Notes under the pieces: model-generated
Told to the model about the DNA's origin: nothing
What the model saw: the letters and a program-made list of their open reading frames with translations, nothing else
The model's database searches: none
Shown: positions 1 to 26,778 of the stretch, one piece after another
Layout of the letters: the number at the start of each line of letters is the position of its first letter
Numbering within the stretch: position 1 is the stretch's first letter
Made by a program: the position numbers and the translations under genes
Origin: a virus
Strand: one strand, 5' to 3'
Length of the DNA stretch: 26,778 nucleotides
Virus record (IMG/VR): IMGVR_UViG_3300023108_002682
Location: 1 to 26,778 of that record

Positions 1-328
1 CAAGTATTTCTCCGGTAACTTCTAGATCACCTATTATAACAGTCCTGTCAGAAAGAGTGCCTGGTTGTAAAACTAAGTTGCCAACTGTAGATGTAATGTT
101 TACGTTGCCGATATTATAATTACTGTTAACAGTAAGAAAATCGGTATTAATCCTCGATGAGCTAATAATTCCGTTTACATCAAGATCGTATTGAGGTGTA
201 TTAGTCTTTATGCCTATGCGACCATTATTAACATCGATGTAAAGGAGATCAGTTTCAACTGCTAGGTCAATACCGTTTCTCTCTAGGTTAGCTTTTAATA
301 ACGGTCCTGATATGCGACCTACAGCCAT
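1..328 (-). CDS. Virion structural / tail-fibre-like protein, N-terminal part (runs off the window)
   Basis: The ATG at 328 is preceded by a GGAGAG ribosome binding site, and the frame stays open for 109 codons to the window edge, so only the N-terminus is present. The protein starts MAVGRISGPLLKANLER and contains RIGIKTNTPQYDLDVNG, a strand-turn pattern resembling the 'GIGTTNPQYTLDVNG' repeats of phage fibre and adhesin stalks. It is rich in N, T, V, I and L with little charge, as in beta-structured fibres. It lies downstream of three other minus-strand virion-type genes and has its own late promoter box at 398-408. A fibre or baseplate-associated role is inferred from composition and context; the full length and the domain at the C-terminus are not visible. 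Confidence 0.7.
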   Translation of the reverse strand, partial: MAVGRISGPLLKANLERNGIDLAVETDLLYIDVNNGRIGIKTNTPQYDLDVNGIISSSRINTDFLTVNSNYNIGNVNITSTVGNLVLQPGTLSDRTVIIGDLEVTGEIL

Positions 329-397
329 AGCTCTCTCCTCACGGGGATCCTGTCCCTCCAACCACCTTACATTGCGGGTTGACCACAGTTTGTATTA

Positions 398-408
398 GTA
401 TTTATAAG
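398..408 (-). promoter_or_regulatory. T4-type late promoter box
   Basis: Reads CTTATAAATAC on the minus strand, a full match to the T4 late consensus TATAAATA. It sits about 70 bases upstream of the ATG at 328 and separates that gene from the 434-2068 gene. The leader between box and start contains a short GGGA/TCCC stem around 346-360. Confidence 0.65.
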
Positions 409-433
409 ATTTTAATTATTGTATAACGTGTAA

Positions 434-2068
434 TTATTCAATTACAAAGTTAAGACTAACTGCTCTTTCTTGAATAGTAGCAGTTGAAAGTAGTGCAATA
501 CTTAGAACATCAAGCGGTGCTAGAATAATTCTTAGTGCTTGCAAATCAATAACAATATTACTTTCTGGTGATACACTGAATGCACCGACTATTTTTTCAG
601 TTTGCCCGGCTGTAATAGTTGCTATAGTTTCACTATAATCTGTAGAGCTATCTAAGACAGTGTATTCTCTATTTGTGCTTAAATCTGCATTTTTATACAG
701 TAATATTTCTATAGGATCACTAGCAGTGCCTGTACCAACAGCAGCAACACTGAGACTGGTAATAATTATTTCACGCTGATTAACAACACTGGGCTTGCCT
801 TGAGGATTAAATCTATTGTTTTTAAGACTCAACACATGATGTTCGGTTCCCGATGATAGCGTTGCACTAGCAACAGTTTGAATTGCTTTGGTTGTATTGT
901 TTCTAATAATTTGACCTTCGATAGCACCCATCATTGATGCACCTTTTACTTGTACATCTACACCAGTACCTAATCCCGGAGCGGCATTGACCACAGCATA
1001 ACCAACACGCATACTTGGATTTGCAATACTTGGTTGAGTATTTTGATTGCTATAATGTTCTATATGAAATGGAATCATGTTACCGGTTGTTGGATCTTCA
1101 ATGCTGTAGCGTATACGACCAGCACCTAACCAACGGAAGTCAATTTGAAACACATTAAGGAATGTAAAGTCTATTGTAACACCGCTAGGACCTGTTCCAT
1201 CTAACTTGTCCAAGTTGAAATTGCTTTGATATGTCCAATAATCATTTGGAGCAGTACCTGATTGTAGTTCAGTGTATGTAGCTGCTAGTGTTCCAGTACT
1301 GCTTATACTAAACGATCCTGTTAAATCTGACGGAGGACCATTATATAAAAAAGTAACTACATCGTTACAATAGTCTACTACCCATTGGGTATATGTAGCA
1401 TTTCCTAGTTCAGCAGTGTTTTGTTGAATTGTGCCAGCTGCAACACTAACGGTAAATGCAACGTCATTCAGTGTAATAGTTACAGTTTCTGCACCACTTG
1501 CTGCACTGGTTAGTTGAAACTGTGCAACTTCACCTTTTGAGTTTTGACGTCTTAGTACACCAAACTCACTGTTGTTTACATTGTAACCTACTCCAAGAAC
1601 ATCACTTTGGTTAATGAATCCAGCTACTTGTTGATATCCGTTAACTTGTCCATTTGGATACATAGCAGTAAATCTACACATACTACCTTGTCCTGGTCTG
1701 TAACGCACACTTCTTTTACTGCGTAATGTTGAAAAACTGCCCGGAGTTGTACCGCTACTAACAGTCATTAGACCAAAATCATCGACACTTTGTGCACCAC
1801 TTAGTGAACTGTTTAATTGAAAGTTAGTTAGATCTAATCCATACAAGCCATCTAATTGAAAAGCAGGACTCAATTGGGCTACAACTTGTTCTCCAAATGC
1901 TGTGGTACTAGTAGCAGGAGTACTGACAACGCTGGTTGCAGCTACTGTTCTTACTACAGGGTTACCATTGATGTCATACTCCATAGCCTTGTGAAGATTG
2001 ACTAAATTAGGCTCGTTTGAGTGAACGTAACTTGTGCTGTTTGGTATATTATTAGGCATTAGGTCCAA
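434..2068 (-). CDS. Large virion structural protein, tail-fibre or adhesin-like
   Basis: A 544-residue protein rich in S, T, N, Q, V and G with no membrane segment. The middle carries an SVRYRPGQGSMCRFTAMYP block (about residues 120-138), a feature I associate with structural proteins of marine T4-like phages, followed by a long beta-rich region and a second conserved-looking stretch around FQIDFRWLGAGRIRYSIED. It is the third gene of a minus-strand run (2564 to 434) whose starts overlap the preceding stops; its start overlaps the end of the 71-residue gene by 10 bases. A surface, fibre or decoration role is inferred. I cannot assign a T4 gp number. Confidence 0.6.
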   Translation of the reverse strand: MDLMPNNIPNSTSYVHSNEPNLVNLHKAMEYDINGNPVVRTVAATSVVSTPATSTTAFGEQVVAQLSPAFQLDGLYGLDLTNFQLNSSLSGAQSVDDFGLMTVSSGTTPGSFSTLRSKRSVRYRPGQGSMCRFTAMYPNGQVNGYQQVAGFINQSDVLGVGYNVNNSEFGVLRRQNSKGEVAQFQLTSAASGAETVTITLNDVAFTVSVAAGTIQQNTAELGNATYTQWVVDYCNDVVTFLYNGPPSDLTGSFSISSTGTLAATYTELQSGTAPNDYWTYQSNFNLDKLDGTGPSGVTIDFTFLNVFQIDFRWLGAGRIRYSIEDPTTGNMIPFHIEHYSNQNTQPSIANPSMRVGYAVVNAAPGLGTGVDVQVKGASMMGAIEGQIIRNNTTKAIQTVASATLSSGTEHHVLSLKNNRFNPQGKPSVVNQREIIITSLSVAAVGTGTASDPIEILLYKNADLSTNREYTVLDSSTDYSETIATITAGQTEKIVGAFSVSPESNIVIDLQALRIILAPLDVLSIALLSTATIQERAVSLNFVIE

Positions 2069-2274
2069 GGTCTCCCAACCACTAAGCCTCCAGCATTTGC
2101 ATTATCAATTACATCGTTTGTATCGTTGCTGGCTGGATCATATACTGTTGGAAGTTGATCTATGTTCAGTGTGTCGCGTCTACCTGTAGTGCCACGCTTA
2201 GTTGCCGCTAGAGCAAGTTTAGCATCTTGTCTTGCTCTTTTAGTTGCTAATGTTGATATACCATTTGCTGCCAT
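2059..2274 (-). CDS. Small conserved-type phage protein, function unknown
   Basis: 71 residues, starting MAANGISTLATKRARQDAKL. The N-terminal half is basic and alanine-rich and probably helical; the C-terminal half is acidic and Asn/Asp-rich (YDPASNDTNDVIDNANAGG). Its ATG overlaps the stop of the upstream gene as TAATG at 2274, and its end overlaps the start of the 544-residue structural protein, so the three are translated as one unit. Position suggests a minor virion or assembly protein, but nothing in the sequence proves it. Confidence 0.65.
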   Translation of the reverse strand: MAANGISTLATKRARQDAKLALAATKRGTTGRRDTLNIDQLPTVYDPASNDTNDVIDNANAGGLVVGRPWT

Positions 2275-2564
2275 TATTCGTATCCTCTAGGATCTTTTAC
2301 TCGTATGTCTGCAGGATGTTTTGGACCATTAACTCCACCGCCTGCGTCGGTTGTAACACTTGAAATAGGTTCTATAATTTCGTTTGGTGAGTTATCATAT
2401 CCACGATGTGAATTATTTAACATGGAAAAAATCTGCTTGAATCTACTTTCGGGTGGCTGCTCACAAGGAGACACAGGAACAACTTTGACTTGCTCCTGTG
2501 ATTCTTGTGCTTCTAATTTATCTAAAAGGTCTAGTACTGATCGTACAAGGTCTGTAGCTCGCAT
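2274..2564 (-). CDS. Conserved-type marine T4-like phage protein, function unknown
   Basis: 96 residues. The N-terminal third (MRATDLVRSVLDLLDKLEAQ) is an amphipathic helix, the middle is Pro/Ser-rich, and the C-terminus is VNGPKHPADIRVKDPRGYE, a motif I have seen in hypothetical proteins of cyanomyophages. It is the first gene of the minus-strand run 2564 to 434. Its start codon is embedded in a perfect hairpin (see 2564-2583) overlapping a late promoter box, which suggests stage-controlled translation. Confidence 0.7.
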   Translation of the reverse strand: MRATDLVRSVLDLLDKLEAQESQEQVKVVPVSPCEQPPESRFKQIFSMLNNSHRGYDNSPNEIIEPISSVTTDAGGGVNGPKHPADIRVKDPRGYE

Positions 2565-2583
2565 TGCATACTCCTGTATGCAA
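2564..2583 (-). promoter_or_regulatory. Hairpin holding the Shine-Dalgarno and start codon of the 2274-2564 gene
   Basis: On the minus strand TTGCATAC-AGGA-GTATGCAA forms a perfect 8-bp stem with a 4-base loop. The loop is the Shine-Dalgarno core, and the A of the ATG is the last base of the 3' arm. A late promoter box lies immediately upstream, so a late transcript would begin inside the 5' arm and could not form the stem. Confidence 0.65.
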
Positions 2584-2591
2584 TATTTAGC
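2582..2591 (-). promoter_or_regulatory. T4-type late promoter box
   Basis: Minus strand GCTAAATATT; core TAAATA at 2589-2584. Expected initiation about 6-7 bases downstream falls near 2577, within the 5' arm of the hairpin at 2564-2583. The same GCTAAATA form recurs at 22403-22412. Confidence 0.45.
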
Positions 2592-2594
2592 CTC

Positions 2595-2786
2595 TTACCG
2601 ATTTGGATGCGGCACAAATTCAACGCGGCCGTTAGAAGTTTCTCTATATTTCAAGAAACCTTGTGCAATTAAATTCCCTATTGTTTTTTCAATGCCTCGA
2701 TTATTGCCATCGACTCTGCCCAATACGTAGGCTGCAAAAGAAACAGTTGCAAACAAGGTAAGTTCTAAAATTCCGATAGTAAACAT
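2595..2786 (-). CDS. Small one-TM membrane protein
   Basis: 63 residues from the ATG at 2786. I chose this start over an upstream in-frame one because GAAAGAGGAT lies 4-5 bases in front and the protein then begins with a membrane helix, MFTIGILELTLFATVSFAAYV, followed by a soluble tail (about 40 residues) with charged and Asn residues. It is served by a sigma70-type promoter at 2818-2845. No terminator separates it from the 2564 gene, so an early transcript could read on into the structural genes. The function is unknown; an inner-membrane protein made early is a reasonable inference. Confidence 0.65.
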   Translation of the reverse strand: MFTIGILELTLFATVSFAAYVLGRVDGNNRGIEKTIGNLIAQGFLKYRETSNGRVEFVPHPNR

Positions 2787-2817
2787 GATATCCTCTTTCT
2801 TTTTTACTACTTTATTT

Positions 2818-2845
2818 ACTATAACACATTTATAATTTTTGTCAA
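2818..2845 (-). promoter_or_regulatory. Sigma70-type (early) promoter
   Basis: On the minus strand TTGACA (2845-2840), a 16-base spacer, then TATAGT (2823-2818). It drives the gene starting at 2786 after a leader of about 25 bases that contains the GAAAGAGGAT ribosome binding site. Confidence 0.7.
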
Positions 2846-2853
2846 GAAATACC

Positions 2854-2863
2854 AAATAAATAC
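2854..2863 (+). promoter_or_regulatory. T4-type late promoter box
   Basis: AAATAAATAC, 21 bases before the ATG at 2885, with AGGAGG at 2871-2876 between them. It lies back-to-back with the minus-strand sigma70 promoter at 2818-2845. Confidence 0.5.
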
Positions 2864-2884
2864 CGTATATAGGAGGATTAGGTT

Positions 2885-3094
2885 ATGTCATTAAAAAAAA
2901 TTGCTTTGGAATTAGAATTAGGCCAAGAAATTTTAGTAGGTAAAAACAATGAACGTGCTAAAATAACTAAAATTGAATTTCATGAAAAAACAGGTGTAGT
3001 AACTTTGAACACAACAAAAGGCAGACGAAATGCACTAACTTTTAAATTAACTCCGCAAGAATATTATGAGAATGCAGCAGATAAGTATCGCTGA
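2885..3094 (+). CDS. Small hypothetical protein
   Basis: 69 residues, MSLKKIALELELGQEILV at the start, preceded by a strong AGGAGG site. Short alternating strands (ILVGKNN, AKITKIEF, VVTLNTTKG) suggest a small beta-barrel or SH3-like fold, with a helical C-terminus. Lys/Arg content is moderate and there is no Cys. It is the first plus-strand gene of the segment leading to the endolysin. Function unknown; small nucleic-acid-binding proteins can look like this, but no motif supports that choice. Confidence 0.65.
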   Translation: MSLKKIALELELGQEILVGKNNERAKITKIEFHEKTGVVTLNTTKGRRNALTFKLTPQEYYENAADKYR

Positions 3095-3101
3095 TAAATA
3101 T
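3092..3101 (+). promoter_or_regulatory. T4-type late promoter box abutting a start codon
   Basis: TGATAAATAT, overlapping the stop of the 2885 gene and ending 4 bases before the ATG at 3106. Initiation from it would give a transcript with essentially no leader. Confidence 0.5.
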
Positions 3102-3105
3102 ATAC

Positions 3106-3423
3106 ATGAAGATAAAAGATATTACTAACGGTGTCCTAGAAGCAAAACGTACATCAAGAAAAGTTTGTAAAAGTAGTAAAACAGATAGCGAGCTTGGGGT
3201 AAGTCAACTTGCAAGTTGTAAAAGCCAAGGACTTCGCCGTAGGTCCGGCAAAAAACGTCGCAAGGTAAAAGGCAAATGGACCACAGTAGGAGGCAAATAT
3301 ATTAAAGGAGCTAAAGATGGTAATCCTAATATGCCTCATTATGGCTCTGGTACTGTGCAGCAAAGTAAATCTTATAAACGTAAGAAAAGACGTAAAGATA
3401 CTATACGTAGAAAAAAGAAGTAA
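3106..3423 (+). CDS. Very basic small protein, possible DNA-associated or packaged protein
   Basis: 105 residues, extremely rich in Lys and Arg. It has a central LRRRSGKKRRKVKGKW block, then KYIKGAKDGNPNMPHYGSG, and ends in KRKKRRKDTIRRKKK. The N-terminus MKIKDITNGVLEAK resembles the MKIxELLxE peptides on neighbouring proteins that look like T4 capsid-targeting signals. No Shine-Dalgarno is seen in front of the ATG; a late promoter box sits directly upstream. A basic, DNA-binding internal head protein is an inference from charge and the N-terminal peptide. Two cysteines near the N-terminus are not arranged as a recognisable zinc site. Confidence 0.6.
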   Translation: MKIKDITNGVLEAKRTSRKVCKSSKTDSELGVSQLASCKSQGLRRRSGKKRRKVKGKWTTVGGKYIKGAKDGNPNMPHYGSGTVQQSKSYKRKKRRKDTIRRKKK

Positions 3424-3471
3424 GGCAATTTCTAGTTACGGATTAGGACTTATTAGAAAAAGAGACTGGTA

Positions 3472-4188
3472 ATGAAAATAAATGAAATTCTTTTGGAACA
3501 AAAAACTCACAAAGTATCACAAGGCGATAATTTGTGGCGTATTAGTCAAACATATGGCGTTACTGTAGACGACTTAAAAAAATGGAATAATCTTTCAAGC
3601 GACGTGATCCAAATGGGCCAAAAACTATTCGTAAGTGCTCCAAGCAGCCAGCCTACAGCAGCATCGACAACAGATCCTAAACCATCGCTAAATAAAACTG
3701 TAAAATATCTCATGGATGCTTTTGTTACATTTGGAAAAAACCAAGGATTATCAGACGAATTATCCGCAATAATAGCAGCAGGTTTTGTAGGCAATCTTAA
3801 AGCTGAATCAACTACATTCAATCCAGCAGCAGTAGGTGACCGAGGGAAAGCTTTTGGCATAGCTCAGTGGCGAGCTCCAAGAAGGAAAAACTGGGAAACT
3901 ATGTCTGGATTAGAATGGAAGTCAGATGGAAGTCAGCCTAATTTTGAACAACAATTGGAATTTATCATAATAGAATTGTCTACTAGAAAATATGATCATA
4001 AAGGCACCGACGGTTATCCTGCAACAGGTTATGCACATCAATGGAAAAAAATAATCAAAGCAACTACGCCTGAACAAGCTGCAGAACTTGTAGACAAATG
4101 GTACGAACAAAGTTCAGGAGAGCACCGCGAAAAACGCAAGGCTTATGCTAGAGAATTTTATGATGCCTATACAAAATCAATTGACTAA
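3472..4188 (+). CDS. Endolysin: LysM domain plus phage lysozyme domain
   Basis: 238 residues. Residues about 12-55 are a LysM peptidoglycan-binding domain (HKVSQGDNLWRISQTYGV, then KKWNNLSSD and GQKLFV). A Ser/Thr/Pro/Ala linker follows (about 56-72). The C-terminal domain matches the phage tail-type lysozyme family, with AAGFVGNLKAES, the likely catalytic Glu in that motif, then GKAFGIAQWRAPRR and a helical tail. It should hydrolyse peptidoglycan glycan strands. There is no signal peptide or membrane segment, so it needs a holin, or delivery inside the virion. The N-terminus MKINEILLE is very like the T4 capsid-targeting peptide ending in L-x-E, which raises the second possibility. Confidence 0.85.
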   Translation: MKINEILLEQKTHKVSQGDNLWRISQTYGVTVDDLKKWNNLSSDVIQMGQKLFVSAPSSQPTAASTTDPKPSLNKTVKYLMDAFVTFGKNQGLSDELSAIIAAGFVGNLKAESTTFNPAAVGDRGKAFGIAQWRAPRRKNWETMSGLEWKSDGSQPNFEQQLEFIIIELSTRKYDHKGTDGYPATGYAHQWKKIIKATTPEQAAELVDKWYEQSSGEHREKRKAYAREFYDAYTKSID

Positions 4189-4209
4189 TTAATATTATAC
4201 ATATATAAT
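4181..4209 (+). promoter_or_regulatory. Sigma70-type (early) promoter
   Basis: TTGACT at 4181-4186, a 17-base spacer, and TATAAT at 4204-4209. It lies over the stop of the endolysin gene and gives a leader of about 20 bases containing ACGGA before the HNH gene at 4236. Confidence 0.75.
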
Positions 4210-4235
4210 AAACATCTTTACTACGGAATAATAAG

Positions 4236-4745
4236 ATGCCAGACGTTTTGGTTTTAAATGCTGATGCAAGACCTCTATCATATCTACCATTAAGTTTAGT
4301 GGAATGGAAAGAAGCAATTACCTACATGTGCTTAGACAAGTGCGCTGTGCTTGAATGGTATGATGATTGGATTGTAAGTTCGCCTAGCTGGGAAACTCGT
4401 GTGCCTGCTGTAATTATGCTTAAGGATATGTACAAAAGAAAATCACATCCTAGATTTTCAAAAAACAATGTATATCTGCGTGACTTATATAATTGTCAAT
4501 ATTGCGATAAGCATTTTCAAAAACGTGAACTAACTATTGATCATGTTGTGCCTATATCAAAAGGTGGTAAGACTAATTGGACTAATATTGTCACTGCATG
4601 TAAAAGCTGCAATGTATACAAAGGCGCTCGTACAGATATACACCCTATAAAAAAACCGTATAGGCCGGATTATTACGAGCTAGTAAGTAAGCGTAAGCAA
4701 ATGAAATTTGACCTGCGCCAAGAAAGTTGGAAGCAATACATATAA
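4236..4745 (+). CDS. HNH endonuclease
   Basis: 169 residues. The N-terminal half (VLVLNADARPLSYLPLSLVE) is the conserved lead-in of a widespread bacterial and phage HNH family. The C-terminal half holds the HNH core: a CQYC zinc pair, ELTIDHVVPISKGGKTNWTN with the catalytic His, then CKSC, the second zinc pair, ending near residue 133. It is a free-standing metal-dependent nuclease gene with its own early promoter and a strong terminator immediately after. It could be a homing endonuclease or a nuclease of phage DNA metabolism; its single-gene transcription unit fits either. Confidence 0.85.
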   Translation: MPDVLVLNADARPLSYLPLSLVEWKEAITYMCLDKCAVLEWYDDWIVSSPSWETRVPAVIMLKDMYKRKSHPRFSKNNVYLRDLYNCQYCDKHFQKRELTIDHVVPISKGGKTNWTNIVTACKSCNVYKGARTDIHPIKKPYRPDYYELVSKRKQMKFDLRQESWKQYI

Positions 4746-4771
4746 AAAAAGGAGCACTAGGCTCCTTTTTT
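4745..4771. terminator. Bidirectional rho-independent terminator
   Basis: An 11-bp stem (AAAAAAGGAGC / GCTCCTTTTTT) with a 5-base loop, flanked by A and T runs so that it works on both strands. It ends the HNH gene on the plus strand and the tiny-gene operon on the minus strand; the stop of the 53-codon gene lies in its loop. Confidence 0.85.
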
Positions 4772-4918
4772 ATTCTTATTACTATCGTTTATACTAAAAC
4801 CGTGATAGTCTAGTATATGTTGATATGGAGCTAGTGCTCTACGTGCCCTAGCCTCTCCAGCTTTTTTCATTGCGTTGCCGACGCCTCTCCAAAATGATTT
4901 CATTAGTTGTGATTCCAT
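4757..4918 (-). CDS. Tiny protein, 53 residues, last gene of the small minus-strand operon
   Basis: ATG at 4918, stop inside the terminator loop at 4757-4759. It reads MESQLMKSFWRGVGNAMKKA, then GEARARRALAPYQHILD and a hydrophilic end. Short alpha-helical proteins with a KAGEARAxxALA core are familiar to me from marine T4-like phages. Its start overlaps the end of the 56-codon gene by 16 bases. The Met at residue 6 is an alternative start. Function unknown. Confidence 0.6.
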   Translation of the reverse strand: MESQLMKSFWRGVGNAMKKAGEARARRALAPYQHILDYHGFSINDSNKNKKGA

Positions 4919-5073
4919 ACGTCTAGTGTTGTTTTATAGTATTTTTGAAAAGGAGCTTCTCCCCTATTCAACATTTGTTGCCTATTCTCAAGATCATATA
5001 TATCATGAGCATTGGCTAAGTAACGTTCTTCATCAGAACGCCGATCAAAAAGTGATTTAATAAATTTACGCAT
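4903..5073 (-). CDS. Tiny protein, 56 residues, DUF3563-like
   Basis: ATG at 5073, stop at 4903-4905. It reads MRKFIKSLFDRRSDEERYLA followed by NAHDIYDLENRQQML. The D-E-x-x-Y-L-A-x-A-x-D-x-x-D-L-E-x-R pattern resembles DUF3563, a family of about 50-residue bacterial proteins of unknown function. The start overlaps the stop of the 34-codon gene by 8 bases, consistent with coupled translation. Confidence 0.65.
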   Translation of the reverse strand: MRKFIKSLFDRRSDEERYLANAHDIYDLENRQQMLNRGEAPFQKYYKTTLDVWNHN

Positions 5074-5170
5074 CTGTGTCTGTTCCTATCTGATATCCGT
5101 GTAGGTTAACTTCCCAAGGAAGTTCAAAAATTGTAATGAATTTTTTTATTTTTTGTTGAATTGTTTTCAT
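5066..5170 (-). CDS. Tiny protein, 34 residues
   Basis: ATG at 5170, sharing TAATG with the stop of the gene upstream, and preceded by AGGG. It reads MKTIQQKIKKFITIFELPWE and then VNLHGYQIGTDTDA: a basic amphipathic N-terminal helix followed by an aromatic stretch. It is supported by its exact fit between two neighbours rather than by length. A perfect 7-bp inverted repeat (5108-5124) lies inside it. Confidence 0.5.
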   Translation of the reverse strand: MKTIQQKIKKFITIFELPWEVNLHGYQIGTDTDA

Positions 5171-5328
5171 TACAATTTTACCCTATTGCGAATACCTTCG
5201 ATTGCCACATCTTGTGGAATACCATTTTTCATAAGATTACGAACCTCAAGGCCGTACTCCATACGAATAAATTGGTCAACATCAGCGTCTTTTGACTTTC
5301 GTGAAAAAAGTCTGCCTAGTTTAAACAT
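5170..5328 (-). CDS. Tiny protein, 52 residues, first gene of the small minus-strand operon
   Basis: ATG at 5328 with AAAGGA about 10 bases upstream; stop at 5170-5172 overlapping the next ATG. It reads MFKLGRLFSRKSKDADVDQF, then IRMEYGLEVRNLMKNGIPQD and a basic end. It is mostly helical and charged with no membrane segment. A TATAGT -10-like hexamer at 5407-5412 (minus) is a possible promoter, but no convincing -35 is seen because a terminator occupies that place. Function unknown. Confidence 0.6.
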   Translation of the reverse strand: MFKLGRLFSRKSKDADVDQFIRMEYGLEVRNLMKNGIPQDVAIEGIRNRVKL

Positions 5329-5416
5329 AGTATTTTAGTCCTTTTGTTGTGTGTAAGTAAAATATTTTAGAGAAAGAAAATGTTTTTACTAACTCTATTT
5401 ACACATACTATAACAC

Positions 5417-5443
5417 AAAAAAGGGGCTTTAATAGCCCCTTTT
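5417..5443 (-). terminator. Rho-independent terminator after the lipase gene
   Basis: AAAAGGGGCT / AGCCCCTTTT stem with a 5-base loop and a following T run on the minus strand, about 45 bases beyond the stop of the lipase gene. It insulates the lipase from the tiny-gene operon. The T run in the plus direction is weaker. Confidence 0.8.
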
Positions 5444-5489
5444 AAAACAAACGATCTTTGCATAAAACGCATAAGTTCGACCGATAATA

Positions 5490-6236
5490 CTAATTTGCCT
5501 TGCAGTGCTTTGCGTATAGGCTACAAGTATGATCGTTTATCATATCCATTTTGTTGCCCATTATGCCATTCCAACGATCCATTATTTTTTTAATGAAGTC
5601 AACTTTGACAACCATTCCGTTAGAGTTGATATATTTTTCTGTCCCTGCATGCTTGAATCCCATAAAAGCTGGGGGTACCATAGTAACAATATCATTATTG
5701 TTAACCCAGCGATAATGTGTTTTATCTTTCATACTATCTGCAAAAACAGCATCGCCTGCCCGTGGTGATCCAAATGTATGAAGTTCTACTGGATCAGGTA
5801 GTGCATCGTCTTCCCAGGCACGGCTTGCCATAATTGTAATCATTGCTGCACCTAAGCTATGACCAGTAAACCATAAGTTACGAGAATCACCATTTAATGC
5901 AACTAGATCTTCATATATCATTTCCCAAATATCATCTGCTTCTCTTTTAAAACCTTTGTGAACTTTGCCTACAGTTTCGCTATCTTCTTTCCTAGCATCT
6001 AAATCTGCTAGCATATCATTAAAATTGCCCGGTTCAGTGCCTCTACAAACAAAAACAACATCGGCATCGCTTTCAAATCGGTATGCTTGTGCTCCGTCTC
6101 TGTCATAATATTCTAGTGTGTGAAATCCAAATTCTTCTACAGATTTTTTTGCTTCTTCTGGCTCTTGGTATACAAATTCAGATAGTTTTGCTAATATGTG
6201 GCCTCTCCCCGAGACCCGTAGTGATTTCATATTCAT
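5490..6236 (-). CDS. Class 3 (alpha/beta-hydrolase) lipase
   Basis: 248 residues from the ATG at 6236, chosen because GGGAGAG lies 6 bases upstream; the open frame extends slightly further to a TTG. The fold is that of fungal-type class 3 lipases: VVFVCRGTEPGNFNDML provides the oxyanion region, then the nucleophile elbow TGHSLGAAM (Ser127), the acid Asp182 in VNNNDIVTMVPP after HTFGSPRAGD, and a C-terminal His236 in INDHTCSLY. It should hydrolyse acyl esters or phospholipids. No signal peptide is seen, so it would act in the cytoplasm or be carried by the virion. A late promoter box lies just upstream, pointing to a lysis-stage or particle role. Confidence 0.85.
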   Translation of the reverse strand: MNMKSLRVSGRGHILAKLSEFVYQEPEEAKKSVEEFGFHTLEYYDRDGAQAYRFESDADVVFVCRGTEPGNFNDMLADLDARKEDSETVGKVHKGFKREADDIWEMIYEDLVALNGDSRNLWFTGHSLGAAMITIMASRAWEDDALPDPVELHTFGSPRAGDAVFADSMKDKTHYRWVNNNDIVTMVPPAFMGFKHAGTEKYINSNGMVVKVDFIKKIMDRWNGIMGNKMDMINDHTCSLYAKHCKAN

Positions 6237-6259
6237 TGGTTGCTCTCCCGTTCCCAAAT

Positions 6260-6269
6260 GTATTTATTC
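6260..6269 (-). promoter_or_regulatory. T4-type late promoter box (lipase)
   Basis: GAATAAATAC on the minus strand, 24 bases upstream of the lipase ATG. It is divergent from and only 8 bases away from the plus-strand box at 6278-6285. Confidence 0.55.
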
Positions 6270-6277
6270 AACAGGTG

Positions 6278-6285
6278 GTAAATAC
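6278..6285 (+). promoter_or_regulatory. T4-type late promoter box abutting a start codon
   Basis: GTAAATAC followed at once by TGTATG, whose ATG (6289) starts the next gene. The same arrangement, GTAAATACAGTATG, is found at 9842-9855. Confidence 0.45.
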
Positions 6286-6288
6286 TGT

Positions 6289-6540
6289 ATGCGTAAAAAA
6301 ACAAGATCAATCCTAGAAGAATTGCAACACTATAATCATTTGAATGCAGACTCGATGGTAGAATCGTCAGCATCAAATATACTAGAAAGCGTAATAAATT
6401 TGCTAGATCGTGTAAACACTGATTATGGTTCTGACGCATGTTTAAAATTAGAGAAAAAATTTATTAATGCACTCAAAACCGGCGATACTGAAAAGTTTCG
6501 CAGAGGTATGAAAAAAATACTAGAGGAATCAAAAAAATGA
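6289..6540 (+). CDS. Small helical protein, conserved type in marine T4-like phages
   Basis: 83 residues from the ATG at 6289; the open frame extends upstream only over the divergent lipase leader. It reads MRKKTRSILEELQHYNHLN, then SNILESVINLLDRVNTDYG and FRRGMKKILEESKK: an all-helical charged protein with an ISI-L-E-type motif near the start. Its stop overlaps the ATG of the nucleotidyltransferase gene (ATGA), so the two are translationally coupled. Function unknown; possibly a partner of that enzyme. Confidence 0.65.
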   Translation: MRKKTRSILEELQHYNHLNADSMVESSASNILESVINLLDRVNTDYGSDACLKLEKKFINALKTGDTEKFRRGMKKILEESKK

Positions 6541-7271
6541 TTTTAAATGAAGGTGGTAATATTTTTAAAGATCCTGAGGGCAACATGCTCACTCAAAGAA
6601 TAGATAAAAATGATGTTGTGCCTACATTAAGATGGTTAGAAAATATTACTGGTTTGCCGCATGAAGATTTTATGTTAGGATCTACTGGTAGAAAAGAAAC
6701 AAGCGGTGACTTAGATGTTGCAGTAAATCAGCAAGACGTGTCTAAGGATGACCTTGTACAAAAGTTAGCAGCTTGGTGCACACAAAATGGTAAAGATCCA
6801 AAATCGTGGATAAGAAAAACTGGAATAAGTGTGCACTTTCTTACACCGATACGCGGTGACGAAGCAAACGGATATGTGCAAACTGATCTTATGTTTGGCG
6901 ACCCAGAATGGATGAAGTGGAGCATGGCAGGCTCTAATGATGCAACAGCGTATTCAGGTGCAGAAAGACAGATTGTAATGAGTAGTATAGCATCTGCACA
7001 AGCCTATAAATGGAGCCCTCAAAAAGGTCTAATAGATCGTATGTCTGACCAAGTGATTACACGAAATCCTCAAGAAATTGCTCAGCACTTAATTGGACCT
7101 AATGCCCAAGCTGATGATTTAGAAAGCGTAGAAACAATTCTTACAGCGTTGCGCAATAGAGTTGATTACCAAGATTTAGTTGCTGCGGCTAAGGAAACAT
7201 TGCAAAAAAGAGGAATAACTTTACCAGAAGGCGCAGATATAACAAGATTAAAAAATCTAGCAGGTATATAA
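6537..7271 (+). CDS. Minimal nucleotidyltransferase (Pol beta-like fold)
   Basis: 244 residues. LGSTGRKETSGDLDVAV at about residues 42-58 is the nucleotidyltransferase signature (G-S, then D-x-D), and VQTDLMFGDPEW supplies the likely third Asp. The signature is that shared by poly(A) polymerases, CCA-adding enzymes and small NTases. A C-terminal helical region (IAQHLIGPNAQADDLESVE and after) would be the substrate-recognition part. The N-terminus is MILNEGGNIFKDPEGNMLT, a lead-in I recognise from cyanomyophage homologues; L-N-E-G there fits a prohead-protease site. Transfer of a nucleotide to RNA or protein is inferred; the substrate cannot be read from the sequence. The gene is one base from the ligase-like gene at 7272. 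Confidence 0.7.
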   Translation: MILNEGGNIFKDPEGNMLTQRIDKNDVVPTLRWLENITGLPHEDFMLGSTGRKETSGDLDVAVNQQDVSKDDLVQKLAAWCTQNGKDPKSWIRKTGISVHFLTPIRGDEANGYVQTDLMFGDPEWMKWSMAGSNDATAYSGAERQIVMSSIASAQAYKWSPQKGLIDRMSDQVITRNPQEIAQHLIGPNAQADDLESVETILTALRNRVDYQDLVAAAKETLQKRGITLPEGADITRLKNLAGI

Positions 7272-7757
7272 ATGAAAATTACAGAATTATTTGAAGGTGC
7301 TAAGATTCTAAATGAAGGTGCCGAAGCTCGTATACAGCACGCAGAGGATCTTGTATTTTGGGAAGGATCTGCTGGTGCTCGTAGAGCAATAGAAGCGCTT
7401 AAGAGTCTTGAACAGGGAAAGCATAAAAATGTTACAATTAAATGGGACGGATCGCCTGCTATAATATTTGGTAGAAACGAAGAAGGAAAATTTGTTTTCA
7501 CAGATAAAAGCGGATTTGGTGCAAAAGGATACGATGGTAAACCTACAAGCCAAGTTGATGTAGAAGTAATGTTTAGACGTAGAAATCCAAATAATCCTGA
7601 AAAACAAGCAATATTTGCACAAAAAATGGCACAATTATATAAAATCTATGAGCAAAGTTTTCCAAAACATGTAATTGGTTATTTAAAAGGTGACTTGCTA
7701 TATTTCACTAGACCCGAAATGCAAGATAACAAATATGTGTTACACCTAATATTGTAA
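7272..7757 (+). CDS. Ligase-like nucleotidyltransferase, N-terminal part of a frameshifted gene
   Basis: 161 codons ending prematurely. The protein starts MKITELFEGAKILNEGAEAR, like a capsid-targeting peptide, and has NVTIKWDGSPAIIFGR (about residues 54-69), which carries the K-x-D-G motif of ATP-dependent ligases and capping enzymes, with Lys as the candidate adenylated residue. The frame is lost right after the GTG codon at 7737-7739: adding one T at 7740-7741 would continue as VFTPNIVTYEVD into the open frame that runs to 8452. This looks like a single-base deletion, either real or an assembly error. Intact relatives in marine T4-like phages, as I recall them (database family possibly DUF6267), are about 390 residues. 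Confidence 0.7.
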   Translation: MKITELFEGAKILNEGAEARIQHAEDLVFWEGSAGARRAIEALKSLEQGKHKNVTIKWDGSPAIIFGRNEEGKFVFTDKSGFGAKGYDGKPTSQVDVEVMFRRRNPNNPEKQAIFAQKMAQLYKIYEQSFPKHVIGYLKGDLLYFTRPEMQDNKYVLHLIL

Positions 7758-8452
7758 CCTATGAAGTTGATGCATCAAGTAATATAGGCAAACAAATAGG
7801 GCAAAGTACCAGTGGCGTAGTTGTACATAGATTTATGACACCAGATGGAGTTGACTCAGCAGTACCTGAGTCCATCCTGAATCAAATGCAATCGAGAGAG
7901 GTGTTGTATTTTCCACCAGCTACAGTAGAACGTGCTCCTAATGTAAATGACTCTGATATAAAAGAGGCATTTGGATTTATACAACAGTCTGGCGCACAAA
8001 TCGATGATATGTTGAATACAGAACGATTAACAAGGTTAAAAATGAAAGATTTGCCTAATATCTTCTATACATATCTAAATAGGAAAGTTGATACTGGTTT
8101 GCAAAATCTAGGTTCTGACTTTGTAACTTGGATGAACACTAGTAAAGTATCGCCTGCAAAACAAGAGCGTATCCAACAATACATTAGTGAGCATCAAAAC
8201 GCTTTCTCAGCAATGTGGCAATTAGTTACAATGGTAATGAATGTGAAAGATAATATTATTAATCAATTTGATTCTCATAACACCGCGATAAAAGCCCATA
8301 TAAATGGCCAAGACGGCGGTGAAGGGTATGTTTTAGATCATGCAGACGGTGCTATTAAACTAGTTAACAGAGCTGGATTTACAGCAGCTAACAGAGCAGT
8401 ACAAAGAGAGTCTAAAGATATTAACCAAATAAAAAGGCTTAGTGGTTTATAA
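7742..8452 (+). CDS. Ligase-like nucleotidyltransferase, C-terminal part of the frameshifted gene
   Basis: This is the continuation, in another frame, of the gene starting at 7272. It has no start or ribosome binding site at its beginning; the first ATG is at 7835. Reading from 7742 gives TPNIVTYEVDASSNIGKQIG and then STSGVVVHRF, which resembles ligase motif IV (E-G-V-V-h-K), and later EGYVLDHADGAIKLVNRAGF, a possible motif V region. A long helical segment lies between them. The stop overlaps the next ATG (TAATG at 8450-8454). Without frame restoration the enzyme lacks these motifs and would be inactive. Confidence 0.65.
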   Translation, partial: TPNIVTYEVDASSNIGKQIGQSTSGVVVHRFMTPDGVDSAVPESILNQMQSREVLYFPPATVERAPNVNDSDIKEAFGFIQQSGAQIDDMLNTERLTRLKMKDLPNIFYTYLNRKVDTGLQNLGSDFVTWMNTSKVSPAKQERIQQYISEHQNAFSAMWQLVTMVMNVKDNIINQFDSHNTAIKAHINGQDGGEGYVLDHADGAIKLVNRAGFTAANRAVQRESKDINQIKRLSGL

Positions 8453-9321
8453 TGATGGATTTTATAAAAGAACTTCACGAAGCAAGGATGATTAAAAATA
8501 GTAGAGATCAAAAATCTCTAACTTACACCGACTGCTGTGAAAAATTATTTTTGATTCTTTGTATACTTGAAGTTATGCGATACGATAAAAATAATGACTC
8601 TTTTATCAAAAACTACGCATATAACACAAAATCTAACAACTATGCAGACTTTAAGATATCTAGTACTGATTTGTATAATTTTATGCATTTTGCTTTAGGC
8701 AAAGACGATGTTTTAGACAAACTTAAAGACCCTGGTGCAGCAAAGAAAGTAAGAAGAACTACTTTTTTACCTAGAGATGAAATTAATCTTTATCTTGCAA
8801 AAATAGAAAATAATCCTCGTAGCAGTAGTATTCAACCTTATCAACTGTTTTTTTCAATATATAAAAGTTTAGGATCTATTATTGGAGAATATAACGGATT
8901 ACGACAACGTTTAGGAAATTATACAAAAATTCCTAAAACAGAAAGAAAAGAATTAATAACTAAACTTTTGTTTGCTGCTAGAGCAAAGCTACGCTCAAGT
9001 GATATCATAGACGATTTTTCTAGATGGGCAGCAAAAAACAATCTTGAAGTAGACTACATAGATGATACTGAAATAGAAATTTCAAAACCTGATTTTGATA
9101 GCGCATCATCTAAAGACATGGCATACTATAGAATGTTAGTCGGAACTGAAAAAATGGTTTTAGCACATAAATTTGTCGAAAGAGCCTTTAGAAAACAGAC
9201 AGCTCCGCTCAACTATATTGAAAGTTATTTGCCTATCATAACTATGATCCATGATTTTATAAAAGCAGGTCCTACAGCAATACATCAGCTTAAATTACTC
9301 CATAAAAGAATAAAAAAGTAG
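8452..9321 (+). CDS. Hypothetical protein, 289 residues
   Basis: It starts at the TAATG overlap with the ligase-like gene; a second ATG follows at once. The N-terminus MMDFIKELHEAR fits an L-x-E peptide like its neighbours. The rest is charged and helical (for instance RSSDIIDDFSRWAAKNNLEV and MLVGTEKMVLAHKFVERAF) with no membrane segment and no motif I recognise. Coupling to the nucleotidyltransferase and ligase-like genes suggests a shared process. It is the last gene before the late promoter at 9348. Function unknown. Confidence 0.6.
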   Translation: MMDFIKELHEARMIKNSRDQKSLTYTDCCEKLFLILCILEVMRYDKNNDSFIKNYAYNTKSNNYADFKISSTDLYNFMHFALGKDDVLDKLKDPGAAKKVRRTTFLPRDEINLYLAKIENNPRSSSIQPYQLFFSIYKSLGSIIGEYNGLRQRLGNYTKIPKTERKELITKLLFAARAKLRSSDIIDDFSRWAAKNNLEVDYIDDTEIEISKPDFDSASSKDMAYYRMLVGTEKMVLAHKFVERAFRKQTAPLNYIESYLPIITMIHDFIKAGPTAIHQLKLLHKRIKK

Positions 9322-9347
9322 CAGCTAGATTATATTTTTTTAATAAA

Positions 9348-9357
9348 TGATAAATAC
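9348..9357 (+). promoter_or_regulatory. T4-type late promoter box
   Basis: TGATAAATAC, 50 bases before the 9407 gene. Expected initiation near 9363 places the hairpin at 9365-9383 at the very 5' end of the transcript. Confidence 0.6.
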
Positions 9358-9364
9358 TTTTAAC

Positions 9365-9383
9365 AAAACCTAGTCTAGGTTTT
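9365..9383 (+). promoter_or_regulatory. 5'-terminal mRNA hairpin
   Basis: AAAACCTAG-T-CTAGGTTTT is a perfect 9+9 inverted repeat around one central base; as RNA it folds with a small loop. It sits between the late promoter and the AGGAG site at 9392-9398, leaving the latter free. A 5' stem of this type can protect an abundant mRNA from decay. Confidence 0.55.
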
Positions 9384-9406
9384 GAAACAATTTAGGAGAT
9401 TTAAAA

Positions 9407-9781
9407 ATGGCAAGTCAAGCTAAAGTAAATGGTTTAACAACCGCAGGTAGTTTTTATGGTTACGATCCAATCATTCTAAAAATTACTGGTACTAATGTTG
9501 CAACAGCAGACGTAGCGTCAGTTGACGGTATCGCAGCTTTCACCGAAGGTAACTTTTCAAAAGCAATCCGTGCTATTCAAACACAGATGAGCATCGTACA
9601 CATTGGTGAGCGTGCTGATAACCTAGTTTGTGTGATGGTAGACGGTGCAACAGCAAACGCTTATGTTTCTGCAAATTCTGATACAGATGTTGCAGCAGCA
9701 GTAAAAGCACTCGTAGATACAGCTACAAGTGTAACATCAACTGTAACTGAAATCACACTTGCAGCTGGTGATTTAACTTAA
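9407..9781 (+). CDS. Small, probably abundant virion protein
   Basis: 124 residues with a strong TTAGGAGAT site. It is rich in Ala, Val, Thr and Asp with few aromatic residues (MASQAKVNGLTTAGSFYGYD at the start, later VCVMVDGATANAYVSANSDT), beta-rich and soluble, and resembles small virion proteins of marine T4-like phages. It is a monocistronic unit with its own late promoter, 5' hairpin and strong terminator, an arrangement expected for a protein needed in high copy number. A capsid decoration or tail-associated protein is the likely role; I cannot decide which. Confidence 0.65.
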   Translation: MASQAKVNGLTTAGSFYGYDPIILKITGTNVATADVASVDGIAAFTEGNFSKAIRAIQTQMSIVHIGERADNLVCVMVDGATANAYVSANSDTDVAAAVKALVDTATSVTSTVTEITLAAGDLT

Positions 9782-9801
9782 TCTAAATTAGATTTAGTAA
9801 T

Positions 9802-9836
9802 AAAAAAGCGTCACTTTTTTAGTGGCGCTTTTTTTA
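9802..9836 (+). terminator. Rho-independent terminator
   Basis: AAAAAAGCGTCAC pairs with GTGGCGCTTTTTTT (one G-T pair) around a T-rich loop, followed by more T. It directly follows the small virion protein gene. Confidence 0.85.
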
Positions 9837-9841
9837 TGGCT

Positions 9842-9849
9842 GTAAATAC
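9842..9849 (+). promoter_or_regulatory. T4-type late promoter box abutting a start codon
   Basis: GTAAATAC followed by AGTATG, whose ATG (9853) begins the next gene. It lies just after the terminator, so the next gene must have its own promoter, which supports the call. Confidence 0.5.
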
Positions 9850-9852
9850 AGT

Positions 9853-10236
9853 ATGAAATTTAGAATTGAAACTCTTGTAGATATTACAGAAACGCATACA
9901 AGACGTCGAAATAACAAACAAAGCCATCAGCAAGACAATTGTGATACAGTTATACAAACAATTGGGTTACGTGTAAATGTAACTAATGTTAAAGTAACTT
10001 GTGTAAAAGAAAATTGTGACAAAAAATTTGGTAGTGTATACAAAGGGCAACAATCGATTTGGTGCTTTGAGTTTGAACCGAACATACAAGACGCAACTAA
10101 TGTAGAAGCACTAGTAGCAGACTTTGATAATGTGCCAGTGATTGTAGGCTTAGACGAATCAGTTTCATTTGATTTACCTTGCTTTTACACGCATGACAAT
10201 TTGTTATGCAATATTATTTTTTCTGTTATAGAATAA
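9853..10236 (+). CDS. Hypothetical protein of a type seen in marine T4-like phages
   Basis: 127 residues. The start MKFRIETLVDITETHTRRRN is characteristic; I recall similar N-termini in cyanomyophage hypothetical proteins. The middle has TIGLRVNVTNVKVTCVKENC and the end is beta-rich with several Cys (LPCFYTHDNLLCNIIFSVIE). No Shine-Dalgarno precedes the ATG, and a late promoter box ends only 3 bases away, so the mRNA may be leaderless. No enzymatic motif is seen. Confidence 0.65.
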   Translation: MKFRIETLVDITETHTRRRNNKQSHQQDNCDTVIQTIGLRVNVTNVKVTCVKENCDKKFGSVYKGQQSIWCFEFEPNIQDATNVEALVADFDNVPVIVGLDESVSFDLPCFYTHDNLLCNIIFSVIE

Positions 10237-10240
10237 ATAC
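10231..10240 (+). promoter_or_regulatory. T4-type late promoter box
   Basis: GAATAAATAC across the stop of the 9853 gene, 17 bases upstream of the ATG at 10258, with TAGGTAGGGA between them. Confidence 0.55.
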
Positions 10241-10257
10241 TTTATAGGTAGGGACAT

Positions 10258-10509
10258 ATGAGTACAACAAATTTAGAAAAAGAAAATTTAGAAGCTCATG
10301 TTGATTTATGCGCTCAACGTTATGAAATTCTAGAGTATAGGTTAGAACAGGTAGAAAAAAATATAGTAGCATTGCATGATATGATGACTAACCAAAATGA
10401 TATTATAAGACGAAATAACAAAACTCTTATAACTACTATAATTTCAACTGCTGGTGCTTTAATGACGGGACTGTTGTCAACTATAATAGTTTTATTATTA
10501 AAAGGATAA
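10258..10509 (+). CDS. Coiled-coil protein with a C-terminal membrane anchor, possible holin or antiholin
   Basis: 83 residues. About residues 5-55 form a heptad-rich charged helix (ILEYRLEQVEKNIVALHDMM), followed by a strongly hydrophobic segment (TTIISTAGALMTGLLSTIIV) and a short LLLKG tail. This soluble-helix-then-TM architecture resembles XhlA-type phage proteins that take part in lysis. There is no signal peptide. It opens a run of small genes under the late box at 10231. The lysis role is inferred from architecture only; a tail or membrane accessory protein is equally possible. Confidence 0.65.
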   Translation: MSTTNLEKENLEAHVDLCAQRYEILEYRLEQVEKNIVALHDMMTNQNDIIRRNNKTLITTIISTAGALMTGLLSTIIVLLLKG

Positions 10510-10512
10510 AAA

Positions 10513-10767
10513 ATGAACGAAGCAAGACAGATATGGGGCAGAAAAGGCAGTACACTTGTACGGAAATATAGATGTACAGGCGGAAAGCGTAAAGGCAGAA
10601 TTGTAACTTCGCCAACCGCTTGTCATGCTGCGCCTAATGTAAAACGCAGTGCTAGCATGAAAGTTACACGAGCACGCCTAGGTAAGATTATGGCTCGTAA
10701 AGCTAAACGTACTAGAAAAATAAATCCAGCAAGTAAAAAACTTGCACAAGGAATGAATCGGAGATAA
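10513..10767 (+). CDS. Small basic protein, conserved type in marine T4-like phages
   Basis: 84 residues, Lys/Arg-rich, with STLVRKYRCTGGKRKGRIV and SPTACHAAPNVKRSASMK near the start and a basic helical tail ending in KINPASKKLAQGMNRR. Two Cys about 15 residues apart in the N-terminal half suggest a small nucleic-acid-binding fold. AAAGGA precedes the start, and the gene begins 3 bases after the preceding stop. It could bind DNA or RNA; the function is not established. Confidence 0.65.
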   Translation: MNEARQIWGRKGSTLVRKYRCTGGKRKGRIVTSPTACHAAPNVKRSASMKVTRARLGKIMARKAKRTRKINPASKKLAQGMNRR

Positions 10768-10769
10768 TA

Positions 10770-11099
10770 ATGACATCCACATCTAGATTAATGCGATACT
10801 ACGCTGACATACTTTCAGAAAATCCCTCTGAACAGCGTGCAGCACAATTGAAAACTTTAGAAGCTGAAATAACAAACTTAGAAGCTACAATAAAATCAAA
10901 GCGCATAGAGATTGACAATTTAGAAAAAACATTACAGGCTAAAAGACTGCAAAAAGGCCAAATAACACAAACACCAATGCCTAATACAGCATCAGTTACA
11001 CCTCCTACACCTGCAGGACAGCAGCCTGCTACAGCGCAGCCAAATCCAACAGCACCAAATCCAACAGCTCCTACACAAAGTACAACAGCAGTAACATGA
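10770..11099 (+). CDS. Coiled-coil protein with Pro/Thr/Ala-rich tail
   Basis: 109 residues. The N-terminus MTSTSRLMRYYADILSEN has an I-L-S-E site of the prohead-protease type. Residues about 25-70 are a coiled coil (LEAEITNLEATIKSKRIEID). The last 40 residues are low complexity, with PTAPNPTAPTQSTT-like short repeats. CGGAGA precedes the start. Its stop overlaps the next ATG (ATGA). A structural or scaffold-associated role is plausible but unproven. Confidence 0.6.
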   Translation: MTSTSRLMRYYADILSENPSEQRAAQLKTLEAEITNLEATIKSKRIEIDNLEKTLQAKRLQKGQITQTPMPNTASVTPPTPAGQQPATAQPNPTAPNPTAPTQSTTAVT

Positions 11100-11329
11100 A
11101 AGTAAATGAACTCCTAATAAGCTACGAGATTTTTAGATCTAATGCTGAACAAGATTTGCTAGGCAAGTTAGGCGTAGGAGTTCCTCTTGAAAGTTTAACT
11201 GAAAATGAAGAAGTCATATTCATTAGCTTAGAAAGAAAGAATCTAGTAAATAGAGTAGAAAAAGACGGACAGGTTTTAGTAAAACGCAATGAATACTGTT
11301 ATACCCCATTTACAAGAACTTTTGAATAG
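11096..11329 (+). CDS. Small protein with capsid-targeting-like N-terminus
   Basis: 77 residues starting MKVNELLISYEIFRSNAEQD. A mostly helical N-terminus is followed by short strands (VIFISLERKNLVNRVEKDGQ, VLVKRNEYCY). The MKVNELL start is like those of the 3472, 7272 and 12488 products. The ATG overlaps the preceding stop, so it is translationally coupled. Function unknown. Confidence 0.6.
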   Translation: MKVNELLISYEIFRSNAEQDLLGKLGVGVPLESLTENEEVIFISLERKNLVNRVEKDGQVLVKRNEYCYTPFTRTFE

Positions 11330-11693
11330 TATCGATATAACTAAGTTGCCTTATGAAAAAGGCAATGTAATTTATATAGGGAATTCTTGTGTTAAAAAGA
11401 TGCCTAGTGGCTACAAAATTTTTAGAAGAAAAAAATTTGTAGCCGAAACATTCAGTAAAATTGCTGCTATTATCCTTGCTAAAGAAAACGTATCGTTAAT
11501 AAATTTTAACAAAATTAAAAGTCTAGACACGAGTATAGAAAAACATTTTAACGATTGCGTTTTTTATAAAAATATATTAAACTCATCTAGTAATTATACA
11601 AACAAACAAGTGTTAGAAAACAGATTACAAATAAGTACAGAAAAAATAAAATTTGCTTTTAAAGAATTATCAAACATTTTGTTTGTAAATTGA
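11289..11693 (+). CDS. Hypothetical protein of a type seen in marine T4-like phages
   Basis: 134 residues. The pattern GNVIYIGNSCVKKMPSGYKI, then KKFVAETFSKIAAIILAKEN, then a helical part with SIEKHFNDCVFYKNIL, matches a family I recall from cyanomyophages (the lead-in strands, the ET-x-S-K-x-A-A-I-x-x-A segment and the NDCVFYK segment). The start overlaps the previous gene by 41 bases; the strand pattern begins early enough that this ATG is likely correct. Function unknown. Confidence 0.6.
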   Translation: MNTVIPHLQELLNSIDITKLPYEKGNVIYIGNSCVKKMPSGYKIFRRKKFVAETFSKIAAIILAKENVSLINFNKIKSLDTSIEKHFNDCVFYKNILNSSSNYTNKQVLENRLQISTEKIKFAFKELSNILFVN

Positions 11694-11700
11694 TAAATAT
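11691..11700 (+). promoter_or_regulatory. T4-type late promoter box
   Basis: TGATAAATAT over the stop of the 11289 gene, 23 bases before the ATG at 11724. Confidence 0.55.
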
Positions 11701-11723
11701 TATAAACAATTGGAACTGTGACC

Positions 11724-12488
11724 ATGAATATAAAAGATATGAATAAAAAGCCTACTACAGATGAGTTAAAAAACAATCTTGTAGAAAGATTCAATATTAA
11801 TGTAGATCTAGATGAGTATTCTTTCAATCAACTAATAGAAATGAAAGACAAACTCCAAAGAAAAATTAATAGTCTTGTAGAAAATAATGATTACAACTAT
11901 ACACAAAAAAATGATTATCAAAAAAATCGTTTGTTTTTAGAAATCATTGAAGCAGAACTTGATGCTCGTCGACCACTTATCGAAAGTGCTGAAGACAAAG
12001 CAGAAATTGTAATTGCCGGCCGTGACATGGTGAGCAGAATTACCAAATGGATGGAAGAAACTGCACAAATGCAAAGTGAAAGCATGTTAGAATTAGCAGA
12101 TGCTATCCGCAATGAAATGGGTGCAGAAACTGCACAACAATACCAAGACTCAGTGAAGCCAGCTTTAGAAAGTCTATATGATAGTTTAGACGCTACTAGA
12201 ACTGCTTTAACGGGCGGTGTTGGCATTCTTACTGGCGAAGGTGCACCAGTAGAGCCAATGGGGTCACCGGATATGGGTGCAGAAATCGAAGGTCCGGGTG
12301 CTGAAGACGAAATGGCAGCAGGTGACGACTTCGGTGCTAGTGCAGCAGCAGCAGGTGGAGAAGAGCCAGCTGATCGTGCAAGACGTGAATCCGTTGATCT
12401 TTCACGTAGACTTGGCATGATAATGAGCGAGGGCTACAGTAAAAAGAAAAAGAAAAAAGCATACGCTAGCAAAAAAGACAAGATCTAA
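11724..12488 (+). CDS. Conserved-type virion or assembly protein
   Basis: 254 residues from the ATG at 11724 (an in-frame GTG lies two codons upstream). The N-terminal half is helical and charged. The centre, AEIVIAGRDMVSRITKWMEE followed by SMLELADAIRNEMGAET and VKPALESLYDSLDATR, is a block I recall as strongly conserved in marine T4-like phages. Then comes an acidic Gly/Ala/Glu/Asp low-complexity region and a basic KKKKKK tail. It is preceded by a late promoter box and coupled to the next gene by TAATG. A scaffold-like or head-associated role is inferred from composition. Confidence 0.6.
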   Translation: MNIKDMNKKPTTDELKNNLVERFNINVDLDEYSFNQLIEMKDKLQRKINSLVENNDYNYTQKNDYQKNRLFLEIIEAELDARRPLIESAEDKAEIVIAGRDMVSRITKWMEETAQMQSESMLELADAIRNEMGAETAQQYQDSVKPALESLYDSLDATRTALTGGVGILTGEGAPVEPMGSPDMGAEIEGPGAEDEMAAGDDFGASAAAAGGEEPADRARRESVDLSRRLGMIMSEGYSKKKKKKAYASKKDKI

Positions 12489-12904
12489 TGAAAATAGCCG
12501 AACTTCTAAGAGAAGACGTGAATATGTTAGCGTTAGTCCTTAGAAACCTTGTGAATCCGGACCAACCAGTTGCACTCCATTTTGAGGAAAATTTTGAACC
12601 AGTAAAAGGTGCTCAAAACATTTGGATTGACAAGGTTATGCAAAATGTTGGTTTTGAGCACTTTACTTATGAGTCTTTTTTGAAACTAAAAGATGATCCT
12701 GAAATTTCGCAGTATGTAGCAGATGTAAATCAAGATTATATTACTTTGAAAAGTGATAATGATTTAGACACATCTGCTGATAAAGCTACCGAGCCTGCTA
12801 AACCATTAGATAATCAACAACCAGCAATTAGCAATAACGCTCAAGCTGGATTGTCAAATGACTTAACACCAAATACACCTAATTTAGATTCTCAAATTAG
12901 TTGA
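12488..12904 (+). CDS. Hypothetical protein with capsid-targeting-like N-terminus
   Basis: 138 residues starting MKIAELLREDVNMLALVLRN; MKIAELLRE ends in L-R-E, a good prohead-protease site. The first 95 residues look folded (FEPVKGAQNIWIDKVMQNVG); the last 40 are a disordered Asn/Gln/Pro/Ala-rich tail. The ATG overlaps the preceding stop. The sigma70 promoter of the bilin operon begins within its stop region. Function unknown. Confidence 0.6.
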   Translation: MKIAELLREDVNMLALVLRNLVNPDQPVALHFEENFEPVKGAQNIWIDKVMQNVGFEHFTYESFLKLKDDPEISQYVADVNQDYITLKSDNDLDTSADKATEPAKPLDNQQPAISNNAQAGLSNDLTPNTPNLDSQIS

Positions 12905-12929
12905 CATTTAACTTAACTTATTGTATATT
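12901..12929 (+). promoter_or_regulatory. Sigma70-type (early) promoter of the nifU-heme oxygenase-bilin reductase operon
   Basis: TTGACA at 12901-12906, exactly 17 bases, TATATT at 12924-12929. The predicted initiation point, around 12935-12936, coincides with the ATG of the NifU-like gene, and there is no Shine-Dalgarno in front of that ATG. Confidence 0.75.
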
Positions 12930-12934
12930 AAATT

Positions 12935-13276
12935 ATGGATAAACGAACACACGACGAAATTGTCAGTGAAATTAAACTTCTTATTGATGAAAAAGTAAAG
13001 CCAGCAGTAGCCGGGCACGGCGGCAATATTGAGTTCTTAGAATTTAATAATGGAAATTTGCTTCTTGAACTAGGAGGAGCATGTAGTGGTTGCGCCGGTA
13101 GCACAATGACTTTAAAAATGGGCATAGAGAATATGCTTATGCATTATGTTCCTGAAATTAAAACTGTAGAAGCTCAAGATGATCCGATGAGCACAGTTGA
13201 TCCATTTTATACATCAATGGATTTTTACAATTGGGACGACGAAGATGACGCTGATACTAGTATAAATTCTGATTGA
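12935..13276 (+). CDS. NifU C-terminal-domain (Nfu-type) Fe-S cluster scaffold
   Basis: 113 residues. Residues 1-80 are a complete Nfu domain: VKPAVAGHGGNIEFLEF, then LLLELGGACSGCAGSTMTLK with the cluster-binding Cys50 and Cys53 (C-x-x-C), then MGIENMLMHYVPEIKTVE. The last 30 residues are an acidic Asp-rich tail not typical of the family. It should hold a 4Fe-4S cluster at a dimer interface and pass it to apoproteins. It heads a three-gene operon with heme oxygenase and a bilin reductase, both of which need reduced ferredoxin. Supplying clusters to a ferredoxin is the natural inference. Confidence 0.85.
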   Translation: MDKRTHDEIVSEIKLLIDEKVKPAVAGHGGNIEFLEFNNGNLLLELGGACSGCAGSTMTLKMGIENMLMHYVPEIKTVEAQDDPMSTVDPFYTSMDFYNWDDEDDADTSINSD

Positions 13277-13283
13277 TTTAGCA

Positions 13284-13826
13284 ATGAATAATTTAAAAGA
13301 ACTCACTAAAGAACAACATAAAAAAGCAGAAAAATCCAAATTTGCAAAAAAACTTGTAACTGGTAATCTTACTGCATCTGAGTATGCCTGTTACCTATAT
13401 AATATGTGGTTAGTATATGCTTGTTTAGAAACTAAGGCAACAGAACTTGGTGTATTAGATAGCATAGAAGATATATGCAGAACTCGGTTCATTTATTCAG
13501 ATATGCTATCTATAGGAAGCAAAAAAGAACTTAAATTAAAGTCTTCTATAGATTATATTGAATATATTAAAAGCATTAGCAGTCCTAAAAAAATACTAGC
13601 TCATTGCTATGTTCGGCATATGGGAGATTTATCAGGCGGGCAAATTATTGCAAAAAATCTAAAAGATAAATTTCCTGTTCGTTTTTATGAATTTGAGCAA
13701 GATGTTATAATCCTAAAAGATAAATTTAGAGAAAAACTTGACGATAGTATGGCACCTGAAGCTACGATAGCATTTGGTTTTGCAGCTGATATTTTACAGG
13801 AGATGGATCACATTGATCTTACTTAA
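13284..13826 (+). CDS. ho1: Heme oxygenase
   Basis: 180 residues, close to the catalytic core length. LKELTKEQHKKAEKSKFAKK carries the proximal heme ligand His12. HCYVRHMGDLSGGQIIAKN (around residue 112) is the distal-helix signature with G-D-L-S-G-G. It cleaves heme to biliverdin IX-alpha, CO and iron using reduced ferredoxin. The gene follows the NifU-like gene after 7 bases and overlaps the bilin reductase start. No Shine-Dalgarno is evident, so translation may depend on the upstream gene. The product biliverdin is the substrate of the next enzyme. Iron release could be an additional benefit to the phage. Confidence 0.92.
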   Translation: MNNLKELTKEQHKKAEKSKFAKKLVTGNLTASEYACYLYNMWLVYACLETKATELGVLDSIEDICRTRFIYSDMLSIGSKKELKLKSSIDYIEYIKSISSPKKILAHCYVRHMGDLSGGQIIAKNLKDKFPVRFYEFEQDVIILKDKFREKLDDSMAPEATIAFGFAADILQEMDHIDLT

Positions 13827-14394
13827 TAACCTAAAGAATGAACTGGTATCTCATTTTAACCCAAACGACTCTGTGCCTGTTCAAGATTTTGGTTTTGAGC
13901 ATGGCAAGTTCGTTAACGAAAAATTTAGATGGGCACACTACGAATATTACACTACTGATAAGGTAGAAATTGTACATTTGGTTATTATGCCACATGCAAA
14001 ATCAACTTCTCCGATCTTTGGCTTTGATGTAATTAATATTAGTGGCATTCTTACCGGAATGTTTTTTGATCTTACTCCAGTTGATGAAAGAGTCTTTAAA
14101 TTGCCAGTAATAGGCGATCCTCGGCCTAGACCTGAATGGAGTGGTTTTTTTAGTGAAAACTTTGTGTGTTGTAAGCCAAAAAATCTAAATGAAGTAATGA
14201 CTGTTGTGCCTGTTTTGAAATCATATCTGCAAGGCTTACCTAATTTAAAAACTACAGACGTAAGCAACAAACATCAAGCTTATATTGACGGACAAAGGAA
14301 AAATCCTCAGACTCTAAAAATGTTGTCTGCACATATTGGCAAAGATAAAGCCGAAGATTATTTTTTCAATCATCTTTGGCCTGACATAAAATGA
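13813..14394 (+). CDS. Ferredoxin-dependent bilin reductase (PcyX/PebS/PcyA family)
   Basis: 193 residues. HLVIMPHAKSTSPIFGFD aligns with the PcyA segment from His88 to Asp105 with identical 17-residue spacing (here His55 and Asp72). AHYEYY matches the Glu76 region, PEWSGFFSENFVCCKP matches the P-x-W-x-x-x-F-S segment, and the C-terminal LWPDIK carries the late conserved Asp. The frame is open upstream to a TTG at 13774. I chose the TTG at 13813, with AGGAG 10 bases before it, because it gives a normal N-terminus; there is no in-frame ATG. It reduces biliverdin made by the adjacent heme oxygenase. Context (a phage probably not infecting cyanobacteria, paired with ho1) favours the PcyX type, but the subfamily needs a phylogeny. 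Confidence 0.85.
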   Translation: MILLNNLKNELVSHFNPNDSVPVQDFGFEHGKFVNEKFRWAHYEYYTTDKVEIVHLVIMPHAKSTSPIFGFDVINISGILTGMFFDLTPVDERVFKLPVIGDPRPRPEWSGFFSENFVCCKPKNLNEVMTVVPVLKSYLQGLPNLKTTDVSNKHQAYIDGQRKNPQTLKMLSAHIGKDKAEDYFFNHLWPDIK

Positions 14395-15071
14395 CCCTTA
14401 TTAGAAATAAATTTGATTATAAACCTTTAGATAGAACCAGCGTTGACGGCAAACGCAAATACCTAACACCAGATGGTGGCGCTGTTGCAAGCGTAACAAC
14501 TATCCTCGATGCTACTAAAGATAAAACACATCTTATTGCTTGGCGTAAACGTGTAGGCGAAGCTAAAGCAAAAGAAATTACAACCGAAGCAGCAGGTGTA
14601 GGTACTCGAATGCACAAGTACCTAGAGGATTATGTAGATACAGGCGAGTGGCCATCGGCAGGTTCTAATCCGTATGCAATACAAGCTCATAGTATGGCAG
14701 AACAAATTAAATTACACGCTATGCAAGATGTAGACGAAATTTGGGGTTCAGAAGTACAACTTTATGTACCACAACTCTATGCAGGAACAACTGATCTTGT
14801 TGGCACATACAAAGGCCAGCCTTCTATAATGGATTTTAAGCAAACTAATCGACCTAAGAAAGTTGAATGGGTTGAAGACTATTTTTTGCAACTTACTGCT
14901 TATGCTATTGCACACAATGAAATATACGGCACTAACATCTGCGAAGGCCATGTGTTTATGTGTAGTCGTGATGGCGAATATCAGCAGTTTGATATTTGGC
15001 CAGATGAGTTTGCCGAATGGGAATCTGCTTGGTGGGATCGAGTCTATACTTTTTATGAAAAAATTGCTTAG
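14391..15071 (+). CDS. PD-(D/E)XK nuclease, RecB/Cas4-like exonuclease
   Basis: 226 residues. The N-terminal part has VTTILDATKDKTHLIAWRKR and then GVGTRMHKYLEDYV (the early His of the RecB-like family). The core follows: SEVQLYVPQLYAGTTDLVG with a metal-binding Asp, SIMDFKQT supplying D-x-K, and a conserved DYFLQLTAYAIAHNE helix with the Q-x-x-x-Y signature. This is the standard order of a RecB-type nuclease. It likely degrades or processes DNA during phage replication or recombination. It overlaps the bilin reductase stop (ATGA) and converges with the thermonuclease gene. I see no four-Cys Fe-S cluster, so it is not a full Cas4. Confidence 0.8.
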   Translation: MTLIRNKFDYKPLDRTSVDGKRKYLTPDGGAVASVTTILDATKDKTHLIAWRKRVGEAKAKEITTEAAGVGTRMHKYLEDYVDTGEWPSAGSNPYAIQAHSMAEQIKLHAMQDVDEIWGSEVQLYVPQLYAGTTDLVGTYKGQPSIMDFKQTNRPKKVEWVEDYFLQLTAYAIAHNEIYGTNICEGHVFMCSRDGEYQQFDIWPDEFAEWESAWWDRVYTFYEKIA

Positions 15072-15547
15072 GCCATTTTTTCAACTGCTTGATCATAATC
15101 CTCTTTTAACACCACGCCTTCGCGTAAAAGTTTTTCTCGATTAGCCATATGCTTCATTTGAATTTCTTCTTTGGAACCGCCAAAGTAAGCAACAGCATGA
15201 CCTTCTGCAATTAAGATATCTGTAACTTTTTCTTTTACGCCTTCAGTATGTTCAACGTAAAAGTCACCTAAGATACGTCCAAACTTGCCTTTCATATCTT
15301 CGCCTTTTTTGTCTTCTGTTGTTATAAGTTTTGCTTTGCCTTCCATTAATTGTTTCAGTCTAGCTTTAGCAGCTTCGCCGAATAAATCTTCAACTTTATC
15401 ACTTGTTCTAGATTCCGGAGTGTCAATTCCCATGATTCTCACACGTTCATTTTTAAGTGTTACGCCAAAACCTAAATCTATGTCAACATCTACTGTATCC
15501 CCGTCCACTACTTTGAGAACGGTGACGTCATATTCATTTTGTTGCAT
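15068..15547 (-). CDS. Thermonuclease (staphylococcal nuclease homologue)
   Basis: 159 residues from the ATG at 15547, chosen because AAGGAGAGG precedes it. VVDGDTVDVDID provides Asp17 (like SNase Asp21), RVRIMGIDTPES gives Arg37, Asp42 and Glu45 (like Arg35, Asp40 and Glu43), and KFGRILGDFYV gives Arg91 (like Arg87): all catalytic residues are present. It is a calcium-dependent nuclease for DNA and RNA. No signal peptide is seen, so it acts inside the cell, probably in host nucleic acid breakdown. It has a late promoter box and converges with the RecB-like gene, sharing 4 bases. Confidence 0.88.
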   Translation of the reverse strand: MQQNEYDVTVLKVVDGDTVDVDIDLGFGVTLKNERVRIMGIDTPESRTSDKVEDLFGEAAKARLKQLMEGKAKLITTEDKKGEDMKGKFGRILGDFYVEHTEGVKEKVTDILIAEGHAVAYFGGSKEEIQMKHMANREKLLREGVVLKEDYDQAVEKMA

Positions 15548-15572
15548 TGCCCTCTCCTTATAATGCCCTATC

Positions 15573-15582
15573 ATATTTATGA
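15573..15582 (-). promoter_or_regulatory. T4-type late promoter box (thermonuclease)
   Basis: TCATAAATAT on the minus strand, 26 bases before the thermonuclease start; divergent from the curli-cluster box at 15620. Confidence 0.5.
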
Positions 15583-15619
15583 AAAAATTAACCTTGTATA
15601 GTGTTAAAATATTACAAAG

Positions 15620-15629
15620 GTTAAATACT
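15620..15629 (+). promoter_or_regulatory. Late-type promoter box of the curli-like cluster
   Basis: GTTAAATACT, followed by TAGGAG and the ATG at 15643. It is the only promoter-like signal I find for the whole 15643-21466 cluster. Confidence 0.45.
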
Positions 15630-15642
15630 TAGGAGAAAAATT

Positions 15643-16101
15643 ATGAGGGTTTTGATAGGGAGTTTGCTTTGCACAATTGTTGCAGCGCATGCACAAGCTG
15701 ATCTAGTATGGGGTTTCAAAAGCCCAGCATTTCATTTTGGCAATGGATATAGTACACATGTGCTTAGTGCAGAGCAATTGAAGTTTAATGCGCAAGAAGA
15801 TCTTAGAAAACAAGCCGAAGCAGAAGAAGCTAGATTAGAGCGTGAACTAGAAAATTCAGTATTAAATAAATTTATTAGAAATTTAGAATCAAGAATTTAT
15901 GCAACGCTTAGTAAACAAATGGTAGATGCAATGTTTGCTGATTGTACAGATAATTGTGCTACTAGTGGTTCAGCAGAAATTGAAAACAACATTATTACAT
16001 GGACTAAAGATACACTTACAGGTACTATAACTTTAGAAATAAATGGTCCTGACGGTACTACAGAAATTACTATACCAGGAGCGGGAGAATTTAATTTCTA
16101 A
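15643..16101 (+). CDS. csgF: CsgF-like curli assembly protein
   Basis: 152 residues. A signal peptide (MRVLIGSLLCTIVAAHAQA) is followed by DLVWGFKSPAFHFGNGYSTH, the counterpart of the mature CsgF N-terminus (F-x-N-P-x-F-G-G-N), which in Escherichia coli plugs into the CsgG barrel. An extended charged helix follows (ENSVLNKFIRNLESRIYATL), then a beta-rich C-terminus ending in F as in CsgF. A Cys pair (FADCTDNCATS) is not typical of the family. It should form the outer neck of the secretion pore and couple fibre nucleation to it. RBS TAGGAGAAA; coupled to csgG by TAATG. Confidence 0.85.
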   Translation: MRVLIGSLLCTIVAAHAQADLVWGFKSPAFHFGNGYSTHVLSAEQLKFNAQEDLRKQAEAEEARLERELENSVLNKFIRNLESRIYATLSKQMVDAMFADCTDNCATSGSAEIENNIITWTKDTLTGTITLEINGPDGTTEITIPGAGEFNF

Positions 16102-16922
16102 TGATAAAAAAATTATTAATAAGTTTATCCTTTTTAGTTTTAGCTAGTTGCACAAGTTATGATATGATGCAAGATGTAAAAGAGTCAGTTGGTCCTCCGC
16201 AAGTACAAGGTCACCAAATTCATCTTGACGCAATACCTCCTATCGATGGTCCAAAAATTGCAATTGGTGTGTACAGTTTTTTAGACAAAACTGGACAAAG
16301 AAAGCCTAGTGACAAACTTGCCAATCTTAGTTCAGCAGTGACTCAAGGTGCAGAAGTTTGGGTAATACAAGCTTTACAGGAAGTAGGGAATGGAAGTTGG
16401 TTTGACGTGGTCGAGCGTATAGGCATGGATAATTTAATTAAAGAACGACAACTAATAAGAAATACTAGAGAAGTATACGACCGATCTAGCCCAAACGGGC
16501 CAGAACCATTAGATCCATTAATGTTTGCTGGTCTTTTGTTAGAAGGCGGAATAGTCGGGTATGATAGTAACATAGCAACCGGGGGTATGGGCGCTCGCTA
16601 TTTAGGACTTGGTCTACAGGACGAGTATAGGATGGATAGAGTTACTGTATCGATGCGTTTAGTAAGTGTACAAACCGGGAGAGTTCTAGTAAGTGTTGCA
16701 ACAGAAAAAACAATAGCAAGTTATAGAAGCGGTGGCGACATTTTTAAATTTCTAGATCTCGGTACACAGATTATAGAAAGCGAAGTAGGATGGTCTATAA
16801 ATGAACCTGTCAATTATGCAGTTAGAGCTGCAATTGAAGCGGGCATTGTAGAGCTTATACTTGCAGGGGAAGATAAAGGTCTTTGGAAATTTTCTGAAGA
16901 AATTTTAATTCATAATCATTAA
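16101..16922 (+). CDS. csgG: CsgG-like outer-membrane curli secretion lipoprotein
   Basis: 273 residues, the usual CsgG length. The N-terminus is a lipoprotein signal with lipobox LASC (Cys17). The family core follows: IAIGVYSFLDKTGQRKPSD, LSSAVTQGAEVWVIQALQEV, GSWFDVVERIGMDNLIKERQ and LIRNTREVYD, with the transmembrane-hairpin region around GGIVGYDSNIATGGMGARYLG and VSMRLVSVQTGRVLVSV. It should assemble into a nonameric ring and 36-strand barrel that lets unfolded curlins out. Every main block looks intact, so a working pore is likely. Its periplasmic partner CsgE is not in the window. Confidence 0.93.
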   Translation: MIKKLLISLSFLVLASCTSYDMMQDVKESVGPPQVQGHQIHLDAIPPIDGPKIAIGVYSFLDKTGQRKPSDKLANLSSAVTQGAEVWVIQALQEVGNGSWFDVVERIGMDNLIKERQLIRNTREVYDRSSPNGPEPLDPLMFAGLLLEGGIVGYDSNIATGGMGARYLGLGLQDEYRMDRVTVSMRLVSVQTGRVLVSVATEKTIASYRSGGDIFKFLDLGTQIIESEVGWSINEPVNYAVRAAIEAGIVELILAGEDKGLWKFSEEILIHNH

Positions 16923-16935
16923 TAGGGAGATACAC

Positions 16936-17676
16936 ATGAAAGCTTTAATAATAGGAGGCTTAGCGTCTTTAGCGGCAATAACTGTTGCTTTTGCAAATGA
17001 AATATATGTAAATCAAGCAGGCGCCGGTCTTACGTTAACAATTACACAAACTGGTCAAGACAACGAGTTTGGTAATAGTACTACAGATGCAGTCTTAAAT
17101 GGTACCGACACAACTATTACACTCACACAAACTGGTGATTTTAATACTGTAGATGCAACAATCAAAGGTATAACTTTTACAGGTACTTGGTCATTTATCG
17201 GCGATAACAACACTTTGGATTTACTGTGTAGTAGTGCTGCAACAGGCGAGTGTGATTCAGCTACTATGACTATATCTAACACAGGCGACGATACTGACTA
17301 CGTAATATATGTAGGAGAAACCAGTTCAGCTGATAATGCAACAGTGTCGTTTACAGTAACTGGTGACGGCGATGCTGTGTATGCTGAAATCGACGGTGAA
17401 AGTGCTGCGGTTACTGTCACAAGTGACAGTAGTGCATCGTTAAGCGCTACTAGCTCTAGCTTATTATCTCCAGTATCACTAAGCACAAGTGCAGGAGGTA
17501 ATTTATATGCTATTAATGTTGACGGTGACGGCGACATCGCAGGACATACTGTTAACATAGATGTAACAGGCGGTGGCAATTCAATCATCGTAACTCAAAG
17601 TGGCATATACGACAATGATTTAGATCTAACTTTAGTTGGAGATGATGGCACAATTACAATTACACAAACTGATTAA
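16936..17676 (+). CDS. Curlin-repeat protein 1 (CsgA/CsgB-like fibre subunit)
   Basis: 246 residues, GGGAG ribosome site. A signal peptide (to about residue 20, MKALIIGG...AFA) is followed by NEIYVNQAG. Curlin-type strand repeats LTITQTGQDNEF, ITLTQTGDFNTVDATI, IIVTQSGIYDND and ITITQTD are spaced 22-27 residues apart, with a Ser/Thr/Asp-rich middle where the repeats degenerate. It is acidic, Gly/Asn/Gln-rich and nearly free of Lys and Arg, as expected of an amyloid subunit exported through CsgG. Two Cys in the middle are unusual for curlin. The last codons overlap the start of the FecR gene by 35 bases. Confidence 0.8.
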   Translation: MKALIIGGLASLAAITVAFANEIYVNQAGAGLTLTITQTGQDNEFGNSTTDAVLNGTDTTITLTQTGDFNTVDATIKGITFTGTWSFIGDNNTLDLLCSSAATGECDSATMTISNTGDDTDYVIYVGETSSADNATVSFTVTGDGDAVYAEIDGESAAVTVTSDSSASLSATSSSLLSPVSLSTSAGGNLYAINVDGDGDIAGHTVNIDVTGGGNSIIVTQSGIYDNDLDLTLVGDDGTITITQTD

Positions 17677-18787
17677 ACTATTTTGTTGTTTAGCTTTGGC
17701 TCCTTTAGCATTAGCAGATGCAGGCGAAATAGGAAAAATCAAAGGTAGTGGCGTACTAGAACGTGGCCGAGACGTAATAGACGGCACTACCGGTGTGACT
17801 GTTCAAAGCATGGATACTGCTGTGACTGCTCGAGGGCAAATGCGTATTGATTTTATAGATGATACAAGAGTAGATATTACTGAACACAGTAGATTACTTA
17901 TAGATGATTTTGTTTATGACCCTGACGCAGGAACAGGAGCATTAAGCTTAAAAGCAACATTAGGTACAGTCAGATATGCCAGTGGCCAAATAGCAAAAAA
18001 TAATAGACAGCAGGTAAAAATTAGAACCCCTAGTGCTACTATCGGAGTTAGAGGTACAGACTTTATCATGGTAGTAGATGAAATAGGCGGAAGTATGATA
18101 ACCTTATTGCCTAGCTGCGATGTAAGTGGTGATTGTTACACAGGTGAAATAACAGTAGAAACAGACGCAGGATTTGTAGTAATGAATCAAGCGTTTCAGA
18201 CAACAATGGCCAGAATAAGTAGCCAAGCACCGTCTAAGCCTCTTATTCTTGATATAGACGAACGAATGATAAATCAGCTTATTATTTTACGTAAAAAATC
18301 TCCTTACGAAGAAATTGAAGATGAAATTAGAGTTAGAACAAAAAATTTATTTGATTTTTTAGGATTTGATTTTCTTGAAGAATTTGATGACTTAGATGTA
18401 AATAATTTGAATACTGACGATATTTGGCACACTCAATTAGATGAAACAGATTATACATTTGCCGATGTCATGTACGACATGCTAGATATGTTAAACAAAG
18501 CATTAGTAGATGCATTACGTGACGAACTTGCTATTCAAAATGAAACTTTTTTTACACAACGGCCAACAGGTTTAGATATAAACACAGGAATTTATTATGA
18601 AGAGTTTTCTAATTCATATTTTATTAGGCGAGAAGATAATTCAGCAAATAATGTTTTTCAGTTAACTTTAGATAAAAACACTAGCTATACTTTAGATTTA
18701 ACACAGCAGGATTGGACTATTTATGGATATACAGTGGGTGTCGGTAATGATAGCTGTATCATTATTACTCAGCGGGAAGATTGGTAA
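17642..18787 (+). CDS. Secreted FecR-domain protein with a curlin-like C-terminus
   Basis: About 381 residues; ATGs at 17642 and 17645 are both possible, with TTGGAG just before. A signal peptide (ending ALAPLALA) sends it to the periplasm. Residues about 30-190 are a FecR domain: DVIDGTTGVTVQSMDTAV, then RIDFIDDTRVDITEHSRLLI, ALSLKATLGTVRYASGQ, and the hallmark RTPSATIGVRGTDFIM. A charged helical middle follows. The end (YTLDLTQQDW and then GNDSCIIITQ, 22 residues apart) looks like a curlin strand pair. It lacks the short cytoplasmic helix and transmembrane segment of anti-sigma FecR proteins. Position between the two curlins and before a CHASE2 cyclase suggests a periplasmic ligand or fibre-linked sensor. 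Confidence 0.8.
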   Translation: MMAQLQLHKLIKLFCCLALAPLALADAGEIGKIKGSGVLERGRDVIDGTTGVTVQSMDTAVTARGQMRIDFIDDTRVDITEHSRLLIDDFVYDPDAGTGALSLKATLGTVRYASGQIAKNNRQQVKIRTPSATIGVRGTDFIMVVDEIGGSMITLLPSCDVSGDCYTGEITVETDAGFVVMNQAFQTTMARISSQAPSKPLILDIDERMINQLIILRKKSPYEEIEDEIRVRTKNLFDFLGFDFLEEFDDLDVNNLNTDDIWHTQLDETDYTFADVMYDMLDMLNKALVDALRDELAIQNETFFTQRPTGLDINTGIYYEEFSNSYFIRREDNSANNVFQLTLDKNTSYTLDLTQQDWTIYGYTVGVGNDSCIIITQREDW

Positions 18788-19409
18788 TGCAAATGAAATT
18801 TATATTTCACAAATTAGTGACGACTTAAGCTTAGAAATACAACAGCGTAGTCAAGATAATTATGTTTCTTTAACCGGCTCCGGAGACGTTAATGATATTA
18901 TAATATACCAAGGTATACATGCAGATGGAACTATAGATGTTGACGAAACAGGTGGTCATGAAGCATATTGGACAGTGACCGGAGATAGTAATGATCTATT
19001 GAGCTCTCAAACAGATGAAAATAGAGCCGGCGGCGGCGGAGCCCCTCATCATTTAGCTAATATAATAAACGGCGACAATAACCTAGTCAATCATACGCAA
19101 AGGGGCAAAGCAGGGCACGATGGTTTCATTGAAATACAAGGAAATAACAACACTGTAGATTTATATCAACGGGGTAATGGCGGCCAGCAATGGGCTGACA
19201 TAGTATTAAATGGAAATGGCCATGTAATTGACTCTAGTCAACGCGGTACTATGTCACACTCTCTAGCTGTTGATTTAACAAACGGCGGCGGCGCATATAC
19301 ATTTACAAGCACACAAACTACAAATAATAATACTACATCTAAATCTTATAGCCTTACAGGAACTTGTACAAACTCATCTGGATGTGCAATAAATATATCA
19401 CAAAACTAG
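18723..19409 (+). CDS. Curlin-repeat protein 2 (possible nucleator)
   Basis: 228 residues from the ATG at 18723, or 220 from the Met at residue 9. A short signal peptide precedes NEIYISQISDD, almost the same mature start as curlin 1 (NEIYVNQ). Repeats: LEIQQRSQDNYVSL, IIIYQGIHADGTID, NLVNHTQRGKAGHDG, NTVDLYQRGNGGQQWADI and HVIDSSQRGTMSHS, at spacings of about 22-24. It is richer in His, Gly, Asn and Arg than curlin 1, with QRG in place of QTG, so the two are distinct subunits, as CsgA and CsgB are. The first 65 bases overlap the FecR gene in another frame. Confidence 0.78.
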   Translation: MDIQWVSVMIAVSLLLSGKIGNANEIYISQISDDLSLEIQQRSQDNYVSLTGSGDVNDIIIYQGIHADGTIDVDETGGHEAYWTVTGDSNDLLSSQTDENRAGGGGAPHHLANIINGDNNLVNHTQRGKAGHDGFIEIQGNNNTVDLYQRGNGGQQWADIVLNGNGHVIDSSQRGTMSHSLAVDLTNGGGAYTFTSTQTTNNNTTSKSYSLTGTCTNSSGCAINISQN

Positions 19410-19417
19410 GAAAATTT

Positions 19418-21466
19418 ATGAAATTCTTATCGCATTGGACTTTAGCTTTTATAACGGTAATTGGTGTATTTGTATTTCATTTATCTAATAATTTTGTAGT
19501 AGAAACAATGCGGTTAAAAAGTTTTGACTTGCTACAGCAAAATGACAATATTATACATAGTAAAGATATTGGCATAGTAGAAATAGACGAAGCAAGCATA
19601 GAAACATATGGCCAATGGCCGTGGAAACGAACAGTGCTTGCAGATTTAATATGGCAACTACGAGAAGCAGGGGCAGGAATAATAGTCCTGCCTATGCTTT
19701 TTTCCGAATATGATCGATTAGAAGGAGATCAAGATCTATTAGACTCTCTTGTAGGAAACGGTGTAGTAATTGCACAAAACGGCAGTTTTACAGCTAATCG
19801 CAATGGTGTGCCACGTGGCGTGGCAAAAATAGGAGACCCATTGCCCTTTCTATTCGAATGGGACGGGATGCTAGGGCCTATACCTGAATTTGGAGATAAT
19901 GCAGACGGAGTAGGTGTATTAAACACAGTGCCAGAAATTGACGGAGTTGTACGACGTTTACCGATGTTAATGCGGATAGGCAACGATGTGTATCCTAGTA
20001 TTGCAATTGAAGTGATTAGGGTTGCAATGGGCGAACAAAGTTATCAAGTAAAAAGTTCAGAAGGCGGAATAGATAAAATGCGGGTGCCAGGCTATCCGCC
20101 TATACAAACTGACTCAACAGGTAGGGTATGGTTAAGATGGAATAAGACTTTTGATACAGTAAGTGCTAGCAATCCTGCCCAGTTTAGTAAACTAAAAGGA
20201 AAAACAGTGATAATTGGCCCTACAGCAGCCGGCATATCTACAATTATAGCATCGCCTTTAGGGGGTCAACAAGTATACATGCCTGCCGCAGTAAGCTTAC
20301 AAAATATACTCGATGGCGATACGATCAGTCGACCTTGGTGGGCACAGTTTTTTGAACTGTGCATAACATTGCTAATAGGCTTTTTTATTGTTTTGATTGG
20401 TAGGTTTACTCCATATTGGCTAGCAGGTGGCAGTTTGATTGTTTTTGCAAGCGCTGTAGTTTTTGGTGTATGGTATGCATGGAGTAATTATTTGTATTTG
20501 CTAGACGGGACTATGCCTTTGATAGCTGTTGTGCTTGTCGGCCTTCATAGTGTGTTTACAAGATTTGTACTGGAGTTTTTTGAAAAACAAAAAATTAAAA
20601 AACAGTTTGCAGGTTATGCATCTCCAACTGTGGTTAGGTTACTACAAGAAAATCCAGAATTAATAAAGCATGGCATGAAAAAAGAAGTTAGTATTTGTTT
20701 TTCTGATCTTCGTGGCTTTACTCCATTAGGTGAAAGTTTTGGAGATGATGTACAAGGACTTACTAAAATTATGAATGGTTATATGGATAGCATTACGCAA
20801 CCTATTCTCGATTCAGATGGTATGGTAATAAAGTATATAGGGGATGCAAGTATGCATGTACACAATGCGCCAACAGACGATGTAAATCATCCAGATACAG
20901 CAGTGCGTACAGGTTTAAAAATGTTAAGAGCTGTTGAAGAATTTAATAAAAAAATTACAGCAGAAGGAAGACCACCGGTTGGAATGGGAGCTGGCATTAA
21001 TACAGGCCTTGGCTATCTTGGAGAAATGGGGTCAACAAAAAGACACTCATACGATGTGTTAGGTGACGCTGTTTCCACCGCAGCAAGAATTGAATCTAAA
21101 TGCAAAGAGTACGGATGCCTTTTACTAGTAGGCGGAGCTACTGTTGAAAAATGTAAAGAAGATTGGTTTTTCTTGAAAATAGATGACCTAGCAGTTAAAG
21201 GCAAATCAGTCGGCATACCTATATATACTGTACTAGACTATGTTACTCCTGCATACCTAAATGCTAAAAAACAGCACGAAAAAATGCATGAATTATATAG
21301 AGCACAGCAGTTTGACAATGCAATTGAACTTTGTAAATCACTCAAAACAGAGTTTGAAGGCCGTATGCAAGACTATTACGCTATGTGGATAGAACGTTGT
21401 GAATATCAAAAAACGCAAGATCTACCTATAGACTGGAATGGCGTGTTTATAGCTACAACAAAGTAA
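19418..21466 (+). CDS. CHASE2-domain class III adenylate/guanylate cyclase
   Basis: 682 residues from the ATG at 19418, chosen because AGGAAAA precedes it. TM1 at about residues 5-25; CHASE2 periplasmic sensor domain, about 30-305 (IGIVEIDEASIETYGQWPW, then DGVVRRLPMLMRIGNDVYPS); three more hydrophobic segments, about 310-385; class III cyclase domain from about 424. Metal-binding Asp residues are present in CFSDLRGFTPLG and KYIGDASMHVH. In YDVLGDAVSTAARIE (around residue 545-557) the usual transition-state Asn is Ser, while the Arg is kept. A C-terminal helical tail follows. It should sense a periplasmic cue and make cAMP or cGMP. FecR plus CHASE2-cyclase neighbours are known in bacteria. 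Confidence 0.9.
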   Translation: MKFLSHWTLAFITVIGVFVFHLSNNFVVETMRLKSFDLLQQNDNIIHSKDIGIVEIDEASIETYGQWPWKRTVLADLIWQLREAGAGIIVLPMLFSEYDRLEGDQDLLDSLVGNGVVIAQNGSFTANRNGVPRGVAKIGDPLPFLFEWDGMLGPIPEFGDNADGVGVLNTVPEIDGVVRRLPMLMRIGNDVYPSIAIEVIRVAMGEQSYQVKSSEGGIDKMRVPGYPPIQTDSTGRVWLRWNKTFDTVSASNPAQFSKLKGKTVIIGPTAAGISTIIASPLGGQQVYMPAAVSLQNILDGDTISRPWWAQFFELCITLLIGFFIVLIGRFTPYWLAGGSLIVFASAVVFGVWYAWSNYLYLLDGTMPLIAVVLVGLHSVFTRFVLEFFEKQKIKKQFAGYASPTVVRLLQENPELIKHGMKKEVSICFSDLRGFTPLGESFGDDVQGLTKIMNGYMDSITQPILDSDGMVIKYIGDASMHVHNAPTDDVNHPDTAVRTGLKMLRAVEEFNKKITAEGRPPVGMGAGINTGLGYLGEMGSTKRHSYDVLGDAVSTAARIESKCKEYGCLLLVGGATVEKCKEDWFFLKIDDLAVKGKSVGIPIYTVLDYVTPAYLNAKKQHEKMHELYRAQQFDNAIELCKSLKTEFEGRMQDYYAMWIERCEYQKTQDLPIDWNGVFIATTK

Positions 21467-21573
21467 TTATAAATTATTAAAAAAATAAAACATTAGTAAG
21501 TTTGTTATAATACCTACACCAAATACATAATGCATCACCCATCTAGGTAGTTTTTTTGTTTTTGGTGTCTTTA

Positions 21574-21912
21574 TCACAAGTTTTTTTTAGTTGTAGACTT
21601 CCCTGAGCTATCGAATTTAGTCGATTTAGAGCCATAACGGGAAATAATTTCATCTAGTTCTTTTTGCTGATCTTCATTTAATTTACTTTTGTATTCTAGT
21701 GCTATTTGCAATTTTTGATTTAATCTTATCATATCATTATCTAACATTCGCACACGATCTATAAGAGCAACTAAACTCCCCATTGCACCGTCAATTACTG
21801 GTTGCACATTAGTAGTAGCCCATACCCATATATAGTAAATAAAATAACCTAATCCTACAGCAGCAACAATTGGAAAACCAAATTGACTTATGAGTGCGCC
21901 AATATCATCCAT
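21574..21912 (-). CDS. One-TM coiled-coil protein, paralogue B, possible holin-like protein
   Basis: 112 residues from the ATG at 21912. I preferred this to the upstream ATG at 21921 because GAGG then lies 9 bases ahead and the protein aligns from residue 1 with paralogue A at 22099-22380. MDDIGALISQFGFPIVAAVG begins a membrane helix reaching about residue 32, then NVQPVIDGAMGSLVALIDRV opens a coiled coil (MIRLNQKLQIALEYKSKLNE), and the tail is basic and Ser-rich. A TM followed by a cytoplasmic coiled coil recalls BhlA/UviB-type phage proteins. A lysis role is inferred only. It overlaps the 64-residue gene by 8 bases. Confidence 0.7.
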   Translation of the reverse strand: MDDIGALISQFGFPIVAAVGLGYFIYYIWVWATTNVQPVIDGAMGSLVALIDRVRMLDNDMIRLNQKLQIALEYKSKLNEDQQKELDEIISRYGSKSTKFDSSGKSTTKKNL

Positions 21913-22099
21913 TTTTTTCATCCTCGGGATTACACCGAATTAACCATCCTTGACGATCCACAATAAATCTATCACCTGGTTTGTACAAAGGCTTTTGTTT
22001 TTCGACACCCGCCCGGTCTTGCCATGCTTCGCCTGGCCATTCTCCGACTACACGCCATGCGGTACCGATTTGATCGAGATCATAACCTATCCATCTCAT
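21905..22099 (-). CDS. Small protein between the two membrane paralogues
   Basis: 64 residues, preceded by AAGGAGAG and joined to the upstream stop as TAATG at 22099. It reads MRWIGYDLDQIGTAWRVVGE, then WPGEAWQDR and KPGDRFIVDRQGWLIRCNPE. It is Trp-rich, soluble and short-stranded, possibly an SH3-like fold. Its fixed position between two paralogous membrane proteins suggests a shared function. I do not recognise the family. Confidence 0.65.
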   Translation of the reverse strand: MRWIGYDLDQIGTAWRVVGEWPGEAWQDRAGVEKQKPLYKPGDRFIVDRQGWLIRCNPEDEKNG

Positions 22100-22380
22100 T
22101 AGTCTCTCCTTGCATCTTCTTTTCCCTCATTTGCTGCTATTCTGTCTACATTAGGTTTTAGACCCAACGCATAAGAAAGCAGAGCGTCTATTTTCACTAG
22201 ATCATTATTCATTGTTTGGACTCTGTTCTCTAAGCTTTTTATAATGCCAGCTAGAGTTTGTACAGAACCAGTTACTCCGTCTAGAATAAATTTGATGGTT
22301 AGAAAAACAAGATACCCGCCGGCGAGCGCCCCTACAATAGGGAATCCAACTTCGGATATAAGCTGAAATATGCCTTCCAT
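22099..22380 (-). CDS. One-TM coiled-coil protein, paralogue A, possible holin-like protein
   Basis: 93 residues, preceded by AGGAGGGGG. MEGIFQLISEVGFPIVGALA starts a membrane helix ending near residue 33 (GGYLVFLTIKFILDG), followed by GSVQTLAGIIKSLENRVQTM and a short coiled coil and a charged tail. It aligns with the 21574-21912 product over the first 65 residues (same LIS-x-x-GFPIV, G-x-G/A-G-Y-x-x-x, VQ, and M-x-N/DND positions). First gene of a three-gene minus-strand operon with a late promoter box at 22403. The lysis role is inferred from architecture. Confidence 0.7.
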   Translation of the reverse strand: MEGIFQLISEVGFPIVGALAGGYLVFLTIKFILDGVTGSVQTLAGIIKSLENRVQTMNNDLVKIDALLSYALGLKPNVDRIAANEGKEDARRD

Positions 22381-22402
22381 AGTACCCCCTCCTGTACTAT
22401 TT

Positions 22403-22412
22403 GTATTTAGCG
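22403..22412 (-). promoter_or_regulatory. T4-type late promoter box
   Basis: Minus strand GCTAAATACA-like box, 23 bases before the ATG at 22380; divergent from the box at 22418. Confidence 0.45.
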
Positions 22413-22417
22413 AATCA

Positions 22418-22426
22418 GATAAATAT
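22418..22426 (+). promoter_or_regulatory. T4-type late promoter box (tail spike)
   Basis: GATAAATAT, 20 bases before the ATG at 22447, with CAGGAAGG between. Forms a divergent pair with 22403-22412. Confidence 0.6.
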
Positions 22427-22446
22427 TAAAAACAGGAAGGTACCCA

Positions 22447-24078
22447 ATGGCTGTAGTTCAAATAAGCAAAATTCAAGTAAGACGTGGTCAAAAAAATCAA
22501 GGCACTGGCATACCGCAATTAGCTAGTGGTGAGTTTGGTTGGGCAGTAGATAGCCAAGAGTTATTCATAGGTAATGGAGCTGTAAGTGAAGGTGCTCCAG
22601 CGGTAGGTAACACTCAAATTTTGACAACTAACGCTGATATTTTTGCTTTGGCAGATGAATATTCATATAATAAAGATTTAGGATATATTAAAACTGGGCT
22701 TATTGACAACACTAAAAGAAAACTGCAAGATAAGCTAGACGATTTTGTGTCAGCAGCTGATTTTGGGATGACCGGTGTTAGCACACAAGATGTTACTGAA
22801 CTTCTACAAAATGCCCTAGACCAACTTTATATAAATGACGCAATCAAAGGTACAGAATCAAGCAGAGTAACTCTTTACTTTCCTGCAGGTGTTTATAGTA
22901 TTTCTAATACAATATATTTGCCGCCTAGTGCTAGATTAGTCGGACATGGTATAGATAACACAGTCATAAGAAACACAGGATCACAATCAGCAGTTTTTAC
23001 AACTGTAAATTTAGACAGTGAGCCAGGTTCTTATGCAGATCACAGTACAACTACTTCTGTTAATCAAAACTCTAATTTAGCAATAGAAAATCTTACAGTA
23101 CAAACATTTGAAACTAATAATGTATTTGTATTAAACAGTACAAAAGACAGTAAATTTTCGAATGTAAAAATCAAAGGCACGTGGACAAGCGGCGATAGTG
23201 TTGATATTTCTAATAGTGCTTTTATATTGAATAATTTAAGTGCTAGCATACAAACAAAAAATAATGTATTTTATAACTGCTTTGTTGAAAATATGTCGTA
23301 CGCTGTGTACAGTGATTGGGATACAAATTTTAATGAATGGCATAATTGTACTTTTTACGATTTAGGACTTGGCTTTGCATTTGGCATAGGAGTTACATCA
23401 CTTGATAGTTCTCCTAGTAGTGGCATAAGAACTGGTGCTGAACATAATGTAATTGATTCTTGTTATTTTAAAGATATAAGTCGTCATGGATTGTATTTTG
23501 CATATGGATCATATAACACAAGCAAAAATAATAAATTTGAATTTGTAGGCAACAATCACGGAGCAGATTATTCTTCTCTATACCCAGTTATCGAATTTGA
23601 TGGTAGACAAAACATCAGCAAAAACGATTGGTTTTCTAGAGTTGAAAGCCTAAGTGCTGATATGGGAAATGTAGGTAGTGAGTATAATCCTGAAATAAAA
23701 GGATCGATTAATCACACGGGAGATAATTATGCTTACACTACTATTCAGCAATCCAGTGTATACAGCACAAAATTAAGATTTGCAGCAGAAGCTTCGGCAG
23801 CTTCGCAACAATTTGAAATTTCTTATTTTTTAAATAGTTTAAACTATGCTATGACTAGATCCGGAACTTTACTACTTACTGTTAACAATAGTAATGGAAC
23901 AGTGAAATTAAGTGACGAATACGATTATAATGGCGATAGTGATAAAGAAACAGATATTTTGTTTGGAGCTACACTTACTTCTATAAACTCAGTAGCTCAT
24001 ATAAATATTTCCGTTAAAAGCACAATGCCTAGTGATGATAATACAGAACTGAAATATTCTATAAAATTAATAAAATAA
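22447..24078 (+). CDS. Tail spike / receptor-binding protein with right-handed beta-helix
   Basis: 543 residues. The N-terminus (VVQISKIQVRRGQKNQGTG, then PQLASGEFGWAVDSQELFIG and GNG) is the tropism-determinant-type N-terminal domain common on phage fibres. Residues about 90-400 form a pectate-lyase-like beta-helix: FPAGVYSISNTIYLPPSARL, GHGIDNTVIRN, then rungs with LAIENLTVQTF, NVFYNCFVENM, EWHNCTFYDLG and NVIDSCYFKDI. The C-terminal 120 residues are a separate beta-rich domain. It probably binds or depolymerises a host surface glycan. It is expected to be a homotrimer on the tail or baseplate, and is late-expressed. Confidence 0.82.
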   Translation: MAVVQISKIQVRRGQKNQGTGIPQLASGEFGWAVDSQELFIGNGAVSEGAPAVGNTQILTTNADIFALADEYSYNKDLGYIKTGLIDNTKRKLQDKLDDFVSAADFGMTGVSTQDVTELLQNALDQLYINDAIKGTESSRVTLYFPAGVYSISNTIYLPPSARLVGHGIDNTVIRNTGSQSAVFTTVNLDSEPGSYADHSTTTSVNQNSNLAIENLTVQTFETNNVFVLNSTKDSKFSNVKIKGTWTSGDSVDISNSAFILNNLSASIQTKNNVFYNCFVENMSYAVYSDWDTNFNEWHNCTFYDLGLGFAFGIGVTSLDSSPSSGIRTGAEHNVIDSCYFKDISRHGLYFAYGSYNTSKNNKFEFVGNNHGADYSSLYPVIEFDGRQNISKNDWFSRVESLSADMGNVGSEYNPEIKGSINHTGDNYAYTTIQQSSVYSTKLRFAAEASAASQQFEISYFLNSLNYAMTRSGTLLLTVNNSNGTVKLSDEYDYNGDSDKETDILFGATLTSINSVAHINISVKSTMPSDDNTELKYSIKLIK

Positions 24079-24150
24079 TTTCTTAATTTCAAATAACCAA
24101 TAGTATTACTGCTACCAATTTTAGGATACATATAATACTTAAGAAAAAAG

Positions 24151-24179
24151 TTGACCTTTTCTTATTTCCACATTATAAT
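24151..24179 (+). promoter_or_regulatory. Sigma70-type (early) promoter of nrdA-nrdB
   Basis: TTGACC at 24151-24156, a 17-base spacer, TATAAT at 24174-24179. The leader is about 15 bases and contains TACGGAG before the ATG at 24201. Confidence 0.82.
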
Positions 24180-24200
24180 AAACAAAATTACGGAGTAGCT

Positions 24201-26516
24201 ATGAATCGAGAAATAATGATCGTCAAGCGTGATGGATCTCGTGAACCACTTGACATTGAAAAAATTCATTTTGTTGTTGAAAATGCATGCGAGGGCTTAG
24301 CCGGAGTAAGTAGTAGTCAAATTGAAATGAATGCAAATATTCAATTTTACAATGGCATGTCTACACAGGAAATCCAAGAAGTTTTAATTCGAAGTGCTAG
24401 TGATCTTATAACTTTAGATTCACCTAATTATCAATATGCAGCAGCAAGACTTTTAAGTTATGGCTTGTACAAGCAGGTAAATGGGCAATATGAAAGTGTT
24501 ACACTACAAGAAATAATCGAAAAAAATATTGCAAAAAAAGTCTACGATAAAAGTATACTCGATTACTACTCAAAGGAAGAAATAGAAAAGCTTAATAGTT
24601 ATATTCATCACAGGCGTGATGAGAACTTTACTTACGCTGGATTGCGTCAAGTAGTAGATAAGTACCTAGTACAAGACAGATCTAGTGGCGAAATTTTTGA
24701 AACACCACAGTTTATGTACATGATGATTGCAGCTACTTTGTTTGCTGATTATCCAAAAGAAACAAGACTGCAATATGTTAAAAGGTACTATGATGCAATT
24801 TCTCTTTTCAAAGTTAACATTCCTACTCCCGTTATGGCAGGAGTTAGAACGCCGCTTCGTCAGTTTGCAAGCTGTGTGCTTGTGGATAGTAACGACACTT
24901 TGGACAGTATCTTTTCTAGTGATATGGCTATTGGTAGGTATACTGCTCAACGTGCTGGTATTGGCATCAATGCTGGGCGCATTCGCGGCGTTAACAGTAA
25001 AATCCGTGGCGGAGAAGTTGCGCACACTGGTGTTGTTCCGTTCCTAAAGAAATTTGAATCTACCGTACGCTGTTGTACACAAAACGGTGTGCGTGGAGGA
25101 AGTGCTACAGTTCATTTCCCGTTGTGGCATCAGGAAATAGAAGATATTCTTGTGCTGAAAAACAACAAAGGCACAGAAGATAGTCGTGTTCGTAAGCTCG
25201 ACTACTCAATTCAACTTAACCTTACAATGTATGAACGTCTTTTAAGTGGGGAGGACATTACGCTATTCTCCCCACACGATGTACCTGGTTTGTACGAAGC
25301 ATACTTCGGCGATCCAGATGAGTTCGAAGCCCTATATACTAAGTATGAAAACAGTCGATCAATTCCAAAGAAGAAAATTCCTGCAATGGAACTGTTTTCT
25401 GAACTGATTAAAGAACGTGCCGAAACCGGCCGTATTTACATTATGAATGTAGACCACGCTAATACTCACAGCTCTTTTCTTGACCCAGTGTTTATGAGTA
25501 ACCTGTGTCAAGAAATTACACTACCAACTACTCCACTAGAACATATTGACGATGCTGATGGCGAAATTGCACTATGTATTTTAAGCGCAATTAACGTTGG
25601 AGTCATTACTGATTTAAGTGATCTAGAACCTCTCTGTGATTTAGCTGTACGGGCACTTGAACAAATTATTGACTATCAAAAATATCCAGTAAAGGCTGCT
25701 GAAACCTCCACTAAGGCTCGCCGGTCGCTAGGTATTGGTTATGTAGGACTTGCACACTTCCTTGCAAAAAATAAAGTATCATACGAGGATAATGAAGCAG
25801 CGCAACTAGTGCACAGACTTACTGAAAGTTTCCAGTACTATTTGTTGAAAGCTTCAAACCAACTAGCACAAGAACGTGGCGAGTGCGAATACTTTGACCG
25901 CACAAAGTATAGCAAAGGCATTTTACCAATCGACACCTATAAAAAAGATGTTGATGAAGCAATTGGTAACGTAGAGCTAGAACTTGATTGGGAAACACTA
26001 CGAGAAGATATTACAACTTGGGGATTACGACATAGCACACTTTCGGCACAGATGCCAAGTGAAAGTTCTAGTGTTGTTTGTAATGCTACAAATGGCATTG
26101 AACCTCCTAGAGGATATTTAAGTATCAAGAAAAGTAAAAAGGGTCCACTCAAACAGATTGTGCCTCAATATCAATCACTTAAACAGCACTACACATTGCT
26201 TTGGGACATGCAAGGCAATGCTGGATATATTAAAATTGTAGCAGCTATGCAAAAGTTTTTTGATCAAGCAATATCTGCAAATTGGAGTTATAATCCAGTA
26301 CAATACCCGGACAACGAAGTACCAATGAGTGTAATGATGCAAGACTTACTAACTACCTACAAGCTTGGTTGGAAGACAAGCTACTATCAAAACACTTACG
26401 ATTACAAAGTTGACCCTTCTGAGATAATCGAAGAAGAGCCTAAATTAGAAGAAACAATTATTATTTCTTCAAATCAACCCGAGGAAGATGAAATGTGTGA
26501 GGCATGCGCAATATGA
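24201..26516 (+). CDS. nrdA: Ribonucleoside-diphosphate reductase, class Ia, alpha subunit
   Basis: 771 residues, close to T4 NrdA. An ATP-cone occupies about residues 1-90 (MIVKRDGSREPLDIEKIHFV), so allosteric activity control may be retained. The active site is complete: ASCVLVDSNDTLDS with the first redox Cys near 224, SNLCQEITLPTTP with the N-x-C-x-E radical residues near 434-438, and IALCILSAINVG with the second redox Cys near 459. The C-terminal CEACAI is the shuttle Cys pair. It converts ribonucleoside diphosphates to deoxy forms for phage DNA synthesis and needs the beta subunit encoded just downstream (overlap ATGA). Confidence 0.96.
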   Translation: MNREIMIVKRDGSREPLDIEKIHFVVENACEGLAGVSSSQIEMNANIQFYNGMSTQEIQEVLIRSASDLITLDSPNYQYAAARLLSYGLYKQVNGQYESVTLQEIIEKNIAKKVYDKSILDYYSKEEIEKLNSYIHHRRDENFTYAGLRQVVDKYLVQDRSSGEIFETPQFMYMMIAATLFADYPKETRLQYVKRYYDAISLFKVNIPTPVMAGVRTPLRQFASCVLVDSNDTLDSIFSSDMAIGRYTAQRAGIGINAGRIRGVNSKIRGGEVAHTGVVPFLKKFESTVRCCTQNGVRGGSATVHFPLWHQEIEDILVLKNNKGTEDSRVRKLDYSIQLNLTMYERLLSGEDITLFSPHDVPGLYEAYFGDPDEFEALYTKYENSRSIPKKKIPAMELFSELIKERAETGRIYIMNVDHANTHSSFLDPVFMSNLCQEITLPTTPLEHIDDADGEIALCILSAINVGVITDLSDLEPLCDLAVRALEQIIDYQKYPVKAAETSTKARRSLGIGYVGLAHFLAKNKVSYEDNEAAQLVHRLTESFQYYLLKASNQLAQERGECEYFDRTKYSKGILPIDTYKKDVDEAIGNVELELDWETLREDITTWGLRHSTLSAQMPSESSSVVCNATNGIEPPRGYLSIKKSKKGPLKQIVPQYQSLKQHYTLLWDMQGNAGYIKIVAAMQKFFDQAISANWSYNPVQYPDNEVPMSVMMQDLLTTYKLGWKTSYYQNTYDYKVDPSEIIEEEPKLEETIIISSNQPEEDEMCEACAI

Positions 26517-26778
26517 GCAAGACCGTATTTAATCAAGAGAAAGTAGACTTTACTAAACAGAATATGTTTTTTGGTGCTGAGCAAAACACTCAGCGTTACG
26601 ATGTGTTTAAGTTTCCTGTGTTTGATAAATTAAATCAAACTATGCTAGGATATTTTTGGAGACCGGAAGAAGTTAGCTTACAAAAAGATCGAGCAGACTA
26701 CGCAAACTTTAGACCAGAACAAAAACATATTTTTACAGCTAACTTAAAGTATCAGACTCTACTTGATTCAGTACAAGG
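26513..26778 (+). CDS. nrdB: Ribonucleoside-diphosphate reductase, class Ia, beta subunit, N-terminal part
   Basis: The ATG overlaps the nrdA stop (ATGA), and the frame is open to the window end, giving 88 residues. MSKTVFNQEKVDFTKQNMFF and then PEEVSLQKDRADYANFRPEQ, with the LKYQTLLDSVQ helix, are the conserved N-terminal part of T4-type NrdB. The di-iron ligands and tyrosyl radical site lie beyond the window. Functional with NrdA. Confidence 0.93.
   Translation, partial: MSKTVFNQEKVDFTKQNMFFGAEQNTQRYDVFKFPVFDKLNQTMLGYFWRPEEVSLQKDRADYANFRPEQKHIFTANLKYQTLLDSVQ

Follow-up and report, generated by a model that had tools for sequence, protein, structure and literature searches.

The window analysed here is a 26,778-nucleotide stretch of virus DNA (IMG/VR record IMGVR_UViG_3300023108_002682). 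At positions 15643-21466 it carries six intact, co-directional open reading frames, which an earlier note had read as CsgF, CsgG, a curlin, a secreted FecR protein, a second curlin and a CHASE2-cyclase (Table 1). Pfam searches bear out this reading: CsgF, CsgG, curlin 1, FecR, CHASE2 and Guanylate_cyc all pass their family cut-offs, with only curlin 2 falling just short (20.0 versus 20.7 bits). The intact CsgG lipobox (LASC) and the N-terminal CsgF plug motif (FKSPAFxxGNGYS) that the note described are both present. Start sites are probably shifted slightly from those of the raw reading frames for FecR (17642) and for the cyclase (19418), the latter lying 8 bases past the curlin 2 stop. A nearly identical contig (L006) bears the same intact genes, which argues against an assembly artefact. 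Sigma-70 sites in the intergenic stretch upstream of csgF were no more than in shuffled sequence, so no promoter was assigned there; promoter and terminator scans remained at chance level, and the window yielded no Rfam matches or tRNAs.

Table 1. Features of the curli-type cluster and its upstream region
Feature	Position	Strand	Description	Evidence
Intergenic stretch	15575..15642	.	68 bp, from SNase-like gene (minus strand, divergent) to csgF; candidate promoter region	sequence reading
csgF	15643..16101	+	secreted CsgF homologue, 152 aa, N-terminal plug motif FKSPAFHFGNGYSTHVLS	PF10614 45.0 bits, cut-off 25.8
csgG	16101..16922	+	outer-membrane lipoprotein pore, 273 aa, lipobox LASC	PF03783 161.5 bits, cut-off 20.8
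curlin 1	16936..17676	+	secreted curlin-repeat protein, 246 aa, Cys98/Cys106 conserved, end ITQTD	PF07012 26.7 bits, cut-off 20.7
FecR-domain protein	17642..18787	+	signal peptide, FecR domain (residues about 28-190), helix, C-terminal beta segment with curlin-like strand last	PF04773 36.5 bits, cut-off 24.0
curlin 2	18723..19409	+	variable secreted curlin-repeat protein, 228 aa, C-terminal CTNSSGCAINISQN	PF07012 20.0 bits
CHASE2-cyclase	19418..21466	+	CHASE2 sensor, transmembrane helices, class III adenylate cyclase (putative), 682 aa	PF05226 146.3 bits (cut-off 26.3); PF00211 Guanylate_cyc 58.7 (21.9)

The source is a T4-type, pelagimyophage-like marine myophage: the IMG/VR virus record encodes a cyanomyophage-like NrdA (70.8% identity), a tail lysozyme and an Mtd-like fibre protein. 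The gene order csgF-csgG-curlin-fecR-curlin-cyclase is that of the pelagiphage T8SS module (PMC9599517). This module was described in 2020-2022 (PMC7029224, PMC9004378, PMC9599517), its curlins, FecR and cyclase having been identified in PMC9599517, and the present cluster is thus a further member of it; the report of curli-related genes in pelagimyophages that the earlier note mentioned is real (PMC7029224). The Pelagibacter myovirus and podovirus clusters (PMC9599517, PMC7029224) and that of Melnitz (PMC9004378) resemble the window in the six genes, their order, the lack of CsgE and alphaproteobacterial affinity. However, the phage differs from Melnitz and HTVC008M, with CsgG only 47-52% identical, and lacks the histidine kinase that precedes csgF in the podovirus clusters. 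To the published module we add the curlin-like FecR tail, the two-cassette origin, the Ser-for-Asn change in the cyclase and the absence of cyclic-nucleotide (cNMP) receivers. A text search found no mention of CHASE2 in PMC9599517, PMC7029224 or PMC9004378, and we found none of a curlin-like FecR tail in the literature on the pelagiphage and Melnitz curli clusters.

Cultured phages Melnitz and HTVC008M share the six-gene order of the window, as do 51 of 92 related sequences; contig borders truncate most of the rest. All six genes are under purifying selection (median dN/dS 0.11-0.15). This gene-order comparison, which the note had proposed, upholds its description of a secretion cluster of curli type with a pair of fibre subunits. 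The literature is divided over whether such phages can make curli; two curlins under selection within a complete, conserved order favour curli-making by these phages.

Both fibre subunits hold up as curlins. Curlin 1 exceeds the family threshold, and curlin 2 is identified through its homologues (24/31 match the curlin family at E<=0.01) and through the match between the two curlin profiles (E 3e-27). The AlphaFold model of curlin 1 is all-beta (pLDDT 84); a structural search with it returned no significant match and no convincing curli or amyloid match, the CsgA fibril appearing only at E 2.7. Cysteines are strongly conserved, with C-x5-10-C in 64 of 66 curlin 1 homologues and a C-terminal Cys pair in all 47 curlin 2 homologues. 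In HTVC008M, L043 and L044, curlin 2 additionally carries a PA14 domain.

A profile of three phage CsgG proteins matched E. coli CsgG structures (1.6e-63), and the CsgF plug motif is conserved across phage homologues. The constriction residues of E. coli CsgG, Tyr51 and Phe56, are replaced by Ser and Leu in the CsgG of the window. The same change is found in alphaproteobacterial CsgG, which rules out the altered pore loop as a phage adaptation. The window therefore resembles the E. coli system (csgBAC/csgDEFG) in its CsgG pore lipoprotein, its CsgF with plug motif and its curlin-repeat subunits, but differs in the replaced pore-loop aromatics, the conserved curlin Cys pairs, the added FecR and CHASE2-cyclase genes and the missing CsgE cap. 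The absence of CsgE noted earlier was confirmed and extends to 15 related phage records (0/16 in total). Alphaproteobacterial curli are likewise reported without CsgE (PMC9599517), and in E. coli CsgE is described as not essential in work cited by PMC7029224; its absence thus does not exclude membership of the curli/type VIII class.

A search of bacterial genomes with phage CsgG gave eight matches, mostly phage-like contigs within MAGs, and bacterial curli operons were therefore sampled by Pfam family instead. The alphaproteobacterial curli loci (L092-L117, L121-L123) share the csgF-csgG-curlin order and the Ser/Leu pore loop with the phage. Unlike the phage module, they have neither FecR nor a CHASE2-cyclase gene within 14-20 kb around csgG.

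The FecR domain was detected in 39/39 homologues (AlphaFold pLDDT 82). In a structure search, its fold matched the PupR signalling domain and those of further anti-sigma regulators of the FecR type; a weaker match was 5ix9, a "cell surface anchoring domain" (E 0.02; rmsd 1.1 A across 61 columns). Although the phage protein has the periplasmic signalling fold of PupR in common with these regulators, they are transmembrane proteins with a cytoplasmic anti-sigma part, whereas the phage FecR is modelled as a signal peptide plus secreted domain with no cytoplasmic part.

The C-terminus of FecR resembles that of the curlins. The motif [ILVF]x[ILVF]xQ lies within 5 residues of the stop in 55 of 56 FecR proteins, 64/66 curlin 1 and 29/47 curlin 2 proteins, versus 23/1317 in the background. 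In profile alignment the FecR tail matched curlin 2 (P 0.0024, above all 30 column shuffles) and gave no significant match to curlin 1; when the columns of the tail profile were shuffled, one of 15 shuffles recovered a similar number of curlins. Given such weak profile-level similarity, the beta-strand ends may instead have converged. The shared end motif suggests docking of FecR onto the fibre. On this reading the sensor part looks attached to the fibre itself, a link of which we found no report. Such a tail would give a concrete reason for FecR and the cyclase to travel with fibre genes.

FecR lies within about 4 kb of 18 of 40 alphaproteobacterial CHASE2 genes and beside none of 29 bacterial csgG loci, a count that leaves out three from a single phage-containing MAG. 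The recurrence of the pair apart from csgG indicates that the phage module joins two bacterial cassettes. A FecR/CHASE2 pair also sits within a biofilm-regulating operon of Burkholderia (PMC5192318); there and in the alphaproteobacteria, as in the phage, a secreted FecR-domain protein adjoins a CHASE2 sensor, but in Burkholderia LysM accompanies the FecR domain and a histidine kinase provides the output, whereas the phage output domain is a cyclase. With CsgG controlled and the outlier L090 left out, CHASE2 distances correlated with FecR-domain distances (0.39; 0/2000 permutations), a relationship not seen with curlin 1, CsgF or the cyclase's own catalytic domain; a clade split including L090 isolated L090 alone. 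The FecR column with the strongest link to sensor type was residue K126, counted from the ATG at 17642. Mapped on trees, sensor type required 5 changes with the FecR domain and 6 with CsgG. As this leaves FecR and CsgG poorly distinguished as sensor partner, the distance correlation is suggestive only, and shared ancestry may explain much of it. The "signalling arm" of the earlier note stands as an association, seen also in bacteria without curli.

Collectively, we lean, somewhat beyond even confidence, towards a minimal, fibre-making type VIII (curli) operon encoded by the phage, of the kind found without CsgE in alphaproteobacteria and coupled to a sensing pair of FecR and CHASE2-cyclase. 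With CsgG as outer-membrane pore and CsgF as plug, both curlins would exit through the CsgG-CsgF pore and polymerise as a fibre, likely displayed on the infected cell, with curlin 1 as the conserved subunit and curlin 2 as a variable, ligand-facing one. The folded FecR domain would be kept in the periplasm while its curlin-like tail attaches to the fibre or to the fibre subunits, and the inner-membrane CHASE2 cyclase would read the FecR domain and set cyclic nucleotide output. Such fibres may help infected cells to adhere or aggregate, or may keep other phages out; the authors who cultured Melnitz saw no clumping (PMC9004378), which counts against the fibre reading. If the tail does dock, marine phages carry a compact fibre-assembly sensor.

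Fibres might instead be made with FecR and the CHASE2-cyclase as merely co-located cargo, as could be expected from bacterial FecR-CHASE2 pairs sitting apart from curli genes, from unrelated genes (e.g. PagP-like or a barrel-like protein) filling the slot between curlin 2 and the cyclase in other phages, and from the indecisive sensor trees. We consider this unlikely, since FecR is flanked by the curlins in almost every locus of sufficient length, and the curlin-like end strand of phage FecR is absent from the 18 bacterial FecR proteins adjoining CHASE2 whose ends were read. An import pore, in which CsgG without its CsgE cap admits nutrients or siderophores into a starved host through its outer membrane, with a secondary part for the fibre genes, has also been raised (PMC7029224, PMC9599517) and accords with the missing CsgE. 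It is very unlikely: two curlins, CsgF and the FecR tail, all maintained by selection, would go unexplained, and the pore loop is of the ordinary alphaproteobacterial curli-export type with no phage-specific change. Pinholins act in the inner membrane, and CsgG, unlike them, is an outer-membrane lipoprotein. This mismatch, the near-constant company of curlins and FecR with csgG under equal purifying selection, and the two Melnitz proteins above the curlin cut-off (26.0 and 21.8 versus 20.7 bits) where csgA and csgB were assumed absent make it very unlikely that CsgG and CsgF have been repurposed as a gated pore, of pinholin or secretin type, that helps to time lysis with the other genes accessory, as the discoverers of Melnitz proposed from structure prediction and gene position (PMC9004378), even though a CsgE gate is lacking.

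Within the favoured fibre-and-sensor reading, a bolder and rather doubtful version would make FecR a chimeric tether, its domain serving as a periplasmic retention plug and its tail passing through the CsgG pore into the fibre, giving the CHASE2 cyclase a direct reading of fibre export. Hosts with no known class III cyclase or cNMP-binding receiver would then acquire from the phage both a fibre sensor spanning the envelope and a cyclic-nucleotide messenger. No cNMP-binding domain was found in the window or the 15 related phage records, and 40 of 41 genomes of a SAR11-like family lack both cNMP-binding and class III cyclase domains. The "reporting by cAMP" suggested in the earlier note is weakened accordingly, as it has no known receiver in these phages or genomes. 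Docking of the FecR tail on the fibre, if real, would raise the question of what role cyclic nucleotide signalling plays in SAR11-type cells, where no known cyclase or receiver was found.

The cyclase combines sensor and catalytic domains. Its catalytic part keeps the two metal-binding Asp and the adenine-specifying Lys and Asp of class III adenylate cyclases (FSD, KYIGD, YDVLGD), and in the transition-state N-x-x-x-R element it retains Arg but has Ser for Asn (VSTAAR). The product is thus a putative class III adenylate cyclase with Asn missing from its catalytic signature, and the same Ser occurs in 22 of 26 aligned phage cyclases.

Six intact open reading frames, all on the plus strand, occupy positions 15643-21466 of the window, and five of their products exceeded the curated Pfam cut-off (CsgF; CsgG; a curlin; FecR; and CHASE2 with a class III cyclase). 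The remaining product, curlin 2, scored 20.0 bits, just below its cut-off of 20.7; 24 of 31 curlin 2 homologues fit the curlin family at E ≤ 0.01, and comparing the curlin 1 profile with that of curlin 2 gives a match at E = 3e-27. The csgF and csgG genes overlap by 1 base, 13 bases separate csgG from curlin 1, FecR overlaps both curlin 1 and curlin 2, and the cyclase ATG (19418) lies 8 bases after curlin 2, so that the overlaps and short gaps give an operon-like layout. Upstream, an SNase-like gene is divergently oriented. This IMG/VR virus record also encodes a ribonucleotide reductase resembling those of cyanomyophages (70.8% identity), together with a tail lysozyme and a tail-fibre-like protein whose N-terminal domain is of the Mtd type; its GC content is 32-39%, and the curli genes show no sharp GC contrast.

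A CsgG scan of viral contigs gave at least 559 confirmed relatives, of which 80 were kept. The full six-gene order was present in 51 of 92 sequences (window counted), most of the others ending at contig edges, and three of the 92 carried FecR through cyclase with the second curlin not recognised. Median dN/dS was 0.11-0.15 for each of the six genes, both curlins included. The cluster is no chance assembly of genes, and the curli-type cluster reported in the earlier note stands on intact reading frames, Pfam matches and conserved order.

It is a further example of an already published module type. Pelagimyophages were described with csgF/csgG and a curli-associated protein (PMC7029224), and podo- and myophages with curlins, FecR and adenylate cyclase in the same order, for which an alphaproteobacterial origin and a role in superinfection defence or sibling capture were proposed (PMC9599517). 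Our DNA search recovered the cluster in four isolates of the cultured phage Melnitz and in phage HTVC008M. In the Melnitz record all six genes carry annotations and follow the window's order; that of HTVC008M names four, the FecR and second-curlin genes being labelled hypothetical. The authors who described Melnitz (PMC9004378) considered csgA/csgB to be missing, observed no clumping and suggested that the proteins act as a pinholin or secretin. Both Melnitz curlins exceed the Pfam cut-off (26.0 and 21.8 bits), which speaks against the claimed lack; the first HTVC008M curlin had no Pfam match in the same scan. A text search found no mention of CHASE2 in these three papers.

The infected cell would make a curli fibre without CsgE, which was not found in the window or 15 phage records, and such fibre formation is likely. 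The phage CsgG profile covers E. coli CsgG nearly end to end. At the E. coli pore-loop aromatics, Tyr51 and Phe56, phages mostly carry Ser or Ala and Leu, respectively. We rejected a phage-specific change, since sampled alphaproteobacterial CsgG mostly has Ser/Leu too, indicating an inherited state. Curlin 1 is the better conserved subunit, with a Cys pair in 64 of 66 homologues; its AlphaFold model is all-beta (pLDDT 84), and Foldseek found no significant structural match to it. Curlin 2 varies more than any other gene of the cluster (mean column identity 24%), and its C-terminal Cys pair occurs in 47/47 homologues; 18 of 41 bacterial curlins have no Cys. The PA14 domain on some curlin 2 proteins hints at ligand binding.

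FecR would link this fibre to the CHASE2 cyclase. It comprises a signal peptide, a FecR domain (detected in 39/39 homologues), then a long helix and finally, at the C-terminus, a beta segment, the tail. Its Foldseek matches were the PupR periplasmic signalling domain, similar anti-sigma regulators and, more weakly, a structure labelled "cell surface anchoring domain" (5ix9, E = 0.02). The motif [ILVF]x[ILVF]xQ lies within five residues of the stop in phage FecR (55/56), curlin 1 (64/66) and curlin 2 (29/47), compared with 23 of 1317 background ORFs; no CsgF or CsgG protein had it. In profile alignments the tail matched curlin 2 (P = 0.0024, better than 30/30 column shuffles), its alignment with curlin 1 being not significant. 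Searched against ORFs, the tail profile had curlins as six of its ten best non-FecR matches; of 15 column shuffles, 14 yielded two or fewer and one yielded four, that one also placing more curlins in the top 40 than the real profile. On these counts, alignments and shuffles, the shared strand ending is solid, and common descent of tail and curlins is likely but not proven. The FecR 3′ end overlaps the curlin 2 start, and in several phages the conserved stretch exceeds the overlap, so overlap alone would be an insufficient explanation. Docking of FecR on the fibre is plausible.

At 18 of 40 alphaproteobacterial CHASE2 loci (two of the 18 marginal), a gene for a FecR-domain protein lies no more than about 4 kb away, with neither csgG nor curlins seen at these loci. 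A Burkholderia operon that regulates biofilm has FecR-LysM adjoining a histidine kinase with a CHASE2 sensor (PMC5192318). At bacterial csgG-match loci, FecR appeared at two loci and no others, both from a single Rhodobacteraceae MAG with phage-type clusters on its contigs; with that MAG's three loci excluded, the count was 0/29, four of the 29 (L095-L097, L117) being unmatched by the phage CsgG model. Because FecR lies beside CHASE2 but not beside bacterial csgG, the phage module looks like two cassettes put together, one for curli and one for FecR-CHASE2. Phage-type curli clusters occur on contigs binned into one Rhodobacteraceae MAG (L084, L086, L088), one Flavobacteriaceae MAG (L087) and Pelagibacter MAGs (L089-L090), and can mislead claims about bacterial curli.

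CHASE2-region distances correlate with FecR-domain distances when CsgG is controlled (0.39, 0/2000 permutations), and not with those of the FecR tail, CsgF, curlin 1 or the cyclase's own catalytic domain. Maximum-likelihood trees required 5 label changes for FecR, 6 for CsgG and 8 each for curlin 1 and CsgF, making the FecR/CsgG contrast smaller than by distances. Analogy makes FecR-CHASE2 contact likely, and these covariation statistics do no more than suggest it.

In the cyclase (19418-21466) and its aligned relatives, sensor and catalytic domain recombine independently: relative to the window, the sensor and catalytic part are 30% and 82% identical in viral sequence L058, and 52% and 35% in HTVC008M. 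Metal and adenine-pocket residues are retained; Ser replaces the transition-state Asn here, as it does in 22 of the 26 sequences aligned, so cyclase activity is not assured. Neither the window nor 15 phages yielded a cNMP-binding domain. In the family of a Pelagibacter-titled MAG (putatively "SAR11-like"), 40 of 41 genomes lack cNMP-binding and class III cyclase domains; the exception is that MAG itself, whose cyclase match lies on its curli-cluster contig. The cAMP reporting suggested in the earlier note is thus doubtful in SAR11-type hosts, although the host of the window's phage may differ.

Coordinates of additional features in the window and in compared viral sequences (L-numbers; L003 is HTVC008M)
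Feature	Location	Remark
Class 3 lipase gene	window 5490-6257	minus strand
NifU-like gene	window 12935-13276	precedes heme oxygenase
Heme oxygenase, then ferredoxin-dependent bilin reductase	window 13284-14394	reductase PF05996, 52 bits
Curlin 2 with N-terminal PA14 domain	L003:10638-11963, L043:11661-12950, L044:11869-13158	above Pfam cut-off
500-680 aa protein	L046:11917-13968, L069:13541-15379, L010:8774-10759, L058:12795-14291	between curlin 2 and cyclase
PagP-like protein (lipid A acylation)	L058:12369-12725	phrog_3600; between curlin 2 and cyclase

The bilin reductase shares only 25-28% identity with pcyA-type genes from cyanophages and Pelagibacter phage Mosig, and with the heme oxygenase would form a phage bilin-making cassette. 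In other phages the slot between curlin 2 and cyclase varies in length (0 to 5 kb). Often it contains the 500-680 aa protein, which appears to have a signal peptide and has a barrel-like Phe at its C-terminus; none of three copies scanned matched Pfam, and the two of these also scanned against PHROGs had no match there. ORFs resembling the PagP-like protein occur in L046, L069, L079 and others.
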